Assembly (NCBI RefSeq): GCF_002795805.1
Contig: NZ_CP018799.1
Coordinates: forward strand, 799,001-863,000
Reading direction: 5' to 3'
From: Mariprofundus aestuarium
Lineage (GTDB): Bacteria > Pseudomonadota > Zetaproteobacteria > Mariprofundales > Mariprofundaceae
Length of the DNA: 64,000 bases
Shown here: positions 1 to 64,000 of the stretch, piece by piece
How positions within the stretch are numbered: position 1 is the first letter of the stretch
Layout of the letters: every line of letters begins with the position of its first letter
Program-made: the position numbers and the translations under genes
Notes under the pieces: model-generated
Seen by the model: the letters and a program-made list of their open reading frames with translations, nothing else
Database searches by the model: none
What the model was told of the DNA's origin: nothing

Positions 1-675
1 TTCGTCAACAAGGATGGTGTTAAGGGAAAAATCCTGAGATTCGGACACATTGGGAACTACGAAAGGTTTGCGTTCATTGAGGATGCGCTCAGTCAGTCCA
101 CCCTGCCTGACAATCCAGGTTCCCTGCTGCCCAAAACCTTCGGAGAAGCCGGATGAGCTGTGCAGAGAGAGGGCGCGAGTTGATCTGTCATAGAGCGAAA
201 TGGTTCCAGCTTCGGAGCCGGTGACCTGCATCGCCTCACGCAGCACCAGCTTGAGCATAAGAGTCAGGTTGCCGCTGTTGTTGAGTTGGCGGCCGACGCG
301 ATTGAGTTTTTCGAACTCTGTGAGCATGCGCTCAACCTGCTCTTTCTCTTTTTTGCGTTTTCCTACCTGGTCGTAGAAGAAGTGTGCGGACTTGCCTTCC
401 ATGATCTCTACATCGGAAGAGAAGTAGTGACGCAGCCGTTTGGAGACTTCATCGGAGCCGGTGACGTTAATGGCCATGTCGCAGGCTGGAAGCTCTTCAA
501 TGGCAGGGTAAATCGGGATTGAAAGTGATTCTGCCAGTGCCAGTGCCGGTGCGTCGGGCCGGGAGTCGGAGATGGCAACCACCTCGATATTGTTATCATC
601 CTGCAATACCTGCAGCAGTGCCTCTCCACCACGGCCAGCTCCGATGATTGCCAGCCTGAAGGTGTGAGGGCTCAT
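1..675 (-). CDS. Rossmann-fold plus GAF domain signalling protein (N-terminal part, cut by window edge)
   Basis: The frame is open for 225 codons from an ATG at 673-675 to the left edge, so the C-terminus is missing. Residues 6-20 read FRLAIIGAGRGGEAL, a dinucleotide-binding GxGxxG turn, followed by VVAISDSRPD and a DapB/oxidoreductase-like stretch. A charged linker (KKEKEQVERML) leads into a GAF-like domain from about residue 130 (VTGSEAGTISLYD, then QGGLTERILNERKPFVVPNV). GAF domains bind small molecules or mediate dimerisation. The missing part is likely an output module such as a kinase or cyclase, but this cannot be seen. The start overlaps the upstream receiver gene by 4 bp (ATGA), so the two are probably translationally coupled and work together. 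No gene name is recognised. Confidence 0.7.
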   Translation of the reverse strand, partial: MSPHTFRLAIIGAGRGGEALLQVLQDDNNIEVVAISDSRPDAPALALAESLSIPIYPAIEELPACDMAINVTGSDEVSKRLRHYFSSDVEIMEGKSAHFFYDQVGKRKKEKEQVERMLTEFEKLNRVGRQLNNSGNLTLMLKLVLREAMQVTGSEAGTISLYDRSTRALSLHSSSGFSEGFGQQGTWIVRQGGLTERILNERKPFVVPNVSESQDFSLNTILVDE

Positions 676-1040
676 GCAGTTACTGTGTCGTTCAGGAACT
701 TATTCACACAACGCAGAACCGAGGGAATATCGAAAGGCTTGCTCATATAGTCCGTTGCGCCTTTGGCCAGAGCAATGTCTCGTTCCTCATCTTCTGGCAG
801 GGCACTGACCATGACGATTGGTAGCGCATTGCCATACAGTTCGCGCAACCTGTCCAGTACCTGGTAACCGGTCATGCCGGGCATGGTAATGTCCATCAGG
901 ACAAGGGAGGGGCGTTGCTCTGCGGCAAGTGCAAGAGCCGTATTGCCATCGGCGGCCTGTCGCACCGAGTAATTGGAGGATTCAAGGACAGCAACCTGCA
1001 TTTCGCGAATTGCATCATTGTCGTCAACAATCAGTATCAT
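672..1040 (-). CDS. Single-domain CheY-like response regulator
   Basis: A 122-residue stand-alone receiver domain. From the Met at 1040 the acidic pair is D6/D7 (ILIVDDND), the phospho-acceptor is D50 (LVLMDITMPG), and the conserved Ser and Lys are S79 and K101 (YMSKPF). There is no DNA-binding output domain, so it should act by protein contact, as CheY or Spo0F do. The ATG at 1040 is chosen over an in-frame GTG at 1046 because a purine-rich GAGGGGG lies 5 nt before it. Its stop overlaps the start of the Rossmann-GAF gene by 4 bp; that protein, or a kinase beyond the left edge, is the likely partner. Confidence 0.85.
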   Translation of the reverse strand: MILIVDDNDAIREMQVAVLESSNYSVRQAADGNTALALAAEQRPSLVLMDITMPGMTGYQVLDRLRELYGNALPIVMVSALPEDEERDIALAKGATDYMSKPFDIPSVLRCVNKFLNDTVTA

Positions 1041-1334
1041 GCCCACCCCCTCTCAATGGAAATAATTTGACGCATGTCTAACCGCTTGTTTTTTTAATGA
1101 CAAGAACAAAGTTTTGGCCCCATCAGTCATTTATTTGACGAAAACAGCAGGAAATATGTTATAGGGCAGATAGGGCTTGAATATAACGCCAATAATATGA
1201 CGATAATAAGGGTGGGTTAAACTTGTGGGGCAGTCGCTGCACTGCTTGCCGATATTGTGAAATCGCGTAATGTCCGCAATCATTTTTGCTGATAGTCTCA
1301 GCTGTTTCCTAAGGCTGTTTTGAGGGGTAATGCA

Positions 1335-1520
1335 ATGTTTGGACTTGGAACAACAGAACTGATTTTGATCCTGATTATTGTCGTGGTGCTGTTTGGTGCC
1401 AAGCGGCTGCCGCTGGTGGGCGCAGGTCTGGCCAAGGGTATTAAGAGTTTCCGCACCAATATTGCTGATGATGACAAGAAAAGCGAATCCGCTGACGAAG
1501 AACCTGTCGATAAAAAGTAA
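1335..1520 (+). CDS. tatA: Twin-arginine translocase subunit TatA
   Basis: A 61-residue protein: a short N-terminal transmembrane helix (about residues 8-21, [13 protein letters not shown]), the hinge FGAKRLP, an amphipathic helix ([13 protein letters not shown]) and an acidic/lysine tail. This is the canonical TatA plan and length. TatA oligomers form the variable pore through which folded proteins with RR signal peptides cross the inner membrane. The ATG at 1335 is preferred to the upstream in-frame TTG at 1320 because GAGGGG lies 7 nt before it and the protein then starts MFGLGTTEL as in the family. It is the first gene of a tatABC operon. Confidence 0.93.
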
Positions 1521-1545
1521 CAGGCCCTCTGGGGAATAAACTGTC

Positions 1546-1905
1546 ATGCCTGATATTGGATTTCTGGAGCTGTTGCTTGTCGGGGTCATCGCGTTTCTGG
1601 TGCTGGGTCCGGAGCGGATGCCGGAGCTGTTTGCTCAGGTTGGGCGTGTAGTCCGCAAGGGGCGCGTCTGGATTGGTGATGTGAAGCGTCAGATTGATAA
1701 AGAGACTGCGCCACTCTCCACACCTGTTACCGAGATTAAGGATGCCCTGAACATGGGCGACATCAGCAGCTTTAACGACGAGCTCATGAAAAAGCATGGT
1801 GAGGTGATTGACCCGACTATTGCGCAAGGTTCCAGTGCTGTTGCCGAAGCAGGAGTCGAAAAGATCAACGAAGGTGAAGTGAAAGCGGATGAGGCTTCGA
1901 AGTGA
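1546..1905 (+). CDS. tatB: Twin-arginine translocase subunit TatB
   Basis: 119 residues starting MPDIGFLELLLVGVIAFLVL, a single transmembrane helix, then GPERMPELFAQVGR, the conserved TatB hinge and start of the amphipathic helix. The length and the longer cytoplasmic helix separate it from TatA. TatB forms the receptor complex with TatC that recognises twin-arginine signal peptides. It lies 25 bp after tatA and overlaps tatC by 4 bp (GTGA), so the three are one operon. Confidence 0.92.
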   Translation: MPDIGFLELLLVGVIAFLVLGPERMPELFAQVGRVVRKGRVWIGDVKRQIDKETAPLSTPVTEIKDALNMGDISSFNDELMKKHGEVIDPTIAQGSSAVAEAGVEKINEGEVKADEASK

Positions 1906-2684
1906 GCCAGAGTGATGGCGACCTGAATGATGCTGACATAGAGCTGAAGGGTGGTGCCGGCAGCATCCTTGCCCATCTCGGTGAACTGCGCCGCCGTTTC
2001 AGTATCGCCATAGTCGTTTACATCATCGGTGTGATGGTGCTGATGAATTTTTCCGAGCCGGTATTTGATTATATCTCAATGCCTATGCGTGATGCTCTGC
2101 CACCGGATACGCCGCTGGTCTTCCTCAATGCCCCAGATGTCTTTTTTACCTACCTGAAGATCGCACTGGTATTGAGCCTGTTTGCGACGGCGCCGGTAAC
2201 GCTCTACCAGTTCTGGGCTTTTGTTGCCCCCGGCCTTTACCATCATGAACGGGAAGCCTTTGTCTCCTACTTCTTTGGCTCTCTCGGCTTGCTGATGGCA
2301 GGAGCCGCGTTTGCCTTTTATGTCGTATTCCCGCTTATTTTTGAATTTTTCCTGAGCTTCTCCACCGAGAATATTCAGGCGATGCCTGCGGTGAAGGAGT
2401 ACCTTTCACTGGTGCTGAAGCTGCTCTTCGCCTTCGGGGTCAGCTTCCAGATTCCGATTGCCATCATGCTCCTGGTGCGCCTGAATATTGTTGATACCGA
2501 ATCACTGGCCGATAAACGCCGTTACGTGATTGTCTGGGCCTTCATCTTTGCCGCTATTCTCACTCCGCCGGACATTATCTCGCAGGTGCTGCTCGGCATT
2601 CCGATGATGCTGCTCTATGAGGTCGGCCTTTTTCTGGCCAGGATGAAGAAAGAAAAAGCGGAAGAGGGCGCTGAAAGCAGCTGA
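1902..2684 (+). CDS. tatC: Sec-independent protein translocase TatC
   Basis: 260 residues starting at a GTG that overlaps the tatB stop. After a hydrophilic N-terminus come HLGELRRR, the signature that begins TatC and helps bind the RR motif, and six predicted transmembrane segments. Further family motifs are FVAPGLYHHER (about residue 108) and AILTPPDIISQ near the fifth and sixth helices. TatC is the polytopic core of the twin-arginine receptor. The C-terminus is a short basic/acidic cytoplasmic tail. About 150 bp of non-coding sequence follow before the TetR gene. Confidence 0.95.
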   Translation: MSQSDGDLNDADIELKGGAGSILAHLGELRRRFSIAIVVYIIGVMVLMNFSEPVFDYISMPMRDALPPDTPLVFLNAPDVFFTYLKIALVLSLFATAPVTLYQFWAFVAPGLYHHEREAFVSYFFGSLGLLMAGAAFAFYVVFPLIFEFFLSFSTENIQAMPAVKEYLSLVLKLLFAFGVSFQIPIAIMLLVRLNIVDTESLADKRRYVIVWAFIFAAILTPPDIISQVLLGIPMMLLYEVGLFLARMKKEKAEEGAESS

Positions 2685-2858
2685 GCTGTCTTCAAGACTT
2701 GTAGGGCTATATCCGGAAATCTCTTACTGCTGAATAAATGCTGCTGGCCGGAAGCTGACATGTGATTCAAAGCAGCCATTCAGAGTAAAACAAGCACCAA
2801 ATACCCTCTAAAATATAATACTCAGAAAAAAATAATGGTTGATGTATCGAGGAGCATT

Positions 2859-2882
2859 CGATTATTGTTCGAACATTATTCG
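2859..2882. promoter_or_regulatory. Candidate TetR operator upstream of the efflux operon
   Basis: A perfect 10-bp palindrome, TGTTCGAACA, sits at 2866-2875 inside a longer imperfect inverted repeat spanning 2859-2882. It lies 20 bp before the preferred start of the TetR gene and about 40 bp after a TATAAT hexamer at 2814-2819. TetR-family repressors usually bind such palindromes in their own promoter region. That this one is bound by the adjacent repressor is inference. Confidence 0.5.
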
Positions 2883-2901
2883 TTTTTATGGCGAGGTGAG
2901 T

Positions 2902-3657
2902 ATGCAACGGCGAGAGAAGCGTGAACTGCGCGAAAAAGAGATTGTTGAGAAAACGATCAGGTTGTTGTCACAGCGCGGCTTTCTCGACCTGCGCATGGCC
3001 GATATAGCCAAAGAAACGAAATATTCGATGGGCACCATCTACTCTCACTTTGAGAGCAAAGAGGATCTTCTAGTCGCCTGTGCGCATGCACTTATTGTCG
3101 AGCACAAGGTGCTGTTTAACGCCATCGCCAGTCAGCCCATCTCTGCCATTGAGAAGATCATCACTACCGCCCAGTGCAGCTGGCAGATCTCTATGCGCCA
3201 CCCCGATCTGATCGAAATTGATAATCTCTCACTGATGCCTTCAGTCTGGCGCAGGGCTACGCAACAGAGGGCCAATGAGCTGAATCAACTGCATGTTGAG
3301 CTGGCGCAGCTGTTTCTCGGTCTCGTGCTTGAGGCGATTGAGAAGAGCCTGAATGGTTATGAAGAGCTGGATCAGCCCCAGATTGAGCAGCTGGCGCATT
3401 ACCTTACCCACGGCATGTGGGGTTTATGCGTGGGCCTATCCAGTACCGCCCAGTCAGGTTATGCCAGCACTCTCTGCCCGGATAGCGGTGATGAGAGTGA
3501 CACCTACTTCGCCACCAACTATAGCAATTTCCTCAAGGGCTATGGCTGGCAGGAGGAGAATCCAGACGTAGTCTTTGAGCAGTGCAAAAACATAGCTCAA
3601 CAGTGCATGGATCAGACCATCTGGTTCTCAAACAGCAGCAGGGAGCAGCAGTCGTGA
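2902..3657 (+). CDS. TetR/AcrR-family transcriptional repressor
   Basis: 251 residues. The N-terminal 50 form the TetR helix-turn-helix: IVEKTIRLLSQRGF, MADIAKETKYSMGTIYSHF, then ESKEDLL. The remainder is the helical ligand-binding domain, whose inducer cannot be predicted. The frame stays open upstream to 2839, but ATG 2902 is preferred: GAGG lies 5 nt before it, the domain then starts at a normal distance, and the longer form would place the palindrome inside the coding sequence. The stop overlaps the outer-membrane factor start by 4 bp (GTGA), so repressor and pump are co-transcribed, and autoregulation would control both. Confidence 0.88.
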   Translation: MQRREKRELREKEIVEKTIRLLSQRGFLDLRMADIAKETKYSMGTIYSHFESKEDLLVACAHALIVEHKVLFNAIASQPISAIEKIITTAQCSWQISMRHPDLIEIDNLSLMPSVWRRATQQRANELNQLHVELAQLFLGLVLEAIEKSLNGYEELDQPQIEQLAHYLTHGMWGLCVGLSSTAQSGYASTLCPDSGDESDTYFATNYSNFLKGYGWQEENPDVVFEQCKNIAQQCMDQTIWFSNSSREQQS

Positions 3658-5150
3658 GGGCGATGCCGCGTAATGTATTCACCCCCGTCGTTCTCTCTTT
3701 AATGATAAGCGGCTGCGCAGTCGGGCCTGATTTTTCATCCCCGGAAGCACCTAAGGTGACGGCTTATTCCAATGAGTATCCCGAAGGAGAACCGGCTGGC
3801 ACATCAGCCCAACCAAAACTGAAAGAGGCCGAGTCGATTCCAGCACTCTGGTGGCAGCTGTTTGAATCAGAAGAGCTAGAGCAGCTGGTTGCGCTTGGCC
3901 TGCAGCAGAGTCCGACCCTTGCTGCTGCAAAAGCCCGGCTGAAAGCTACAGAGGAGACATTCAGTGCGGATCAATCCTCGATTCTCTTCCCGGCTGTTGA
4001 TGCGAGTCTGAATAGCTCACGCCAGAAGATATCCGGCGCAACCTTTGGTAATGTCGGCAACGGCAGTCTGTTTACCGTGCACAATGCTTCTGTGGGTGTC
4101 AGTTATTCGCTTGATCTGTTTGGTGGCGGACAACGGTATCTGGAGTATGGATTGGCTCAGGTAGAGTTTGAGCGGTTTCAGATGCAGGCTGCTCGCATCA
4201 CACTGGCTTCCAATATTGTCACGACCGCGATTAACGAGGCATCACTGCGGCAGCAGATCATAGCGCTGCAGGAGATCATCACTGCAGAGGAAGAGCAGCT
4301 TAAAGTGGCCGAGCTGCAGTTTGAGATCGGTGTGATGGCCAAAGCGGATCTGTTAAGTCAGCGCACCGCCATGGCTCAGGCTCGTACCCAGCTACCAGCC
4401 CTGCAGAAGGCACTGGCGCAGAGCCGCCATCAATTGGCGACATTGACCGGAAGATTGCCGGGAGAGGTGACACTTCCTCAGTTCAAGCTTGGTGCATTGA
4501 CCATGCCGCAAGAGATTCCGCTGACACTACCTTCCAAATTGACCCGTCAGCGTCCGGATGTGCGCGCTGCAGAAGCGGCACTGCATCAGGCTAGTGCTCA
4601 GGTAGGTATAGCTACGGCCAACCTCTATCCCAACATCAATCTCTCCGGAAGTTATGGTACAGAAGCTGTGAAGTTCGGTGGCCTGTTCACTGCCGGAACC
4701 ACAATCTGGGGGTTGGGAGCTGGTGTTCTTCAACCACTGTTCAGAGGCGGGGAACTACATGCCAGAAAACGGGCTGCGGTTGCGAAATTTGAACAGGCCG
4801 CTGCCGAGTACCGCGCCAGTGTGCTCGGTGCATTTCAGGATGTGGCAGATGCACTGTTAGCACTGGAGATGGATGGCAGGCAGCTGGAGCTGCAGAAGCA
4901 GTCGGAGCAGATGGCATCAGAGACACTGAAACTGGTGAATCTGCAGCATGAGCAGGGGGCAGTAAGTTTCCTCACCCTGCTCAATGCCCAGCAGCAGTAT
5001 CAGCAGTCACGCATCAGCCTGATTCAGGCGCGTGCAACCCTCTACGCAGACACAGCAGCACTGATGCATGCACTCGGAGGCGGCTGGTGGAACCCACAGG
5101 GTGATCACTCCGCCCAGACAGATAAGAACAATTCGGAGAAACAGCTATGA
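3654..5150 (+). CDS. Outer-membrane efflux lipoprotein (NodT/OprM family)
   Basis: 498 residues from a GTG overlapping the TetR stop. The signal peptide ends in a lipobox (LMISGC) followed by AVGPDF, the standard start of RND-type outer-membrane factors. Two outer-membrane efflux repeats follow, the second with LTRQRPDVRAAEAALHQASA, NLYPNINLSGSYG and LQPLFRGGELHARK, all typical. Trimers of this family form the outer-membrane and periplasmic tunnel of tripartite pumps. The frame is open upstream to 3582, but that start lacks a ribosome-binding site and would hide the signal peptide. It is coupled to the adaptor gene by an ATGA overlap. Confidence 0.92.
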   Translation: MRAMPRNVFTPVVLSLMISGCAVGPDFSSPEAPKVTAYSNEYPEGEPAGTSAQPKLKEAESIPALWWQLFESEELEQLVALGLQQSPTLAAAKARLKATEETFSADQSSILFPAVDASLNSSRQKISGATFGNVGNGSLFTVHNASVGVSYSLDLFGGGQRYLEYGLAQVEFERFQMQAARITLASNIVTTAINEASLRQQIIALQEIITAEEEQLKVAELQFEIGVMAKADLLSQRTAMAQARTQLPALQKALAQSRHQLATLTGRLPGEVTLPQFKLGALTMPQEIPLTLPSKLTRQRPDVRAAEAALHQASAQVGIATANLYPNINLSGSYGTEAVKFGGLFTAGTTIWGLGAGVLQPLFRGGELHARKRAAVAKFEQAAAEYRASVLGAFQDVADALLALEMDGRQLELQKQSEQMASETLKLVNLQHEQGAVSFLTLLNAQQQYQQSRISLIQARATLYADTAALMHALGGGWWNPQGDHSAQTDKNNSEKQL

Positions 5151-6274
5151 AAAAACGCATGATTTGGATGGTGGCTATCGTCGGTTTCGTATTTGCAGCG
5201 ATTATCGGCTATCAGATGTTTGTTGCCAGCATGATGAAACAGTTTCTGGCCTCCAATGCCCAGCCGCCAGCAACAGTGACCGCTACGCAGGTGAAAGCTG
5301 AAGAGTGGCAGCCACAGTTGGCGTCGGTGGGCACATTGCGAGCGATTCAGGGGGTGGAGATCAGTGCCGAGATTGCAGGTCTGGTCAAAAAAGTTCATTT
5401 CAAATCGGGTGATGAGGTGAAAAAGGGCGATCTTCTGCTCGAGATGAACAGTGATGAAGAGGCTGCACAGCTGCTGGCACTGAAGGCCAACCGAAAACTG
5501 GCTGAGATCAACCTCAAACGTGATGAACAGCAGTTCAAGGTACATGCCATCAGCAACTCCAAGCTGGATGCATCCAGAGCAGAGCTGAGCAGTAGGCGTG
5601 CAGCGGAGCAGCAGCAGCAGGCGATCATTGATAAAAAACGGATTCGTGCCCCCTTTGATGGACGCCTCGGAATTACTCAGATCAATGAGGGCCAGTATCT
5701 GAATCCTGCAGAGCACATTGTTACGTTGCAGGACGGCCGGGCCCTCTATATCGACTTCAGTATGCCACAGAAATATGTGACGCAATTGCAGAAGGGGCAG
5801 ACCATAAGCGTTGCTACAGGCAACGGTGCGCAGGCGATCAGCGGAACGATTTCCACCATTAACAGCGTCGTGGATAACAGTACGCGTAATGTACAGGTCG
5901 AAGGGTTGATTGATAACAGTGACGGCAAGCTGCTGCCCGGCATGTTTGTGAATGTGAACATTGATGTTGGAGCACCGCAAAACCTGCTGACCCTGCCGCA
6001 GACCGCAATCAGCTTTAACGCTTACGGCTCTACCCTTTTTGTGGCCAGAGATGAGCAGGGCGCTGAAGAGGGTAAAACCCAACTGGTGGCGCAGCAGCTG
6101 TTTGTCAAAACCGGTGACAAACGCGGTGATCAGGTGGCAATTCTTGAGGGGCTGAAAGAGGGCGATACAGTGGTCACCTCCGGTCAGCTGAAGCTGAAGA
6201 ATGGTACGCCACTGATTATTAATAATGCGGTGTTGCCCGCCAATGAGTCGGCACCAACACCGCAGGAGAAGTAG
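5147..6274 (+). CDS. RND efflux periplasmic adaptor (HlyD/MexH-like membrane fusion protein)
   Basis: 375 residues with an N-terminal membrane anchor (MIWMVAIVGFVFAAIIGYQMF). The first lipoyl half is at about 60-105 (ISAEIAGLVKKVHFKSGDEVKKGDLL), then a short coiled-coil hairpin rich in Lys/Ala/Gln/Glu (about 105-160), the second lipoyl half (RIRAPFDGRLGI) and beta-barrel and membrane-proximal domains (LLPGMFVNVNIDVG). Such proteins bridge the inner-membrane RND pump and the outer-membrane tunnel. The 1-nt gap to the pump gene and the 4-bp overlap with the preceding gene show one operon. Confidence 0.92.
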   Translation: MKKRMIWMVAIVGFVFAAIIGYQMFVASMMKQFLASNAQPPATVTATQVKAEEWQPQLASVGTLRAIQGVEISAEIAGLVKKVHFKSGDEVKKGDLLLEMNSDEEAAQLLALKANRKLAEINLKRDEQQFKVHAISNSKLDASRAELSSRRAAEQQQQAIIDKKRIRAPFDGRLGITQINEGQYLNPAEHIVTLQDGRALYIDFSMPQKYVTQLQKGQTISVATGNGAQAISGTISTINSVVDNSTRNVQVEGLIDNSDGKLLPGMFVNVNIDVGAPQNLLTLPQTAISFNAYGSTLFVARDEQGAEEGKTQLVAQQLFVKTGDKRGDQVAILEGLKEGDTVVTSGQLKLKNGTPLIINNAVLPANESAPTPQEK

Positions 6275-6275
6275 G

Positions 6276-9200
6276 GTGCGCTATACCGATATCTTTATCC
6301 GCAAACCGGTGCTGGCGACCACCATCAGCCTGTTGCTGCTGGTGCTGGGTATGCAGGCGATCATGAACATGTCGATTCGCCAGTATCCTGAAACGCAGAA
6401 TGCCGTGGTGACAGTGAGCACGGTCTATTACGGTGCTGATGCAGAGACCATTTCAGGTTTTATTACCCAGCCGTTGGAGACTGCCATTGCGCAGGCTGAA
6501 GGGATCGATTATCTCTCATCAGTCAGTGTCAGTGGTGCCTCAACGATCAGTGCCACGCTGCGCCTGAATCACGACTCCAATCGCGCTCTAACCGATATCA
6601 ATGCCAAGGTGAATGCTGTGCTTAATCAGCTACCTGCCGAGGCGCAGCAGCCGGTACTCACCGTGCAGGTGGGTGAAACGATTGATTCGATGTACATGGG
6701 TTTCTTCAGTGATGTATTGCCTAATAACAATGTCACCGACTACCTGTTGCGGGTGGTTAAACCACAACTGGATGGTATTGAGGGTGTGCAGCGTGCCGAA
6801 ATTATCGGTGCGCGCCAGTTTGCCCTGCGCGCCTGGCTGGATCCGGCGCGTATGGCCGCCTACGGCATCTCAGCTACTGAGGTTTATGGGGCACTGGCTG
6901 CCAACAACTATCTGGCAGCTCTTGGCAGCAGTAAGGGGCAGATGGTCAGTGTTGATCTGAATGCCGCGACCAGCCTGCACTCGGTGGAGGAGTTCAAGCG
7001 ACTGGCGATACGAGAGAAGAATGGCGCGATTGTACGGCTGGAGGATATCGCCAATGTCGTGTTGGGAGCCGAAGACTATAATTTGGCTACAGCCTTTGAT
7101 GGCGACAAATCTGTATTTGTTGGCATCAAGGTGGCGCCGGATGCCAATGTGCTGGAAGTGGTTCAGCGTGTACGTGATGCATTCCCGGCTATTCAGGGGC
7201 AGATGCCCAACGGATTGAGCGGCAAGATTGTTTATGACGGCACTAAATTTATTGAGAGCTCGATTGATGAGGTGATCAAAACCCTGTTTGAGGCACTACT
7301 GATTGTAGCACTGGTGGTGTTTATCTTTCTGGGTAACTGGCGGGCCGTGGTAGTACCGCTGGTGGCTATTCCACTCTCACTGATTGGTGCATTTTTTATG
7401 ATGCAGATGCTGGGTTACACCATCAATCTGCTTACCCTGCTCTCACTGGTACTGGCCATCGGGTTAGTGGTGGATGATGCCATTATTATTGTCGAGAACG
7501 TTGATCGACATATGCATGATGAGGGTAAAAGCCCGTTTGAAGCGGCGATTATGGCGGCGCGTGAGCTGGGTGGTCCGATTATCGCCATGACCGTCGTGCT
7601 CATTGCTGCCTATGTACCGATTGGTTTTCAGGGTGGTTTGACCGGCGCACTGTTTACCGAGTTCGCCTTCACCCTGGCCGGTGCGGTGACCATTTCAGGT
7701 ATCGTGGCTTTGACACTCTCTCCGATGATGACCTCCAAACTGTTCAGGCCCAATCAACAGGAGTCCGGACTGGTGGAATTTATCAACCGTCAGTTCTCAC
7801 GCCTGCATGCTGCTTATCAGCGTCGCCTGACCGGTACGCTGGAGACCTGGCCGGTGATGGTCGTGATGGGCGGGCTACTGCTGGTTGGTGTGGTCTATCT
7901 CTTTGCCACCTCCAAGGCTGAGCTGGCACCGGAAGAGGATCAGGGTATTGTCATGGCGCATGTGGTGGGTGCACCCAATGCCACTGCGCAGCAGATGGGC
8001 GTCTATGCCGATCAGGCCTATAAACTGGCGCGTGATCTGCCCGAATATGATCAGATGTTCCAGCTTACCGGTATTCCAACAACGAATCAGGGTATGGGTG
8101 GTGTGCTGTTTAAACCGTGGGATGAGCGGGATCGCAGTGCAGCTGAACTACAGCAGGTGCTGCAGCAGCGCTGGAGCACGATTGCTGGTGCGCGAGTGGC
8201 GGCCTTCCAGTTCCCCGCGCTACCCGGTTCAGGAGGTCTGCCGCTGCAGTTTGTGATCAAAACGACTGAGTCCTTTGAGAACCTGAATGAGATTGTCGGC
8301 AAGGTGCTGGCCAAAGCGCAGGCCAGTGGCATGTTCTTCTTTATCGATTCTGATCTGAAAATCGATAAACCGCAGAGCACGCTGGTGGTGGATCGTGATA
8401 TGGCAACCGATCTGGGGTTGACCCAGCAGGATATCGGTGCCGCCCTTGGTGCTGCCCTTGGTGGTGGATATGTGAACTACTTCGCCATCGGTGGCCGCTC
8501 TTACCGGGTGATGCCGCAAGTGGCACAGGAGCACAGGCTGAATCCCGAGCAGGTGCTGGATTACCATATTCGCATCCCATCCGGTGAGATGATCGCCGCC
8601 TCTACATTTGCCTCGATCACCCATGAGGTGGTGCCGGAATCGATCAACCGTTTTCAGCAGCTCAATTCAGCTACCATTTCCGGTGTCTATGCGCCAGGTG
8701 TCTCACAGCAGCAGGTGCTCTCGTTTATGCAGCAGGCGCTTAATGAGGCTGCACCGGCCGGCTATAACCCCGATTATGCAGGCCCGTCACGCCAGTATAT
8801 GCAGGAGTCCGGCGGATTTGTTTTCACCATGCTGTTTGCTATTGTGATTGTCTTTCTAGCCCTCTCTATCCAGTTCAACAGTTTCCGTGATCCACTGGTG
8901 ATTCTGGTCTCTGTACCGCTGGCACTGCTCGGTGCTCTGCTGTTTATCAATGTCGGCCTTGCTTCGATCAATATCTATACGCAGGTGGGGCTGGTGACGC
9001 TGATGGGATTGATCAGTAAACACGGCATTCTGATGGTGCAGTTCGCCAATGAGTTGCAGCTGCAGGGGCGCTCGAAACTTGATGCCATTATTGAGGCTTC
9101 ATCTGTGCGTCTGCGTCCGATCCTGATGACTACCGCAGCCATGGTGCTGGGTGTGTTGCCACTGGTCATGGCCAGTGGTGCCGGTGCGGCAGGTCGCTAC

Positions 9201-9353
9201 TCGATGGGGCTGGTGATCTTTACCGGCCTCTCTATCGGGACCCTGTTTACCCTGTTTGTGGTGCCTGCGGTCTACGTGCTGCTGGCCAAAGATCGCACGG
9301 CTGAGGTGGTGAGCAGTGAAGAGGAGTTAAATCTTGCGGAGAAACTGGCATGA
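6276..9353 (+). CDS. RND-family multidrug efflux pump, inner-membrane subunit
   Basis: 1025 residues, normal for the hydrophobe/amphiphile RND family. It begins MRYTDIFIRKPVLATTI. Two sets of transmembrane helices each precede a large periplasmic loop. The proton-relay Asp pair is visible in TM4 (GLVVDDAIIIVENVDRH), and duplicated family motifs appear in the second half (LMGLISKHGILMVQFAN). It should export amphiphilic compounds in proton antiport; the substrate is not predictable. The GTG at 6276 is chosen because AGGAG lies 7 nt before it and the protein then begins like its family, although the frame is open from 6225. Its stop overlaps the cyclase gene start by 4 bp. Confidence 0.94.
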   Translation: MRYTDIFIRKPVLATTISLLLLVLGMQAIMNMSIRQYPETQNAVVTVSTVYYGADAETISGFITQPLETAIAQAEGIDYLSSVSVSGASTISATLRLNHDSNRALTDINAKVNAVLNQLPAEAQQPVLTVQVGETIDSMYMGFFSDVLPNNNVTDYLLRVVKPQLDGIEGVQRAEIIGARQFALRAWLDPARMAAYGISATEVYGALAANNYLAALGSSKGQMVSVDLNAATSLHSVEEFKRLAIREKNGAIVRLEDIANVVLGAEDYNLATAFDGDKSVFVGIKVAPDANVLEVVQRVRDAFPAIQGQMPNGLSGKIVYDGTKFIESSIDEVIKTLFEALLIVALVVFIFLGNWRAVVVPLVAIPLSLIGAFFMMQMLGYTINLLTLLSLVLAIGLVVDDAIIIVENVDRHMHDEGKSPFEAAIMAARELGGPIIAMTVVLIAAYVPIGFQGGLTGALFTEFAFTLAGAVTISGIVALTLSPMMTSKLFRPNQQESGLVEFINRQFSRLHAAYQRRLTGTLETWPVMVVMGGLLLVGVVYLFATSKAELAPEEDQGIVMAHVVGAPNATAQQMGVYADQAYKLARDLPEYDQMFQLTGIPTTNQGMGGVLFKPWDERDRSAAELQQVLQQRWSTIAGARVAAFQFPALPGSGGLPLQFVIKTTESFENLNEIVGKVLAKAQASGMFFFIDSDLKIDKPQSTLVVDRDMATDLGLTQQDIGAALGAALGGGYVNYFAIGGRSYRVMPQVAQEHRLNPEQVLDYHIRIPSGEMIAASTFASITHEVVPESINRFQQLNSATISGVYAPGVSQQQVLSFMQQALNEAAPAGYNPDYAGPSRQYMQESGGFVFTMLFAIVIVFLALSIQFNSFRDPLVILVSVPLALLGALLFINVGLASINIYTQVGLVTLMGLISKHGILMVQFANELQLQGRSKLDAIIEASSVRLRPILMTTAAMVLGVLPLVMASGAGAAGRYSMGLVIFTGLSIGTLFTLFVVPAVYVLLAKDRTAEVVSSEEELNLAEKLA

Positions 9354-10258
9354 GCCATATCTATTCGGAGAGTGACCAAAAGCGTATTGAAGTCGCGGAG
9401 AGGGAGACGATTCTAGCCTCATCGCTGAAATCGGGCATCAAACATACACACGCCTGTGGTGGCAATGCGCGCTGCTCTACCTGCAGGGTGCATGTGGTTG
9501 AAGGGCTGGAGCATTGTGAGCCGCGAAACAGTGCCGAAGAGAAGATGAAAGATCTGCTGCGCTTTCCTGATGATATCCGGCTTGCCTGTCAGACCAGAAT
9601 CAGTGGCGATATTAAAATCCGTCGCCTGGTCGTTGATGATCTGGATGCTCAAATTATCAACGATCAGCTGGCCAGCCATGATGAGAACTCACTGGGTCGG
9701 GAAAAAGATATTGCTGTGCTGTTTACCGATCTGGCCAACTACACCGAATTTGCCGAATCACTTCCTGCTTATGATGTGGTGCATGTGCTCAATCGCTACT
9801 ACATGACGATGAACGAAATCGTGACCAGACATGGCGGCGTGATCAGTGATGTGGCCGGCGATGGTATGTTGATTCTGTTTGGTGCCTGCAAGAAAGAGGA
9901 TGGCCTGGTGATCGATGCGATCCGTACCGTGCAGGCGATGCGTAAGGAGTTGAAGCATTTTAACGAATATCTGGAGAGTATGTACGGCCGTTCATTCGGT
10001 TTGCGGGCGGGTATCCATTATGGATCGGCCATTATTGGTCATTTTAGCACAGGCTCGATGAGTAAAGTCGCGGCAATTGGTGATACAGTTAATTTGGCTA
10101 GCAGGATCGAACAGGCGAACAAACAGTTTGGCTCCCAGCTTCTGATTTCAGAATCAGCATATGAACATGTAAGCAAACATGTAAAAACATCTGGATCACA
10201 TAGTTGTCAACTCAAAGGGAAGAGTGGCATTTATACCTTATATGAAGTTGAAGTATAG
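9350..10258 (+). CDS. 2Fe-2S ferredoxin domain fused to class III adenylate/guanylate cyclase
   Basis: 302 residues. Residues 1-95 are a plant-type [2Fe-2S] ferredoxin domain with C36, C42, C45 and C80 (C-x5-C-x2-C ... C). Residues 117-302 are a class III nucleotide cyclase catalytic domain. The metal-binding aspartates are D127 (VLFTDLANYT) and D171 (VAGDGML), 44 residues apart as in Rv1625c, and the transition-state residues are N248 and R252 (IGDTVNLASRIE). The usual adenine-selecting Lys four residues before the second Asp is replaced by D167, so substrate choice is uncertain. The cluster suggests redox-controlled cyclic-nucleotide production. Translational coupling to the RND pump (ATGA) is unusual. 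Confidence 0.88.
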   Translation: MSHIYSESDQKRIEVAERETILASSLKSGIKHTHACGGNARCSTCRVHVVEGLEHCEPRNSAEEKMKDLLRFPDDIRLACQTRISGDIKIRRLVVDDLDAQIINDQLASHDENSLGREKDIAVLFTDLANYTEFAESLPAYDVVHVLNRYYMTMNEIVTRHGGVISDVAGDGMLILFGACKKEDGLVIDAIRTVQAMRKELKHFNEYLESMYGRSFGLRAGIHYGSAIIGHFSTGSMSKVAAIGDTVNLASRIEQANKQFGSQLLISESAYEHVSKHVKTSGSHSCQLKGKSGIYTLYEVEV

Positions 10259-10385
10259 CCGGCTCCTTTCGTTATACGTGAATGGCCCTAATGGCCAGAA
10301 GCATTAGTAATCTGGCTGGCGAATGTATCAATGCTGAAGCGATTTAGTACTGAGGGATAGGGGTATTGGAAAGCCCTGACTGCCT

Positions 10386-10850
10386 TCAGTTCTCTATTCG
10401 GACAGGTTCTCCGACAGCGACATGCTCAAATAGCTCCAGCATATCCTCGTTTTTCATGCGGATGCAGCCGTGAGAGGCGGGGGAGCCGATCTTATCCTCT
10501 TCATGGGTGCCGTGAATGTAGATGTAACGGCGATATGTATCAACCTTGCCACGGCGGTTCTTGCCTGTTTCACAGCCTGTCAACCAGAGGATGCGGGTGA
10601 GAATCCAATCTTTCTTCGGGTCATCGTGTTCAGGGTCATAAATGCAGAACGGTTCGCGTGCCCTGAAGGCAGTCATTAGCGGAAGGTGATCCCCGATCTT
10701 TTCTGCAATCCGATGTTTGCCCAGTGGTGTCTGGAAGCTACCTGAAAGGTTGCCCACACCGTTGCTCGCTGTTGAAACAGGATAGGCGTACCAGACGCCG
10801 GTTTTGTGGCGGTGATATAACATCTGTTCTGATACGGAAACGATGATCAT
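10386..10850 (-). CDS. L,D-transpeptidase (YkuD-type) domain protein
   Basis: 154 residues consisting almost only of a YkuD catalytic domain. The active-site signature is visible: H113 in YIHGT, then H127-G-C129 in SPASHGCIRM, with C129 the nucleophile. The N-terminal half has GSFQTPLGKHRI, typical of the fold. L,D-transpeptidases make 3-3 cross-links or attach lipoproteins to peptidoglycan in the periplasm. No signal peptide precedes the domain from this start and none is obvious upstream, so its export route is unclear. It converges with the cyclase gene and is divergent from hrcA. Confidence 0.82.
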   Translation of the reverse strand: MIIVSVSEQMLYHRHKTGVWYAYPVSTASNGVGNLSGSFQTPLGKHRIAEKIGDHLPLMTAFRAREPFCIYDPEHDDPKKDWILTRILWLTGCETGKNRRGKVDTYRRYIYIHGTHEEDKIGSPASHGCIRMKNEDMLELFEHVAVGEPVRIEN

Positions 10851-10898
10851 GGCGTGAGTGTAACGTGATTGTATGGAGAGTTCACTGCCACTATTGGA

Positions 10899-10931
10899 TT
10901 GTCACTGGCAGTCGCTTCGCTAGAGTGCCAG
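10899..10931 (+). promoter_or_regulatory. hrcA promoter with overlapping CIRCE-like operator
   Basis: A sigma-70-like promoter, TTGTCA (10899-10904), 16-nt spacer, TAGAGT (10921-10926), is overlapped by the inverted repeat CTGGCAGTC (10905-10913), 9-nt spacer, GAGTGCCAG (10923-10931). The arms pair with one mismatch. The CIRCE consensus bound by HrcA is TTAGCACTC-N9-GAGTGCTAA; the arms here agree at 6/9 and 7/9 positions and the spacer length is exact. It lies 33 bp before the preferred hrcA start, so HrcA probably represses its own operon. Confidence 0.65.
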
Positions 10932-10963
10932 ACCTCAATGACTTCTATGGCACTTACATACCG

Positions 10964-11995
10964 ATGAAAGACAGACACGAACATATACTTGGTGAAGTGG
11001 TGCGAGCCTATCTCAACACGGGGCAGCCTGTCGGATCACGCACCCTCTCCGAGCAGGGGGAACTTGGGTTAAGCCCGGCATCAATCCGCAATGTGATGGC
11101 GGAGCTTGAACGGCAGGGGCTGCTTGCTTCTCCGCATACATCTGCCGGGCGCGTGCCGACTGATATCGGGCTGCGCTATTTCGTTGATTCACTGATGGCA
11201 GTCGACCCTGAAGTGAACAAGCAGCTTGAAAACTCAGTGGCTGGCCACCTCTCCAGTACGCCTGAACGTAACATCCTGTTGAAAAGAGCCACCGACGAAT
11301 TGGCAAACCTCACCCATTTTGCAGGCATGGTGTGGGTTCGAGAGCAGGGATTTAACCGTATCAACAGGATTGAGCTGGTGCCTGTCTCATCAGAAAAGCT
11401 GCTGGCAGTGATTGTCACCGATTCGGGTGAGGTGCAGAACCGCCTGATCGCACGCCCCAGGAATTTCAGTGACGTGGCTTTGCACGAAATCTCGGTGCGG
11501 CTGAATGAACTTCTGTCCGGCTGTAACCTGGAAGAGGTAAGGCTACGGCTGCAGCGGGAGATGGAATCAGACCGGCTCAGGGTGCGTCATCTGCTTGGGG
11601 ACTTGAAACGCTGGGCGGATGCCCCTACAGAGGGACAGACGGACATGTTTGTCAGTGGTCAGCGCCAGCTTCTTGAGATGCCGGAGTTTGCCGTGGTGGA
11701 CACGATTCGCTCGTTGATGAGTGCGATCGAAGACCGGCAGCAGCTTCTTCACCTAGTTGAGCAGGTTGAGCGTGAGGAGAGCGGTGTAAAGGTGTTTATC
11801 GGCAGCGAACACGCGCTGGTGAATATGGAGCAGGTTTCGGTGGTGCTGTCGCGCTACGAGGGGCCAGCCAATATAGTCGGTACCCTCGGTGTGATTGGGC
11901 CAAGGCGCATGCATTATGAGCGGGTGATGCCGATCGTGGATTGTACGGCCAAGTGGGTGAGCAGAATGCTCTCCGGTGGTTTGTACGCTAAATAG
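10964..11995 (+). CDS. hrcA: Heat-inducible transcription repressor HrcA
   Basis: 343 residues. The N-terminal winged helix shows HILGEVVRAYLNTGQPVGSRTLSE and LSPASIRNVMAELERQGLL followed by SPHTSAGRVPTDIGLRYFVD, all diagnostic of HrcA. A GAF-like middle domain and C-terminal dimerisation region follow (FIGSEHALVNMEQVSVVLSRY, GVIGPRRMHYERVMPIVD). HrcA represses chaperone genes by binding CIRCE and is kept active by GroEL. The ATG at 10964 is chosen because a frame open from 10865 would place the promoter and operator inside the gene; the ribosome-binding site is weak. It starts a chaperone cluster with grpE, dnaK and dnaJ. Confidence 0.93.
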   Translation: MKDRHEHILGEVVRAYLNTGQPVGSRTLSEQGELGLSPASIRNVMAELERQGLLASPHTSAGRVPTDIGLRYFVDSLMAVDPEVNKQLENSVAGHLSSTPERNILLKRATDELANLTHFAGMVWVREQGFNRINRIELVPVSSEKLLAVIVTDSGEVQNRLIARPRNFSDVALHEISVRLNELLSGCNLEEVRLRLQREMESDRLRVRHLLGDLKRWADAPTEGQTDMFVSGQRQLLEMPEFAVVDTIRSLMSAIEDRQQLLHLVEQVEREESGVKVFIGSEHALVNMEQVSVVLSRYEGPANIVGTLGVIGPRRMHYERVMPIVDCTAKWVSRMLSGGLYAK

Positions 11996-12025
11996 TTAAT
12001 AACAGCTGGATAGAAGGAGCTTACA

Positions 12026-12574
12026 GTGATTGGAAAGAAGAAAAAGAAGGCTGAAGAGAAGGCCCCGCAGGAAGAGATCATTCAGCTGGATGAGAATGGC
12101 GATGAAGTAATCATTGAGCCTGAGGTTGATCCACTGGAAGCAGCGCAGGCGGAGATCGCCGAGCTGAAAGACAAAGTGCTTCGCACCCATGCCGAGATGG
12201 AGAACCTGCGTAAGCGTACGCAGCGTGAAATCGCCGATGCACACAAGTTCGGCGTTGAGAAGTTTGCCACATCTCTTCTGGATGTGATGGATAACCTGGA
12301 ACGTGCACTGGCCGTGGAAGAGGGCAATGAAGCGGCATTTCGCGAGGGTGTTAAGCTGACACTCAACAGCTGGCACGAGATGATGGGCCGCTTTGAAGTC
12401 AAACGTATTGATGCCGTCGGTGAAGCATTTGATCCGCACTTTCATGAGGCGCTCTCGCAGATGCCGAGCGAAGAGCCTGCTGGCATGGTGATTGCCCAGC
12501 ATGTGGCCGGCTATACGCTTCATGGGCGCCTTATTCGCCCGGCCAAGGTGCTGGTCTCCAGTGGCCCGGCTTAA
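12026..12574 (+). CDS. grpE: Nucleotide exchange factor GrpE
   Basis: 182 residues from a GTG preceded by AAGGAG. The N-terminus is lysine and acid rich and disordered-looking, then a long coiled coil (AEIAELKDKVLRTHAEMENLRKR) and the GrpE four-helix/beta-wing region. The signature FDPHFHEAL is followed by a C-terminal beta segment ending HGRLIRPAKVLVSSG. GrpE dimers release ADP from DnaK. It is 30 bp after hrcA and on the same transcript, but is separated from dnaK by 184 bp holding another promoter. Confidence 0.95.
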   Translation: MIGKKKKKAEEKAPQEEIIQLDENGDEVIIEPEVDPLEAAQAEIAELKDKVLRTHAEMENLRKRTQREIADAHKFGVEKFATSLLDVMDNLERALAVEEGNEAAFREGVKLTLNSWHEMMGRFEVKRIDAVGEAFDPHFHEALSQMPSEEPAGMVIAQHVAGYTLHGRLIRPAKVLVSSGPA

Positions 12575-12671
12575 GCCAGTAATATTTACCATCGAAGTTT
12601 ACGAAGAATAAGAGAGTGTGACTTTTCTTCGTGCTCCTCGTGCGCGCGGCAGAAAAAAAATCAACTTGAGG

Positions 12672-12701
12672 GGTTGAAAGTGAAAATGTCACCCCCCATA
12701 A
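12672..12701 (+). promoter_or_regulatory. Sigma-32-like heat-shock promoter of dnaK
   Basis: GGTTGAAA (12672-12679) followed 14 nt later by CCCCATAA (12694-12701) matches the RpoH consensus CTTGAAA - 13 to 17 nt - CCCCATnT at nearly every position. Transcription would start near 12708, about 50 nt before the dnaK ATG. The hrcA operon upstream instead has a CIRCE-like operator, so the cluster appears to be under two heat-shock systems. Confidence 0.6.
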
Positions 12702-12758
12702 ACAGCTCAAGAGAGTTTTTAACATCAGTTTTTAACGTATAATCAGGAGCAGGAAAAC

Positions 12759-14684
12759 ATGGCAAAAGTAATTGGAATTGACCTCGGTACCACCAACTCG
12801 TGTGTAGCCGTTATGGAAGGCGATAAAGCCAAGGTAATTGCTAACAGTGAAGGTGATAACACCACCCCATCTGTTGTGGCATTTGCCAACGATGAGCGTC
12901 TGGTTGGCGCATCGGCCAAGCGTCAGATGGTTACCAATCCGGATAAAACATTCTATGCGGTAAAACGTCTAATCGGTCGTAAATTCGATTCGAAAGAGGC
13001 GAAACATCACCACGACCTGGTCTCCTACCCGCTGGTGGCCGCCGATAACGGCGATGCATGGCTGGAAGTTGATGGCAAGAAGATGAGCCCGCAGGAGATC
13101 TCTGCGATCACGCTGCAGAAGATGAAGAAGACAGCGGAAGACTATCTGGGTGAGTCCGTGACAGATGCGGTAATCACCGTTCCTGCTTACTTCAATGATT
13201 CCCAGCGTCAGGCTACCAAAGACGCCGGCGCAATTGCCGGGCTGAACGTACTGCGTATCGTCAATGAGCCAACTGCAGCAGCACTGGCCTACGGCCTGGA
13301 TAAAACCGAAGAGAATCACCTGATCGCCGTATACGACCTGGGTGGCGGCACCTTCGATATCTCGATCCTTGAGATAGGCGATGGCGTATTTGAAGTGAAG
13401 GCAACCAACGGTGATACCTTCCTCGGTGGTGAAGATTTCGATCAGGTGCTGATCAAGTATCTGGCGGCTGAGTTCAAGAAAGAGCATGGCGTTGATCTGA
13501 TGACTGACAAGCTGGCTCTGCAGCGTCTGAAAGAGGCGGCTGAGAAGGCGAAGATCGAACTCTCCTCCAGCACTCAGACTGAGGTGAACCTGCCGTTCAT
13601 TACCGCTGATGCATCCGGTCCTAAACATCTTCTGATCAAGCTCTCCCGTGCCAAGTTCGAAAGCCTGGTTGGCGATTTGGTCGCTAGTTCAATCGAGCCT
13701 TGTAAGCAGGCGCTGAAGGATGCCGGTGTGAAGGCCGGTGATGTTCACGAAGTAGTGTTGGTCGGCGGTATGACGCGTATGCCACTGGTACAGCAGAAGG
13801 TTCAGGAGTTCTTTGGTCGCGAGCCACACAAGGGTGTGAATCCTGATGAAGTGGTAGCCATTGGTGCAGCGATCCAGGGTGCGGTACTGACCGGTGAAGT
13901 GACCGACGTACTGTTGCTGGACGTAACCCCGCTCTCACTCGGTATTGAAGTGGAAGGCGGCCTGTTCAACAAGATCATCGAGAAGAACACCACTATCCCG
14001 ACCAAGAAGAGCCAGACCTACACCACCGCTGCCGATAACCAGACAGCAGTGACCATCAAGGTGGCGCAGGGCGAGCGTGACCTCTTCTCTGCCAACAAGC
14101 AGCTGGGCCTGTTTAATCTGGAAGGCATTGCTCCGGCACCGCGCGGTATGCCGCAGATCGAAGTGGCCTTCGATATCGATGCCAATGGTATTATGCATGT
14201 GCATGCCAAGGATAAAGGTACCGGTAAAGAGACCTCGATCCGTATCGAGTCTGGTTCCGGCCTTTCCGAGGAAGAGATCGAGCGCATGAAGAAGGATGCT
14301 GAGGCCAATGCCGATTCAGACAAGAAACTGAAAGAGCAGATCGAAGCAAAGAACCGTGCCGATGCGCTGGTCTACTCTACTGAGAAGTCACTAAAAGAGC
14401 ATGGTGACAAGGTAGATGAAGCCACACGCAAAGAGATCGAAGGTGCACTCGAGGAGCTGAAGAAGGCTATCGAGGGTGGCGATACCGACACCATCACAGC
14501 TGCCGAAACCAAGCTTGCCGAGAAGGCGCAGAAGCTGGGTGAAGCGATCTACCAGGATATGCAGAAGGAGCAGGCAGAGGCAGAAGCTGGCGAGTCAGGT
14601 GAAGCCGGTGGTGCTAAAGGCGATGATGTGATGGATGCTGAAGTTGTCGATGCTGAAGTTGTGGATGAAAAAGATAAGAAATAA
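12759..14684 (+). CDS. dnaK: Molecular chaperone DnaK (Hsp70)
   Basis: 641 residues, full length for bacterial DnaK. It begins [19 protein letters not shown] (phosphate loop). [30 protein letters not shown] and [12 protein letters not shown] mark the nucleotide-binding domain, then the linker [14 protein letters not shown] and the substrate-binding domain. The C-terminus ends in an acidic tail with a repeated [16 protein letters not shown], typical of the GrpE/DnaJ-dependent class. AGGAG lies shortly before the ATG. It has its own heat-shock promoter and is followed by a strong terminator. Confidence 0.98.
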
Positions 14685-14706
14685 CACAGCAGCTTAAAGC
14701 TGGTGG

Positions 14707-14738
14707 GGAGCGGGGCGCTCAGGCGCCTTGCTCCTTTT
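14707..14738 (+). terminator. Intrinsic terminator after dnaK
   Basis: A 12-bp stem (14707-14718 with 14723-14734, including two G-T pairs), a TCAG tetraloop and a TTTT run. It lies 22 bp after the dnaK stop, so dnaJ either depends on read-through or has its own promoter in the following 100 bp, where I recognise none. Confidence 0.75.
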
Positions 14739-14844
14739 GTGTTTTGAATCAGGGGCTGAAAGCAGCCCCGCTTAACGTTGAAGTGATTAGGTTTCACAAG
14801 CTGAAGTCTAGTTTTAACTGTTTAAACGAACCAAGGGAGTGACA

Positions 14845-15990
14845 GTGTCCAACCGCGATTATTATGAAGTACTGGGTGTAGCTAAGGATGCGGATGAGAA
14901 CAGCATCAAGCGGGCCTATCGTAAGCTGGCAATGAAATATCATCCGGATCGCAACCCGGATGATGCTAAGGCAGCGGAAAATTTCCGTGAGGTGACCGAG
15001 GCCTACGAAGTACTGACCGATGAAGGCAAACGCAGCCGCTATGATCAATATGGTCATGCAGGTGTGGATGAACAGATGCAGGACTTCTGGGGTCGTGGTG
15101 GTGCTCAGGATTCACATGCATTCCGCGATTTTGGCGATATGTTCGGCGATGTCTTTGGTGACATGTTCGGCGGTCGTGGTGGTGGGCGCGCAGCACGCGG
15201 TGCAGACCTGCGTTATAACCTGACCATTACCCTTGAAGAGGCGGCCAGTGGTCGTGAAGTCGAGCTGAATATCCCCAGGCACGAAAGTTGTAACACCTGC
15301 CATGGAAGCGGTGCGCGTCCAGGCTCAAATCCGGTGCCATGTAACACCTGTGGCGGTCATGGCCAGGTGCAGATGCAACAGGGTTTCTTTGCTGTGCGCC
15401 GTACATGCCCAACCTGTCACGGTGCTGGAAAGCGCATCGATTCCCCTTGTCTGAGTTGCGGCGGTGCAGGCCGAACCAAGGTAAACAAGAAGCTGAAGGT
15501 GAAGGTGCCTGTCGGTGTTTACGAGGGTGCCCAGGTGCGCGTGGTTGGTGAAGGCGAGGCGGGAGAGCACGGAACACCTTCTGGCGATCTCTACATTGTC
15601 ATCTCATTGAAGCCGCACAAGATATTCGAACGCGATGGTGCGGACCTCTACTGCACGATGCCGGTTACATTTCCGCAGGCGGCACTGGGTGCGGAGGTTG
15701 ATGCACCGACGCTGGACGGCAAGATCAAGATCAAGATTCCGGCTGGAACCGAGGGTGCACGCGTATTCCGTTTGCGTGGCCATGGCGTGCCGGATGTGCG
15801 CACCGGTGGTCAGAAGGGTGATCTTTATGTGCGTGTTCATATTGCCGTGCCGAAGAAGATGAGCGCCAGGCAGCAGCAGCTATTGCGTGAATTTGCCGAT
15901 GAGGCGGGAGACGAAATCTATCCTGAGCGTTCCTCATTTCTGGGCAAGGTGAAGGATTTCTGGGAAGATCTCTCTCGAGAGGGTAAATGA
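14845..15990 (+). CDS. dnaJ: Molecular chaperone DnaJ (Hsp40)
   Basis: 381 residues. The J domain (1-70) has the HPD motif (KYHPDRNPDD). A Gly/Phe-rich region follows (FGDMFGDVFGDMFGG). Four zinc-centre repeats are present: CNTCHGSG, CNTCGGHG, CPTCHGAG and CLSCGGAG. Then come the C-terminal substrate-binding domains. DnaJ stimulates DnaK ATPase and delivers clients. GTG 14845 is preferred to the in-frame GTG 14839 because AAGGGAG sits 5 nt before it and the protein then starts SNRDYYEVLGV. It overlaps dapB by 4 bp. Confidence 0.96.
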   Translation: MSNRDYYEVLGVAKDADENSIKRAYRKLAMKYHPDRNPDDAKAAENFREVTEAYEVLTDEGKRSRYDQYGHAGVDEQMQDFWGRGGAQDSHAFRDFGDMFGDVFGDMFGGRGGGRAARGADLRYNLTITLEEAASGREVELNIPRHESCNTCHGSGARPGSNPVPCNTCGGHGQVQMQQGFFAVRRTCPTCHGAGKRIDSPCLSCGGAGRTKVNKKLKVKVPVGVYEGAQVRVVGEGEAGEHGTPSGDLYIVISLKPHKIFERDGADLYCTMPVTFPQAALGAEVDAPTLDGKIKIKIPAGTEGARVFRLRGHGVPDVRTGGQKGDLYVRVHIAVPKKMSARQQQLLREFADEAGDEIYPERSSFLGKVKDFWEDLSREGK

Positions 15991-16799
15991 TGGCTGATAT
16001 GCGGGTAATTGTAGTGGGCGCTTCCGGGCGCATGGGGCGGATGCTGGTCTCTGCGATCAGTGATGCCAAAGGTGCGGTTCTTGCCGGAGCGACCGAACGC
16101 ACGGGATCTGCATTTGTCGGCCGTGATGCCGGAGAGTTGGCTGGTATCGAAACACTGGGTGTGAATATCGTTGATGATATTAACAGCTGTTCTGAAGCAG
16201 ATGTGATTATCGATTTTACCGCACCTGCAGCGACACTAAGCCATGCGGCCTTTGCGGCAAGCCATGACATGGGCATGGTCATCGGCACCACAGGTTTTGA
16301 AGCGGCACAGATGGATGAGTTACGGGATATTCTCTCAGGATCACCTGTCGTGATGGCAGCCAATTACTCTGTGGGGGTGAACCTAGCCCTGAGTTTGATT
16401 GAGAGAGCGGCTGAAGTGCTGGGCGATGATTACGATGCCGAGATTTTCGAGGCACATCACAGGCACAAGGTGGATGCACCGAGCGGCACAGCGCTGGCGA
16501 TGGGTCGTGCGCTGGCTGTAGGGCGTTGTGTCTCTTTGGACGATACGGCTGTTTACTCCCGCGAAGGCATTACTGGCGCAAGAAAGCCCGGCTCAATCGG
16601 CTTCTCTGTCGTGCGCGGTGGCAATATTGTCGGCGAGCATCAGGCGATGTTTATTGCCGATGAAGAGCGCATTGAGATCAATCATGTGGCATCTGATCGC
16701 ATGGTTTTTGCCAAGGGTGCGGTGCGTGCAGGCTCATGGCTGATGGCCAAGGATGCCGGCTGGTATGATATGCAGGATGTTCTGAATCTCCGCGATTAG
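15987..16799 (+). CDS. dapB: 4-hydroxy-tetrahydrodipicolinate reductase
   Basis: 270 residues. The N-terminal dinucleotide-binding motif is VVGASGRMGRML; a second family motif is IGTTGF. The catalytic and substrate-binding signature is EIFEAHHRHKVDAPSGTA, including the catalytic His and Lys. DapB reduces HTPA in lysine and diaminopimelate synthesis in the cytoplasm. It is coupled to dnaJ by an ATGA overlap, so a cell-wall/lysine gene is co-expressed with a chaperone. A RegA-type box begins only 24 bp after the stop. Confidence 0.96.
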   Translation: MMADMRVIVVGASGRMGRMLVSAISDAKGAVLAGATERTGSAFVGRDAGELAGIETLGVNIVDDINSCSEADVIIDFTAPAATLSHAAFAASHDMGMVIGTTGFEAAQMDELRDILSGSPVVMAANYSVGVNLALSLIERAAEVLGDDYDAEIFEAHHRHKVDAPSGTALAMGRALAVGRCVSLDDTAVYSREGITGARKPGSIGFSVVRGGNIVGEHQAMFIADEERIEINHVASDRMVFAKGAVRAGSWLMAKDAGWYDMQDVLNLRD

Positions 16800-16822
16800 C
16801 GGTAAATATTGATAGAGAGCCT

Positions 16823-16871
16823 GCGACATTTTGCCATATTTCAGTGCTTTAATGTAGGGATTAGGCTTCGC
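16823..16871 (+). promoter_or_regulatory. RegA-box promoter driving a short transcript
   Basis: The box GCGACATTTTGCC (16823-16835) agrees with the RegR/RegA consensus GNGRCRTTNNGNCGC at all but the last two positions. A -10-like GATTAG (16859-16864) starts 25 nt after the TTTG and TTCGC (16867-16871) starts 33 nt after it, the same layout as four other promoters in the window. The only thing downstream before the next terminator is a stretch of about 90 nt without a gene. Confidence 0.5.
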
Positions 16872-16958
16872 ATGTACCAACTCGTATTGCGATGTTTTCT
16901 CTCCAAAGACTTCCATCGTTTCAAGCCCGGTCCTGCTCAGGCCGGGCTTTCTTTTTTT
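16872..16958 (+). ncRNA. Candidate small RNA with intrinsic terminator
   Basis: An interval of about 87 nt between a RegA-box promoter (16823-16871) and a strong Rho-independent terminator, with no credible reading frame. Two hairpins can be drawn. CGATG (16890-16894) pairs with CATCG (16914-16918) around a loop that exposes UCUCUCC (16898-16904), and the terminator stem follows. The loop could pair with Shine-Dalgarno sequences such as GGGGAGA at 19201-19207 before the copper-receptor gene. It may instead be only the dapB 3' untranslated region. Existence as an RNA is inference. Confidence 0.4.
16923..16958 (+). terminator. Intrinsic terminator between dapB and regB
   Basis: AAGCCCGG (16923-16930) pairs perfectly with CCGGGCTT (16942-16949), and the inner CCT/AGG can extend the stem. 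A T-rich run to about 16959 follows. It would end both dapB read-through and the candidate small RNA, and it isolates the regB promoter that begins 3 bp later. Confidence 0.85.
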
Positions 16959-16961
16959 TGC

Positions 16962-17009
16962 GCGACAATTTGTCACACTCCGATATTTTGCAATTCATAT
17001 AACTTTCGC
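16962..17009 (+). promoter_or_regulatory. RegA-box promoter of regB (autoregulation)
   Basis: GCGACAATTTGTCAC (16962-16976) contains the inverted repeat GACAA-T-TTGTC. TATAAC (16998-17003) starts 25 nt after the TTTG, and TTCGC (17005-17009) starts 32 nt after it. There is no recognisable -35 hexamer at the normal distance, which suggests an activator-dependent promoter. The box centre would be near -43 relative to transcription start. Confidence 0.6.
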
Positions 17010-17092
17010 GGCCAAAATAACAGAGAGAACCGGCTTGTTTGATCACCTTTAAGGCCCTAGCTTAAGTTCTCATGCGAATCGAAGAGGGAACG

Positions 17093-18397
17093 ATGTTTAT
17101 TCAAGGCTCCGTTGAGGAGATGGTGGGCACCTATAACCTGAAACGGTTATTCGTGTTCAGAAGTGCCGTAATCGCAAGCGAACTGGCGGCGGTTGGTCTG
17201 GCTGTTTATGGGATGGCTGTAGAGCTGCCTCTCCACTATATGCTTTCAGTGATTGCACTCTATTCGCTGTTTAACGCTTACGTCTGGTTGCGGTTGCGTA
17301 AAACTCCAACGGTTAGCGCCAATGAATTTTTCCTGCATCTGGTTGTGGATGTACTGGCCCTGGCCGCACTCCTCTATTTTGCCGGTGGCTCCAGCAACCC
17401 CTTTGTCTCGCTATTTCTGCTGCCGCTGGTGATTGTGGCGGCCACACTGCCCAAACGTTATGTCTGGGGTATGGCAGCCGTCACGCTTGGCTGCTACAGC
17501 CTGCTGATGCTGATCAATGTGCCACTGACCCAGGAGATGGCCGGTCATGGTCATGGTGGTCATGCCGGTCACACAGCAGCAACGAGTAATTTCAGTCTGC
17601 ATGTGCTGGGTATGTGGTTCAGTTTTTTGCTTGCAGTGGGTCTGATTCTCTTTTTCGTGGTCTCGATGGCTGAGGCGTTGCGTCAGCGCGATCAGAAGCT
17701 GGCTGAGGCACGTGAGAAAAATCTGCGCGATGAGCACATGGTCTCTCTCGGCACATTGGCCGCAGGTGCTGCACATGAACTGGGTACACCGCTGGCGACC
17801 ATGGCCGTGCTGACCAAAGAGATGGAGCAGGAGTATCGGGAGCAACCCGAATTGCTGGAAAACATCATCATTCTGCGTTCACAGGTGGATCGCTGTAAGG
17901 CCACGCTGGGGCAGATCAGTGCCAGTGCCGGACAGATGAAGGCTGAGAGTGGCCATAGTGAAGATGTGAAGAGCTGCCTGAACCACTGCATATCGCGCTG
18001 GCAGGAACTGCATCCGGCAACCTCGATAGCGGTCGCCCTGAAAGGGTTTGAACCGGCCCCGACCATTGTTGTGGATGAGACCCTGAACCAGGCAGTGATC
18101 AACGTGTTAAATAATGCTGCCGATGCTTCACCGGATAGCATTGAGCTTAGTGCTGACTGGTCTGCCGCAGAGCTCAATCTTGGTATTCGCGATTTTGGAG
18201 AAGGATTAAGTCCTGCTGCGCTGCAGGCTCTGGGTAAACCGTTTTTCACCACCAAAAAGGATGGTCATGGTCTTGGCTTCTATCTGGCCAGTGAGGTGGT
18301 GCGCCGACTTGGTGGTGAGATGAATATCAGTAATCACGCTAAAGGCGGGGCACTTGTAAAGATTCGTCTGCCTCTGCAGAGATTGAAAACGGAGTAG
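17093..18397 (+). CDS. regB: Redox sensor histidine kinase RegB/PrrB
   Basis: 434 residues. Six transmembrane segments occupy about 25-195. The quinone-site heptad GGSSNPF is at 98-104. The phospho-acceptor H228 lies in AAHELGTPLATM, and the redox-active C268 (QVDRCKATL) is exactly 40 residues later, the same spacing as H225/C265 in Rhodobacter RegB. The ATPase domain has NVLNNAADASP, DFGEGL and GHGLGFYLA. RegB senses quinone and thiol redox state and phosphorylates RegA. A loop with H152, H154, H157 and H160 (GHGHGGHAGH) could bind metal. ATG 17093 is preferred over 17072 because GAGGG lies just upstream. Confidence 0.93.
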   Translation: MFIQGSVEEMVGTYNLKRLFVFRSAVIASELAAVGLAVYGMAVELPLHYMLSVIALYSLFNAYVWLRLRKTPTVSANEFFLHLVVDVLALAALLYFAGGSSNPFVSLFLLPLVIVAATLPKRYVWGMAAVTLGCYSLLMLINVPLTQEMAGHGHGGHAGHTAATSNFSLHVLGMWFSFLLAVGLILFFVVSMAEALRQRDQKLAEAREKNLRDEHMVSLGTLAAGAAHELGTPLATMAVLTKEMEQEYREQPELLENIIILRSQVDRCKATLGQISASAGQMKAESGHSEDVKSCLNHCISRWQELHPATSIAVALKGFEPAPTIVVDETLNQAVINVLNNAADASPDSIELSADWSAAELNLGIRDFGEGLSPAALQALGKPFFTTKKDGHGLGFYLASEVVRRLGGEMNISNHAKGGALVKIRLPLQRLKTE

Positions 18398-18399
18398 CT

Positions 18400-18945
18400 A
18401 TGGAAGCAAACAGAGATCTGCCGAACCTGCTGCTGGTTGATGATGATGAGCTCTTCTGCCGCATCCTCTCCTCTGCGCTGAAGAAACGCGGATTTACCGT
18501 ACAGGTGTCGCACAATGTGGCCGATTCGATCGAGTTGATTGGTGATGCTGCGCCTGAATATGCCGTGGTCGATCTGAGCATGCCGGGTGATTCCGGTCTG
18601 GTGCTGGTCGAGAAGCTGCATCAGTTGGATGAACATACGCGCATCGTTGTGCTTACCGGTTATGCCTCCATTGCCACAGCGGTAGAGGCGATCAAGCTTG
18701 GTGCCACGCATTACCTCGCCAAACCCGCCGATGCTGATGAAGTGGTAGCAGCACTGGGACGTGAATCCGGTGATACCGCTGCCCAGATAACAGGTCAGCC
18801 GATGTCGACCAGACGGCTGGAGTGGGAACATATCCAGAAGATACTGATGGAGTGCGACGGTAATATCTCCGAAACTGCCCGGCGACTTGGTATGCACCGA
18901 CGAACCCTGCAACGAAAACTAGCCAAGCGCCCATCCAAAGCCTAA
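18400..18945 (+). CDS. regA: Redox response regulator RegA/PrrA
   Basis: 181 residues, 2 bp after regB. The receiver domain has D14/D15, phospho-acceptor D58 (AVVDLSMPGDSG), T86 and K108. The C-terminal Fis-type helix-turn-helix is almost the RegA family signature: NISETARRLGMHRRTLQRKL. RegA-type regulators control respiration, nitrogen and carbon metabolism. The linker (TGQPMSTRRLEWEH) lacks the multi-proline run of alphaproteobacterial RegA. Matching binding boxes lie upstream of regB and of three downstream transcripts, so this regulator probably controls the surrounding island. Confidence 0.94.
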   Translation: MEANRDLPNLLLVDDDELFCRILSSALKKRGFTVQVSHNVADSIELIGDAAPEYAVVDLSMPGDSGLVLVEKLHQLDEHTRIVVLTGYASIATAVEAIKLGATHYLAKPADADEVVAALGRESGDTAAQITGQPMSTRRLEWEHIQKILMECDGNISETARRLGMHRRTLQRKLAKRPSKA

Positions 18946-19116
18946 CTGATCTCAGGTGCAGGAAAATCCCACATTTCGGACTTTTGTTTTAATGCATGTT
19001 TATCCAAGTTCTTTATACCGTTCCAGTACTCCACCTCCTTATTCTAGATTAAGTGTTGCGTCGATCAGTTGAGATCGCCTCCATAGGCGGCGGGTATTCA
19101 GAGCGTTTGTAAGGGT

Positions 19117-19164
19117 GCGACAATTTGTCCCATCTTAAAATTTTCTCCCGTCAGTATGTTTCGC
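19117..19164 (+). promoter_or_regulatory. RegA-box promoter of the copper receptor gene
   Basis: GCGACAATTTGTC (19117-19129) is followed by a weak -10 (AGTATG, 19153-19158) and by TTCGC at 19160-19164, 32 nt after the TTTG. The poor -10 but intact box and TTCGC make it the weakest core of the five promoters. The ATG of the receptor gene is 50 bp downstream. Confidence 0.5.
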
Positions 19165-19213
19165 CCCGCTTACGTTTGCGATATGCCTTTCGAATAGCAG
19201 GGGGAGATTCATC

Positions 19214-21445
19214 ATGATTCACACACATTACCGGCAGGTTTTCCTAGCCGCTCTGATTGCTACATGTACTTATGGTGTTGCTTTGGCCGAAGATGCTGCG
19301 GGTCCGGTGATTGATGTCACAGGCTCGGCCTTAACCGATACCCAGGCACCGCATTGCGACATCGTTAGTCAGCAAGAGCTGAAGTCCATGGCACCAGCGA
19401 CCAGCGACAGTGCCAGCCTATTGCAAAATACCCCGGGGCTTAACCTTCAGGGCGGCGGTGGAGTTTCCAGTTTGCCGGTGCTTCACGGTCTTGCTGATGA
19501 TCGGCTGCGCATCAAAGTTGATGGCATGGATCTGGTGTCCGCCTGTGCCAACCATATGAACCCACCACTCTCTTACATCGACCCGAGCAATGTAGGAAGT
19601 GCAGCGGTTTTTGCCGGCATTTCACCTGTGAGTGTGGGGGGAGACAGTATCGGTGGAACAATTTTGGTCGAATCTGAAAGTCCTGAATTTGCCAAGCCCG
19701 GTGAAGGCTCGCTCATAAAGGGTCAAATCGGCACATTTTATCGTAGCAACGGCAATGTCCTGGGAGGCAATGTCTCCGCAACGGCTGCTACCGAAACAGC
19801 CAGCATTAGATATAACGGCTCCACTGTGAAGGCAAGTAAAAATTACAAGGCTGGTGGCGACTTCAAAGCGGCGGGTCTTGCAGCGGTTGATCGAGGATGG
19901 TTGGCTGCCGATGAGGTTGGCTCGAGCAGGTATGAATCGACCAACCATGCTCTTGCCATCGGTGTATTGAAGAGCAATCACTTGATCGATCTGAAACTCG
20001 GTCTTCAGGACATCCCTAATCAGGGCTGGACAAATCAACGTATGGATATGACCGGCAACAAAAGTACACAGGCCAATCTGGGCGTAACCAGTGAATTTGA
20101 TTGGGGGAACCTTGAATCGCGCGTCTACTTTGAAAATACCCGCCACTCCATGCAGTTCGGTGAAGACAAACAGTATCAATACGGGACTGTAATGATGCCT
20201 GTAAACGGCATGCCGATGGATACAGAGGGCAAAAATATAGGCGCTTCGCTGAAGGCAAATGTTGCCCTCTCGTCAGCTGATCAATTGCGGGTCGGTGCGG
20301 AGTATCAGCAGTACCGACTGGATGACTGGTGGAACCCTTCCGGTGGAATGATGATGGCACCGAATGTCTTCTTGAATATCAATGGAGGTAAGCGAGATCG
20401 CATGGCCGTTTATGGCGAATGGGAGTCACAGATTTCTTCCTCGTTGCTGACCCAGTTGGGGCTGCGATTTGAGCGCGTTGACATGAACACAGACGTTGTT
20501 CAGGGATATAATACGATGATGGCCTTCCAGGGTGCAGAAGCCGCTGCTTTTAATGCCGCAAACCGCAAGAAGGTCGACAACAATGTTGATGCAACGGCAC
20601 TGGCACGTTTCACCCCTGATGAAAATAAAACCATTGAGTTCGGTTACGGCATGAAGACCCGCTCTCCGAACCTGTATGAACGCTACACATGGTCCACCGC
20701 CGGTATGATGATGCGCATGGTTAACCTGGCCGGTGATGGCAACGGTTATGTTGGTAATCTGAATCTGAATCCTGAAACATCCCATACCATCAGTGCCACG
20801 GTTGATCTTCATGATGCAGACGAAAGAAAGTGGGGCTTTAAGATGACCCCATACTACACCTACGTTAATGACTACGTTGATGCAGCGCGTTGTAGCTCTG
20901 CCAATATGAACTGCGGTATGATGAACCAGACAGCAACGAATGCTTTTGTCTACCTGCAGTTCGTTAACCAGAAGGCCGAAATGTACGGTGTTGATGTTTC
21001 CGGAGATTTTATCGTTAGCGAAGGCAGTTACGGAAGTGTCACTGCCAAGGGCCTGATGAACTACGTTCGTGGTAAGAACAAGACAACCGGTGACAACCTC
21101 TACAACATCATGCCAATGAATGGCCATGTGGCGCTTGAGCACAACCTCGGTGGCTGGACCGGCACTGTTGATGTGGAGATGGTGGCCGCCAAGAAAAAAG
21201 TCTCTCAGACCAGAAACGAGATGACGACTGCCGGCTACGCTCTGGTGAACCTGCATGGTGCCTACAAATGGAATCAGGTTCGCTTTGATTTAGGTGTCAG
21301 CAATCTGCTTGACCGCTTCTATAACCATCCGCTAGGTGGTGCTTACCTCGGCCAAGGGATGACGATGGGTACAGCTGTGCCTTGGGGTGTTCCGGTTCCA
21401 GGTATGGGCCGTTCGATTTATGTTGGTATGACAGTCAACCTGTAA
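19214..21445 (+). CDS. TonB-dependent copper receptor, OprC/NosA type
   Basis: 743 residues with a signal peptide ending near ALAEDA, a plug domain (VLHGLADDRLRIKVDGMDL) and a 22-strand-type barrel. The motif SACANHMNPPLSYI places C111 and M115 as C-x3-M, the copper ligands known in Pseudomonas OprC and conserved in NosA, the receptor linked to copper supply for N2O reductase. Met clusters (GGMMMAPN, TAGMMMRMVNL, NCGMMNQ) recall a Met track for copper. GGGGGAGA lies 6 nt before the ATG. The exbB-exbD-tonB genes follow, giving a complete energised importer. Copper specificity rests on the motif; affinity for other metals is not excluded. Confidence 0.85.
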   Translation: MIHTHYRQVFLAALIATCTYGVALAEDAAGPVIDVTGSALTDTQAPHCDIVSQQELKSMAPATSDSASLLQNTPGLNLQGGGGVSSLPVLHGLADDRLRIKVDGMDLVSACANHMNPPLSYIDPSNVGSAAVFAGISPVSVGGDSIGGTILVESESPEFAKPGEGSLIKGQIGTFYRSNGNVLGGNVSATAATETASIRYNGSTVKASKNYKAGGDFKAAGLAAVDRGWLAADEVGSSRYESTNHALAIGVLKSNHLIDLKLGLQDIPNQGWTNQRMDMTGNKSTQANLGVTSEFDWGNLESRVYFENTRHSMQFGEDKQYQYGTVMMPVNGMPMDTEGKNIGASLKANVALSSADQLRVGAEYQQYRLDDWWNPSGGMMMAPNVFLNINGGKRDRMAVYGEWESQISSSLLTQLGLRFERVDMNTDVVQGYNTMMAFQGAEAAAFNAANRKKVDNNVDATALARFTPDENKTIEFGYGMKTRSPNLYERYTWSTAGMMMRMVNLAGDGNGYVGNLNLNPETSHTISATVDLHDADERKWGFKMTPYYTYVNDYVDAARCSSANMNCGMMNQTATNAFVYLQFVNQKAEMYGVDVSGDFIVSEGSYGSVTAKGLMNYVRGKNKTTGDNLYNIMPMNGHVALEHNLGGWTGTVDVEMVAAKKKVSQTRNEMTTAGYALVNLHGAYKWNQVRFDLGVSNLLDRFYNHPLGGAYLGQGMTMGTAVPWGVPVPGMGRSIYVGMTVNL

Positions 21446-21464
21446 GTAGTAGGTACCCTTGATG

Positions 21465-21497
21465 CTCCATCATGTGCACAGTGATGTCATGATGGAG
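21465..21497 (+). terminator. Stem-loop after the copper receptor gene
   Basis: CTCCATCATG (21465-21474) and CATGATGGAG (21488-21497) form a perfect 10-bp stem with a 13-nt loop. No T-run follows directly, so it may protect the receptor mRNA end or attenuate rather than terminate. The exbB promoter lies about 110 bp downstream. Confidence 0.45.
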
Positions 21498-21608
21498 TGT
21501 CGAGGTTTATCCGATGGTAATTTTTTTATCTGTTTAAGCTGATTGCCATTGAGTTTTACCGTAATGAGGCTCGGCCATCGTTACCCAGCACAACAACTAA
21601 ACCTGACT

Positions 21609-21657
21609 GCGACAATTTGACACGCCATATGCCAATCCTAGTTGATATAAGCTTCGC
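21609..21657 (+). promoter_or_regulatory. RegA-box promoter of exbB-exbD-tonB
   Basis: GCGACAATTTGACAC (21609-21623), TATAAG (21646-21651) and TTCGC (21653-21657, 33 nt after the TTTG). No -35-like hexamer stands at the usual distance. The exbB start is 28 bp after the TTCGC. Confidence 0.6.
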
Positions 21658-21684
21658 TCCGGATTCTTGCTGAAGGGAGTTGTT

Positions 21685-22314
21685 ATGGAAATTGCTTCGC
21701 TGATTGATAAAGGTGGCCCGGTCATGTGGGTGCTGCTGGGTTACTCTGTTGTGGCCGTGGCGATTGTCATGGAGCGACTGGTTCAACTGAACCTGTTGCC
21801 CAAAGTCAGTGGGGATATTGACTCTCTTTATCACGCAGAAGGCAAGCGTATCGCGCCTGAAGCGGCAATCGCTATCGGTGTTCGAGAGGCCGCAGAAGAG
21901 GGCGTGAAGGATCTGGTGAGAGTGGCATCGCGCATTGGCTCCGATCAACTGGCTCGTATGGAGTCCGGTCTGCGCACGTTGGCATGGCTGGGCAACACTG
22001 CTCCGCTACTGGGGCTGTTTGGCACCATCACCGGCATGATCAAGGCTTTTCAGGTTATTGAAGCAGCAGGTGGGAAGGTGGATGCCACAGTGCTGGCTGG
22101 TGGAATCTGGGAAGCGATGGTAACTACCGGAGCGGGATTGGCTGTTGCCATTCCTGTGCTTTTTCTACTGCATTTTCTGGAGGGACTGGTGGATAAGCGC
22201 GCCAAGTCCATGCAGCGGGTTGCATCGTTGGTGATCGAGAACTTGCCTCACACACCGGATAATAATCTCGCAGACCAGGTTAATCACAGGGACTCTCTGG
22301 CTCATGCAATTTGA
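21685..22314 (+). CDS. exbB: TonB-system energising protein ExbB (MotA/TolQ/ExbB family)
   Basis: 209 residues. An N-terminal transmembrane helix (GGPVMWVLLGYSVVAVAIVMERL) is followed by a cytoplasmic domain and two further helices. The family motif LRTLAWLGNTAPLLGLFGTITGMIKAF and TTGAGLAVAIPVL are visible. ExbB forms the pentameric proton channel around ExbD and drives TonB. The ATG at 21685 has AAGGGAG 5 nt upstream, which decides it over an in-frame TTG at 21667. The stop overlaps the exbD start by 11 bp. Confidence 0.92.
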   Translation: MEIASLIDKGGPVMWVLLGYSVVAVAIVMERLVQLNLLPKVSGDIDSLYHAEGKRIAPEAAIAIGVREAAEEGVKDLVRVASRIGSDQLARMESGLRTLAWLGNTAPLLGLFGTITGMIKAFQVIEAAGGKVDATVLAGGIWEAMVTTGAGLAVAIPVLFLLHFLEGLVDKRAKSMQRVASLVIENLPHTPDNNLADQVNHRDSLAHAI

Positions 22315-22714
22315 GGGAACACGCAGGAGCGGTCAGGCCCCGAACCTGACACCTCTGATCGATATTGTTTTTCTGCTGCTGGTCTTCTTTATGCTCACCG
22401 CCCATTTCGTGAAGGATCAGGGGCTTCCGATTGAGCTGCCTGAAGCAGAAAGCGCGCTATCACTTGAAGATCAGGCACCGCTTGAAATCAAACTGGCTGG
22501 CACAGGCCAGATCATGGTCGCGGATCAGCAGGTCGGTATTGAGGCTCTACAGGAGTACTTGCGACCGCTGCTTGCCGAAAGGCTAGAGAAGCGCGTAATT
22601 ATTCGTGGGGACAGAGATGCCGGTTTTGGTGACTCGGTAAAGGTGATTGATGCAGCACGCCTGGCCGGTGCAGCCGGTGTCGATATTGTCACTGAGCAGC
22701 CGGATCGGGATTAA
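22304..22714 (+). CDS. exbD: TonB-system protein ExbD
   Basis: 136 residues. The single transmembrane helix carries the essential aspartate D20 (NLTPLIDIVFLLLVFFML), corresponding to D25 of E. coli ExbD, followed by a periplasmic domain. ExbD and ExbB convert proton flow into movement of TonB. It overlaps exbB by 11 bp and ends 1 bp before tonB, so the three genes form one operon between the two receptors. Confidence 0.92.
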   Translation: MQFEGTRRSGQAPNLTPLIDIVFLLLVFFMLTAHFVKDQGLPIELPEAESALSLEDQAPLEIKLAGTGQIMVADQQVGIEALQEYLRPLLAERLEKRVIIRGDRDAGFGDSVKVIDAARLAGAAGVDIVTEQPDRD

Positions 22715-22715
22715 G

Positions 22716-23402
22716 ATGAATCATGCGGTCATGACCTCTTCCAGCAGAGCTGTTCGCTACGGCGCAATCGGCCTCTCACTGCTGCTGCACGGGGCTCTGT
22801 TTGCCAGTTTTGGCGGCGCACCGGCAGGGGTGGTGCAGCCACTGAACCCGTCGATTACACGTCTGAGTTTCCTGACTCCGGCTGTTGAGTCTGTTGTTAC
22901 ACCGGAAGTTGTTCCCGAGACCAAACCAGAGAAGAAGATTGTGAAAGCGACACCGGAGCCGGTGAAGCAAGTAGTGAAAAAAAAGGTTCGTAAAAAGGTT
23001 GCTGAACCGGTGCAAGAGGTGGTTCAGCAGCAGGTCAGTGAACCGGTAGCAGTTGCACAGCCAATGGCTGTCGCTGCGGTAGCAACACCTCAAATTGATG
23101 AGGGACTGATCAAGCGCGAAACCCAACGCTATCTCTCCGAGGTAATGGCGCATATCGAGCAGCATAAATGGTATCCGAAAGCAGCTCGCAGGCGTGGAAT
23201 CGAGGGTGAAGTGCATATCAGTTTCAAGCTACTTCCAGATGGTTCAACGCATCAACTGGTGGTTGAAGATGGTCCAACTATGCTGGTTGCAGCAGCTAGA
23301 AAAGCTGTAGAGAAGTCGATGCCGATGCCTACACCCCCTGCAATGATCGATTGTCCGCTCGAGTGTGAGTTTCGCATGCGTTTTAACCTGAAGTCATCCT
23401 GA
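22716..23402 (+). CDS. tonB: Energy transducer TonB
   Basis: 228 residues. A short cytoplasmic end and one hydrophobic anchor (AIGLSLLLHGALFASFGG) contain the SxxxH-type face conserved in TonB. A periplasmic spacer rich in Pro, Lys, Glu and Val spans about 55-125. The C-terminal TonB domain shows WYPKAARRRGIEGEVHISFKL. Two Cys near the end (MIDCPLECEFR) are an oddity that could form a disulfide. The ATG at 22716, 2 nt after the exbD stop, gives a normal N-terminus; the frame is open further upstream inside exbD. Confidence 0.9.
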   Translation: MNHAVMTSSSRAVRYGAIGLSLLLHGALFASFGGAPAGVVQPLNPSITRLSFLTPAVESVVTPEVVPETKPEKKIVKATPEPVKQVVKKKVRKKVAEPVQEVVQQQVSEPVAVAQPMAVAAVATPQIDEGLIKRETQRYLSEVMAHIEQHKWYPKAARRRGIEGEVHISFKLLPDGSTHQLVVEDGPTMLVAAARKAVEKSMPMPTPPAMIDCPLECEFRMRFNLKSS

Positions 23403-23467
23403 TTTACAATCAGTCTGCCCATGCTTTTTTGTCCCCGTCATAGTAAGTAAAATCGTTAAATAAGAGT

Positions 23468-23530
23468 GCGACAATCTGCCGCGCGACAATTTGCCTAATT
23501 CCTACATTTTTCCTGCCACATAACCTTCGC
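23468..23530 (+). promoter_or_regulatory. Tandem RegA boxes and promoter of the second TonB receptor operon
   Basis: Two boxes in tandem: GCGACAATCTGCCGC (23468-23482), which fits the RegR consensus GNGRCRTTNNGNCGC at 14 of 15 positions, and GCGACAATTTGCC from 23483, offset by 15 bp. CATAAC (23519-23524) starts 25 nt after the second TTTG, and TTCGC (23526-23530) starts 32 nt after it. This is the only promoter of the set with a doubled site. Confidence 0.65.
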
Positions 23531-23556
23531 TCGGATTTTTGGAAAGGGGGGGAGTC

Positions 23557-23727
23557 ATGAAGACTTCTTCGCTGATTTTTATTTTACATAAGCAAGGGAG
23601 AAGTGATGAACCTGAAAACAAGAAGTCAGGTGGCGGGAGCAGCGTCGTTACTGACTATGTTGTTGATGCCATGCATAGCCGGAGCAGCAGACATGGGATT
23701 AATGAGCGTGGATTCCACTACCATTGA
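23557..23727 (+). other. Possible leader reading frame, probably a relic of an exbB-like start
   Basis: An ATG at 23557 with a strong GGGGGAG before it opens a 56-codon frame that overlaps the receptor start out of frame. The stretch from TTCGC through the Shine-Dalgarno to CTTCGCTGATT resembles the corresponding part of exbB (21653-21706). This suggests a copied promoter and start region rather than a functional gene. Translation from here could affect expression of the receptor. Confidence 0.25.
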
Positions 23728-25828
23728 TGATCGTTTTGAGTCTAAGCGTGGTGAGCCATCCAATATATCGGTGATATCCGGTGATAAGGTGGAGAAGGCG
23801 CATGCAGAGAACATCAAGCAGATCCTTGATGCGATTCCGGGTGTTACCGCGGAACTGCAGAGCCAGGATTCGCTCAAGATTCATATCCGTGGTGTGGAGA
23901 ATCAGCGTTTCATGGGCGAGAAGCCTGGCGTAGCTGTGGTAATTGACGGTGTGCCTGTGTTTGAACGCACGGGACGTGTTAATATCAATATGGATGACAT
24001 CGCGTCGATCAAGGTGATCAAGGGTGGAGCCTCCTATCTCTTCGGTGACGATGCGCTGGCAGGTGCCGTGATTATCACGACCAAGCGTGGCGCGAAAATG
24101 GCCGGTGGAAGTGTCTCTGCCGAGGCTGGTAGCTTTGGATATAAGCGCGGTATGGCACGGGCAGGTTTTGCTGCCGATAAGGTGTCAGGTCATGTGCAGG
24201 TCAGTCGTCGCGATGCAGACAGCTACTATTTCCAGGGGAAATACAAGGCGGATTATCTCAACGGTAAACTGCAGGGGTACCTCTCCGATACGAGTGATCT
24301 CACCTTTGGCTGGGAGGTGGCCAAGCGCTTCAAGGACAGCCACGGCACGGTTACCGGTGTAACTCAGGCAGCCGTTGATCCGACCAGCGTTGACGGCCGC
24401 GATTTTGCCCGTAACTACAATGTTGATTTGGGTAAATTTTATCTCACCTATGCCAACGATATCTCCGAAACAAGCAACCTAATGTTCAATGCCTACCAGT
24501 TCGGTGACCACACCAAATACTGGAGCAGCCCAGTTCGCTACGACCTTGCCTTTCAGCCGGTGATAGACGTCAATGCCTATGCCAACGATAACGACTACAA
24601 GCAGATCCAGCGTGGTATCAAGAGCGAGTGGCGCGGCAGTAGTGAAAGTTTCGGGTTGATGGGAGGTGTCGATCTGCGCGACAACAGCTACAATAACAGG
24701 GTGACAATCCTGCAGGACCACCGCACTAGTCCGAGTCCATTTAGTCCAGTTATGACAGCTGGTACGGTGATCACCCATGACAAGACTAGGGAGCGCATGG
24801 CTGCCGGCTATGGCGAGCTGAAATTTCGCCTTGCAGATCCACTCACAGTTACAATGAACGGACGCTATGACCAGATTAAGCTGAGCTACGAGGATTACCT
24901 GCCTGGTGCTGCAGCACCGAACCTGTCAAAGAAATTTAATGTCGGATCATGGCGTGGTGGTCTGAATTACGATTTTAGTGATTCAGTTTCACTCTACTCC
25001 AACGTATCGACAGGATTTCGTGCGCCGACGATCCAGCAGCTCTTTGCGGGTACGATATCATTGACCGGTAACGTGGCTGCCAACCCGAATCTCACGCCTG
25101 AACAGGCCACCAACTACGAAATTGGCCTGCGCGGACGTGCAGATATTGGAGCAGGTGACGTTGAGTGGGATATTGCCTTTTTCCAGATTGACCGGAAGGA
25201 CTTTATCCTCAATGTGGCTGGCCAGTATGCTACGCCAAACGCTGGTGTGATAGATCAGTACCAGAACATCGGAGGCATGCGCAATCGTGGTATTGAAGTG
25301 GCTCTGAAGAGTGATCAGGAGCAGCTCTTTTCAATGGATGTGGCCTACACCTTCCTCGATGCGAAATTCACCCGCTACGACAACTACAACCTGCTGCTGG
25401 GTAACCGCTTTAGTCCGGCTCCGGGAGCCAATACCAGAGTTGCTTATAACAACAGTGGCAACGTGGTGCCACGTGCACCGAAGCACAAAGTCTTTGTGGC
25501 GGCACGCATTAAGCCGTTCAAAGGCTTTACCCTTGCCACTGAGATGAATGCGCAGGCCAGCTACTATGCTGACGAGATCAACCAGGAGAAGATCGGAGGC
25601 CATGCGATATTCGACCTGATCGCCAACTATGATTTTGCAACCGGCAGCAAAAACCAGGTGAAGTGGTCACTGTTTGGTCGAGTTGATAATGCATTTGACC
25701 GCACCTACTACAACACCGCGAGAGGCTATTACGATAGTAATGGCGACTTCGCCTACAACGCTGAGGATCTCTCCATCGTGGTTAATCCGGGCCGTCGCTG
25801 GACTGCCGGTGTTACGGCAACCTTTTAA
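23606..25828 (+). CDS. TonB-dependent outer-membrane receptor, substrate unknown
   Basis: 740 residues with a signal peptide (ending near AGAADM), a plug domain (ISVISGDKVEKAHAENIKQILDAIPGV begins it; IHIRGVENQ and VVIDGVPVFERTG follow) and a barrel with late motifs (STGFRAPTIQQLF, NPNLTPEQATNYEIG) and a terminal aromatic residue. The plug resembles siderophore, vitamin or metal-complex receptors; no metal-ligand signature like that of the copper receptor is visible. AAGGGAG lies 5 nt before ATG 23606. It heads a coupled operon with periplasmic metal-binding-like and electron-transfer proteins, so a metal or metal complex is the likely substrate. Confidence 0.85.
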   Translation: MNLKTRSQVAGAASLLTMLLMPCIAGAADMGLMSVDSTTIDDRFESKRGEPSNISVISGDKVEKAHAENIKQILDAIPGVTAELQSQDSLKIHIRGVENQRFMGEKPGVAVVIDGVPVFERTGRVNINMDDIASIKVIKGGASYLFGDDALAGAVIITTKRGAKMAGGSVSAEAGSFGYKRGMARAGFAADKVSGHVQVSRRDADSYYFQGKYKADYLNGKLQGYLSDTSDLTFGWEVAKRFKDSHGTVTGVTQAAVDPTSVDGRDFARNYNVDLGKFYLTYANDISETSNLMFNAYQFGDHTKYWSSPVRYDLAFQPVIDVNAYANDNDYKQIQRGIKSEWRGSSESFGLMGGVDLRDNSYNNRVTILQDHRTSPSPFSPVMTAGTVITHDKTRERMAAGYGELKFRLADPLTVTMNGRYDQIKLSYEDYLPGAAAPNLSKKFNVGSWRGGLNYDFSDSVSLYSNVSTGFRAPTIQQLFAGTISLTGNVAANPNLTPEQATNYEIGLRGRADIGAGDVEWDIAFFQIDRKDFILNVAGQYATPNAGVIDQYQNIGGMRNRGIEVALKSDQEQLFSMDVAYTFLDAKFTRYDNYNLLLGNRFSPAPGANTRVAYNNSGNVVPRAPKHKVFVAARIKPFKGFTLATEMNAQASYYADEINQEKIGGHAIFDLIANYDFATGSKNQVKWSLFGRVDNAFDRTYYNTARGYYDSNGDFAYNAEDLSIVVNPGRRWTAGVTATF

Positions 25829-25853
25829 TCATTCAAAATCGAGGGAGATATAG

Positions 25854-26390
25854 ATGAAAAAACAACTGAAACATCTGATGGTTGCAGCAGCTGCTGTGAT
25901 GCTTTTTTCAGCTCAGGCACTGGCTTGCGGTGGCAAGCAGTGTGCATCCGAAAGCTGTGACTTTAAGGGCGCAAAAGCAGAAAACTGTGCGAAAGGTTAT
26001 GCCAAAGGATCGGGTTATAAGAAGTCAGCCCACCATAAAATCCCGGGCAACAGCCCTGCCTATATTCGCAAGATTCTCAAGAAAGCCGATGCCATTGGTT
26101 TGACGGATAAGCAGCGCAAGCAGGTGGGGGAGCTGCTGGTTGCAGCAGAGACAGGTGCTGCCAAGGCGCATGCTGAGGCTCAGATCGAAGTGGCTGAATT
26201 TCGCGGTAAACTGCATGGCGGCAGTTTGAATGATAGCGATATCAAAGCTTATGCCAAACGCATGGGTGAGCTGCGTGCCGCCAAATACGAAGCCAACCTG
26301 ATGGCCTCGGTCAAAGCTTCACGCCTGCTGAACGATGAGCAGAAGTCCAAGCTCTATGCAGGCAAAAAAACAATGGGTGCTAACAAGTGA
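25854..26390 (+). CDS. Periplasmic CpxP/Spy-like protein with Cys-rich head
   Basis: 178 residues. After a signal peptide ending near ALA come C25, C30, C35 and C45 within 21 residues (ACGGKQCASESCDF, then ENCAKG) and a His pair at 60-61, a plausible metal-binding head. The rest is helical and charged with two LTxxQ-like motifs (LTDKQRKQ, LNDEQKSK), the hallmark of CpxP, Spy, CnrR and ZraP proteins that sense envelope stress or bind metals. GAGGGAG precedes the ATG. It overlaps the next gene by 4 bp (GTGA). A periplasmic metal chaperone or sensor role is inferred from the Cys and the operon. Confidence 0.65.
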   Translation: MKKQLKHLMVAAAAVMLFSAQALACGGKQCASESCDFKGAKAENCAKGYAKGSGYKKSAHHKIPGNSPAYIRKILKKADAIGLTDKQRKQVGELLVAAETGAAKAHAEAQIEVAEFRGKLHGGSLNDSDIKAYAKRMGELRAAKYEANLMASVKASRLLNDEQKSKLYAGKKTMGANK

Positions 26391-27184
26391 AGATCAAAGC
26401 ATTGATGGGGGCCACGCTTGTCGTGGTCCTCTTCAGTTTTAACGCTCAGGCAGCTATGTACTGGTCACCGGCTCCTATGAAACATGGGCACAGTGGACAT
26501 GATCGCCATGCAGGAAAGCCCTTCTTGTTACATGCTGGCGAGGGTGCAGAGGCTCAACTGATGAGCCCGAGCAAGGCGGTTAAACCATTAACGCTGGAGT
26601 ATGGCAGGGTCAGTGTGAAAGCGATGGGCACAGGCAATTATCATGCACTGGTAGCTAAGCGTAGTGTGGATGATCTGCATGAGTCAGCTGTTCGTTATAT
26701 CTACATGCATGGTAAACCATCAGGTGTATCACCATCACTATTGATAGGGCACGAGAAGTCGGCATTGGAGATAGAGCCTGCACCATTGGCACGAGAGCAT
26801 TGGCGTTATTATTCCAACACTAATGCACAGTTCATCGTTCGTTTTCAGGGGCAGCCGCTTGCTGGCGCTAAACTGAGCATGTTAACCGGTAATGGCAGTA
26901 GCGCTGAATTCACAACAGATGCCGAAGGTCTGGTGGTTATCCCTCTGCCTGAGGACTTTGTGTATGAGAAGCCCGGCCGCATGGCTAATCCAGCATCTGA
27001 ATTTGTATTAACAGCTGAGCATAGCGTTGGTAGCCAGAAATACATTACCACCTTTTCATATAGCTATCACATTAACCCTGAGCACTGGCAGTCCACTGAG
27101 CTTGGACTGGCTGTGATTGGTGGCGGTATGTTGATCGGTGGTTTTGTTACCTTGAGAAAGCGTCGTCGCAGGGAGAAAAAGTAA
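26387..27184 (+). CDS. His-rich periplasmic protein with C-terminal membrane anchor
   Basis: 265 residues. The signal peptide ends at about AQAAM. Next comes KHGHSGHDRHAG, a His cluster likely to bind metal, then a beta-rich body. One segment (FIVRFQGQPLAGAKLSM, then FTTDAEGLVVIPLP) looks like the Ig-like DUF4198/NikK-type fold found beside metal transporters. A transmembrane helix (LGLAVIGGGMLIGGFVTL) and a very basic tail (RKRRRREKK) close the protein. It is translated from a GTG overlapping the previous stop. It may hold metal released by the receptor near the electron-transfer proteins encoded next; family assignment is tentative. Confidence 0.6.
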   Translation: MKIKALMGATLVVVLFSFNAQAAMYWSPAPMKHGHSGHDRHAGKPFLLHAGEGAEAQLMSPSKAVKPLTLEYGRVSVKAMGTGNYHALVAKRSVDDLHESAVRYIYMHGKPSGVSPSLLIGHEKSALEIEPAPLAREHWRYYSNTNAQFIVRFQGQPLAGAKLSMLTGNGSSAEFTTDAEGLVVIPLPEDFVYEKPGRMANPASEFVLTAEHSVGSQKYITTFSYSYHINPEHWQSTELGLAVIGGGMLIGGFVTLRKRRRREKK

Positions 27185-28215
27185 TGCCTTTCTGGAAAAA
27201 TTTATCGGTCATCCGCAAATTTGTACAGCTCCTAGCCTTTCTGTTTCTTGTATATGGTTCGGTTTTTGTAGGCTTCTACTCTGCCGACAAGTTATCAGGT
27301 GCATTTCCGGTTCTCTCCTGTGCTTATGATGCTAAAACAGCTGACTACTGTGTCCTGATTCCACTACAGCACCAGATAGGTCATGGCTTGGGCCCGGCGA
27401 TTGCCGCTGGAAAGTTCACACTCAGCTTGCTTCTACCTATTCTGACAACACTGGGAACCTTTCTTCTTCTTTTTATATTGTTGAATAAGGCTTTCTGTGG
27501 TTGGCTCTGTCCACTGGGCTTCTTCCAGGAAGTCTTGGGTATGATCGGTCAGAAACTGCGGTTGAATCGCACCGAATCAATGGATCCAAAATTGGTAGAT
27601 CGCATAAGGCCTGCCAAATGGCTGATGCTGGGTTTACTCGTCATTCTCCTTCCACTTGCTTCAGGCATGGGTTTTGTTGGTCATGAACTGGGTGATCCAT
27701 TCTGCCAAATCTGTCCGAGCCGGATATTAACATCACTTTTTGCAGGCCAGCTCAATCAGCTCTATATCGACACCTCATCAACGGGTTATATGATTCTTTC
27801 CATTATTGCCGATCTGTTGTTTGGTTTGATTCTGGTGCTATCACTGACTATGCGTCAGCCCTTCTGTCGTATCTGCCCATTGCTGGCGATGCATGCACTG
27901 TTTAAGAAGGTTGGTCTGGTTAAGCTTGTGAAGAACTATACAAGTCGCTGTGATAAGTGCGGTCTTTGCGCCAAAGCCTGCCCAATGGATATTCGTGAGA
28001 TTCATACATCCAAAGAGAAGGATATCCTCTTCTCAGACTGCACCCTCTGTGGACGTTGTGTGGAGTTCTGCCCGGATAAGGGTGTGATGGCACTGAAGTA
28101 TGCGGTCATTCCAATTAAGGTTTCTGATCCGCAATATTTCAAAGAGCGCAACAAAGCACAGAAGAAGTGGGAGGGTAAACAGAAACCATCCCGCCGTGTC
28201 AAAAAGGAGTCGTAG
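27184..28215 (+). CDS. NapH/CcoG/NosR-type membrane polyferredoxin
   Basis: 343 residues with about five transmembrane helices. Cys motifs occur in order: CGWLCPLGFFQE (about 107), CQICPSR, CRICPLLA and two [4Fe-4S] ferredoxin motifs, CDKCGLCAKACPM and CTLCGRCVEFCPD, in the C-terminal third. The family moves electrons from quinols or cytoplasmic donors toward periplasmic partners. CcoG reduces Cu(II) during cytochrome oxidase assembly, and NosR supports N2O reductase. Its start codon shares one base with the previous stop (TAATG). In this operon it could reduce imported metal in the periplasm; that is inference. Confidence 0.82.
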   Translation: MPFWKNLSVIRKFVQLLAFLFLVYGSVFVGFYSADKLSGAFPVLSCAYDAKTADYCVLIPLQHQIGHGLGPAIAAGKFTLSLLLPILTTLGTFLLLFILLNKAFCGWLCPLGFFQEVLGMIGQKLRLNRTESMDPKLVDRIRPAKWLMLGLLVILLPLASGMGFVGHELGDPFCQICPSRILTSLFAGQLNQLYIDTSSTGYMILSIIADLLFGLILVLSLTMRQPFCRICPLLAMHALFKKVGLVKLVKNYTSRCDKCGLCAKACPMDIREIHTSKEKDILFSDCTLCGRCVEFCPDKGVMALKYAVIPIKVSDPQYFKERNKAQKKWEGKQKPSRRVKKES

Positions 28216-28859
28216 TGGAGTTTCTACTCTCCGCTATGCTGACAACATTCATCATCGGCCTCTCATTTGGGGCCGGTGCATGTATGTTTACCTGTATCCC
28301 GACACTCGGTGTGATGCTGCTGGCTCAGGATATCGGTGCCAAAGAGACCTCATTGCAGACACTGCGTTTTAATCTCGGCCGTATGGCGGCCTATGCACTG
28401 CTTGCTGCTGTTTCAGGATTGGTTGGTGCTTCACTAGTGGGGCTGCTCGATATGAGTCACGCTAATCTGATCTTTGCTGCCATGTTGCTCTTCTCTGCTG
28501 TTTTGCTGTGGCGAAAGGGAAAGGTGGCAGGCTGCTCCTCTTCAGGGCAGACAAAGAGGCTCAGGGCAGGACTGTTCGGAATGGGTTTTGCGATGGGACT
28601 TCGTCCATGTGCACCGTTGGCTGGTGTGATGGCTGCAGCTGCCACGACGGGCTCGGGAGCTTATGGACTGCTGCTAGGTCTCTCCTTTGGTGCCGGTGCC
28701 ATTGTCATCCCCCAGCTTGTCTTCGGTTATGGTCTGGGAAAAGCAGGTGGTGAAATACGCTCGCAACTTAGAGGCAGGCAGCAGCAGTTGGCCAGAATCG
28801 GCGCTTCAGTACTGGCCTTTGTTGGCATTAGCGTTGGTATGGGGTGGCTGTCGCTTTAA
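28215..28859 (+). CDS. DsbD/CcdA-like transmembrane thiol electron carrier
   Basis: 214 residues, six predicted transmembrane helices. Cysteines lie in helix 1 (GACMFTCIPTLG) and helix 4 (GLRPCAPLAG), matching the paired Cys-Pro sites of the DsbD membrane domain and CcdA that pass reducing power across the inner membrane. A soluble thioredoxin domain is absent, as in CcdA. The family also includes SafE/DsbD_2 proteins found beside CcoG-type genes. The GTG start shares one base with the polyferredoxin stop, and AAGGAG lies 5 nt before it. It is the last gene of the receptor operon. Confidence 0.78.
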   Translation: MEFLLSAMLTTFIIGLSFGAGACMFTCIPTLGVMLLAQDIGAKETSLQTLRFNLGRMAAYALLAAVSGLVGASLVGLLDMSHANLIFAAMLLFSAVLLWRKGKVAGCSSSGQTKRLRAGLFGMGFAMGLRPCAPLAGVMAAAATTGSGAYGLLLGLSFGAGAIVIPQLVFGYGLGKAGGEIRSQLRGRQQQLARIGASVLAFVGISVGMGWLSL

Positions 28860-28931
28860 TTCCACACCAACTGAGTCTGACTCCATTGGTTCGGCAACCT
28901 AACCTAATCTGGGGGCACAACTTGAACCTAG

Positions 28932-30587
28932 TCAATAACCTTCCAGTTTACTGATCATTGGTTCCAGCTGTTTTTCGAATTTTTGCCATACATTAGAACT
29001 GCCCTGATACATCTTTTTTCTGACCTGTTCATTAGAGGCTGTTGCAACGGCGCGACCGGAAAGGTGGAAGTCCATGCACTGCTCTTCCCAATCCAGACCG
29101 CAGTAGTCGAGCAGTTTACGTGTCTCATCTTCCTGAGCCTCGGTCAGAGTCTCGTAATTGATGTGATGGATGCGACCAGGGAAACGCTGTTCCCAGAAAT
29201 CCATTAGACCCACATAGAGCTTGTAATACTCACTTACGTCATTGAGATCACAGGAGAAGCTGAGAGCGTCGCCACCAAAGAAGTGCTTGTAAGCGGACCA
29301 GCAGGTGGCTATCGCATCACGCTTGATATGGACGATGCGAGCTTCCGGCATGGCTTGCAGGATAAAGCCGATCCACCTGAAATTGATGGTGGTCTTGTCG
29401 ATAATATAGCGCTCACTGACATTCAGGCTTTCCATCCAGGAGAGGTAGTGGTCGCGCAGGTTCTGTAACTGACCTGAGTCGACTCCGTATTCGTTCCAGT
29501 TAATGCTATTGATGCCGTGGTCCAGGGTGGCGACCTCGCCGGCGCCATAGACTTTGGAATGACTGGAGAGGATCTGCTCTACCAGTGTGGTACCTGAGCG
29601 TGGCATGCCGAGAATAAATAGCGGTGTGGATGCGTTATCCGTTTCGGGGCTCAGCTGTTGCGGCCTGCTCATCGAGAAGGCTGATTTGATCTGTCTGAAC
29701 AGATCGCGGTCTTCGTCGAGTGAGTAGCCGGAGAGTACTTTGCGTAGCTGGTTTCCCTCCTTTAGATAGTCGAAGGATTGATCGATATTGCTCAGGTCTT
29801 CCTCAGCTTTAGCCAGACCAAAACAGAGGTGCATGCGTTGCGAATCTGTTAGTTCCTCGCATTCGTACAATTTGTTCATCTCGGCATATAAAAAAGCATC
29901 GCCCGATGCAAACGATACCAACTCTGCAAGTTGACGATGCGCCTCGGTGCTGTGGGGGCTGAGTTCGATCGTGCGGCTGAAGCTGGCGATGGCATCCTGT
30001 TTTCGACCGGTATCCAGCAGTGCACCGCCCAGATTATTATGGGCCTCAGCATAGTCGGGGTTCAAGGTGATGGCGGAATTGAGATTTGCAATGGCCTCCT
30101 CATAGCGGCCCAGTTCGATCAGTGCGCAGCCGAGGTTGTTGTAGGCTTTGATATAGTCGGATTTTATTTCAAGGGCTATGGTGAAGCTGTCTGCCGCCTC
30201 CTCATGTCGCTGAAGCTTGAGCAGGAATGCGCCCAGATTGTTGTAGCCTTCAGCAAAATCAGGGGAGATCAGCACCGCCTGACGGTAGCTATTCAGGGCC
30301 GCTTCATCTTCGCCAAGATTGGCTAGCGCATTACCCTGATTGAGGAATGCTTTAGCATAGTCGGGTTGGATTTGGATAGCACGTTCAGCGCAGTCCACCG
30401 CAGCGTGATAATCGCCGATAGTGTTGTAGGCAACAGAAAGGATGTTGTGAATCTGTGCGGTTTTCGGAAACTGTCTGGCCAGTTCGCTACCTTTTTTGAT
30501 CAACTCATTCAGCTCTCCGTGGGCAAACAGCTGGGTTAGTTGTTGAATTTGTTCAGGGGATGGTTGTTTGAGTTTTGAGAAAAACAT
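28932..30587 (-). CDS. TPR-repeat sulfotransferase
   Basis: 551 residues. The first 240 are at least five tetratricopeptide repeats (for example YNTIGDYHAAVDCAERAIQI, YNNLGCALIELGRYEEAIANL). The C-terminal 230 residues are a sulfotransferase domain with the PAPS 5'-phosphosulfate loop FILGMPRSGTTLVEQILSSH and a later IHIKRDAIATCWS 3'-phosphate segment. Such proteins transfer sulfate from PAPS to tyrosines, glycans or other acceptors; the acceptor is unknown. It is transcribed alone, opposite to its neighbours. The start at 30587 is close to the divergent LexA-like gene, so the two promoter regions share about 100 bp. Confidence 0.88.
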   Translation of the reverse strand: MFFSKLKQPSPEQIQQLTQLFAHGELNELIKKGSELARQFPKTAQIHNILSVAYNTIGDYHAAVDCAERAIQIQPDYAKAFLNQGNALANLGEDEAALNSYRQAVLISPDFAEGYNNLGAFLLKLQRHEEAADSFTIALEIKSDYIKAYNNLGCALIELGRYEEAIANLNSAITLNPDYAEAHNNLGGALLDTGRKQDAIASFSRTIELSPHSTEAHRQLAELVSFASGDAFLYAEMNKLYECEELTDSQRMHLCFGLAKAEEDLSNIDQSFDYLKEGNQLRKVLSGYSLDEDRDLFRQIKSAFSMSRPQQLSPETDNASTPLFILGMPRSGTTLVEQILSSHSKVYGAGEVATLDHGINSINWNEYGVDSGQLQNLRDHYLSWMESLNVSERYIIDKTTINFRWIGFILQAMPEARIVHIKRDAIATCWSAYKHFFGGDALSFSCDLNDVSEYYKLYVGLMDFWEQRFPGRIHHINYETLTEAQEDETRKLLDYCGLDWEEQCMDFHLSGRAVATASNEQVRKKMYQGSSNVWQKFEKQLEPMISKLEGY

Positions 30588-30653
30588 GGGGTAACTATAG
30601 CACTGGTTTTGATGGTGAGACTAGTGGCTATGTGTGGCATGAAATAAAAATAG

Positions 30654-30682
30654 TTGCAGGGTGTACGAGCGTACACCATACT
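30654..30682 (+). promoter_or_regulatory. Promoter of the LexA-like gene with palindromic operator in its spacer
   Basis: TTGCAG (30654-30659), a 17-nt spacer and CATACT (30677-30682) form a sigma-70-like promoter. The perfect palindrome GGTGTACG-AG-CGTACACC occupies 30660-30677, that is, the whole spacer. A repressor bound here would exclude RNA polymerase. The expected start of transcription is about 30689, the first base of the proposed ATG. Confidence 0.65.
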
Positions 30683-30688
30683 GCGTGC

Positions 30689-31261
30689 ATGGTGAATAAA
30701 GACCCTTTCTATCTCGGACGACTACAGGATTATTATGCGCTGCACAGGCTGATTCCCTCTTATGCGGAGATCGCCGCAATGGTGGGTGTGAGCAAGCAGG
30801 GGGCAGTGAAGTTTATCGACCGTATGATCTTTGCCGGTTACATCAATAAGGCTCCCGGTGGTCGCCTCTCTCCTGCCAATATGTTTTTCGCCCGCCCGCA
30901 TGTCGGATGCGCACCTGCCGGTTTTGCCAGTCCGGCAACAGAGATTTTAGGTGATGCGATCACCATTGATGACTATCTGGTCGAACATCCATCGCAGACC
31001 GTGCTGGTTGAAGTCAGTGGTGAATCGATGATCAATGCCGGTATTCATGATGGCGATTTCCTGATTGTCGAGCGCAACACCAACCCGAATCTTGGCAAAA
31101 TTGTTGTGGCCATTGTCGATGGTGATTTTACGATCAAATACCTGCGTTCGGGCAAGGAGGGGATGTACCTCGAACCTGCCAATGCCGACTTTCCGAATAT
31201 CTATCCTGAAATGTCGCTCGATATCTATGGTGAGGTCGTCGGTCAGTTTCGTAAATTCTAA
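30689..31261 (+). CDS. LexA-family SOS repressor with UmuD-like protease domain
   Basis: 190 residues from ATG 30689. An N-terminal winged helix (IPSYAEIAAMVGVSKQGAVKFIDRM) is followed by an S24 self-cleaving domain. The cleavage site is A77-G78 in CAPAGFASPA, which is closer to UmuD than to LexA. The catalytic dyad is S113 (VSGESM) and K150 (FTIKYL), 37 residues apart as in E. coli LexA. It likely represses SOS genes until RecA filaments trigger cleavage. The Y-family polymerase follows 84 bp downstream, a lexA-imuB or umuDC-like arrangement. A longer frame from 30575 would include the operator and is rejected. Confidence 0.8.
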   Translation: MVNKDPFYLGRLQDYYALHRLIPSYAEIAAMVGVSKQGAVKFIDRMIFAGYINKAPGGRLSPANMFFARPHVGCAPAGFASPATEILGDAITIDDYLVEHPSQTVLVEVSGESMINAGIHDGDFLIVERNTNPNLGKIVVAIVDGDFTIKYLRSGKEGMYLEPANADFPNIYPEMSLDIYGEVVGQFRKF

Positions 31262-31264
31262 CTA

Positions 31265-31320
31265 ACTGTTCAGTTCGCAACTGACTTGTTCTCGAATAAA
31301 TCAGCGGCAATCTGAACAGT
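31265..31320 (+). promoter_or_regulatory. Inverted repeats upstream of the Y-family polymerase gene
   Basis: ACTGTTCAG (31265-31273) and CTGAACAGT (31312-31320) are perfect inverted arms 38 bp apart, and CAGTT-CGC-AACTG (31271-31283) is a smaller palindrome. They fill the gap between the LexA-like gene and the polymerase gene. They could form a hairpin or be operator sites; the palindrome of the LexA-like gene itself is not repeated here. Confidence 0.3.
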
Positions 31321-31345
31321 TTCTTTCCATAAGGTTTAATCGTAA

Positions 31346-32581
31346 ATGAAAATGGTGACCAACTGGCCCAACGCTATTGCACATATCGACTGCGATGCCT
31401 TTTACGCTTCCTGTGAGGCGGCGCGCAGGCCTGACTTGAAGGGAAGGCCGATCTGCGTGCTCTCCAGTCAGAATGCCATTGTCGTGGCGAAATCCTACGA
31501 TGCCAAGGCACTTGGAATCACCACAGGTATGCCGGTGTGGGAGGCAAAAAAACTTGCTCCGCAGGCGGAGTTCCTCGCTGCTGATTTCCGTTATTATGGG
31601 CAGCTCTCGCATAAGCTGTTCTCCATTCTCAGGCGCTACAGTCCCGATATCGAGGTCTACTCGATTGATGAGGGGTTCATCGATATGAATGGTATCCGAA
31701 CCCTGTGGCGCAAGCCGTTTCGCCAGCTTGCTGATGAGATCCGCCAGAGCGTTGAGCGTGAAGTAGGCATTACCGTTTCGGTTGGTATCAGTGTGACGCG
31801 TATACTGGCCAAGATGGCTTCGGAATCGAATAAGCCCAATGGAAGTACGGTGATTCCGGGCAAACGGATCGAACGATTTCTGGCTGATATTGCAGTCTCT
31901 GATATTCCGGGTATCGGCAGGAACCGTGCCGCTCTGCTGCATAAATTTAACATTCACACTGCGCTGCAGTTTATCCATATTGAAGAGAGTTTGATGCAGC
32001 GGCTTTTGGGCAGACATGGCTTGATTCTCAAGCAGGAGTTATCAGGAATCGCTGTGATGGGGTTGGAGGTCAATCCGCCACTACCGAAAAGCATTGCCCG
32101 TACTGCATCGATGGGAGAGGTGACGAAGTCTCGTCAGCTTGTGACCGCACATCTGAGTTATCACACTATGCGGCTGGTATCGGAACTGGTGGCGAAACAG
32201 CTGTTTACCCGCCGCATCCATGTTTTCCTGACCCTTTCTACGTTTGAAAAGCGTGGTGCCGATATCCGCCTTGATCTTCCGAGCAGCAGTTTGAGGCGGA
32301 TTGCGGCAGCAGTGAAAGAGGGGTTTATAACGCTGTTCAGGGTAGACGAGAGCTACCGAGGCTGTGGCATCGTGGCGACCCATATCAGCCGCGCAGCCTC
32401 GGCTACGCCCGATCTCTTCGGGTTATCAAAGGAGGATAGCCGTCAGACCGAGTTGATGCTGACGGTCAACCGTATCAATAAACGTTACGGTGACTGCACA
32501 GTCTCTCTTGCCACTATCCAGACGGTAAAAGAGAAGAAACGCAGGGTTCGATTCTGCTATCCTTTATTTATTGCCTCTTGA
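31346..32581 (+). CDS. Y-family error-prone DNA polymerase (UmuC-like)
   Basis: 411 residues. The palm motifs are AHIDCDAFYASCE with metal-binding D15 and YSIDEGFID with D108/E109. The finger region has VAKSYDAKALGI and the helix-hairpin-helix is DIPGIGRNRAALL. The C-terminus (LFGLSKEDSRQTELMLTVNRIN) resembles UmuC more than DinB. It copies past DNA lesions at low fidelity. It follows the LexA/UmuD-like gene, whose product could both repress it and act as an accessory subunit. An in-frame second ATG at 31352 is also possible; the ribosome-binding site is weak. Confidence 0.88.
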   Translation: MKMVTNWPNAIAHIDCDAFYASCEAARRPDLKGRPICVLSSQNAIVVAKSYDAKALGITTGMPVWEAKKLAPQAEFLAADFRYYGQLSHKLFSILRRYSPDIEVYSIDEGFIDMNGIRTLWRKPFRQLADEIRQSVEREVGITVSVGISVTRILAKMASESNKPNGSTVIPGKRIERFLADIAVSDIPGIGRNRAALLHKFNIHTALQFIHIEESLMQRLLGRHGLILKQELSGIAVMGLEVNPPLPKSIARTASMGEVTKSRQLVTAHLSYHTMRLVSELVAKQLFTRRIHVFLTLSTFEKRGADIRLDLPSSSLRRIAAAVKEGFITLFRVDESYRGCGIVATHISRAASATPDLFGLSKEDSRQTELMLTVNRINKRYGDCTVSLATIQTVKEKKRRVRFCYPLFIAS

Positions 32582-32744
32582 GCAATCGTTCGACATTCAG
32601 AGCTGTGTTCTGCATCCATGTATATCCACTGTGTCATTTTAAGTGCCCATATAAGCCGACAGATAGATGGCTCGGCCTAAATAACTGAAAGATGCTATAA
32701 TGAAAAAAATAGTTCTCCGAAACAGGGCTTACAGGAGGTCTCCT

Positions 32745-33278
32745 ATGCATAAATTATTGTTTGTTTCCCTCTCTGCGCTACTGATGCTTGGCGTGAATTC
32801 CACTGTAATCGATCTGGCGCATGCCGGCATAACATCGGTTACACACAAAGTTGTGCGCAGCGACGGCTCTAAGGCCACGAAGGATGACAAGCACGAGTTC
32901 AACGGCGGAAGCAGTAATTTCTTTGAGCGCATCAACGAACCCAGCACCATGCTTGGGTGGGTGGAAAATGTGACGGAATCTGAGACCTACCAGGAGGCTT
33001 GGATTCGCCTCTATCTCGACTGGCCGGTTACAGTCAGGTCCATTGTTCTGCACAAGGCGAGCACCGGCTCCAAGAAGATCGGCGACGGCTGGGTCAAGCT
33101 TGAGGTGCAGACACTGAAGGGCAAATGGGTTGCTGTATTTGATCGCCAAGGAGCGGATGTGAAGAGTCCTGTGACGATCAGTAAGGAGCTGAGCGGTATT
33201 GGTCCCGTCAAGGGCGCACGGATCATGTTCCGGGCACCGACGATGATGACGGTCGGGCCGATCGACCTGAACTTCTAA
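32745..33278 (+). CDS. Secreted beta-rich protein of unknown function
   Basis: 177 residues. A clear signal peptide (MHKLLFVSLSALLMLGVNST, cleaved near AHA) is followed by a beta-rich domain (SETYQEAWIRLYLDWPVTVR, then VKLEVQTLKGKWVAVFD and ARIMFRAPTM). The pattern of edge strands and an aromatic core recalls galactose-binding or discoidin-like sandwiches, but I cannot assign a family. AGGAGGT lies 5 nt before ATG 32745, which decides the start over a frame open from 32700. It is flanked by unrelated single genes. Confidence 0.7.
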   Translation: MHKLLFVSLSALLMLGVNSTVIDLAHAGITSVTHKVVRSDGSKATKDDKHEFNGGSSNFFERINEPSTMLGWVENVTESETYQEAWIRLYLDWPVTVRSIVLHKASTGSKKIGDGWVKLEVQTLKGKWVAVFDRQGADVKSPVTISKELSGIGPVKGARIMFRAPTMMTVGPIDLNF

Positions 33279-33399
33279 GCTCTGCTTTATACGATTCTCA
33301 GCAAAGCTGGCGATGCCAGCTATCTGTTCGGCAAAGATTATCACTTGCGCTTTGGCGAACGCGTTTTACCATAACAGCCCGTTAACTCAGGAGGGGATT

Positions 33400-34014
33400 A
33401 TGAGCGTTGCAGACGTGGTTGTGCAGATCAAAGAGGGGAAAATCCAGGCGGAAGCCAGCTTAACCGGTCTCAATTTTTCTAATCAGGATCTCTCCGGTGC
33501 CGATCTTTCCGGCGCTAACCTGCACGGTTGCAAGTTCAATGGGGCTACGCTGCATAATGTGAATTTCACTGGCGCCGATCTCGGGCATTGTAATTTTAGT
33601 GGTTCCGACATGAGCGGCTCTGACATCACCGGTGCAAATCTGGATGGTGCTGAGATGATTAATGTGAAGCAGGTTGGGGTCCGTATTGATCGCGATCGAC
33701 TGATCGCCCGTGTCCGCAGTGGCTGGACGCTGGATGGTGTCGATCTTTCAGGTATGAATCTGGCAGGTGAGGATCTCCGTAACGCCAAGATCACCTACGC
33801 CAATATGCAGGGGTGTGATCTCGAAGGAGCAGATTTGCGTGGTGCTGTGCTCTATGAGACAGACCTCTCCTATGCAAACCTTAATGATGCAGACCTGCGC
33901 GGTGCGAGCCTGAAGCGGGCCAACCTGACAAAGGCCAGCCGAACGGGTGCAAAGATCAATATACGGGCGCTGAAAAAGGCCTTTATTGCGGGTAAAACTG
34001 CGTATCTGGATTAA
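33400..34014 (+). CDS. Pentapeptide-repeat protein
   Basis: 204 residues built mostly of A(D/N)LxG-type pentapeptides (LSGADLSGANLHGCKFNGA and on), expected to fold as a right-handed quadrilateral beta-helix. A non-repeat insert near the middle (VGVRIDRDRLIARVRSGW) splits the helix into two blocks. Functions in this family range from gyrase protection to scaffolding; nothing here tells which. No signal peptide is present, so it is likely cytoplasmic. GGAGGGG precedes ATG 33400; the upstream open frame from 33313 has no such signal. Confidence 0.85.
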   Translation: MSVADVVVQIKEGKIQAEASLTGLNFSNQDLSGADLSGANLHGCKFNGATLHNVNFTGADLGHCNFSGSDMSGSDITGANLDGAEMINVKQVGVRIDRDRLIARVRSGWTLDGVDLSGMNLAGEDLRNAKITYANMQGCDLEGADLRGAVLYETDLSYANLNDADLRGASLKRANLTKASRTGAKINIRALKKAFIAGKTAYLD

Positions 34015-34361
34015 CTGGAAACATACCTTCAAAATATAATTGGGCGACGAGTGGTTCCTGAAGCCAAGAGGCTGCAGGGGTAGGGCGCCATTTCAATCTT
34101 TTTAAGCTATTGAAAGGGTAATGTTTGCAATTCTGCAGGTAGATCTGCTATTTGAGAATTGACTTGGCTTAAGAGGCTTAGGGCTAAGCGTAAGCAACAG
34201 AAGTCAATGACCATCTGGAAAAGCTGAAAGTGTGCTTGCTATTTCATGCTCTTTTCGCTAGAAACCGCGCCCGCTCGGAAGAGCAAATTCGCACACCGAC
34301 CCAACTATTGTGCCCGCAAGGGTGAGGGACGGTGGAAGAAAATAACAATTGGAGAACTTAA
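34015..34361 (+). other. Gene-free 347-bp stretch: probable rpsB promoter and leader
   Basis: No reading frame of note. A TTGACT hexamer occurs at 34159-34164 but no convincing -10 follows at the right distance. Near the 3' end TGCCC-GCAA-GGGTG can form a small GNRA-loop hairpin about 40 nt before rpsB. Proteobacterial rpsB genes often have a structured leader that S2 uses to repress translation. Whether this is one cannot be decided by eye. Confidence 0.35.
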
Positions 34362-35141
34362 ATGTCTCAGTTTACTATGAAGCAACTGCTTGAAGCAGGC
34401 GTTCACTTTGGCCATCAGACCCGCCGTTGGAATCCAAAAATGGCACCGTATATTTTCGGTCAGCGTAATGGCATCCACATTATTGATCTGCAGAAAACTC
34501 TGCGTCTGGCCAACGAGGCCTACTCCTTCATGAACGCACTGGCAGCAGCCGGTGGCCGCGTACTGTTTGTCGGTACCAAGCGTCAGGCTCGTGATGCTGT
34601 GAAAGAAGAGTCACTGCGTGCTGGTCAGTTCTTTGTGAATCACCGCTGGCTGGGTGGTACGCTGACCAACTTCGCAACCGTTCAGCAGTCTGTTCGCAAG
34701 ATGAAAGATCTGCAGCGTCAGAAGGAAGAGGGCGTGTTTGAGCTGTTGACCAAGAAAGAGGCCCTGGGACTGCAGCGTTCACTGGACAAGCTGGAGCGCT
34801 CACTCGGTGGTATCAAGGATATGGTTGAGCTGCCTGACTGCCTGTTTGTGGTTGATGTTCGTAAGGAAGAGCTGGCTGTGAAAGAAGCACAGAAGCTGGG
34901 TATCCCTGTTGTTGCTGTGGTAGATACCAACTGTAATCCGACCGGTATCGACTATGTTGTTCCGGGTAACGATGATGCAATCCGTGCTGTGCGCCTGTTC
35001 TGCAGCAAGATTGCCGATGCACTTCTTGAAGGTGCCGAGTCATGGCAGCTGGAAAACGCAGAAGATGGTGATGATGTTGTTGAGGCGATGGCTGTTGCTG
35101 CTGAAACAACTGCGGATGACGCAGCTGCGGCACAAGCATAA
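34362..35141 (+). CDS. rpsB: 30S ribosomal protein S2
   Basis: 259 residues. It opens [27 protein letters not shown], the S2 signature; [28 protein letters not shown] and [11 protein letters not shown] follow at conserved positions. An acidic, alanine-rich tail extends the usual C-terminus. S2 binds the 30S head/body junction late in assembly. GGAG precedes the ATG. It begins the conserved rpsB-tsf-pyrH-frr-uppS-cdsA-dxr-rseP-bamA order found in most proteobacteria. Confidence 0.98.
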
Positions 35142-35168
35142 TTAACTAAAAGATACGGAGATTATAGA

Positions 35169-36038
35169 ATGGCTATTACCGCTGCAGATGTAAAAAAACT
35201 GCGTGATTTGAGCGGCGCAGGTATGATGGACTGCAAGAAAGCATTGACCGAAACCGATGGTGACATTGATGCTGCAGTTGATTTTCTGCGCAAGAAAGGT
35301 TTGGGCGCTGCCTCTAAAAAAGCTGGTCGTGTTGCTGCCGAAGGTATTGTGGTGTCGATTTCTGAAGGCAACGTAGGTGTTGTTCTGGAAGTAAATGCTG
35401 AGACTGACTTTGTAAGCAAAAACGATCAGTTTGTTGGTTTTGTGAGTGCTGTTGCCAAGCTGATTCTCGATAATAACCCGGCAGACCTAGATGCTTTGAA
35501 AGCTGCTGAGTATGATGGTGAGCACACTGTTGAGCAGGCGCTGTCGCAGCTGATTGCAACCATTGGTGAAAACATGAGTATTCGCCGCTTTGAGCGTGTC
35601 GAAGTCGACGGCATTGCTGCTGCGTATGTTCACGGTATCGGTAAGATTGGTGTGCTTCTGGGAATTGAGGGCGATGTTGATGCCGCTCTTGCTCGCGGTG
35701 TTGCGATGCATGTTGCAGCTGCCAATCCGCAGTTTATCTCCCGTGATGATGTCGATGCAGAGACTGTTGAACGTGAGCGTGCGGTACTGAGCGAACGCGC
35801 TATTGCCAGTGGTAAGCCTGAAGCGATTGTTGATAAGATCGTTGCCGGTCAGCTGAATAAGTTCTATTCAGACATCTGCCTGCTTGAGCAGGATTTCGTT
35901 ATGGATACCGACCAGAAGGTTGGCAAGGCGCTAGGTGATGCCAAGGTTGTATCCATGGCACGCTTTGCACTTGGTGAAGGCATCGAGAAGAAAGAAGAAG
36001 ACTTCGCTGCAGAAGTGGCTGCACAGATTCAAGGATAA
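35169..36038 (+). CDS. tsf: Elongation factor Ts
   Basis: 289 residues. The N-terminal UBA-like domain reads LRDLSGAGMMDCKKALTE. The core contains VLEVNAETDFVSKNDQFVGF, with the TDFV motif that contacts EF-Tu and expels Mg-GDP. VAMHVAAANPQFI and the C-terminal KFYSDICLLEQDFV are also conserved. The length is normal. It lies 27 bp after rpsB and is co-transcribed with it. Confidence 0.98.
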   Translation: MAITAADVKKLRDLSGAGMMDCKKALTETDGDIDAAVDFLRKKGLGAASKKAGRVAAEGIVVSISEGNVGVVLEVNAETDFVSKNDQFVGFVSAVAKLILDNNPADLDALKAAEYDGEHTVEQALSQLIATIGENMSIRRFERVEVDGIAAAYVHGIGKIGVLLGIEGDVDAALARGVAMHVAAANPQFISRDDVDAETVERERAVLSERAIASGKPEAIVDKIVAGQLNKFYSDICLLEQDFVMDTDQKVGKALGDAKVVSMARFALGEGIEKKEEDFAAEVAAQIQG

Positions 36039-36045
36039 TTGATTG

Positions 36046-36789
36046 ATGAGTGATACAAGTCGCGAAAGCATTAAGCATCACCCCTATAAACGGGTGATGC
36101 TTAAGCTTTCCGGCGAAGTATTGATGGGAAGTACGGCATTCGGCGTCGACCCTGACACCATCAACAGGTTGGCCAGAGAGATTATAGACGTTCAGAAGAC
36201 CGGCGTTGAGCTTGCTATCGTGATCGGTGGCGGCAATATCTTTCGTGGCATGAGCGGTACGGCATCCGGTATGGATCGTGCCAGTGCTGACTACATGGGC
36301 ATGCTGGCTACAGTGATGAACTCCATTGCCCTGCAGGATGCTATTGAGCGTAACGGCGCTACCGTGCGTGTTATCTCTGCGCTGCATATCCGTGAAATTG
36401 CCGAACCTTATATTCGCCGTCGTGCTGTTCGTCATCTTGAGAAAGGGCGAGTTCTTATCTTTGCTGCAGGTACGGGAAATCCATATTTCACCACTGATAC
36501 GGCGGCCAGTCTTCGTGCTATGGAGATTCAGGCTGATGCAGTGCTCAAGGGTACTAAAGTGGATGGGGTTTACACATCCGATCCGGCTAAAGATCCTGAT
36601 GCCAAACGTTACGATACACTTACATTTACTGAAGCATTGAACAAACGCCTTGGCGTAATGGATGCGACTGCCATGTCACTTTGTCGCGACAATCAAATGC
36701 CGATTGTAGTGTTTGATGTGACAAAGTCAGGTCAAATGCTGAAAGCTGTCTCCGGTGAGCCTGTAGGCACACTGGTTCAGGAGGGGTGA
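36046..36789 (+). CDS. pyrH: UMP kinase
   Basis: 247 residues. The amino-acid-kinase fold is seen in [37 protein letters not shown] and [13 protein letters not shown]. The enzyme phosphorylates UMP to UDP as a hexamer, unrelated to eukaryotic UMP/CMP kinase. ATG 36046 is taken as the start; a TTG directly before it (36043) is better spaced from AAGGA and cannot be excluded. The end overlaps the GTG of an alternative frr start. Confidence 0.96.
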
Positions 36790-36791
36790 GC

Positions 36792-37337
36792 ATGTTCAAA
36801 GATCTCGAAAGCAAAATGCAGAAATCGATTGTTGCGCTTAAGTCCGAGCTAGCAACAATTCGTACAGGGCGTGCTAATGCTTCTCTGCTCGATCATGTAA
36901 GGGTCTCCTATTATGGCTCTGAAGTACCGATGAGTCAGGTGGGTAACCTTTCTGTGCCTGAGCCGCGGATGCTGATGATCTCACCGTGGGATAAATCCCA
37001 GATCGCAGTCATTGAGAAGGCGATTCTGAAGTCCGATCTGGGGCTTACACCATCAAGTGATGGTGAAGTAGTTCGTATCATGTTACCTGAGTTGACTGAA
37101 GACCGTCGCAGGGATCTGGTGAAACAGGTGAAGACAGTTGGTGAGAAGGCGAAGGTTTCCGTTCGCAGCATTCGTCGTGCTGCCAATGATGATGTTAAAC
37201 ATCAGGTCAAGGATGAGGGACTGCCTGAAGACGAAAGTAAACGTCTGCAGGACCGGGTTCAGAAGATTACCGACAAATATATCGCAGAAGTTGATGAGAT
37301 TATCGAGCACAAAGAAACTGAAATTCTGACTGTCTGA
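36792..37337 (+). CDS. frr: Ribosome recycling factor
   Basis: 181 residues, beginning MFKDLESKMQKSIVALKSEL. IRTGRANASLLDHV, VPEPRMLMISPWDK and RRDLVKQVK are RRF signatures. The protein splits post-termination ribosomes with EF-G. ATG 36792 is preferred over the GTG at 36786 because GGAGG lies 7 nt before it. Its stop TGA shares one base with the uppS ATG. Confidence 0.97.
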   Translation: MFKDLESKMQKSIVALKSELATIRTGRANASLLDHVRVSYYGSEVPMSQVGNLSVPEPRMLMISPWDKSQIAVIEKAILKSDLGLTPSSDGEVVRIMLPELTEDRRRDLVKQVKTVGEKAKVSVRSIRRAANDDVKHQVKDEGLPEDESKRLQDRVQKITDKYIAEVDEIIEHKETEILTV

Positions 37338-38089
37338 TGTCTACATTCAAGCCGGTGACTAAGCCTGGGATTCCATACCATGTCGGCGTTGTCATGGACG
37401 GCAATGGTCGCTGGGCTAAATCCCATGGAAAGCCGCGCCTTGAAGGTCACCAGAAGGGTGCAGAGGTTGCCCGCAATATTGTGAAGTGGGCAAAAGAGCT
37501 GGGTGTTCGCCAGATCTCCCTTTATGCCTTTTCAACTGAAAACTGGAGTCGTCCAAAGCTGGAAGTACGCGGCCTTATGAGCCTCTTGGCAATGATGCTT
37601 CCGAGAAGTATTCCCGATATGATGGAGAATGGTGTTCGCTTTCTGGTGCTGGGGGATATTACACCTTTTCCAAAACGCGCTCGGAAAGCTGTTGAGAAAG
37701 CCTGCTCTGAGACAAAAAATAACACAGAGATAGACCTGATTCTTTGTCTTAACTATGGCGGTCAGCAGGAAGTTGTTGCCGGTGTTAAAGAGACAATAAA
37801 ATGGCTTGCTACTCAGGTTGATGCTGAAAAAGCATTGGCCGAATTAACACCTGAAATATTCCGTTCGATGCTGTGGCGCCATGATCTGGCTCCGGTCGAT
37901 CTTCTGATTCGCACTGGCGGAGAGCGCCGGATTTCAAACTTTCATCTCTGGGATGCAGCGTACGCTGAGCTCTACTTCTCAGATGTATTCTGGCCCGATT
38001 TCAGTAAACAGGATTTGCAGGCTGCGCTGGATGATTATGCTGTTCGTGAGCGGCGCTATGGTAAGACCAGCGAGCAGGTGACCCAATGA
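37337..38089 (+). CDS. uppS: Undecaprenyl diphosphate synthase (cis-prenyltransferase)
   Basis: 250 residues. HVGVVMDGNGRWAKSHGKPRLEGHQKG is the diphosphate-binding region with the catalytic Asp; SLYAFSTENWSRP, ALNYGGQQE-type (LCLNYGGQQEV) and DLLIRTGGERRISNF follow. The enzyme makes the C55 lipid carrier for peptidoglycan and O-antigen. The start shares a base with the frr stop and the end overlaps cdsA by 4 bp. Confidence 0.97.
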   Translation: MSTFKPVTKPGIPYHVGVVMDGNGRWAKSHGKPRLEGHQKGAEVARNIVKWAKELGVRQISLYAFSTENWSRPKLEVRGLMSLLAMMLPRSIPDMMENGVRFLVLGDITPFPKRARKAVEKACSETKNNTEIDLILCLNYGGQQEVVAGVKETIKWLATQVDAEKALAELTPEIFRSMLWRHDLAPVDLLIRTGGERRISNFHLWDAAYAELYFSDVFWPDFSKQDLQAALDDYAVRERRYGKTSEQVTQ

Positions 38090-38865
38090 GTGAGTTGAGT
38101 AAACGTGTGGTTACGGCGCTTGTGCTGGTGGTGCTGGTGTGGGGCTGGTATTTCAATCTTCCTTCGCCATGGTTTGAAACAGTACTGGCTTTGATCGGTT
38201 GGGGTGCTACCTGTGAACTGATCCTGATGATGAAGCTGCGCTCTTCCTCAGTGTATATGGTCTCATCTCTGGTTGTATGGGTCGTTTTTCTGAAATCACC
38301 TCAAATCGCATGGCTGCTTCTGGCCTCTCTATTCTGGTTTGCAACATTTGTTACGGTATCTCGAAACCGGGAGGTTTCATTCGGTCACTTCTTTGCCTTT
38401 ATCTGGCTTTTTTCATGGATCTACCTCTTTGCTCTGGCCATTTCCAATACGCATGACTCTGCAATCGGACAAGGGCTGGTGATCGGCGCCTGCCTTGCTG
38501 TCTGGGTGTCAGATAGTGCGGCATATTTTGTTGGTCGCGCGATTGGTAAGCGCAAACTGTGCCCTGCAATCAGTCCTGGAAAATCGATTGAGGGGCTTGT
38601 GGGCGGGTTGGTTTTTGCTGTTCCCGTTGCACTGATATGCTGGCTGACATGGGACGTATTGCCATTTGCTCTGGCTGGACTGCTTGCCATTGTTACTGTG
38701 CTTGCTGGCGTGCTTGGCGATCTCTCTGAGTCGGCTGTTAAGCGGCTGGCTGGAGTCAAGGATAGTGGACGATGGCTTCCGGGGCATGGAGGCATTCTTG
38801 ATCGTATTGATGCAATTATCATGGCTGTGCCAGTTGCATGGTTGCTCTGGGGGGTGATGGCGTGA
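38086..38865 (+). CDS. cdsA: Phosphatidate cytidylyltransferase
   Basis: 259 residues with about seven transmembrane helices. The C-terminal CDP-alcohol synthase signature is clear: VSDSAAYFVGRAIGKRKLCP, then GDLSESAVKRLAGVKDSG and LPGHGGILDRIDAI. It forms CDP-diacylglycerol from phosphatidic acid and CTP, the precursor of all phospholipids. ATGA overlap with uppS and GTGA overlap with dxr show strict coupling. Confidence 0.96.
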   Translation: MSELSKRVVTALVLVVLVWGWYFNLPSPWFETVLALIGWGATCELILMMKLRSSSVYMVSSLVVWVVFLKSPQIAWLLLASLFWFATFVTVSRNREVSFGHFFAFIWLFSWIYLFALAISNTHDSAIGQGLVIGACLAVWVSDSAAYFVGRAIGKRKLCPAISPGKSIEGLVGGLVFAVPVALICWLTWDVLPFALAGLLAIVTVLAGVLGDLSESAVKRLAGVKDSGRWLPGHGGILDRIDAIIMAVPVAWLLWGVMA

Positions 38866-40004
38866 AGATGACCGTGCTTGGTGCCACTGGCTCCATAGGA
38901 TGCAGTACGGCTGATGTGATGCTTCAGCATCCGGATAAGTTTTCCGCTTTTGCACTGGTAGGGCATCAAAACGATGAGAAAATGCTGCAACTGGCTGAAT
39001 CGTTGCGCCCTGAGTGGGTGGTGATGACCGATGCAGCTGCGGCAGAACGGCTGAAAGGCCGTCTTCACGCCGGGGTGCGACTTGAAGCAGGAATGGATGC
39101 GGCAACTGAACTCGCTGCTGCACCTGAAACCGATATGGTGATGGCAGCCATGGTTGGGTCAGCAGGCCTGCCTGCAACACTGGCGGCCGTGCAAGCGGGT
39201 AAAAGAGTTGGTCTTGCCAATAAAGAGTGTCTAGTCACCGCGGGTAGAATCTTTATGGACGCTGCTCGGGTCTCAGGCGCAGAAGTAGTGCCGGTTGATT
39301 CGGAGCATGCTGCAGTGCACCAGTGTATGCAGGGCCATGATCACGGTTCTATCTCTCAGGTGATCCTTACCGCTTCCGGTGGTCCATTCAGGGACCGTGA
39401 CCCTGCAACATTGCACAGCGTGACGCCGGAAGAGGCGATCGCGCACCCGAACTGGGATATGGGCGCGAAGATAAGTGTCGATTCTGCGACGATGATGAAT
39501 AAGGCACTGGAACTGATTGAGGCGAGATGGTTGTTCAATCTGCCGCCGGAAAAGCTCTCCGCGATTATTCACCCGGAGAGTATCATTCATGCGATGGTGG
39601 AGTACCGTGATGGTTCAGTGCTGGCACAGTTAGCGATGCCTGATATGCGGATGCCAATCGCCTATGCGATGCAGGCCGAACCAAGACTCTCCTCAGGCAT
39701 CCCTTGGCTTGACCTAGCGAAAAGCGGCAGCCTCCATTTTCAAGCCGTCGATTGTGAGCGCTTTCCTGCCATGCGACTGGTAAACGAAGTTATGCAAGGC
39801 GAGAACTCACTCTCTATTGCGCTTAACGCTGCCAATGAGGTGGCTAATGCCGCTTTTCGGGAGCGCCGCATCGGTTTTACCGATATTGTTACTACTGTCG
39901 AAAAGGTTCTTGATCGGGTGGAAAATATACCCGTGGGGCTATTGAGTGATGTATGGTTACATGATGAGTATGCCAGAAGAGTGGCAAATGAGGTGATCTC
40001 CTGA
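38862..40004 (+). CDS. dxr: 1-deoxy-D-xylulose-5-phosphate reductoisomerase
   Basis: 380 residues from a GTG that overlaps the cdsA stop. The NADPH site is VLGATGSIGCSTADV. LANKECLVTAG and VPVDSEHAAVHQC carry the metal and substrate residues, and SVDSATMMNKALELIEA and IHPESIIHAMVEYRDGS are conserved further on. It catalyses the committed step of the MEP isoprenoid pathway, consistent with uppS nearby. The frame is open upstream to 38838 inside cdsA. Confidence 0.96.
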   Translation: MKMTVLGATGSIGCSTADVMLQHPDKFSAFALVGHQNDEKMLQLAESLRPEWVVMTDAAAAERLKGRLHAGVRLEAGMDAATELAAAPETDMVMAAMVGSAGLPATLAAVQAGKRVGLANKECLVTAGRIFMDAARVSGAEVVPVDSEHAAVHQCMQGHDHGSISQVILTASGGPFRDRDPATLHSVTPEEAIAHPNWDMGAKISVDSATMMNKALELIEARWLFNLPPEKLSAIIHPESIIHAMVEYRDGSVLAQLAMPDMRMPIAYAMQAEPRLSSGIPWLDLAKSGSLHFQAVDCERFPAMRLVNEVMQGENSLSIALNAANEVANAAFRERRIGFTDIVTTVEKVLDRVENIPVGLLSDVWLHDEYARRVANEVIS

Positions 40005-41347
40005 TGGCAGAAATTCTGCATACAACGCTGGCTTTTGTTGTGGCGATTGCGCTGCTGATTGCAGTGCACGAGTACGGCCATTTCTCCATTGCCCGCAGGC
40101 TTGGCATCAAGGTGGAGAAGTTTTCCATCGGTTTTGGTCCCGCACTAATTTCCTGGCGCAGTCGTGATGGCGAGGTGCTTTATGTGGTTGCTGCCATTCC
40201 ACTGGGCGGTTATGTGAAGATGCTGGGTGAGAATCCGGATGAGCCGGGAGATTTGTCGGAGGCCGATAGTGCAAGGGCATTTAACCGGCAGCCTATCTGG
40301 AAACGTGCAGCTGTCGCGGCAGCAGGGCCTGCCTATAACTTCGTGTTTGCAATTTTTGCCTACATGCTGGTGGCCTGGCTTGGCCAATCAGTGCTTCCAC
40401 CTGTGGTTGGTTATGTAACACCGGCCTCAATTGCCGAGCAGGCCGGCTTACAGTCGGGTGATCGGGTTGTGAAGATAGGGAGTCGCGAAGTTCATTCGTG
40501 GCAGCAGATGGAGGAGTTGCTCAAGGGCCATGTCGGCGATTCGGTTACACTGAATGTAATCCGGAATGAGAGGGCTTTACCCCTTAATGTAAATATGCCC
40601 ATCCAGAAGAAAGATGCACTACTGATTGATGTTGCCGATGAGGTGCTAGGCTTTAACCCGGGGCTGATTATTTCAATCGACGAGGTGATGAATTCGTCTG
40701 CAGCAGAGCGGGCCGGATTGCAGAAAGGCGACATTATTCAGCAAATTAACGGTATCACGATAGGTAATGTGAACCAGTTTATAACCCAGGTACAGGCGCA
40801 TGCCGATGAAGATGTAAGTCTGGTTGTGAAACGAGATAGAACGGTGATGAGCCTCACCGTGATTCCAACTGCTGATTCGGAACAGAAGGGGCGCTTGGGC
40901 GTCCGCCTGGCATCAGAGTCGCTACATGGGACTGAACTCTATCGTATGGGTGTCTTTAAAGGGGTGCAGTATGGTTTTGTCAGGACTTGGGAGATGACGG
41001 CATTAACCCTTGGCGTGTTTGCCAAGATGGTGACATCAGCGATATCACCGGATAACCTCGGCGGACCGATAGCTATCGCCCAACTGGCAGGAAAAACTGC
41101 TGATCTGGGATTGGTCTACTTCTTGAGCTTTCTGGCTTTGATTTCAGTGAATCTCGGGGTATTAAATTTGTTGCCAATCCCTATTCTGGATGGTGGTCTT
41201 CTGGTGTACTTGGGGTTGGAGAAATTGAGGGGGAAGCCGCTATCATCACGTTTTCTGGAGATGACGCAGATAGTAGGGCTGGCACTGATCATTTCATTGA
41301 TGGTGTTTGCGTTTTATAACGATCTTTCTCGTCTATTCAGGGGATAA
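40004..41347 (+). CDS. rseP: Site-2 intramembrane metalloprotease RseP
   Basis: 447 residues. The zinc site HEYGH is in the first transmembrane helix (IAVHEYGHFSIARRLG), and the third ligand region NLLPIPILDGG is near the C-terminus. Two PDZ domains lie between (SGDRVVKIGSREVHSW, KGDIIQQINGITIGN). RseP cleaves anti-sigma factors such as RseA, and remnant signal peptides, in the inner membrane. Its ATG shares a base with the dxr stop, and bamA follows 1 bp after its stop. Confidence 0.96.
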   Translation: MAEILHTTLAFVVAIALLIAVHEYGHFSIARRLGIKVEKFSIGFGPALISWRSRDGEVLYVVAAIPLGGYVKMLGENPDEPGDLSEADSARAFNRQPIWKRAAVAAAGPAYNFVFAIFAYMLVAWLGQSVLPPVVGYVTPASIAEQAGLQSGDRVVKIGSREVHSWQQMEELLKGHVGDSVTLNVIRNERALPLNVNMPIQKKDALLIDVADEVLGFNPGLIISIDEVMNSSAAERAGLQKGDIIQQINGITIGNVNQFITQVQAHADEDVSLVVKRDRTVMSLTVIPTADSEQKGRLGVRLASESLHGTELYRMGVFKGVQYGFVRTWEMTALTLGVFAKMVTSAISPDNLGGPIAIAQLAGKTADLGLVYFLSFLALISVNLGVLNLLPIPILDGGLLVYLGLEKLRGKPLSSRFLEMTQIVGLALIISLMVFAFYNDLSRLFRG

Positions 41348-41348
41348 T

Positions 41349-43697
41349 ATGTTTGGCATAAGGCAATTATTGTTGGGTTTAGGGCTGCTGCTGTCTGTTT
41401 TTTCAGTGACGGGTTTTGCTTTGGCTGATGAGGCCAATGGTCTCTCCTCTGTTGCAACAATTCTCTCCATTGATGTTCAGGGCAATCGTTTTGTGGAAAA
41501 GGAGATGGTGCTCTCCAAGATGAAAACCAGGAAGGGGCAAAGCCTGAATCGGAAGCAGTTGAGCCGCGATGTGCGGACTCTTCATAAATCCGGATATTTC
41601 TCTGATGTGAGTTTTAGTGGAACCAGAACAGAGAGGGGCATCCATCTGATTTGTCATGTAAAAGAATATCCATTGATTGCCAATCTGGCAATGGAGGGCA
41701 ATGAAGAGCATACGACCAAAGACTTGCAACTTCGTATGAAGTTGAGGCCAGGCCGACTTTTTAGTCCCTTCAACAAGGAGTCGGACCTTAATACTCTTCG
41801 CAAAGGTTATTTGAAAGATGGTTTCTATCAGGTAGATGTAAAATTTATCGCGACACCACGGGATGATGGTCGCGTCGATGTGCTTATCAAAGTTCATGAG
41901 GGGGAGGTAACCCATATTCAGCGGATCCGTTTTGTCGGCAATAAGGTATTTAGTGATAACCGGTTGAGAAGTGAGATATCCTCCAGAGAATCAAGTGTTC
42001 GTAGCTGGATCAGTGATAGCGATGTGTTTGACCAGAAACGCTTTGGAGCCGATGCTCAGTTACTGCAACAGTTTTACCTGAATAACGGTTATCTTGATTT
42101 TCGGACTGAATCGACACAGCTCAATATGAGTGCCGATAAGAAGTCTTTCAACCTAGCCTTTAATGTCCATGAGGGTAAGCAGTACGCGACATCCAGCGTG
42201 GATATTCAGGGCGATCTGATGCCTGATAAAGAGACCCTTCTTGAGTTGCTTCAGATCGAGGCTGGCGAGATCTACTCCCACGAGGATATGCTGGCGACGA
42301 TTGCAGCACTGACAGACAGAGTTGGTGATGAAGGGTATGCATTTGCGACGGTTACCCCTTTAATGAACCGCAAGCTTGATGAGAGTACGGTCTCTATTAT
42401 CTTCGATGTTGAGAAAGGTGAAGAGGTATATGTTGAGCGGGTTGAAATTGTCGGGAATGAAAAAACTGAAGATGTGGTTGTACGCCGATTGTTAAAGCAG
42501 CACGAGGGAGCCAGATATTCAGGCTCACAGGTGCAGAAGAGTAAAGAAGGGGTGTTACGATCTAGTTTAGTTGAGGATGTTCGTGTCTCTTTTCCAAAAG
42601 GGGAATCCACAGGAAAGGTGAATATGAAGGTGGATCTGAAAGAGAAGAGAACTGGCTCGATCTCTGGTGGTATTGGTTACTCGCAACAGGAGAAGGTGAT
42701 TTTCACTGCAAAGGTGGCTGAGCAGAATCTGTTTGGCAAGGGTTATCAGGCAAACCTGAATGGTACATACGGAAAAATAACTCAGAATATTACAGCAAGC
42801 CTTACTGATCCTTATCTGTTTGGGGATAATATATCGGGCTCAATTAATGCCCATAAAACTGCAACGGACCCTCTTACTACTACTACCTATAAAACCAGCA
42901 GTTTTGGTACAGGTGTCGGACTAGGGGTTCCACTGCTGGATCACCTGTCGTACGGGATAAGTTATCAGTATACTCAGACCGATCTTACTATTGTAGATCC
43001 AACTCTGGTAACCTCACTGCTTGTACAGGCACAGCAGGGAAAACAGACGACCGGAATGGTAACCCAGAGACTTACCTGGGATAATAGGGACAGGATGTTG
43101 GCTCCAACCGAAGGGCATTTGGAGCAGCTATCCGTCGGTGTCGCTGGCCTTGGTGGTCTTGATAAGTTTTATGAGGCATCCTTTGAAAGTCGCGCATATT
43201 TCTCTTTTGGTGATAAAAACCGTGTGACATTGAATCCTAATTTTACAGCAGGTATGATCAGTGGTTACTCGAATAGTGAGGTTCCTCTACAGCGCCGTTA
43301 CTCATTGGGAGGCATGGGAACCGTACGAGGTTTTGATTCATTGGGAATATCACTGCGTGACCCGGTAACAGGTGAGGCCGTTGGCGGTGATAAGAAGGTT
43401 GTAGCATCGTTGAATATGTTTTTCCCACTCCCTCTGGTTGACACAACAGCCGGAGTTCGGGGTGTGGCTTTTGTGGACGCAGGAACTGTTTGGGGTTCTG
43501 TTTCTGCAACAGTTGGAGCTGCCACTGTGAATGTTACAGAACCATTTTCTTTATCACGGGTTCGTTCTTCGGCAGGGTTTGGTTTTGAATGGATGTCACC
43601 GGTTGGCCCGATAGGTATGGTCTGGGGTTTTCCTGTTCGTAAAAGAGCAGGTGATATTAAAAAAAGCTTTGAGTTTGTGTTAGGTGGATCTTTCTAG
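41349..43697 (+). CDS. bamA: Outer-membrane protein assembly factor BamA
   Basis: 782 residues. The signal peptide ends near ALADEA. Five POTRA domains span about 30-430 (IDVQGNRFVEKEMVLSKM, then RIRFVGNKVFSDNRL and VEIVGNEKTEDVVVRRLL). A 16-strand Omp85 barrel follows, containing the L6 motif VRGF (GTVRGFDSLG) and a terminal GGSF with C-terminal Phe. BamA folds and inserts outer-membrane proteins. ATG 41349, directly after rseP, is chosen over a frame open inside rseP. Confidence 0.97.
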   Translation: MFGIRQLLLGLGLLLSVFSVTGFALADEANGLSSVATILSIDVQGNRFVEKEMVLSKMKTRKGQSLNRKQLSRDVRTLHKSGYFSDVSFSGTRTERGIHLICHVKEYPLIANLAMEGNEEHTTKDLQLRMKLRPGRLFSPFNKESDLNTLRKGYLKDGFYQVDVKFIATPRDDGRVDVLIKVHEGEVTHIQRIRFVGNKVFSDNRLRSEISSRESSVRSWISDSDVFDQKRFGADAQLLQQFYLNNGYLDFRTESTQLNMSADKKSFNLAFNVHEGKQYATSSVDIQGDLMPDKETLLELLQIEAGEIYSHEDMLATIAALTDRVGDEGYAFATVTPLMNRKLDESTVSIIFDVEKGEEVYVERVEIVGNEKTEDVVVRRLLKQHEGARYSGSQVQKSKEGVLRSSLVEDVRVSFPKGESTGKVNMKVDLKEKRTGSISGGIGYSQQEKVIFTAKVAEQNLFGKGYQANLNGTYGKITQNITASLTDPYLFGDNISGSINAHKTATDPLTTTTYKTSSFGTGVGLGVPLLDHLSYGISYQYTQTDLTIVDPTLVTSLLVQAQQGKQTTGMVTQRLTWDNRDRMLAPTEGHLEQLSVGVAGLGGLDKFYEASFESRAYFSFGDKNRVTLNPNFTAGMISGYSNSEVPLQRRYSLGGMGTVRGFDSLGISLRDPVTGEAVGGDKKVVASLNMFFPLPLVDTTAGVRGVAFVDAGTVWGSVSATVGAATVNVTEPFSLSRVRSSAGFGFEWMSPVGPIGMVWGFPVRKRAGDIKKSFEFVLGGSF

Positions 43698-43730
43698 TTG
43701 AATATGAGGATGATAATTAAGGAGTTTTCA

Positions 43731-44255
43731 ATGTGTAAAAAGGTAAATGTGCGGTCATTGCTGGTATCGATGGGAGCCGTATTTATTTTTGGTGTTTCCA
43801 CGGCACAGGCTGAAGGCTTGAAGCTGGGTTATGTCGACGTGAAAAGTGCTATGGAAAACACGACTGATTATCAGCGCGGCATGAAGAGTTTGAAGGCTAT
43901 GCAGGACCAGAAGGTGAAGGAACTGCAGACACTGGGCGGCAAGATTAGTCAGCAGGAGAAGGACCTTCTGGGGCAGTCGATGGCTATGTCGCCGGATCGA
44001 TTGGCGCAGAAGCAGCAGGAGCTTAAGCTTATGCGTACAGAGTTTCAGCGTAAGCAGCAGGATGCTCAGGAAGCACTCTCTACAGAGCAGAACCGTATCC
44101 AAATGAATATCGGTGCAAAGTTCGAGAAGGTTGTGAAGAGTTATGGAAAGAAAGGCGCTTACGACATGATTATGCCAAGGCCGATGTTCCTCTATGTTGA
44201 TCCAAAGCACGATATTACTGCTGATATCACCAAGCTTCTGGATGCGGAAAAGTAA
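43731..44255 (+). CDS. skp: Periplasmic chaperone of the Skp/OmpH family
   Basis: 174 residues. The signal peptide ends at AQA-EG. LKLGYVDVKSAMENT begins the mature protein as in Skp, followed by long charged helices that form the tentacles (VKELQTLGGKISQQEKDLL, then LMRTEFQRKQQDAQEAL) and a closing YDMIMPRPMFLYVDPKHDIT. Skp trimers hold unfolded outer-membrane proteins for BamA, which is encoded just upstream. AAGGAG 6 nt before ATG 43731 decides the start. Confidence 0.92.
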   Translation: MCKKVNVRSLLVSMGAVFIFGVSTAQAEGLKLGYVDVKSAMENTTDYQRGMKSLKAMQDQKVKELQTLGGKISQQEKDLLGQSMAMSPDRLAQKQQELKLMRTEFQRKQQDAQEALSTEQNRIQMNIGAKFEKVVKSYGKKGAYDMIMPRPMFLYVDPKHDITADITKLLDAEK

Positions 44256-44264
44256 GAGGCTATT

Positions 44265-45272
44265 TTGAAATCGATTAGCCTCTCTGATGCAGCCACGATT
44301 GTTGGTGGTGTGCTCAGTGGCCCGATCAAAGAGATGCCTGATCATCTGATCACCGGTGTAAATACGCTTTCGGATGCCTCTGCCGATGAAGCTTCATTCT
44401 TGTCGAACAAACGCTACAAGGGTGAACTTGATTCTACAGCCGCCGCTGCCGTACTTTTATCCTCCGATCAGGATGCTCCAGAGAACCTGGGTGTTATTCT
44501 TGTAAAGGATCCGTATCTTGCTTTTGCCAAGTTGCAGCGTTTTTTTCATCCTCGGGCAAAAGCCACGGGGCAGCGCCATGCTTCCGCAGTAATTGATGCA
44601 ACATCGCAACTTGCTGCCGACGTGGATGTAGGTCCCAATGCTGTTATCGGGGCAGGTGTGAGTATCGGGGCAGGAACCATCATCGCTGCCGGTTGTGTGG
44701 TTGGTGACAATACAGAGATCGGGTCTGCCTGCACCCTTAATGCCAACAGTGTCGTTGCACATAACTGTATCCTCGGGAACAAGGTTATTCTGCAGCCAGG
44801 CGCAATTATCGGGGCCGATGGTTTTGGTTACGCATGGGCTGGAGACCAGTTCCTGAAAATCCCTCAGGTAGGACGGGTTATTCTTGGGGATGATGTTGAA
44901 ATCGGTGCCAACGCCACGGTTGATCGCGGAGCTATAGGTGACACTGTGATAGAGCGTGGGGTGAAGCTTGATAATATGGTCCAGATTGCCCATAACGTTC
45001 ACGTAGGCGCCTATACCGTCATGGCTAGTCAGGTTGGAATTTCTGGCTCCACAAAGGTTGGTAAAGGGTGTCAGTTTGGTGGTCAGAGTGGCTCTGCCGG
45101 TCACCTGGAAATCGGTGATGGCTGTAAGCTGGCCGGACAAAGTGGTGTGATTGGGGATCTTGAGGCGGGCGGTGTCTATGCAGGTACGCCAGCTATTCCG
45201 CATCGTTTATGGTTAAAGGCTTCAGCCCTGATGATCAAGCTTCCTAAGATTTGGAAGGCGCAGCAGAAATAA
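44265..45272 (+). CDS. lpxD: UDP-3-O-acylglucosamine N-acyltransferase
   Basis: 335 residues from a TTG with AAGAGG 5 nt upstream. The N-terminal uridine-binding domain (to about 100) is followed by left-handed beta-helix hexapeptide repeats (VIGAGVSIGAGTIIAAGCVV and on). The catalytic His is in MVQIAHNVHVG. A C-terminal helix closes the protein. The enzyme adds the N-linked acyl chain in lipid A synthesis. It is 10 bp after skp and is followed by fabZ and lpxA, the standard lipid A cluster. Confidence 0.95.
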   Translation: MKSISLSDAATIVGGVLSGPIKEMPDHLITGVNTLSDASADEASFLSNKRYKGELDSTAAAAVLLSSDQDAPENLGVILVKDPYLAFAKLQRFFHPRAKATGQRHASAVIDATSQLAADVDVGPNAVIGAGVSIGAGTIIAAGCVVGDNTEIGSACTLNANSVVAHNCILGNKVILQPGAIIGADGFGYAWAGDQFLKIPQVGRVILGDDVEIGANATVDRGAIGDTVIERGVKLDNMVQIAHNVHVGAYTVMASQVGISGSTKVGKGCQFGGQSGSAGHLEIGDGCKLAGQSGVIGDLEAGGVYAGTPAIPHRLWLKASALMIKLPKIWKAQQK

Positions 45273-45316
45273 GCCCCCCCGTAGAGGGAGCAGTAAGTTA
45301 TATTTTGGAGAGTGAA

Positions 45317-45763
45317 ATGCCGGAATTAAATATTGAAGAAATCATGCAGCATCTGCCGCATCGGTACCCATTCCTGCTTATCGATCGTATTCTTGATTTC
45401 GAGAAAGAGAAGAGTATTCGCGCCCTGAAAAATGTGACGATCAATGAGCCCCAATTCACCGGTCACTTCCCAAATCATCCGGTCATGCCGGGCGTACTCC
45501 TCGTTGAAGCGATGGCGCAGGCTGGTGGCATGCTTGCTTTTCAGTCCGTTGAGGATGATCGCGAGTATCTGGTCTACTTCACCGGTATCGACGGTGTGAA
45601 ATTCCGCAAACCAGTGCGCCCTGGCGATCAGGTGATTTTTGAACTGACCTGCCTGAGGCGCCGTGGTTTTCTGTGGAAGCTGCATGGTGAGGCCTTTGTT
45701 GACGGAAAACTCGTGTGCGAAGGCGATCTTACGGCAACACTGGTGCCGCAAGATAACGCATGA
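45317..45763 (+). CDS. fabZ: 3-hydroxyacyl-ACP dehydratase FabZ
   Basis: 148 residues. The hot-dog fold signature is LPHRYPFLLIDRI with the catalytic His, then GHFPNHPVMPGVLLVEAMAQ with the catalytic Glu on the central helix. It dehydrates 3-hydroxyacyl-ACP in fatty-acid elongation and competes with LpxA/LpxD for substrate. GGAG lies 7 nt before ATG 45317; the frame is open upstream within the end of lpxD. It overlaps lpxA by 4 bp. Confidence 0.96.
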   Translation: MPELNIEEIMQHLPHRYPFLLIDRILDFEKEKSIRALKNVTINEPQFTGHFPNHPVMPGVLLVEAMAQAGGMLAFQSVEDDREYLVYFTGIDGVKFRKPVRPGDQVIFELTCLRRRGFLWKLHGEAFVDGKLVCEGDLTATLVPQDNA

Positions 45764-46563
45764 GCCCCGTGATTCATCCTACCGCGATCGTTGATGCCGG
45801 AGCGGAGCTGGGAGAAGGGGTTAGCATCGGACCTTATTCGATAGTTGGCCCGAACGTTAAGCTCGGAGATCACTGCGAGTTGATAAGCCATGCTGTCGTC
45901 ACTGGAAACACCACAATGGGATCGGGTAATCGTGTGTTCTCATTCTCATCCATTGGCCAGATTCCTCAGGACTTGAAATTCCACGGTGAGCCTTCTGAGG
46001 TCATCATTGGTGACAACAATCAGATTCGTGAAAATGTGACCATCAATGCTGGCACTGAAGGTGGTGGCATGGTCACCCGTATCGGCAGCAATAACATGCT
46101 GATGGCTTACACTCATGTGGCTCACGACTGCATTCTCGGTAATAACATAGTACTGGCCAACTGCGCCACACTGGCAGGTCATGTTGAAGTGGACGATCAG
46201 GCGATCATTGGCGGGCTTTCCGCGATTCAGCAGTTTGTCCGTATTGGTAAGCTGGCTATGATCGGTGGGATGAGCGGTGTGACCAAGGATGTCGCTCCCT
46301 ACTGCCTGCTGGCTGGTGGCTACCGTGCAAGCCTTTCCGGCCTGAATATTGTTGGTCTTAAGCGAAAGGGTTTTAATGCGACGCAGGTCAGCCGTCTGAA
46401 AGAGGTTTATCGTATTCTCCTTCAGGAGGGTGGTAAGCGAGATGAGCGACTGGCAGAGGCTGAGTTGCTGCTTGAAGATGGCGATGATGTGGCACGCGAG
46501 ATTATCGACTTTGTGCGCACAGCCAAACGTGGGCTGATGACCCACGGCCGCGATTCTGAATAA
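45760..46563 (+). CDS. lpxA: UDP-N-acetylglucosamine acyltransferase
   Basis: 267 residues. A hexapeptide beta-helix (AELGEGVSIGPYSIVGPNVKLGD) is followed by NVTINAGTEGGG and MAYTHVAHDCILGNN, which contains the catalytic His. The helical C-terminus has NIVGLKRKGF, typical of LpxA. It performs the first step of lipid A synthesis. The ATGA overlap with fabZ couples the two enzymes. Confidence 0.97.
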   Translation: MSPVIHPTAIVDAGAELGEGVSIGPYSIVGPNVKLGDHCELISHAVVTGNTTMGSGNRVFSFSSIGQIPQDLKFHGEPSEVIIGDNNQIRENVTINAGTEGGGMVTRIGSNNMLMAYTHVAHDCILGNNIVLANCATLAGHVEVDDQAIIGGLSAIQQFVRIGKLAMIGGMSGVTKDVAPYCLLAGGYRASLSGLNIVGLKRKGFNATQVSRLKEVYRILLQEGGKRDERLAEAELLLEDGDDVAREIIDFVRTAKRGLMTHGRDSE

Positions 46564-46581
46564 GCGCCCTGTTTTAAAACG

Positions 46582-47388
46582 ATGAAGAAGATCGGTCTGA
46601 TCGCCGGATACGGTCACTTTCCACTGGAGCTTGCCCAGGCGCTGAGCCAGGCCGGGTATGAAGTACACACCGTTGCTGCACGCGAGGAAACCTTTCCTGA
46701 AATAGAAAAACTGACTGCTTCAACCTGCTGGCTTCATGTCGGCCAGATTGGCGGCATGATCAAGGCATTCAAGCGTGCCGGTGTAACGCAGGTGGTGATG
46801 GCGGGTAAGGTTCGCAAGCTACACCTGTTTCGCAATTTCCGACCTGACCTTACCGCGATGAAGGGGTTGATGCGCCTTAAAGACAAGCGTGATGACTCCA
46901 TCCTTAATACAATTGCCGATCTTCTGCATGAAGGCGGACTAACCCTGATTGATCAGACCCAGTATGCAGGTCAGATGCTGGCCGGGGTTGGTCATCTGGC
47001 TGGACCGGTAGCGAAGAAACGGATGTCAGATATCGAGTTTGGATTCACGCAGGCCAAGGGTGTTGCGGGATTGGATATCGGTCAGACGATTGTGGTGCAG
47101 AAGCAGGCCGTACTGGCGGTTGAGGCGATTGAAGGAACCGATGAAGCGATTAAGCGTGGAGGATCTCTAGGCAGTGGTGAGGCGGCTGTCATCAAGGTGG
47201 CCAAGCCGAACCAGGACCTGCGCTTTGATGTGCCTGCTGTTGGTCCGGATACCCTGGAAACCATGAAAGCCTCAGGCTGTAATCTGCTGGCGGTTGAGGC
47301 AGGAAAAACCCTGATGATTGAGCGGCTGCGCTTTTTCGAGTTGGCCAGACAGTATGGTATCTCCGTCTATGGATACTCAGAAGATTGA
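46582..47388 (+). CDS. lpxI: UDP-2,3-diacylglucosamine hydrolase LpxI
   Basis: 268 residues of the LpxI (DUF1009) type: KKIGLIAGYGHFPLELA at the start, HVGQIGGMIKAFKRAGVTQVVMAGKV, then the C-terminal catalytic domain with DIGQTIVVQKQAVLAVEAIEGTD and IKVAKPNQDLRFDVPAVGPDT. It releases UMP from UDP-diacylglucosamine to give lipid X and replaces LpxH in many alphaproteobacteria and other lineages. It sits between lpxA and lpxB, where it belongs in the pathway. Confidence 0.93.
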   Translation: MKKIGLIAGYGHFPLELAQALSQAGYEVHTVAAREETFPEIEKLTASTCWLHVGQIGGMIKAFKRAGVTQVVMAGKVRKLHLFRNFRPDLTAMKGLMRLKDKRDDSILNTIADLLHEGGLTLIDQTQYAGQMLAGVGHLAGPVAKKRMSDIEFGFTQAKGVAGLDIGQTIVVQKQAVLAVEAIEGTDEAIKRGGSLGSGEAAVIKVAKPNQDLRFDVPAVGPDTLETMKASGCNLLAVEAGKTLMIERLRFFELARQYGISVYGYSED

Positions 47389-47418
47389 TCCTCCACACCT
47401 CGCTTCGAGTGTGATCTT

Positions 47419-48543
47419 GTGACCCAATGCTTTATCAGTGCTGGTGAAACATCGGGTGACCTGCATGCTGCGACCGTTGTTAAGGCCCTTAAAGCCCGCT
47501 TTCCAGATGTAGCTATTCATGGCGTAGCAGGTCCCCAGATGATTGCTCAGGGGTGTAAGCCGCTGCGTCACATGAGTGAGCTTAATGTGATGGGATTGGG
47601 TGATGTGCTGCGCTCACTTTCCAGAATCAAAGCGATAGAGACCTCTGTTCTGGATTGGTGCAGGGAACAGAAGCCCGATGTCGCCATATTGGTCGACTTT
47701 TCCAGTTTTCATATGCGACTGGGTCGCAAGCTTCGGGCACTCGGTATCCCTGTCGTCCATTTTATTGCTCCCAAGCTATGGGCGTGGGGCGGCTGGCGAG
47801 TCAGGAAACTGAAAAAATCACAGGACAGGCTGGCCTGTATCCTGCCATTTGAACCGGAGTGGTTTGAGACTCATGGTGTCGGTGATGTTCGCTATGTTGG
47901 TAATCCAAGTGCGGTGGGTTGTGCTGGTGGCTGGTCGATGGCAGAGCTTAAAGCAAAGCTCGAAGTCGGGGAGGGGCAACCGCTTCTTGCCCTGCTGCCG
48001 GGAAGTCGTCCACAGGAGCTGAGAATCCATGTTCCGATTCTGGCCGAGCTGCTGCAGCGTATTCGCAATGAAACCCCTCATGTAACCTGTGTGGTCCCGG
48101 TTGCACCCGGTGTAGATAGGGAGGTGCTTGAACCTCTCTTGCAGTTGGGGGCGAAACAGGTTGATCGCACTGCTGAGGGGTATGCGATGCGAGCTGACGC
48201 GGCTGTAGCCGTTTCGGGAACAGCTACGCTGGAGCTTGGCCTCTGGAATACGCCTACGGTGCTGGTTTATCGAGGTTCACCAATAATGGTCTTTCTGGCA
48301 AGAAAGCTTGTCAGCCTTCGCTGTGCGGGTCTGGCCAACATCATTCTCGGTGATCGTTTCGTGATGCCCGAACTGATTCAGGAACATTGTACCGTTGATA
48401 ATATTATGGCCGAGCTTATGCCGCTTCTGCGCGATGAGCCTGCTGCCCAAAAACAGCGTGAGGCGTTCTCCGAGCTTCGCCGCATTTTAGGCGATAAACA
48501 CGCCGCATCCGGTGTGGTCGAAATGGTAGAAGAGCTGCTCTGA
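47419..48543 (+). CDS. lpxB: Lipid-A-disaccharide synthase
   Basis: 374 residues from a GTG. FISAGETSGDLHAATVVKAL opens the GT19 fold; VDFSSFHMRLG, APKLWAWGGWRV, LLPGSRPQE and SGTATLELGLW are all conserved. It joins lipid X and UDP-diacylglucosamine into the disaccharide core. It is the last gene of the long rpsB-to-lpxB run. About 110 bp containing a TATAAT at 48617-48622 follow before the next gene. Confidence 0.96.
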   Translation: MTQCFISAGETSGDLHAATVVKALKARFPDVAIHGVAGPQMIAQGCKPLRHMSELNVMGLGDVLRSLSRIKAIETSVLDWCREQKPDVAILVDFSSFHMRLGRKLRALGIPVVHFIAPKLWAWGGWRVRKLKKSQDRLACILPFEPEWFETHGVGDVRYVGNPSAVGCAGGWSMAELKAKLEVGEGQPLLALLPGSRPQELRIHVPILAELLQRIRNETPHVTCVVPVAPGVDREVLEPLLQLGAKQVDRTAEGYAMRADAAVAVSGTATLELGLWNTPTVLVYRGSPIMVFLARKLVSLRCAGLANIILGDRFVMPELIQEHCTVDNIMAELMPLLRDEPAAQKQREAFSELRRILGDKHAASGVVEMVEELL

Positions 48544-48656
48544 TTGTTTTTGCGCAGTTTATTTGGGCTGTGCCTGATATCTCTTTGTTAAATCTGCATC
48601 TGCCTGAATTTTGTTCTATAATGTCAATATAGGCACCTTCTAATGCTGGAGGGATA

Positions 48657-49664
48657 TTGATACAGAAACGTACGCTTTTAGTGATTACAGTGGCTGCAGT
48701 AGCGGTCGCAGCCACAGTGTGGGTTTCGTTTCTGCAAAAAGAGCAGAAGCCTGAAGCACTAAATCTTGTCCTGGGGGTGGAGCTTAGTCTTCTCACCGCA
48801 CCCGTATGGATAGCTGAATACAATGGGTACTTTCAGAAAAACAATCTGAACCTGGAAATTCGCGGATTCACTTCTGGAAAAGCATCACTGGCCGCAATGC
48901 TCAAAGGGGAGAGGCTGGATGTAATCACGGTTGCCCAGACCCCCATCATGTTTAACAGCTTCAAAACAGATAGCTTTGCAATTGTTGCAACCATGGTCAC
49001 CTCCTATTCGGATATGAAGCTCATCGTAAATAGTGATAGCGGTATAAACAGCACCTTGGATCTTAAGGGAAAGAAGGTAGGGCTGACTAATGGTTCGACT
49101 GGCGAGTACTTCTTCTCACTGGTTCTGCTGGACTCAGCAGTGGAGCCATCAACAGTAGAGGTCATAGACATTGCACCATCAGGATTGCCACTTGCTCTGA
49201 AGGAGGGTCTTGTCGATGCAATTTGCACTTGGGAACCCCACGCCATCAACGCAAAAAGGCTTATTGGAGACAAGGCATCCGCACTGAAAACCTCGGACAA
49301 GCTCTATCGTGAGGACTTCTACTTCGTTGCCAACAAGCATGTTCTGGAAGTCTCGCCGCAAGCGTTCATCCGGTTTCTGAGTGCAATCGAAGAGGCTGAG
49401 GCATTCATCCACAGTAATAGGGAGGAAGCCAAGGGTATTGTATCCAAACGCCTGAATCTGGACAGGGTCTTTGTGGATGCCCTGTGGGATGAATTCAACT
49501 ATCAACTCAGTCTGGATCAGACTGTTTTCCTCACATTAGAAGATGAGGCGAGGTGGGCTATTGCAAATGGGTTGACCGATGCCACTCAAATACCCAACTA
49601 TCTCAATTATATTAATACGGGTCCCCTGAAGAAGGCGAATCCGGGTGCTGTTAAGATCTATTAA
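48657..49664 (+). CDS. Orphan ABC-type solute-binding protein (SsuA/THI5-like)
   Basis: 335 residues from a TTG with GGAG 5 nt upstream. The N-terminal hydrophobic segment (LLVITVAAVAVAATVWVSF) lacks an obvious cleavage site, so it may be membrane anchored. The rest is the NMT1/SsuA fold: TAPVWIAEYNGYFQKNNLNLEI, DLKGKKVGLTNGSTGEYFF and VDAICTWEPHA. Relatives bind nitrate, sulfonates, bicarbonate or thiamine precursors. No permease or ATPase gene is nearby, so it may serve a distant transporter or have a sensory role. A perfect TATAAT -10 lies about 35 bp upstream, without a clear -35. Confidence 0.8.
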   Translation: MIQKRTLLVITVAAVAVAATVWVSFLQKEQKPEALNLVLGVELSLLTAPVWIAEYNGYFQKNNLNLEIRGFTSGKASLAAMLKGERLDVITVAQTPIMFNSFKTDSFAIVATMVTSYSDMKLIVNSDSGINSTLDLKGKKVGLTNGSTGEYFFSLVLLDSAVEPSTVEVIDIAPSGLPLALKEGLVDAICTWEPHAINAKRLIGDKASALKTSDKLYREDFYFVANKHVLEVSPQAFIRFLSAIEEAEAFIHSNREEAKGIVSKRLNLDRVFVDALWDEFNYQLSLDQTVFLTLEDEARWAIANGLTDATQIPNYLNYINTGPLKKANPGAVKIY

Positions 49665-49690
49665 CAAAACAGTACCACTTACTACCAGCT

Positions 49691-50455
49691 TCAGCTGGGG
49701 ATGCGGACCTTTGGCATGCGCTCGAGGATGAGTTCCGTTTTCTCGTACATCCAGTCGGTACGGCGTCCATCATAGTAACGCGGGTTGGGTAGTATCGCGG
49801 CAAGGCGTGCAGCCTGCCATGGGGATAACATTGAAGCGGGAACGCCGTAGTGATGACGGGCGGCCGCTTCGGCACCATAGATGCCATTGCCCCATTCGGC
49901 ATAATTAAGATAGAGCTCAAGAATACGATGTTTGGAGAGGGTGGCCTCTAACATTACCGTGATAATCGTCTCTTCAGCTTTGCGGAGCAGGGAGCGTTCA
50001 CTGGAGAGAAACAGGTTCTTGGCAAGTTGCTGTGAAATCGTCGATCCACCAGCGGCAAAACGTCCTTTCTCAATGTTTTTCTCCAGCGCAAGCTGGATGC
50101 CCTCCCAGTCGAACCCACTGTGGTCTACAAAGGCGGCGTCTTCAGCGGCGATTACCGCGCGTTTGAGGTAAGGGGAGATACGGTTGTAAGCAACAGGTCG
50201 ATGATTAAGAGATGCCTTCGGGTTCTTTGCTTGTTGGGTCTTCAGTGTTTGCTGCATGAATGCACTTGTCTCTGGGTTTTGACTTCGCCAATCAAGTAGC
50301 TGAGAGAATACCCAGAGATTCCAGCCAGCAAACAGGAATAGTACGGTAAGTAGCACGCGTTTTATCCAGCGGCGTTTGCTGGTGGAAGGGGGTAGAAGAG
50401 GTGCGGCTCTTTCCGGGGTGATCTGATCCTTCATGGTTGGTGAGATGTCCATCAT
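49691..50455 (-). CDS. mtgA: Monofunctional biosynthetic peptidoglycan transglycosylase
   Basis: 254 residues. One N-terminal membrane anchor (VLLTVLFLFAGWNLWVF) precedes a GT51 domain with the five family motifs: AAEDAAFVDHSGFDW (catalytic Glu), GRFAAGGSTISQQLAKNLF, RKAEETIITVMLE, ILELYLNYAEWGNGIYG and the late SMLSPWQAARLAAILPNP. It polymerises lipid II glycans in the periplasm without a transpeptidase domain. It is transcribed opposite to its left neighbour and ends close to it. Confidence 0.93.
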   Translation of the reverse strand: MMDISPTMKDQITPERAAPLLPPSTSKRRWIKRVLLTVLFLFAGWNLWVFSQLLDWRSQNPETSAFMQQTLKTQQAKNPKASLNHRPVAYNRISPYLKRAVIAAEDAAFVDHSGFDWEGIQLALEKNIEKGRFAAGGSTISQQLAKNLFLSSERSLLRKAEETIITVMLEATLSKHRILELYLNYAEWGNGIYGAEAAARHHYGVPASMLSPWQAARLAAILPNPRYYDGRRTDWMYEKTELILERMPKVRIPS

Positions 50456-50557
50456 GTCGGGTACTCTTCCTGTTTTTTACTATCTTCCTATGAGATGTGT
50501 CACAGTTTAAGCGTCCTGAGTAAGGAGCTGTACTTATAATATATGTAGAGCAATGAA

Positions 50558-50585
50558 ATAAGGCCGGCTGTAAAGCCGGCCTTAT
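50558..50585 (-). terminator. Terminator-like stem-loop after the cytochrome gene
   Basis: ATAAGGCCGGC (50558-50568) and GCCGGCCTTAT (50575-50585) form a perfect 11-bp stem with a 6-nt loop, 31 bp after the cytochrome stop on the minus strand. On that strand it is followed by only a short T-rich stretch. It separates the cytochrome gene from mtgA. Confidence 0.7.
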
Positions 50586-50615
50586 AGTGGTGGATTCTCA
50601 GTAATTCTATATAAA

Positions 50616-51326
50616 TCAGGCCTTCTTGATCCACATCTCATACATTGAAACGACCCACATGAAAGCGAATGCGATGGCCATGCCTGCGCCACCGATCATG
50701 ACCAGCCAGGCAAAGGCCGGATCAAACTTAGTAAGCCACCATGAGGCAATATCAAGTACCTGTGAAACATAAGGCATGGCAATTGCGGATGCTTTTAGCC
50801 AGGTAGGAATTCCGGTTGTAAATGAAAAGATCAGGCCGACAAACATGAAGATGAAGGCGATACCGAAGAGGTGAATATGGGATACGCGAGTCAGCGATGC
50901 AAAGCTTGCCCCGTTGTCGGTTTCCGAAATATGTTTTACACTTTCATAGGTATTGAATTCGGGTAGTCCCATCTCTGCATTATGACAGGCGCTGCAAGTG
51001 TTTTCGAAGATAGGTTTGATGCTGTTGTTGAATGTTTCCTCATCCGCACCTTCGCGAGCCCACTTAATGATCTTGAATCGCTCCTCATCGGAGGCATTTT
51101 CCTTCATGGAGCCATTGAGTTTGTTTTCAATCAGAGAGCCGTTGCGATTGCCATAGTAGCTGTAGACGATGTCATCTACCGACAGGCCAATTTTTCCATC
51201 GGCCATGCCGTGGGTGAACAGAATCTGAGTGAATGCCATCATATAGCCGATACCGATAACGATCATGTAGCTGGTGAATAGCACCTTGACTGACGTGCTG
51301 ATGTTCGTGAATTTCCAATTCTGCAT
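50616..51326 (-). CDS. Membrane-bound c-type cytochrome of unknown role
   Basis: 236 residues. One transmembrane helix at about 13-35 is followed by a periplasmic domain with a single heme-binding CSACH (C111, C114, H115; M119 may be the axial ligand), then three hydrophobic segments after residue 145. The family is not one I can name. The layout (anchor, heme domain, membrane bundle) suggests a quinol- or oxidase-linked electron carrier in the inner membrane. AGGAGC precedes the ATG. The 270 bp upstream of the start include a very AT-rich patch near 51370-51400 that may hold its promoter. Confidence 0.75.
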   Translation of the reverse strand: MQNWKFTNISTSVKVLFTSYMIVIGIGYMMAFTQILFTHGMADGKIGLSVDDIVYSYYGNRNGSLIENKLNGSMKENASDEERFKIIKWAREGADEETFNNSIKPIFENTCSACHNAEMGLPEFNTYESVKHISETDNGASFASLTRVSHIHLFGIAFIFMFVGLIFSFTTGIPTWLKASAIAMPYVSQVLDIASWWLTKFDPAFAWLVMIGGAGMAIAFAFMWVVSMYEMWIKKA

Positions 51327-51540
51327 GTGTTTGCTCCTTTTGCTGAAGGCGAGGATTTTAATTCCGACGACATAATATATGGTATTATAATATTAGCAAT
51401 ACATGAAATAATGAATAAAAAAATCGCAGGAGTGTTACTTTGCAGGAAGGGGCCTGTGGGAAGTGGGGTGGCTGGCTGATCTGTAACGTGTGGCCATGAA
51501 AAAACGAGGCAAGAGTTCAAATGTTTGTGAATAGTGGTGC

Positions 51541-51568
51541 TTGACCGGCTACCGCCATTATTGATAAT
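51541..51568 (+). promoter_or_regulatory. Sigma-70-like promoter of the yceD-rpmF-plsX-fab operon
   Basis: TTGACC (51541-51546), a 16-nt spacer and GATAAT (51563-51568) match the consensus well. Transcription would begin near 51575, about 26 nt before the yceD ATG, which has GGAGG before it. Confidence 0.6.
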
Positions 51569-51600
51569 GCGCGCCTGCTTTAAATCGTCTGGAGGTAAGC

Positions 51601-52134
51601 ATGCAGCGACAATGGTTCGTGACATTGCAGAATCTTCCGGCGGCAGGCAGGGCCTGGGACGTCGAGGTGCCGAAAAAGTTGTTGCAGGACAGCGACTTCG
51701 GCGTGGTTGATGTGGTAGCCGGTTTGTGCGGAGATGTGTACTGGAGCCTGTTGCTTGAGCGCCAGGGTGATCTGTTTCACCTGACTGGTCAGTGGCGGGC
51801 AGAGATGCCGCGCCAGTGTTCCCGTTGTAATGCGGCGTTCAATTGGCAGGTAATCGGCCAGACTGAGCGTCAGTTTCAGCTTGGTCCGGAACCGGTTAAT
51901 GAAGAGGGTGATAGTGGCTGTGAGTATATCGCAGCGCCCGGCGAGGTTAACCTGGTGGATGTGCTGCGTGAGGATATCTGGCTGGCATGGAAGGCCGATG
52001 TGATATGCAGTGAAACCTGCAAAGGCTTGTGTCAGGGTTGTGGAAACAATCTCAACACAGGTGTCTGCAAGTGTGAGCAGGATGATAGTGATCACCCGTT
52101 TGCCGCACTTCGCAATTTAAAGCTTGATGGTTAA
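51601..52134 (+). CDS. yceD: YceD/DUF177 family protein (rRNA and L32 linked)
   Basis: 177 residues. The central zinc-like pair QCSRCNAAF and the C-terminal CSETCKGLCQGCGNNLN motif are typical of YceD. The protein is conserved directly upstream of rpmF across bacteria and is connected with 23S rRNA accumulation. It is acidic and cytoplasmic. GGAGG precedes the ATG. It is the first gene of the ribosomal protein/fatty-acid operon. Confidence 0.9.
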   Translation: MQRQWFVTLQNLPAAGRAWDVEVPKKLLQDSDFGVVDVVAGLCGDVYWSLLLERQGDLFHLTGQWRAEMPRQCSRCNAAFNWQVIGQTERQFQLGPEPVNEEGDSGCEYIAAPGEVNLVDVLREDIWLAWKADVICSETCKGLCQGCGNNLNTGVCKCEQDDSDHPFAALRNLKLDG

Positions 52135-52165
52135 TTTTTCACCACTGGTGAAAGGAGAGTAAGAT

Positions 52166-52348
52166 ATGGCAGTTCCAAAGAGAAAAACAAGTACGTCCAA
52201 GCGTAATATGCGTCGTGCACACGACTTTATCGTTCCCGCTGGCATGAGTGTATGTCCTGAGTGCGGCGAAATGACTCGTCCACACCATGCATGCCCTCAC
52301 TGCGGCACTTACAAAGGCCGCGAAGTAAAGACCTCCAGCGAAGACTAA
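52166..52348 (+). CDS. rpmF: 50S ribosomal protein L32
   Basis: 60 residues. It begins [20 protein letters not shown] and carries the zinc-ribbon form with [18 protein letters not shown] (two CxxC pairs). GAAAGGAG precedes the ATG. It lies between yceD and plsX in the conserved yceD-rpmF-plsX-fabH order, which links ribosome and membrane synthesis. Confidence 0.97.
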
Positions 52349-52388
52349 TAGACTCTTTTGTCAGCTATCAGCAGACCAAGTAGTTCCT

Positions 52389-53450
52389 TTGCCTGAACCT
52401 GATCACACGACCAGTGAAGGTGATCGGGATATTCGTATTCTGGTTGACGGTCATGGTGGTGACTCTGCACCCACCATGGTGCTCGATGCGTTGGAGATGG
52501 TTTTGTCTCCAAAATTCGCAGCGCAGTTTTCTGCTTCACTGGCGTTTGGCGTTGTTGGACAGGAGGAGGTGCTATCTCCTCTTTTGCGCGAGCGCGGCAT
52601 AGAGAACCGGATATCCCTGGTTGCAGCGACTGATGTGATTGAGATGTGCGATTCACCATCGCATGCCCTGCGTCGCAAAAAGGATTCCTCGATTCATGTT
52701 GGTGCACGCTTGGTGCGCGACGGCTCTTGGGATGCGCTGGTATCCGCCGGTAATACCGGTGCTCTGATGGCGATCTCCAAGGTTGTTCTTAAAACACTTC
52801 CAGGTATTGACCGTCCGGCAATTGCTTCGATGATCCCTGCCGTGAATGACGGCTGTACGCTGATGCTTGATGCCGGTGCCAACTCTGAATGCACCTCCGA
52901 CCACCTTATCCAGTTCGCAATCATGGGTTCCTGTTACATGCAGGCGACCGAAGGTTTGAGTGCTCCGCGTGTTGGACTGCTCAATATCGGCAGTGAAGAT
53001 ATCAAGGGGACCGATGTCATTAAGCTGACCTCAACCAAGCTTGCTGAGACTGATCTCAACTATATCGGCAATGTCGAAGGCACTGACCTGTTCGGCAACG
53101 ATGTCGATGTGGTGGTCTGCGACGGCTTTGTGGGCAATGTGGCACTGAAGACTATGGAAGGCACAGCCCGTTTTCTGGCCAGTAGCATGAGAAAGGAGCT
53201 GACCAGCTCTCTGGTGTCCAAGGCCGGCGCACTGCTGGCGCGAAGTGCCCTGAACCGTTTCAAGGATCGAGTGAATCCGGGCAAGTACAACGGTGCACCA
53301 TTGCTTGGCCTTAACGGAATTGTGGTGAAGAGCCATGGTGGCGCTGATGCTGAGGCCTTTGTCAGTGCGATTGCTGTGGCATGTAAAGAGGTTGATGCAA
53401 ATCTTACCGATCGTATTACCCAGTCCGTACAGGAGATGGTTGAGGCATGA
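52389..53450 (+). CDS. plsX: Phosphate acyltransferase PlsX
   Basis: 353 residues. ILVDGHGGDSAPTMVLDAL opens the fold, where most PlsX read DAMGGD, so a His replaces the usual Met. ALVSAGNTGALMAISK, LDAGANSEC and NIGSEDIKGTDVIK are all conserved. It converts acyl-ACP to acyl-phosphate for phospholipid synthesis. The only usual start codon in this region is a TTG at 52389 with a poor ribosome-binding site, so the true N-terminus is uncertain. It overlaps fabH by 4 bp. Confidence 0.92.
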   Translation: MPEPDHTTSEGDRDIRILVDGHGGDSAPTMVLDALEMVLSPKFAAQFSASLAFGVVGQEEVLSPLLRERGIENRISLVAATDVIEMCDSPSHALRRKKDSSIHVGARLVRDGSWDALVSAGNTGALMAISKVVLKTLPGIDRPAIASMIPAVNDGCTLMLDAGANSECTSDHLIQFAIMGSCYMQATEGLSAPRVGLLNIGSEDIKGTDVIKLTSTKLAETDLNYIGNVEGTDLFGNDVDVVVCDGFVGNVALKTMEGTARFLASSMRKELTSSLVSKAGALLARSALNRFKDRVNPGKYNGAPLLGLNGIVVKSHGGADAEAFVSAIAVACKEVDANLTDRITQSVQEMVEA

Positions 53451-54466
53451 GTAATCCTTCTGTTCATATTACCGGCATCGGCGGTTATCTGCCTGAACGT
53501 ATCATGACCAATGCCGATCTTGAAAAAATGGTGGATACCACGGACGAGTGGATCGCCGAGCGTACTGGCATTCGCCAGCGCCATATTATCGCAGAAGACC
53601 AGATGACCTCGGACCTTGCAGTCGAGGCAGCTAAAATCGCGCTGGCTGATGCAGGCATCACCATTGATGAGATTGATGCGCTGATTGTTGCGACTACTAC
53701 ACCTGACCTTATTTTTCCTTCTACGGCGACCGTGGTGCAGTCCAAGCTGGGTGGCAAGGATTTTCCGGCATGGGATATTCAGGCGGTATGCTCAGGTTTC
53801 GTTTACGGATTGGCCCAGGCCGAAGGTATGATGCGCGGTGGTATGTTCAAGCGTGTGTTGCTGATTGGTGCTGAGTCAATGTCCCGCATTGTAGACTGGA
53901 CCGATCGTGGCACATGTATCCTATTCGGTGATGGTGCTGGTGCGGTAGTGCTTGAAGCGGGTGAGTCTGATGATGCTAATGGTTTGATCGGCTCGGTGCT
54001 GCATGCTGACGGCTCCTATCGCGACCTGTTAAAGGCGCATCACCCCCACGCTCCGATGACCCCTGAGATGCATCATGAGCCTGTCGATTTCAGGATTGAT
54101 TCTGCTGGTGCTGCGGCAGTTGAGATGAAAGGCAACGAAGTCTTTCGTGTAGCAGTGACTAAGCTCGGCAGCGTGGTGAATGAGATTCTGGCGAAACACG
54201 AACTGAAAGATTCCGATATTGACTGGCTGGTTCCGCATCAGGCCAACATTCGCATTATTCAGGCGACGGCGAAGAAACTGAAGATGGATCTGAATCGTGT
54301 GGCACTGACGGTTGAAAAACACGGTAATACATCTTCTGCCAGTGTGCCTATGGCGCTGAATGATTTGTATGTTTCCGGTCGCCTTGAAAAAGGGCAGCTG
54401 ATCCTGCTTGAGGCATTTGCAGGCGGTTTCGCCTGGGGCGCGAACCTCCTTCGCTGGTCAAAATAA
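53447..54466 (+). CDS. fabH: 3-oxoacyl-ACP synthase III
   Basis: 339 residues. The catalytic triad is visible: Cys in IQAVCSGFVYGLAQ, His in WLVPHQANIRII and Asn in VEKHGNTSSASVPMAL. TTDEWIAERTGIRQRH near the start is typical of FabH. It condenses acetyl-CoA with malonyl-ACP to begin fatty-acid synthesis. It starts inside the plsX stop (ATGA) and is followed by fabD after 20 bp. Confidence 0.97.
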   Translation: MSNPSVHITGIGGYLPERIMTNADLEKMVDTTDEWIAERTGIRQRHIIAEDQMTSDLAVEAAKIALADAGITIDEIDALIVATTTPDLIFPSTATVVQSKLGGKDFPAWDIQAVCSGFVYGLAQAEGMMRGGMFKRVLLIGAESMSRIVDWTDRGTCILFGDGAGAVVLEAGESDDANGLIGSVLHADGSYRDLLKAHHPHAPMTPEMHHEPVDFRIDSAGAAAVEMKGNEVFRVAVTKLGSVVNEILAKHELKDSDIDWLVPHQANIRIIQATAKKLKMDLNRVALTVEKHGNTSSASVPMALNDLYVSGRLEKGQLILLEAFAGGFAWGANLLRWSK

Positions 54467-54486
54467 TTTTCTCTTAGGATTTTAAC

Positions 54487-55428
54487 ATGGCTGATTTTGT
54501 ACTTCTTTTTCCCGGTCAGGGCTCTCAATCCAAAGGTATGCTCGATGCGTTTGACGGTATCGATATTGTAAAGCAGACCCTGGAAGAGGCATCCGATGCG
54601 CTTGGTTATGATATGGCTGCGCTGATTTGTGATGATGCCGAGAATAAGCTTGGTCAGACCGAATTTACCCAGCCAGCTCTTCTGACTGCCTCTACTGCCA
54701 TGCTGCGACTATGGCGTGAGAAGGGTGGTGCAGAGCCAACGCAGGTGGCAGGCCACTCCCTTGGTGAGTACTCCGCACTGGTAGCAGCCGGTGTAATCGA
54801 TTTCTCCGATGCAGTTCAGCTGGTTGCTTTCCGTGGCAGGGCAATGACTCAGGCAGTGCCTGCCGGTGTTGGCAGTATGGCTGCTATTCTTGGTCTAGCT
54901 GATGAGGTGATCGAGGAGCTCTGTCTCAACGCTTCAGATGAGAGCGACAAGGTATGGGCTGCGAACTACAACTGTCCGGGTCAGCTGGTGGTAGCAGGAC
55001 ATTCTGCTGCAGTTGATCGCCTGATGGTATTGGCCAAGGAGGCGGGTGCCAAACGTGCGCTGCCACTGGCAGTAAGTGCGCCATCACATACGCCGTTGAT
55101 GCAACCTGCTGCCGATTCTATGGCAAAGCGTTTGCAGGAAGTTTCATTTAATGTGCCTGCCTGTCCGGTATGGGGCAATGCCAGTGCAACAACTGAAGTT
55201 GATGTGGAGAAGATCAGGGCAGCACTGGTTGCACAGTTGATCTCGCCTGTACGCTGGACAGAGACAGTTCAGAAACTGGCGGAAAATGGTATTACACGCG
55301 GCGTCGAAATGGGGCCGGGCAAGGTGCTGGCAGGGCTCGTCAAACGCATCGAACGTGATATGATTGTTGGAGTAACCGTGGGGCCGGATCAGATCGAAAC
55401 CAGCATCAACCTGATTGCAGGGGAGTGA
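54487..55428 (+). CDS. fabD: Malonyl-CoA:ACP transacylase
   Basis: 313 residues. LLFPGQGSQSKGM at the start, GHSLGEYSALVAAG with the catalytic Ser and SAPSHTPLM with the catalytic His are the FabD signatures. It supplies malonyl-ACP to FabH and FabF. Length and gene order are normal. The start is the ATG at 54487, after a short AT-rich spacer. Confidence 0.97.
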   Translation: MADFVLLFPGQGSQSKGMLDAFDGIDIVKQTLEEASDALGYDMAALICDDAENKLGQTEFTQPALLTASTAMLRLWREKGGAEPTQVAGHSLGEYSALVAAGVIDFSDAVQLVAFRGRAMTQAVPAGVGSMAAILGLADEVIEELCLNASDESDKVWAANYNCPGQLVVAGHSAAVDRLMVLAKEAGAKRALPLAVSAPSHTPLMQPAADSMAKRLQEVSFNVPACPVWGNASATTEVDVEKIRAALVAQLISPVRWTETVQKLAENGITRGVEMGPGKVLAGLVKRIERDMIVGVTVGPDQIETSINLIAGE

Positions 55429-55435
55429 GGGAATC

Positions 55436-56176
55436 ATGAGTGATAATAAAATTGCACTGGTAACAGGTGCCAGTCGTGGCATCGGTAATGTGGTTGCCAA
55501 ACAGCTTGCAGCAGCCGGTTTTAATCTGGCGATCTGTGGTACGACGCAGGCTACTATCGACAAAGCCGCTGAAGAGATTCGTGCTGCAAGTGGCGTGGAG
55601 GTTCTGGCTAAGGCTGTCGATGTTTCCGATCGTGATCAGATGCAGGGTTTTGTGCAGGAAGCGGCCAAACATTTCGGCAGGCTCGATGTGTTGGTCAACA
55701 ATGCCGGTATCACCAGAGACAACCTCTCCATGCGGATGAAGCCGGACGACTGGAGTGCAGTGATCGACACCAATCTCTCATCTGTATTCAATGCCATGCA
55801 GGCGGCACTCAAGCCGATGATGCGCGCGCGCGCTGGACGTATTATCAATATCTCATCCGTTGTGGCGGGTATGGGTAATCCGGGTCAGCTGAACTACTGT
55901 GCCAGTAAGGGTGGTGTAGAGGCGATGACCCGTTCACTGGCTCGCGAAGTGGGTTCGCGTGGCATTACGGTTAATGCTGTTGCACCGGGATTTATTGCTA
56001 CCGATATGACCGCTGACCTGGGCGATGATGCGCATGCCAAGCTTACCGGGCAGATTCCACTGGGGCGCCTCGGACAACCGGAAGATATTGCTGCTGCAGT
56101 TGCTTTTTTAGCCAGCGATGCGGCCGGTTACATCACCGGTCAGGTGCTGCATGTAAATGGTGGCATGTACATGTAA
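55436..56176 (+). CDS. fabG: 3-oxoacyl-ACP reductase
   Basis: 246 residues. NADPH-binding VTGASRGIG, NNAGITRD and the catalytic ISSVVAGMGNPGQLNYCASK (Ser, Tyr, Lys) are intact, and the C-terminus GQVLHVNGGMYM is typical. It reduces 3-oxoacyl-ACP. GAGGG precedes ATG 55436; an upstream frame from 55415 lies in fabD and is rejected. A stem-loop separates it from acpP. Confidence 0.96.
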   Translation: MSDNKIALVTGASRGIGNVVAKQLAAAGFNLAICGTTQATIDKAAEEIRAASGVEVLAKAVDVSDRDQMQGFVQEAAKHFGRLDVLVNNAGITRDNLSMRMKPDDWSAVIDTNLSSVFNAMQAALKPMMRARAGRIINISSVVAGMGNPGQLNYCASKGGVEAMTRSLAREVGSRGITVNAVAPGFIATDMTADLGDDAHAKLTGQIPLGRLGQPEDIAAAVAFLASDAAGYITGQVLHVNGGMYM

Positions 56177-56225
56177 ATTTCTCTATCTTATGCAATAGCA
56201 GAGGGTAGAAAGGGGTTCAGACTTG

Positions 56226-56266
56226 TGCGGCTATGAACCTTATGATAGAAGCCGCATCTATTTTTT
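56226..56266 (+). terminator. Stem-loop and T-run between fabG and acpP
   Basis: TGCGGCT (56226-56232) pairs with AGCCGCA (56250-56256) around a 17-nt loop; TTTTTT follows at 56261-56266. It may act as a weak terminator or attenuator that separates the expression of acpP from that of fabG. The acpP ATG is 12 bp further on. Confidence 0.4.
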
Positions 56267-56278
56267 CGGGAGGACTTT

Positions 56279-56518
56279 ATGTCTGCAGAAATCGAAGCTA
56301 AAATCATTAAAATCGTTTCCGATCAGCTGAATGTTGATGAGGAAGAAATCAACCCTGATTCATCATTCGTTGATGATCTGGGCGCTGACTCACTGGATAC
56401 AGTAGAGCTGGTTATGGCATTTGAAGAAGAGTTCGGTGTTGAAATTCCAGACGAAGATGCTGAAGGCATCCAGAGTGTTCAGAACGCAATCGATTATATC
56501 GCTGCCAAAGCAGAATAA
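56279..56518 (+). CDS. acpP: Acyl carrier protein
   Basis: 79 residues, very acidic. The phosphopantetheine site is the Ser in [16 protein letters not shown]. It begins [15 protein letters not shown] as normal. ACP carries all intermediates of fatty-acid and lipid A acylation. GGGAGGA precedes the ATG. fabF follows after 6 bp. Confidence 0.98.
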
Positions 56519-56524
56519 GATCCT

Positions 56525-57769
56525 ATGACCAGACGCGTAGTCGTCACTGGTGTTGGGCTGGTTACTCCGCTCGGCACTGGTACTGATGTAACATGGAATA
56601 ATCTTACTGCCGGTAAATCTGGCATCCGTCGTATCTCGCATTTCGATGCTGAAGCGACGGGTATGGCTTGTACCATTGCAGGTGAGGTTCCAGACTTCAA
56701 TGTTGAAGCCTTCATCAACCGCAAGGATGCACGCAAAATGGATAAATTTATCCAGTTTGGCGTAGCCGCATCATTGATGGCGCTTGAGCAGTCGGGCTTG
56801 ACCATTGATGAAACCAATGCTGAACGTGTCGGTGTCGCTGTCGGCGCTGGAATGGGCGGCTTGGTGACCATTGAGAATACCATGCGGGCCTATGAGGCCG
56901 GTGGAGCTCGCAAGATCTCCCCGTTCTTTATTCCGCAGACTATCATCAATATGACATCCGGCTGGGTGTCGATGTTGACCGGTGCCAAGGGTCCTAATAC
57001 TGCAGCTGTAACGGCCTGTGCTACAGGAACACATGCTGTCGGTGATGCCTTTGAGATCATTGCACGCGGCGATGCCGATGCGATGGTAGCTGGTGGTACC
57101 GAAGCGGTAGTGTGTGAGCTGGCTATTGGTGGTTTCTCCGCTGCCCGGGCACTCTCCACACGTAATGACGAGCCAGAGCGTGCATCCCGTCCATGGGATA
57201 AGGATCGCGATGGTTTCGTGATGGGTGAGGGTGCAGGCGTGCTTGTACTCGAAGAGCTTGAGTCAGCCAAAGCACGCGGTGCTGTGATCCTTGCTGAAGT
57301 GATCGGTTATGGCATGAGTGGCGATGCTTACCATATGACCTCTCCATCTCCGGGTGGTGAAGGTGGCGGCCGTTGTATGAAGGCTGCGTTGAGCCGTGCC
57401 GGTATTAATCCGGAAGATGTGGATTATATCAATGCGCATGGCACATCCACACCTGCAGGTGACGTGGCTGAAACACAGGGGATCAAATCGGTGTTCGGCG
57501 ATCATGCCAAAAAGCTGATGGTTTCTTCATCGAAATCGATGACAGGGCATCTGCTCGGTGCTGCCGGTGGTATTGAGGCTGCGTTCTCGGTGCTCGCTGT
57601 ACATAACGGTGTGGTTCCACCAACGATTAACTTGGACAATCCTGATCCTGAATGTGATCTGGATTATGTGCCGCATGAAGCAAGAGACGCTAACATCAAG
57701 GTGGCTGTTTCCAACTCGTTCGGTTTCGGTGGCACCAACGCAACTGTAATCGTACGTAAGTTCGACTAA
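56525..57769 (+). CDS. fabF: 3-oxoacyl-ACP synthase II
   Basis: 414 residues. The catalytic Cys is in AVTACATGTHAVGDAF, the first His in NAHGTSTPAGD and the second in SMTGHLLGAAGG. It opens RRVVVTGVGLVTPLGTG. It elongates acyl-ACP chains by condensation with malonyl-ACP. It closes the fatty-acid operon; a strong terminator begins 49 bp after its stop. Confidence 0.98.
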   Translation: MTRRVVVTGVGLVTPLGTGTDVTWNNLTAGKSGIRRISHFDAEATGMACTIAGEVPDFNVEAFINRKDARKMDKFIQFGVAASLMALEQSGLTIDETNAERVGVAVGAGMGGLVTIENTMRAYEAGGARKISPFFIPQTIINMTSGWVSMLTGAKGPNTAAVTACATGTHAVGDAFEIIARGDADAMVAGGTEAVVCELAIGGFSAARALSTRNDEPERASRPWDKDRDGFVMGEGAGVLVLEELESAKARGAVILAEVIGYGMSGDAYHMTSPSPGGEGGGRCMKAALSRAGINPEDVDYINAHGTSTPAGDVAETQGIKSVFGDHAKKLMVSSSKSMTGHLLGAAGGIEAAFSVLAVHNGVVPPTINLDNPDPECDLDYVPHEARDANIKVAVSNSFGFGGTNATVIVRKFD

Positions 57770-57790
57770 GTAGTTCAAGAGAATATCGAC

Positions 57791-59098
57791 GTGATTTTCC
57801 GCGTCATATTGAATCAGGGCCGTAAGCTTTCAGCTTACGGCCTTTTTTCTGCATTTCCGGAACAATTCTCAGCTGTGCTTGAAGATCCTTCCGGTGTGGG
57901 CAGACAGTTCCTCGTTTCACAACACGGGCGATCCGTATCACTGGATCAGGGTGCTACTCCAGAACATGTGGATATGTTTTTTGACAGCTGGAAGCGGGTG
58001 GTTTCTGGAGCGCATGAAAACTCACCAGCCATCCAATGTCTTGTCTATGCTGCCTACGAAGCAGGCAGCCTGATTGAAGATCTTCCAGTCCCTAAAACAG
58101 ATGTTCCAGGCCCGGTACTGTGGACACTCTACCCTACGTTCTCACTCTGCTTTGATGATGAGTTAATCTATTTGGCAGCCAGGGATGAATTAGCAGTGCA
58201 GTCGGTCCTGATGATGCTGGATGAAGTGGAAGGCTCACTTGCTTCGTTTGCCTCGCTGCAGATTTTGAAAAAACCCGCTGTAACTTCTTCACTCTCATAT
58301 AAACAGGCTGTTGAACAGGTGAAAGAGTATATCGGGGCAGGCGATATCTTTCAGGCCAATATTGCCCGCTTCTGGTCCATGCCGTTTGAGCAGATAGATC
58401 TGGTCAGCCTCTACGATCAACTGCGCCGGGTGAACCCAGCACCATTCTCCTCGTTTGTCCGTATCGGCAGTGGGCGTGATGCGTTAACGCTGGTTTCGGC
58501 CTCGCCGGAGCGCTTGTTTCGCACATTTGCTGATGGTGAGGTGGATACAAGGCCCATTGCAGGCACCAGAAGGCGTGCTGAGGGCGATATGGACGAGTCG
58601 CTAAGGGCAGAGTTACTGTTGTCGGAAAAAGAGCGTGCAGAGCACATCATGCTCGTTGACCTGGAGCGTAACGATTTGGGGCGTGTCTGCGCCCCTGGCA
58701 GTGTTGAGGTGAATGAGCGCATGGTGATTGAGCAGTACGCCACTGTGCAGCATATCGTATCCAATGTGCGCGGTTTTCTGGAAGAGGGGAACGATGTCGT
58801 TGACCTGTTCAGGGCGATGTTTCCCGGTGGCACGATCACCGGTTGCCCCAAGGTGCGTTGCATGGAGATCATCCATGAACTGGAGAGCAATGCCCGAGGC
58901 CCTTACACAGGTGGGCTGGGTTATGTGGCATGGGATGGTTCATCCGATATGAACATCCTGATCCGCACCTTCTGGCACTATCAGGGCAAACTTAACTGGG
59001 CGGCTGGTGCTGGTATCGTCGCCGATTCTGATCCCGAACATGAACTGATCGAAACCGAACACAAAGCTGAAGGGTTGCTCAGGGCACTATCAGCTTAA
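57791..59098 (+). CDS. Chorismate-utilising enzyme, TrpE/PabB type
   Basis: Up to 435 residues. The chorismate-binding domain is complete: YIGAGDIFQANIARFW, SASPERLF, RPIAGTRRRAEGD, HIMLVDLERNDLGRVC, FPGGTITGCPKVRCME and GPYTGGLGYV. PIAGT has Ala where most PabB have Lys (PIKGT), as in TrpE, but the length and short N-terminal domain look more like PabB; aminodeoxychorismate or anthranilate synthesis are both possible. No glutamine amidotransferase gene is next to it. The first 20 codons overlap a perfect terminator (57818-57848), so the start may be GTG 57875 instead. Confidence 0.8.
   Translation: MIFRVILNQGRKLSAYGLFSAFPEQFSAVLEDPSGVGRQFLVSQHGRSVSLDQGATPEHVDMFFDSWKRVVSGAHENSPAIQCLVYAAYEAGSLIEDLPVPKTDVPGPVLWTLYPTFSLCFDDELIYLAARDELAVQSVLMMLDEVEGSLASFASLQILKKPAVTSSLSYKQAVEQVKEYIGAGDIFQANIARFWSMPFEQIDLVSLYDQLRRVNPAPFSSFVRIGSGRDALTLVSASPERLFRTFADGEVDTRPIAGTRRRAEGDMDESLRAELLLSEKERAEHIMLVDLERNDLGRVCAPGSVEVNERMVIEQYATVQHIVSNVRGFLEEGNDVVDLFRAMFPGGTITGCPKVRCMEIIHELESNARGPYTGGLGYVAWDGSSDMNILIRTFWHYQGKLNWAAGAGIVADSDPEHELIETEHKAEGLLRALSA
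57818..57848 (+). terminator. Intrinsic terminator after fabF, inside the start of the next frame
   Basis: GGCCGTAAGC (57818-57827) and GCTTACGGCC (57833-57842) form a perfect 10-bp stem with loop TTTCA, followed by six T. It is 49 bp after the fabF stop and ends the fab operon. Confidence 0.9.
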
Positions 59099-59201
59099 TA
59101 AACCTGTAAGAAATAGGGGGCATATGGCCCCAATCATGCTTATCTCTCTAGAATATTAATTTAATGTGAGAAACAGTGGAGACGCTGTTGTTGAGGTGTG
59201 C

Positions 59202-59525
59202 ATGTGGAGTCCTTTTAAGCGAAAAATATCGGGCCCGGAACTGACCTTTTTGCCATCAGGGAAGAAGGTGACGGTTTTACCGGGTACGTCAGTGCTTGAA
59301 GCTGCCACACTCCATAAGGTGGACTTGAATCACTCCTGTGATGGAAATCTTGCCTGCAGTAGCTGTCATATCTATGTCCACGCCGGAGCGGAAAGTGCAA
59401 TGCCACCATCTGGTGATGAAGATGAAATGCTTGATGCTGCTGAAGATGTGTTGCCGAACTCCCGACTGGGCTGCCAACTCAAGGTATATGAAAATATGAC
59501 TGTAGAAATTCCGCCATCATCATGA
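59202..59525 (+). CDS. [2Fe-2S] ferredoxin, adrenodoxin/Isc-like
   Basis: 107 residues. Cluster ligands are in NHSCDGNLACSSCHIYV (C-x5-C-x2-C) and SRLGCQL. LTFLPSGKKVTVLPGTSVLEAA opens the beta-grasp fold and VPPSGDEDEMLD-type acidic residues (PPSGDEDEMLDAAEDV) follow. It would carry single electrons in the cytoplasm, for Fe-S assembly or a reductase. ATG 59202 has GAGGTG 4 nt before it and gives a short basic lead; a frame from 59166 lacks a ribosome-binding site. It is convergent with dnaB and not part of an isc operon here. Confidence 0.85.
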   Translation: MWSPFKRKISGPELTFLPSGKKVTVLPGTSVLEAATLHKVDLNHSCDGNLACSSCHIYVHAGAESAMPPSGDEDEMLDAAEDVLPNSRLGCQLKVYENMTVEIPPSS

Positions 59526-59605
59526 TCAAGGGGGTTAGAAAACAGAAAGCTTTGCTCCATTAAGACCATCCACTTTAAAGCAACGTAGATGTTGAAAGAA
59601 GCGGG

Positions 59606-60994
59606 TTAGTCGTCGAAACCGGCTGAGGCGTGGTTTTCGAAGCGGGTGTAGCGATGCACAAAGGTAAGCTTTACATCACCAATCGGACCTTGACGCTGCT
59701 TGGCGATAATGATTTCTGCTAGCCCCTCGTTCTCAGGTTTCTTGTTATAAACCTCATCACGATAGATGAACATGATCACGTCGGCATCCTGCTCGATCGC
59801 ACCGGATTCACGCAGGTCGGACATCACAGGACGTTTGTCGGCACGTTGCTCAAGAGAGCGATTTAGCTGGGAGAGGGCGATGACTGCCACGTCCAGCTCC
59901 TTGGCAAGGCCCTTCAGTGATCGGGATATCTCGGAGACTTCCTGTGCTCTGTTCTCTGAATTGGAACGGCCGCTCATCAGCTGTATATAGTCAATCAGCA
60001 CCATATCGAGGCCTTTGTTCTCGCGTTTAAGACGGCGGCATTTGGAGCGCAGCTCCATCACCGAGATGGCCGGGGTATCATCGATAAAGATCTTCGATTC
60101 TGCCAGTGAGCCACTTGCCGCAGCCAGCTTGCGCCAGTCATCCGAGGAGAAACGCCCTGTTCTTAAATGTTGCATGTCTACGCGAGCTTCACAGGCGAGC
60201 ATACGCATGGCGATCTGCTGGCAGGACATTTCCAGCGAGAATACAGCGACCACGCCGGAGTTTTTGTCGCTCGAACGCATTGCAGCATTCTGGGCGAGGT
60301 TCATTGAGAAGGCGGTTTTACCCATACTTGGGCGGCCGGCGACAATAATCAGGTCGCCGCGCTGCATGCCTGAGGTTCTCTCGTCCAGATCATCAAACCC
60401 GGTTGAAACACCTGTGACCAACTGCTTGTTGGCATAACGCTCTTCAAGTTCTTTGTAGCTCTGTAGCATCAGGTCGCTCATGTTGCTGAAGGCAGGGCGT
60501 GAGCGGTTAAATTTCTCGGCAATGGCAAGGATGTTCTTTTCTGCACTATCGAGGTGTTCGTTGACCGCCAGTCCCGTCTCTTCATAAACGTCGCGGGAAA
60601 CAGTGCTGCAGACAGAGAGAAGCTCGCGAAGCACAGAGCGTTCACGAACGAGATCGGCATAATGTTTTACATTGGCAGAAGTAGGCACGGCCATGACCAG
60701 ATCGGCCAAGTAGGCTTCGCCACCACATGAGGCGAGTTCATCGCGCTGTTCGAGCTGATCCTTGATCGTCAACGCATCGACCGGCTGGCCGCGCGCTGAT
60801 AACTCCTGAATTACATGAAAGACCCGTGCATTGGCATCAACATAGAAGTGTTCTGGCTGCAGTGTGCCTTCCAGACGCTCAAGTGCCTCGGGATCAAGCA
60901 TAATTCCCCCGAGCACCGCCCGCTCAGCGTCATAGGCGTGAGGCGGGATGCGCTCTCTGAGCGTATCGGTGCGCAGGGGAATGGCTTGACTCAA
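59606..60994 (-). CDS. dnaB: Replicative DNA helicase DnaB
   Basis: 462 residues. The N-terminal primase-interacting domain reads PPHAYDAERAVLGGIMLD. The RecA-like motor has Walker A GRPSMGKTAFSMNLA, Walker B VLIDYIQLMSG, SRSLKGLAKELDVAVIALSQLNR and the DLRESGAIEQDADVI motif. No intein is present. It unwinds DNA at the replication fork. Its start overlaps the rplI stop by 4 bp, so it is the last gene of the rpsF operon. Confidence 0.97.
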   Translation of the reverse strand: MSQAIPLRTDTLRERIPPHAYDAERAVLGGIMLDPEALERLEGTLQPEHFYVDANARVFHVIQELSARGQPVDALTIKDQLEQRDELASCGGEAYLADLVMAVPTSANVKHYADLVRERSVLRELLSVCSTVSRDVYEETGLAVNEHLDSAEKNILAIAEKFNRSRPAFSNMSDLMLQSYKELEERYANKQLVTGVSTGFDDLDERTSGMQRGDLIIVAGRPSMGKTAFSMNLAQNAAMRSSDKNSGVVAVFSLEMSCQQIAMRMLACEARVDMQHLRTGRFSSDDWRKLAAASGSLAESKIFIDDTPAISVMELRSKCRRLKRENKGLDMVLIDYIQLMSGRSNSENRAQEVSEISRSLKGLAKELDVAVIALSQLNRSLEQRADKRPVMSDLRESGAIEQDADVIMFIYRDEVYNKKPENEGLAEIIIAKQRQGPIGDVKLTFVHRYTRFENHASAGFDD

Positions 60995-61440
60995 TGCTGT
61001 TCTGAAGTGACCTTGATAGTGAGCTCAGCAGTGACATCCGGGTGCAGACGTACACGGAACTGATGATCGCCAACTACCTTGATCTGGTCGTCCAGCAGGA
61101 TGTTACGACGCTCAACAGGGGAGCCGCTTTCTGTCAGCAGTTCAGCCAGGTCATGGGTGCTGACGGAGCCGTACAGGTGCTTACCATCAGAGGTGGCACG
61201 TACGATTTCCAGAGTCAGAACAGAGAGCTTCTCAGCATCAGTCTTGGCAGTTGCCAGAACTTCATCCTGTTTTTTCTCGAGCTGTGCGCGGCGGCGCTCA
61301 AAAACACTGCGGTTTCCAGCAGTGGCAAGAGAAGCCTTACCATTAGGGATCAGGTAGTTGCGGCCATAACCAGGACGAACATTTACTTCATCGCCAACAT
61401 TTCCCAGACCTTCTACACGTTCTAAAAGAATCAATTGCAT
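60991..61440 (-). CDS. rplI: 50S ribosomal protein L9
   Basis: 149 residues. MQLILLERVEGLGNVGDEV and VRPGYGRNYLIPNGKA are the L9 signature; a long connecting helix and a C-terminal domain (VSTHDLAELL, HQFRVRLHPDVTAELTIKV) follow. GGAGG lies before the ATG at 61438-61440, which decides the start over a frame extending into the previous gene. It is coupled to dnaB by an ATGA overlap. Confidence 0.97.
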   Translation of the reverse strand: MQLILLERVEGLGNVGDEVNVRPGYGRNYLIPNGKASLATAGNRSVFERRRAQLEKKQDEVLATAKTDAEKLSVLTLEIVRATSDGKHLYGSVSTHDLAELLTESGSPVERRNILLDDQIKVVGDHQFRVRLHPDVTAELTIKVTSEQH

Positions 61441-61441
61441 T

Positions 61442-62434
61442 TTATCCTCCAGCAGCCGGAAATCTCCGGCGAAAATCAAACCAAATATCCATCAGGCCAA
61501 CAATCACGAATGGTACGATCATTGCAGACCAGATGAGTAACATCAAATACATCAGGCCGATCGAGAAAGTCAGTCCTTTCGCTTTCAGCCAGCTGTGGGC
61601 AACTGCCACGCCCTGCGCCGCCAACAGACCGCCGGTAACGATCGCGGCATTGGCAACAAGGTATAACAGATCACCTGTAACAATAGACATTAACAGTATC
61701 AAAACGCTAAACAGATACGCCAATGTTTTGTCAAAACTCAGGGTGAGAAAATCTTCCTCATCACCCCGGTAAAAACCGTACTTTTTCGCCAAACGGCGGG
61801 CTAAACCTACATTACCCCACCAGGTCATCCACAGTGATAGTGCCAACAGGCCCGGTAACACTGCTACCATCGACTCCCTGAATAGCTGCATTGCCTGCAT
61901 CTGTTCAGCCGGAATCGATGCCATATCCGCAAACAGCGGCTCCAGAAGCAGGTTAACCCAATCTCTAAGTCCTGCATCCTGTGTGCCCGCAGCTAGCAGT
62001 AATCCGAGAACCACCGCTATGCCAGTGCCGATGGCCACATACTGGGCACTTCGGCGTACGCCTTGGAGCTGCATCAAAACCGTTGCCGAAAGTGCTGGCA
62101 GCAGGCCGTAAAGCAACATGGTCACTAAACCTGCCGAAAGTGAAAAACCACTCAGGGCAGTGACTGCAATTGAAGCAATGGCTGCAACATGCAGAGCAAA
62201 TCTCAATCCTCCGCCAAAGGTAATCAGTGCTACCAGTGCCGGAGTCATTAGATGCAGTGCCATACCCATCGTCATAACCAGCAGGGTTATGACTGGATGC
62301 AATCCCGGTATAACAACCGGAAACCACATTCCAAGCAGCATGATGGTCATCACTGCTGCACAGGAGAGCCGCCGGGTCAGAATGAAGCTGACCAGTGGCG
62401 GCATAGCCTGCGGGGTAGGTGGCTGATTATCCAT
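61442..62434 (-). CDS. DUF2232/YybS-like polytopic membrane protein
   Basis: 330 residues with about eight transmembrane helices. It begins with a Pro-rich cytoplasmic end (MDNQPPTPQAMPPLV). A conserved pattern includes WMTWWGNVGLARRLAKKYGF and the last helices before FDFRRRFPAAGG. DUF2232 proteins sit between rpsR and rplI in many genomes; their function is unknown. The stop is 1 bp before the rplI ATG. Confidence 0.8.
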   Translation of the reverse strand: MDNQPPTPQAMPPLVSFILTRRLSCAAVMTIMLLGMWFPVVIPGLHPVITLLVMTMGMALHLMTPALVALITFGGGLRFALHVAAIASIAVTALSGFSLSAGLVTMLLYGLLPALSATVLMQLQGVRRSAQYVAIGTGIAVVLGLLLAAGTQDAGLRDWVNLLLEPLFADMASIPAEQMQAMQLFRESMVAVLPGLLALSLWMTWWGNVGLARRLAKKYGFYRGDEEDFLTLSFDKTLAYLFSVLILLMSIVTGDLLYLVANAAIVTGGLLAAQGVAVAHSWLKAKGLTFSIGLMYLMLLIWSAMIVPFVIVGLMDIWFDFRRRFPAAGG

Positions 62435-62458
62435 CAGATCACCTTACGACCGACAATA

Positions 62459-62821
62459 TCAATCGTGGTGTAGCGGGGTGAATGCCACCAGAGCCAGAAT
62501 ACGTGCGCGTTTGATCGCAGTAGTCAGGCTACGCTGATGCTTGGCACATGTACCTGTCACACGTGATGGCAGGATTTTGCAACGCTCGGTAATAAAGCCG
62601 CGCAGCATATCCGGGTCCTTGTGATCGATATTCAGGCTCGTGTCTGCACAGAACTTGCAGAATTTACGACGGCTCTGAAAACGGCCCTGTGGACGTGCAC
62701 CCTGTGGGCGGCGCGGACGGTCGCCCTGCGGACGAGCTGGGCGGTCACCCTGTGGACGTTCAGTGCGCTGCGGGCGGTCGCCCTGAGCTGGTGCAGCAGT
62801 TGTTTTTACTTCTTCACTCAT
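62459..62821 (-). CDS. rpsR: 30S ribosomal protein S18 with repetitive N-terminal extension
   Basis: 120 residues; ordinary S18 has about 75. The C-terminal core is normal: [42 protein letters not shown], then [13 protein letters not shown]. The first 50 residues are a low-complexity array of QGDRP/RPQGDRP units rich in Arg, Pro and Gln, which could contact rRNA or mRNA. GAGAAAAC lies before the ATG. It is located after priB in the rpsF-priB-rpsR order. Confidence 0.93.
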
Positions 62822-62850
62822 TGTTTTCTCCTAAATCTCTATCTCAGGTA

Positions 62851-63204
62851 CTACTCTGTGATCTCTGTTGATTGTTCTACCAATCGACATGAATCCACCC
62901 AAAGTTCAACCTGTCCCCAGCAAGGTTCACCGTCCCTGCTGTAAAATCGTCTGCGTAAACCGCCTTCAACAACAATATGCTTGCCTTCAAGAGCCGAGAT
63001 AATATTGCATATCTCTCCGGTTGCTCGAAGTGGCATGGGTTGTTGATCCTGAACCCCTGCACGGACCGGGCCCAGTTGCGGACGTGATGTTACCACTTCT
63101 GCAATCAGAGCCAGAGAACCATCCGGTGTCCAGCGTTTACGCAAATTGCGTAGCCGGCCCGAAACTCGGGCGCGGTTAAACTCAGGCGCTTGCGTCTGCT
63201 CCAT
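62851..63204 (-). CDS. priB: PriB-like single-strand DNA-binding protein
   Basis: 117 residues with an OB-fold pattern: FNRARVSGRLRNLRKRWTPDG, LALIAEVVTSRPQ, HIVVEGGLRRRFYSRDG and QVELWVDSCRLVEQ. Gene position between rpsF and rpsR is where primosomal protein N (PriB) lies in beta- and gammaproteobacteria. It would help PriA load DnaB, encoded at the end of the same operon. The start overlaps the end of rpsF by 23 bp; a longer frame inside rpsF is rejected. Confidence 0.75.
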   Translation of the reverse strand: MEQTQAPEFNRARVSGRLRNLRKRWTPDGSLALIAEVVTSRPQLGPVRAGVQDQQPMPLRATGEICNIISALEGKHIVVEGGLRRRFYSRDGEPCWGQVELWVDSCRLVEQSTEITE

Positions 63205-63679
63205 CAGCAGGTGTGGCCTCAGCAACTTTCTCTTCAGCAACAGCTTCAACTACAGCCTCTTCAGCAGGGGCAGCAGCAGCGGCTTCTGCAGCAACGACTG
63301 CAGCAGCTTCAGCTTCAGCTTTCTCTTCAGCTGCAACTTCTTCACGCTTGGCAGCAGCCTGTGCGCGGCGCAGCAGTGGGGATGGGTTGTCAGAAAGTTC
63401 AGTCAGCGACGTGGTCAGGGAGCGGATAATGCGCTCCTCCAGGCTGATTGCATGTTCCAGAGTCTTGATTGCTTCGGCACTGCCGTCGGTTACCAGCAGC
63501 ATGTAGTTTCCACGTTTACGGTTGGCAATAGTGTATGACAACGGACGTGAACCCCAGTTTTCGCGTTTAACGATGCGGCCACCGACTTTTTCGATTTTTT
63601 CGACCAGTGAGTCGGTCAGTGCTTCGGTGTTTTCCTGAGAGATATCAGGATTAACGATAAAAATAGTTTCGTAATACAA
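63182..63679 (-). CDS. rpsF: 30S ribosomal protein S6 with Ala/Glu-rich tail
   Basis: 165 residues from a TTG start with AGGAG 7 nt before it, giving MYYETIFIVNPDISQ. The S6 core runs to about 100 with KVGGRIVKRENWGSRPLSYTI and GNYMLL. The last 60 residues are a low-complexity Ala/Glu/Val tail. S6 binds S18 in the 30S platform. A frame open upstream to 63793 covers the promoter and leader and is rejected. Confidence 0.93.
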   Translation of the reverse strand: MYYETIFIVNPDISQENTEALTDSLVEKIEKVGGRIVKRENWGSRPLSYTIANRKRGNYMLLVTDGSAEAIKTLEHAISLEERIIRSLTTSLTELSDNPSPLLRRAQAAAKREEVAAEEKAEAEAAAVVAAEAAAAAPAEEAVVEAVAEEKVAEATPADGADASA

Positions 63680-63772
63680 AACGGCGCTCCTCTCGGTGTA
63701 CAAACGTACGCCCCGGTACGATAAGCGCGTCCGGAGCAAGGTATGTAGTTTGCATAGTTGCCCATGCAGTGG
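63680..63772 (-). promoter_or_regulatory. Structured rpsF leader
   Basis: On the minus strand the leader of about 93 nt contains CGTAC ... GTACG arms around CGGGGC (63705-63720) and GCGTAC-GTTT-GTACAC (63697-63712), which share bases and so are alternative hairpins close to the Shine-Dalgarno. CCG trinucleotides lie beside them. Proteobacterial rpsF leaders often carry an RNA element bound by the S6-S18 complex for feedback control, and this is a candidate. Confidence 0.45.
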
Positions 63773-63778
63773 CGCCGC

Positions 63779-63806
63779 ATCATAATCAGTCAAATCCCGA
63801 TTGCAA
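63779..63806 (-). promoter_or_regulatory. Sigma-70-like promoter of the rpsF operon
   Basis: On the minus strand TTGCAA (63806-63801), a 16-nt spacer and TATGAT (63784-63779). The transcript would start near 63772 and read through rpsF, priB, rpsR, the DUF2232 gene, rplI and dnaB. Confidence 0.55.
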
Positions 63807-63867
63807 GCATGTGTTGGCTGAAACGCATCTGCTGCGATATGCTGGCTTCTGTTTACTGGAGGTAGTA

Positions 63868-64000
63868 ATGATGAACCTACTGATATTTCTTGTTATTGGT
63901 GCCACTGCAGGCTGGATTGCTGGCCAATTGATGAAAGGGGGCGGTTACGGCCTGATCAGCAATATGGTTATCGGCGTGCTCGGCGCTTTTCTCGGGAAGT
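63868..64000 (+). CDS. GlsB/YeaQ/YmgE-family small membrane protein (cut by window edge)
   Basis: The first 44 codons are present: MMNLLIFLVIGATAGWIAG, then GGGYGLISNMVIGVLGAFLG. This Gly-rich two-helix pattern is the transglycosylase-associated family, normally about 80 residues, with stress-related but unclear function. GGAGG lies 5 nt before ATG 63868. It is divergent from the rpsF operon. Confidence 0.82.
   Translation, partial: MMNLLIFLVIGATAGWIAGQLMKGGGYGLISNMVIGVLGAFLGK

Follow-up and report, generated by a model that had tools for sequence, protein, structure and literature searches.

CyaC of Sinorhizobium meliloti is a redox-regulated cyclase with a [2Fe-2S] cluster (PMC10463352), and the CyaC-type, or 6TM-ferredoxin, class IIIb adenylate cyclases have a [2Fe-2S] domain directly before a class III cyclase domain together with a six-helix diheme transmembrane anchor. 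We analysed a 64,000-nucleotide stretch of Mariprofundus aestuarium (contig NZ_CP018799.1, positions 799,001 to 863,000; hereafter the window), whose genome is a single contig of 2,537,610 bases, and found a fusion with the same domain order. It is related to the quinone-responsive CyaC-type ferredoxin-cyclases (PMC10463352; PMC4821796) and homologous to them over both domains (CyaC-type cluster 1: PMC4821796), but it lacks the anchor, and where most of those proteins have the adenine-selecting Lys and a Thr, it has Asp and Ala. The window protein is a D-A form of a ferredoxin-cyclase kind already known. Its two-domain layout is shared with soluble ferredoxin-cyclases of Cyanobacteria, Planctomycetota, Chloroflexota, Bacteroidota and others, mostly 300-390 aa long and about 34-49% identical to it; no description of these was found in the literature searched, which is weak evidence as most subscription journals lay outside that search. 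Sequence and fold comparisons both point to 2w01, the guanylyl cyclase Cya2 of Synechocystis, as the nearest solved structure; the domain solved in 2w01 comes without a ferredoxin domain.

The gene occupies 9350-10258 on the forward strand and encodes a soluble protein of 302 aa, its start lying in an ATGA overlap (9350-9353) with the RND gene ahead of it. Residues 9-84 (9374-9601) form the [2Fe-2S] ferredoxin domain (Fer2 PF00111, E 2.2e-11), which resembles adrenodoxin and bacterial ferredoxin structures and has the cluster pattern C-x5-C-x2-C-xn-C (C36, C42, C45 and C80). Residues 118-296 (9701-10237) form the class III catalytic domain (Guanylate_cyc PF00211, E 5e-19). Both matches exceed the Pfam cut-offs, confirming the ferredoxin-cyclase fusion proposed in the earlier note. 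Two metal-binding Asp (D127 and D171) and the transition-state residues N248 and R252 are all in place, which identifies a class III nucleotidyl cyclase. The protein contains no hydrophobic segment, and no sequence domain was found N-terminal to the ferredoxin domain. In an AlphaFold2 model (mean pLDDT 90.2), a monomer model that is silent on the dimer, a helix at about residues 97-109 joins the two domains and is a plausible signal path. The dN/dS of the cyclase was 0.07-0.13 against orthologs with measurable dS, and such purifying selection on a D-A cyclase speaks against decay.

Alignments place D167 (9848-9850, forward strand) at the adenine-selecting Lys position, so the Asp previously read there in place of the standard Lys was correctly assigned. 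They also reveal a second changed base-selecting position that had been overlooked, A241 (10070-10072, forward strand), where most relatives have Thr. In the alignment with Cya2, D167 falls on the Glu and A241 on the Gly of its base-selecting E-G pair, so that both proteins have an acidic first and a small second residue. Ala is itself among the second-site residues of guanylyl cyclases (PMC4215837), and their acidic first-site residue, through the contact of Glu with N1/N2, has been argued to carry most of the GTP specificity (PMC7384201). Because the D-A pair aligns with E-G, a redox-gated, GTP-preferring cyclase is our best guess, with GTP as the likelier substrate and cGMP as the product. 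Several points weigh against this preference. Known guanylyl cyclases of the Cya2/sGC type have Glu at the first site; no Glu stands there in the window protein, where the residue aligned with it is Asp, one methylene shorter. In addition, the Tyr that raises guanylyl cyclase activity in Cya2 (PMC4215837) corresponds to Ser251. Given the shorter Asp and the loss of the helpful Tyr, the GTP preference is a lead, not a result.

The variation of this pair was examined in an alignment of 127 ferredoxin-cyclases, collected by a genome-wide scan and by surveys of phyla, including an extended survey of Bacteroidota and Chloroflexota that gained few members; some are near-duplicates of one genome, and the tallies count sequences, not evolutionary events. 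All 127 have the four cluster Cys, and 120 have the full catalytic set. The adenine-selecting Lys is kept in 47 of the 51 6TM proteins and absent from 47 of the 61 soluble ones, which have Asn (26), Lys (14), Asp (14), Cys (3), Val (2), Ala (1) or Glu (1) at this position and are mostly Asn-Thr. Asp is paired with Ala at 241 in 13 of 14 cases, and one Asp-type ortholog is D-T (L014). The Asp group, 14 rows from Bacteroidota and Zetaproteobacteria to which Asp-Ala is confined, lies on one side of a single branch with support of 100/99; the D-A change is thus one event on the tree and not a recurrent one. Throughout this clade the catalytic set (D127/D171/N248/R252) and the cluster Cys are intact. 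That D-A arose once, without repeats, and that one ortholog is D-T both count against a GTP preference; moreover, as most soluble relatives are Asn-Thr, D-A may be mere drift in an already relaxed pocket. Elsewhere in the alignment, three soluble cyanobacterial ferredoxin-cyclases (L182, L183 and L184) keep the cluster Cys and have lost metal-binding or transition-state residues, and are possibly non-catalytic redox proteins. Compared with the link to efflux from which the analysis of this locus started, the changed pocket of the soluble ferredoxin-cyclases is the more interesting feature.

The alternative that survives best is an ordinary redox-gated adenylyl cyclase that uses ATP despite the altered pocket, as class III enzymes can do when their first base-selecting residue is altered. 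Rv1900c works as an adenylyl cyclase with non-canonical residues, and the base-selecting pair sets class III specificity only partly. In support of the same reading, Cya2 has equal affinity for ATP and GTP (PMC4215837), and CaGC has been argued to select during catalysis and not at binding (PMC7384201). The genome also encodes several canonical CRP-type receptors: the search for CRP-like receptors that had been suggested returned 15 matches to the cyclic-nucleotide-binding family, CRP-type proteins among them, some with CRP-like phosphate-binding motifs. No cGMP receptor was identified among these 15 matches, and none of them was assignable to the window cyclase. On the other side, an acidic residue followed by a small one is the pattern of guanylyl and not of adenylyl cyclases, and Lys-Thr is retained by six of the genome's other cyclases, the rest being one Glu-Ala protein and two diverged ones. 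We consider an ATP-using enzyme rather unlikely. The Glu-Ala protein (L006, G000:C1:731575-732174), a class III cyclase in a 485-aa open frame, has a pair similar to the Glu-Gly of Cya2 and is a candidate guanylyl cyclase in its own right.

Upstream of the cyclase, on the same strand, lie the genes of a TetR-regulated HAE1 RND efflux operon. The TetR-family regulator (2902-3657; TetR_N E 1.5e-13) starts at ATG 2902 and is followed by an outer-membrane efflux protein of NodT/OprM type (3654-5150; OEP E 8e-50, TIGR01845 above cut-off), with a 4-bp GTGA overlap if the start of the latter is GTG 3654, ATG 3663 being the alternative. A 4-bp ATGA overlap (5147-5150) joins it to the RND periplasmic adaptor (5147-6274; TIGR01730 above cut-off, HlyD_D23), and a 1-nt gap separates the adaptor from the RND (HAE1) permease (6276-9353; ACR_tran E 8e-260), which starts with GTG at 6276. 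The gene order, overlaps and gap described in the earlier note were therefore all recovered from the sequence. Ahead of the regulator, an imperfect 24-bp palindrome, CGATTATTGTTCGAACATTATTCG (2859-2882; 13-nt arms, 85% complementary), has a core, TTCGAAnATTrTTCG, that is conserved upstream of five pump operons, cyclase-bearing or not, and is a putative TetR operator. Compared with other HAE1 RND operons with a TetR gene, the four upstream genes and their candidate operator make an ordinary pump operon, whereas a cyclase tail gene was found in only three genomes among those surveyed. Promoter and terminator scans of the operon ends yielded no signal above that of shuffled sequences. Genes around the operon in the window encode TatC, YkuD and HrcA. 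The cyclase has a G+C content of 48% (51% at third positions) versus 52-55% (55-62%) for the pump genes, weak evidence of the kind expected for a late joiner of the operon. In another genome (G020, L163:6364-13004), the RND protein is 95% identical to that of the window and the adaptor, outer-membrane protein and TetR just 73-79%, which suggests recombination inside the pump operon.

We surveyed 78 genomes of the class for orthologs of the D167 type and for K-type relatives. D167-type orthologs, 63-100% identical, occur in seven genomes including that of the window, and K-type relatives (about 40% identical) in four others; at the cut-off used, no class genome held both types of soluble ferredoxin-cyclase. 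The full TetR-OMF-adaptor-RND-cyclase order is present in three of the seven (the window, G001 and G015), where the 4-bp RND-cyclase overlap is kept and the cyclases are 83-87% identical. The arrangement, which might have been unique to this strain, is thus shared with two further genomes of the genus and is absent at the other four class orthologs. Here the G009 cyclase, 84% identical, comes after a CDGSH-glutamate synthase gene, the G008 cyclase lies downstream of Memo-AMMECR1-radical SAM genes, the G093 cyclase comes 5 nt after a TatD gene, and the G028 cyclase is close to a contig end, behind unassigned genes. Conversely, eleven or more additional genomes have RND orthologs 82-95% identical to the window pump; wherever the 3' flank was readable, no cyclase stands behind them. 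In G011, G012 and G013 a K-type paralog shares 1-4 bases with the gene of a MidA-type methyltransferase; in G011 and G012 it also shares 4 bases with an RNA methyltransferase gene. In Roseivirga and a related Cytophagia genome (L071, L078 and L080), a D-A cyclase lies 2-8 nt behind a gene whose product resembled an ABC exporter; this proved to be an ABC-F ATPase, and an exporter link there was discarded. A single-domain cNMP-binding gene directly upstream of the pump-operon tetR (L041:1795-2337) was also rejected as a constant partner, as it was found in G001 only, TatC and hemerythrin kinase genes taking its place in the window and G015.

These data bear on the proposal of the earlier note that efflux is tied to cyclic-nucleotide signalling, a redox or iron-sulfur signal being turned into a cyclic nucleotide in step with expression of the RND pump, and on its extension to a joint selection of the two functions. 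This reading draws support from the overlap retained in three genomes at 83-87% cyclase identity, from the similar synonymous divergence between the window and G015 for cyclase (0.78) and RND (0.74), from the cNMP-binding gene upstream of the operon in G001, and from a K-type cyclase in G014 that has a distant RND gene 386 nt ahead of it. However, four of the seven class orthologs are located elsewhere, pumps 82-95% identical do without a cyclase, the upstream cNMP gene is missing in two of the three operons, paralogs overlap MidA and methyltransferase genes in a similar manner, and the Roseivirga orthologs adjoin ABC-F ATPases. The survey of neighbourhoods therefore argues against a conserved RND-cyclase operon across lineages. 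As tight overlaps are a common habit of the ferredoxin-cyclase family, an overlap alone fails to identify a partner, and with the operon position limited to a few close relatives the pump is probably not the dedicated partner of the cyclase. From this genomic distribution, the association is lineage-specific and no conserved module, and we regard a pump-signal unit as distinctly unlikely.

A pyrimidine cyclase of PycC type, producing cUMP or cCMP and perhaps serving phage defence, is very improbable. PADLOC PycC models do match the window protein (best E 9e-24), and its base-selecting residues are unlike those of adenylyl cyclases. Nevertheless, every class III match in PADLOC is here a PycC model, so that any class III cyclase should give one. 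The published PycC base-selecting residues are Y50/D94/R97, F60/K104/F109 or F100/R142/Q144 (PMC11224242); transferred by the 44-residue spacing of the metal Asp, these sites correspond to F125, D167, A169, G172 and L174, with agreement only at a common Phe. Furthermore, the genes next to the cyclase in the window include neither a PycTIR nor a PycTM effector. That the protein is a degenerate cyclase with a purely redox-sensing or scaffold role, as the incomplete catalytic residues of the three distant cyanobacterial relatives might invite, is hardly credible, since the window protein and its whole clade retain all catalytic residues and dN/dS is about 0.1.

Redox gating, dimerisation, a GTP preference and co-transcription with the pump are what we infer for the window cyclase. 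In the favoured mechanism, the N-terminal [2Fe-2S] domain would control a soluble homodimeric class III cyclase, the cluster acting, by its redox state or its occupancy, through the helix at about 97-109 on the catalytic dimer, and the D167/A241 pair would make GTP the likelier substrate and cGMP the product. As the protein is without a membrane anchor, soluble electron carriers, oxygen or the iron-sulfur supply would have to set its cluster. In the window lineage the cyclase would have joined a TetR-controlled RND operon as its last gene, a position that predicts co-transcription with the pump, the pump not being a required partner. We judge the chances evenly balanced that the protein is, as a whole, such an active, redox-controlled, probably GTP-using homodimer at the end of an operon whose pump it does not need. 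The wider proposal is less likely than not: that soluble ferredoxin-cyclases are a widespread family that departed from cAMP, in which the D-A clade is a redox-switched guanylyl cyclase and the Asn-Thr majority has another specificity.

The pump context carries a caution, in that the overlap-coupled operon neighbours of ferredoxin-cyclases swap freely. Loss of the adenine-selecting Lys throughout the clade makes a specific and cheaply checked prediction. Guanylyl cyclases are scarce in bacteria, and one that is soluble and switched by an iron-sulfur cluster would, if the GTP reading is true, be a clean, anchor-free system for redox-to-nucleotide signalling; the D-A clade would then give iron oxidisers and some Bacteroidota a redox-tied cGMP signal.
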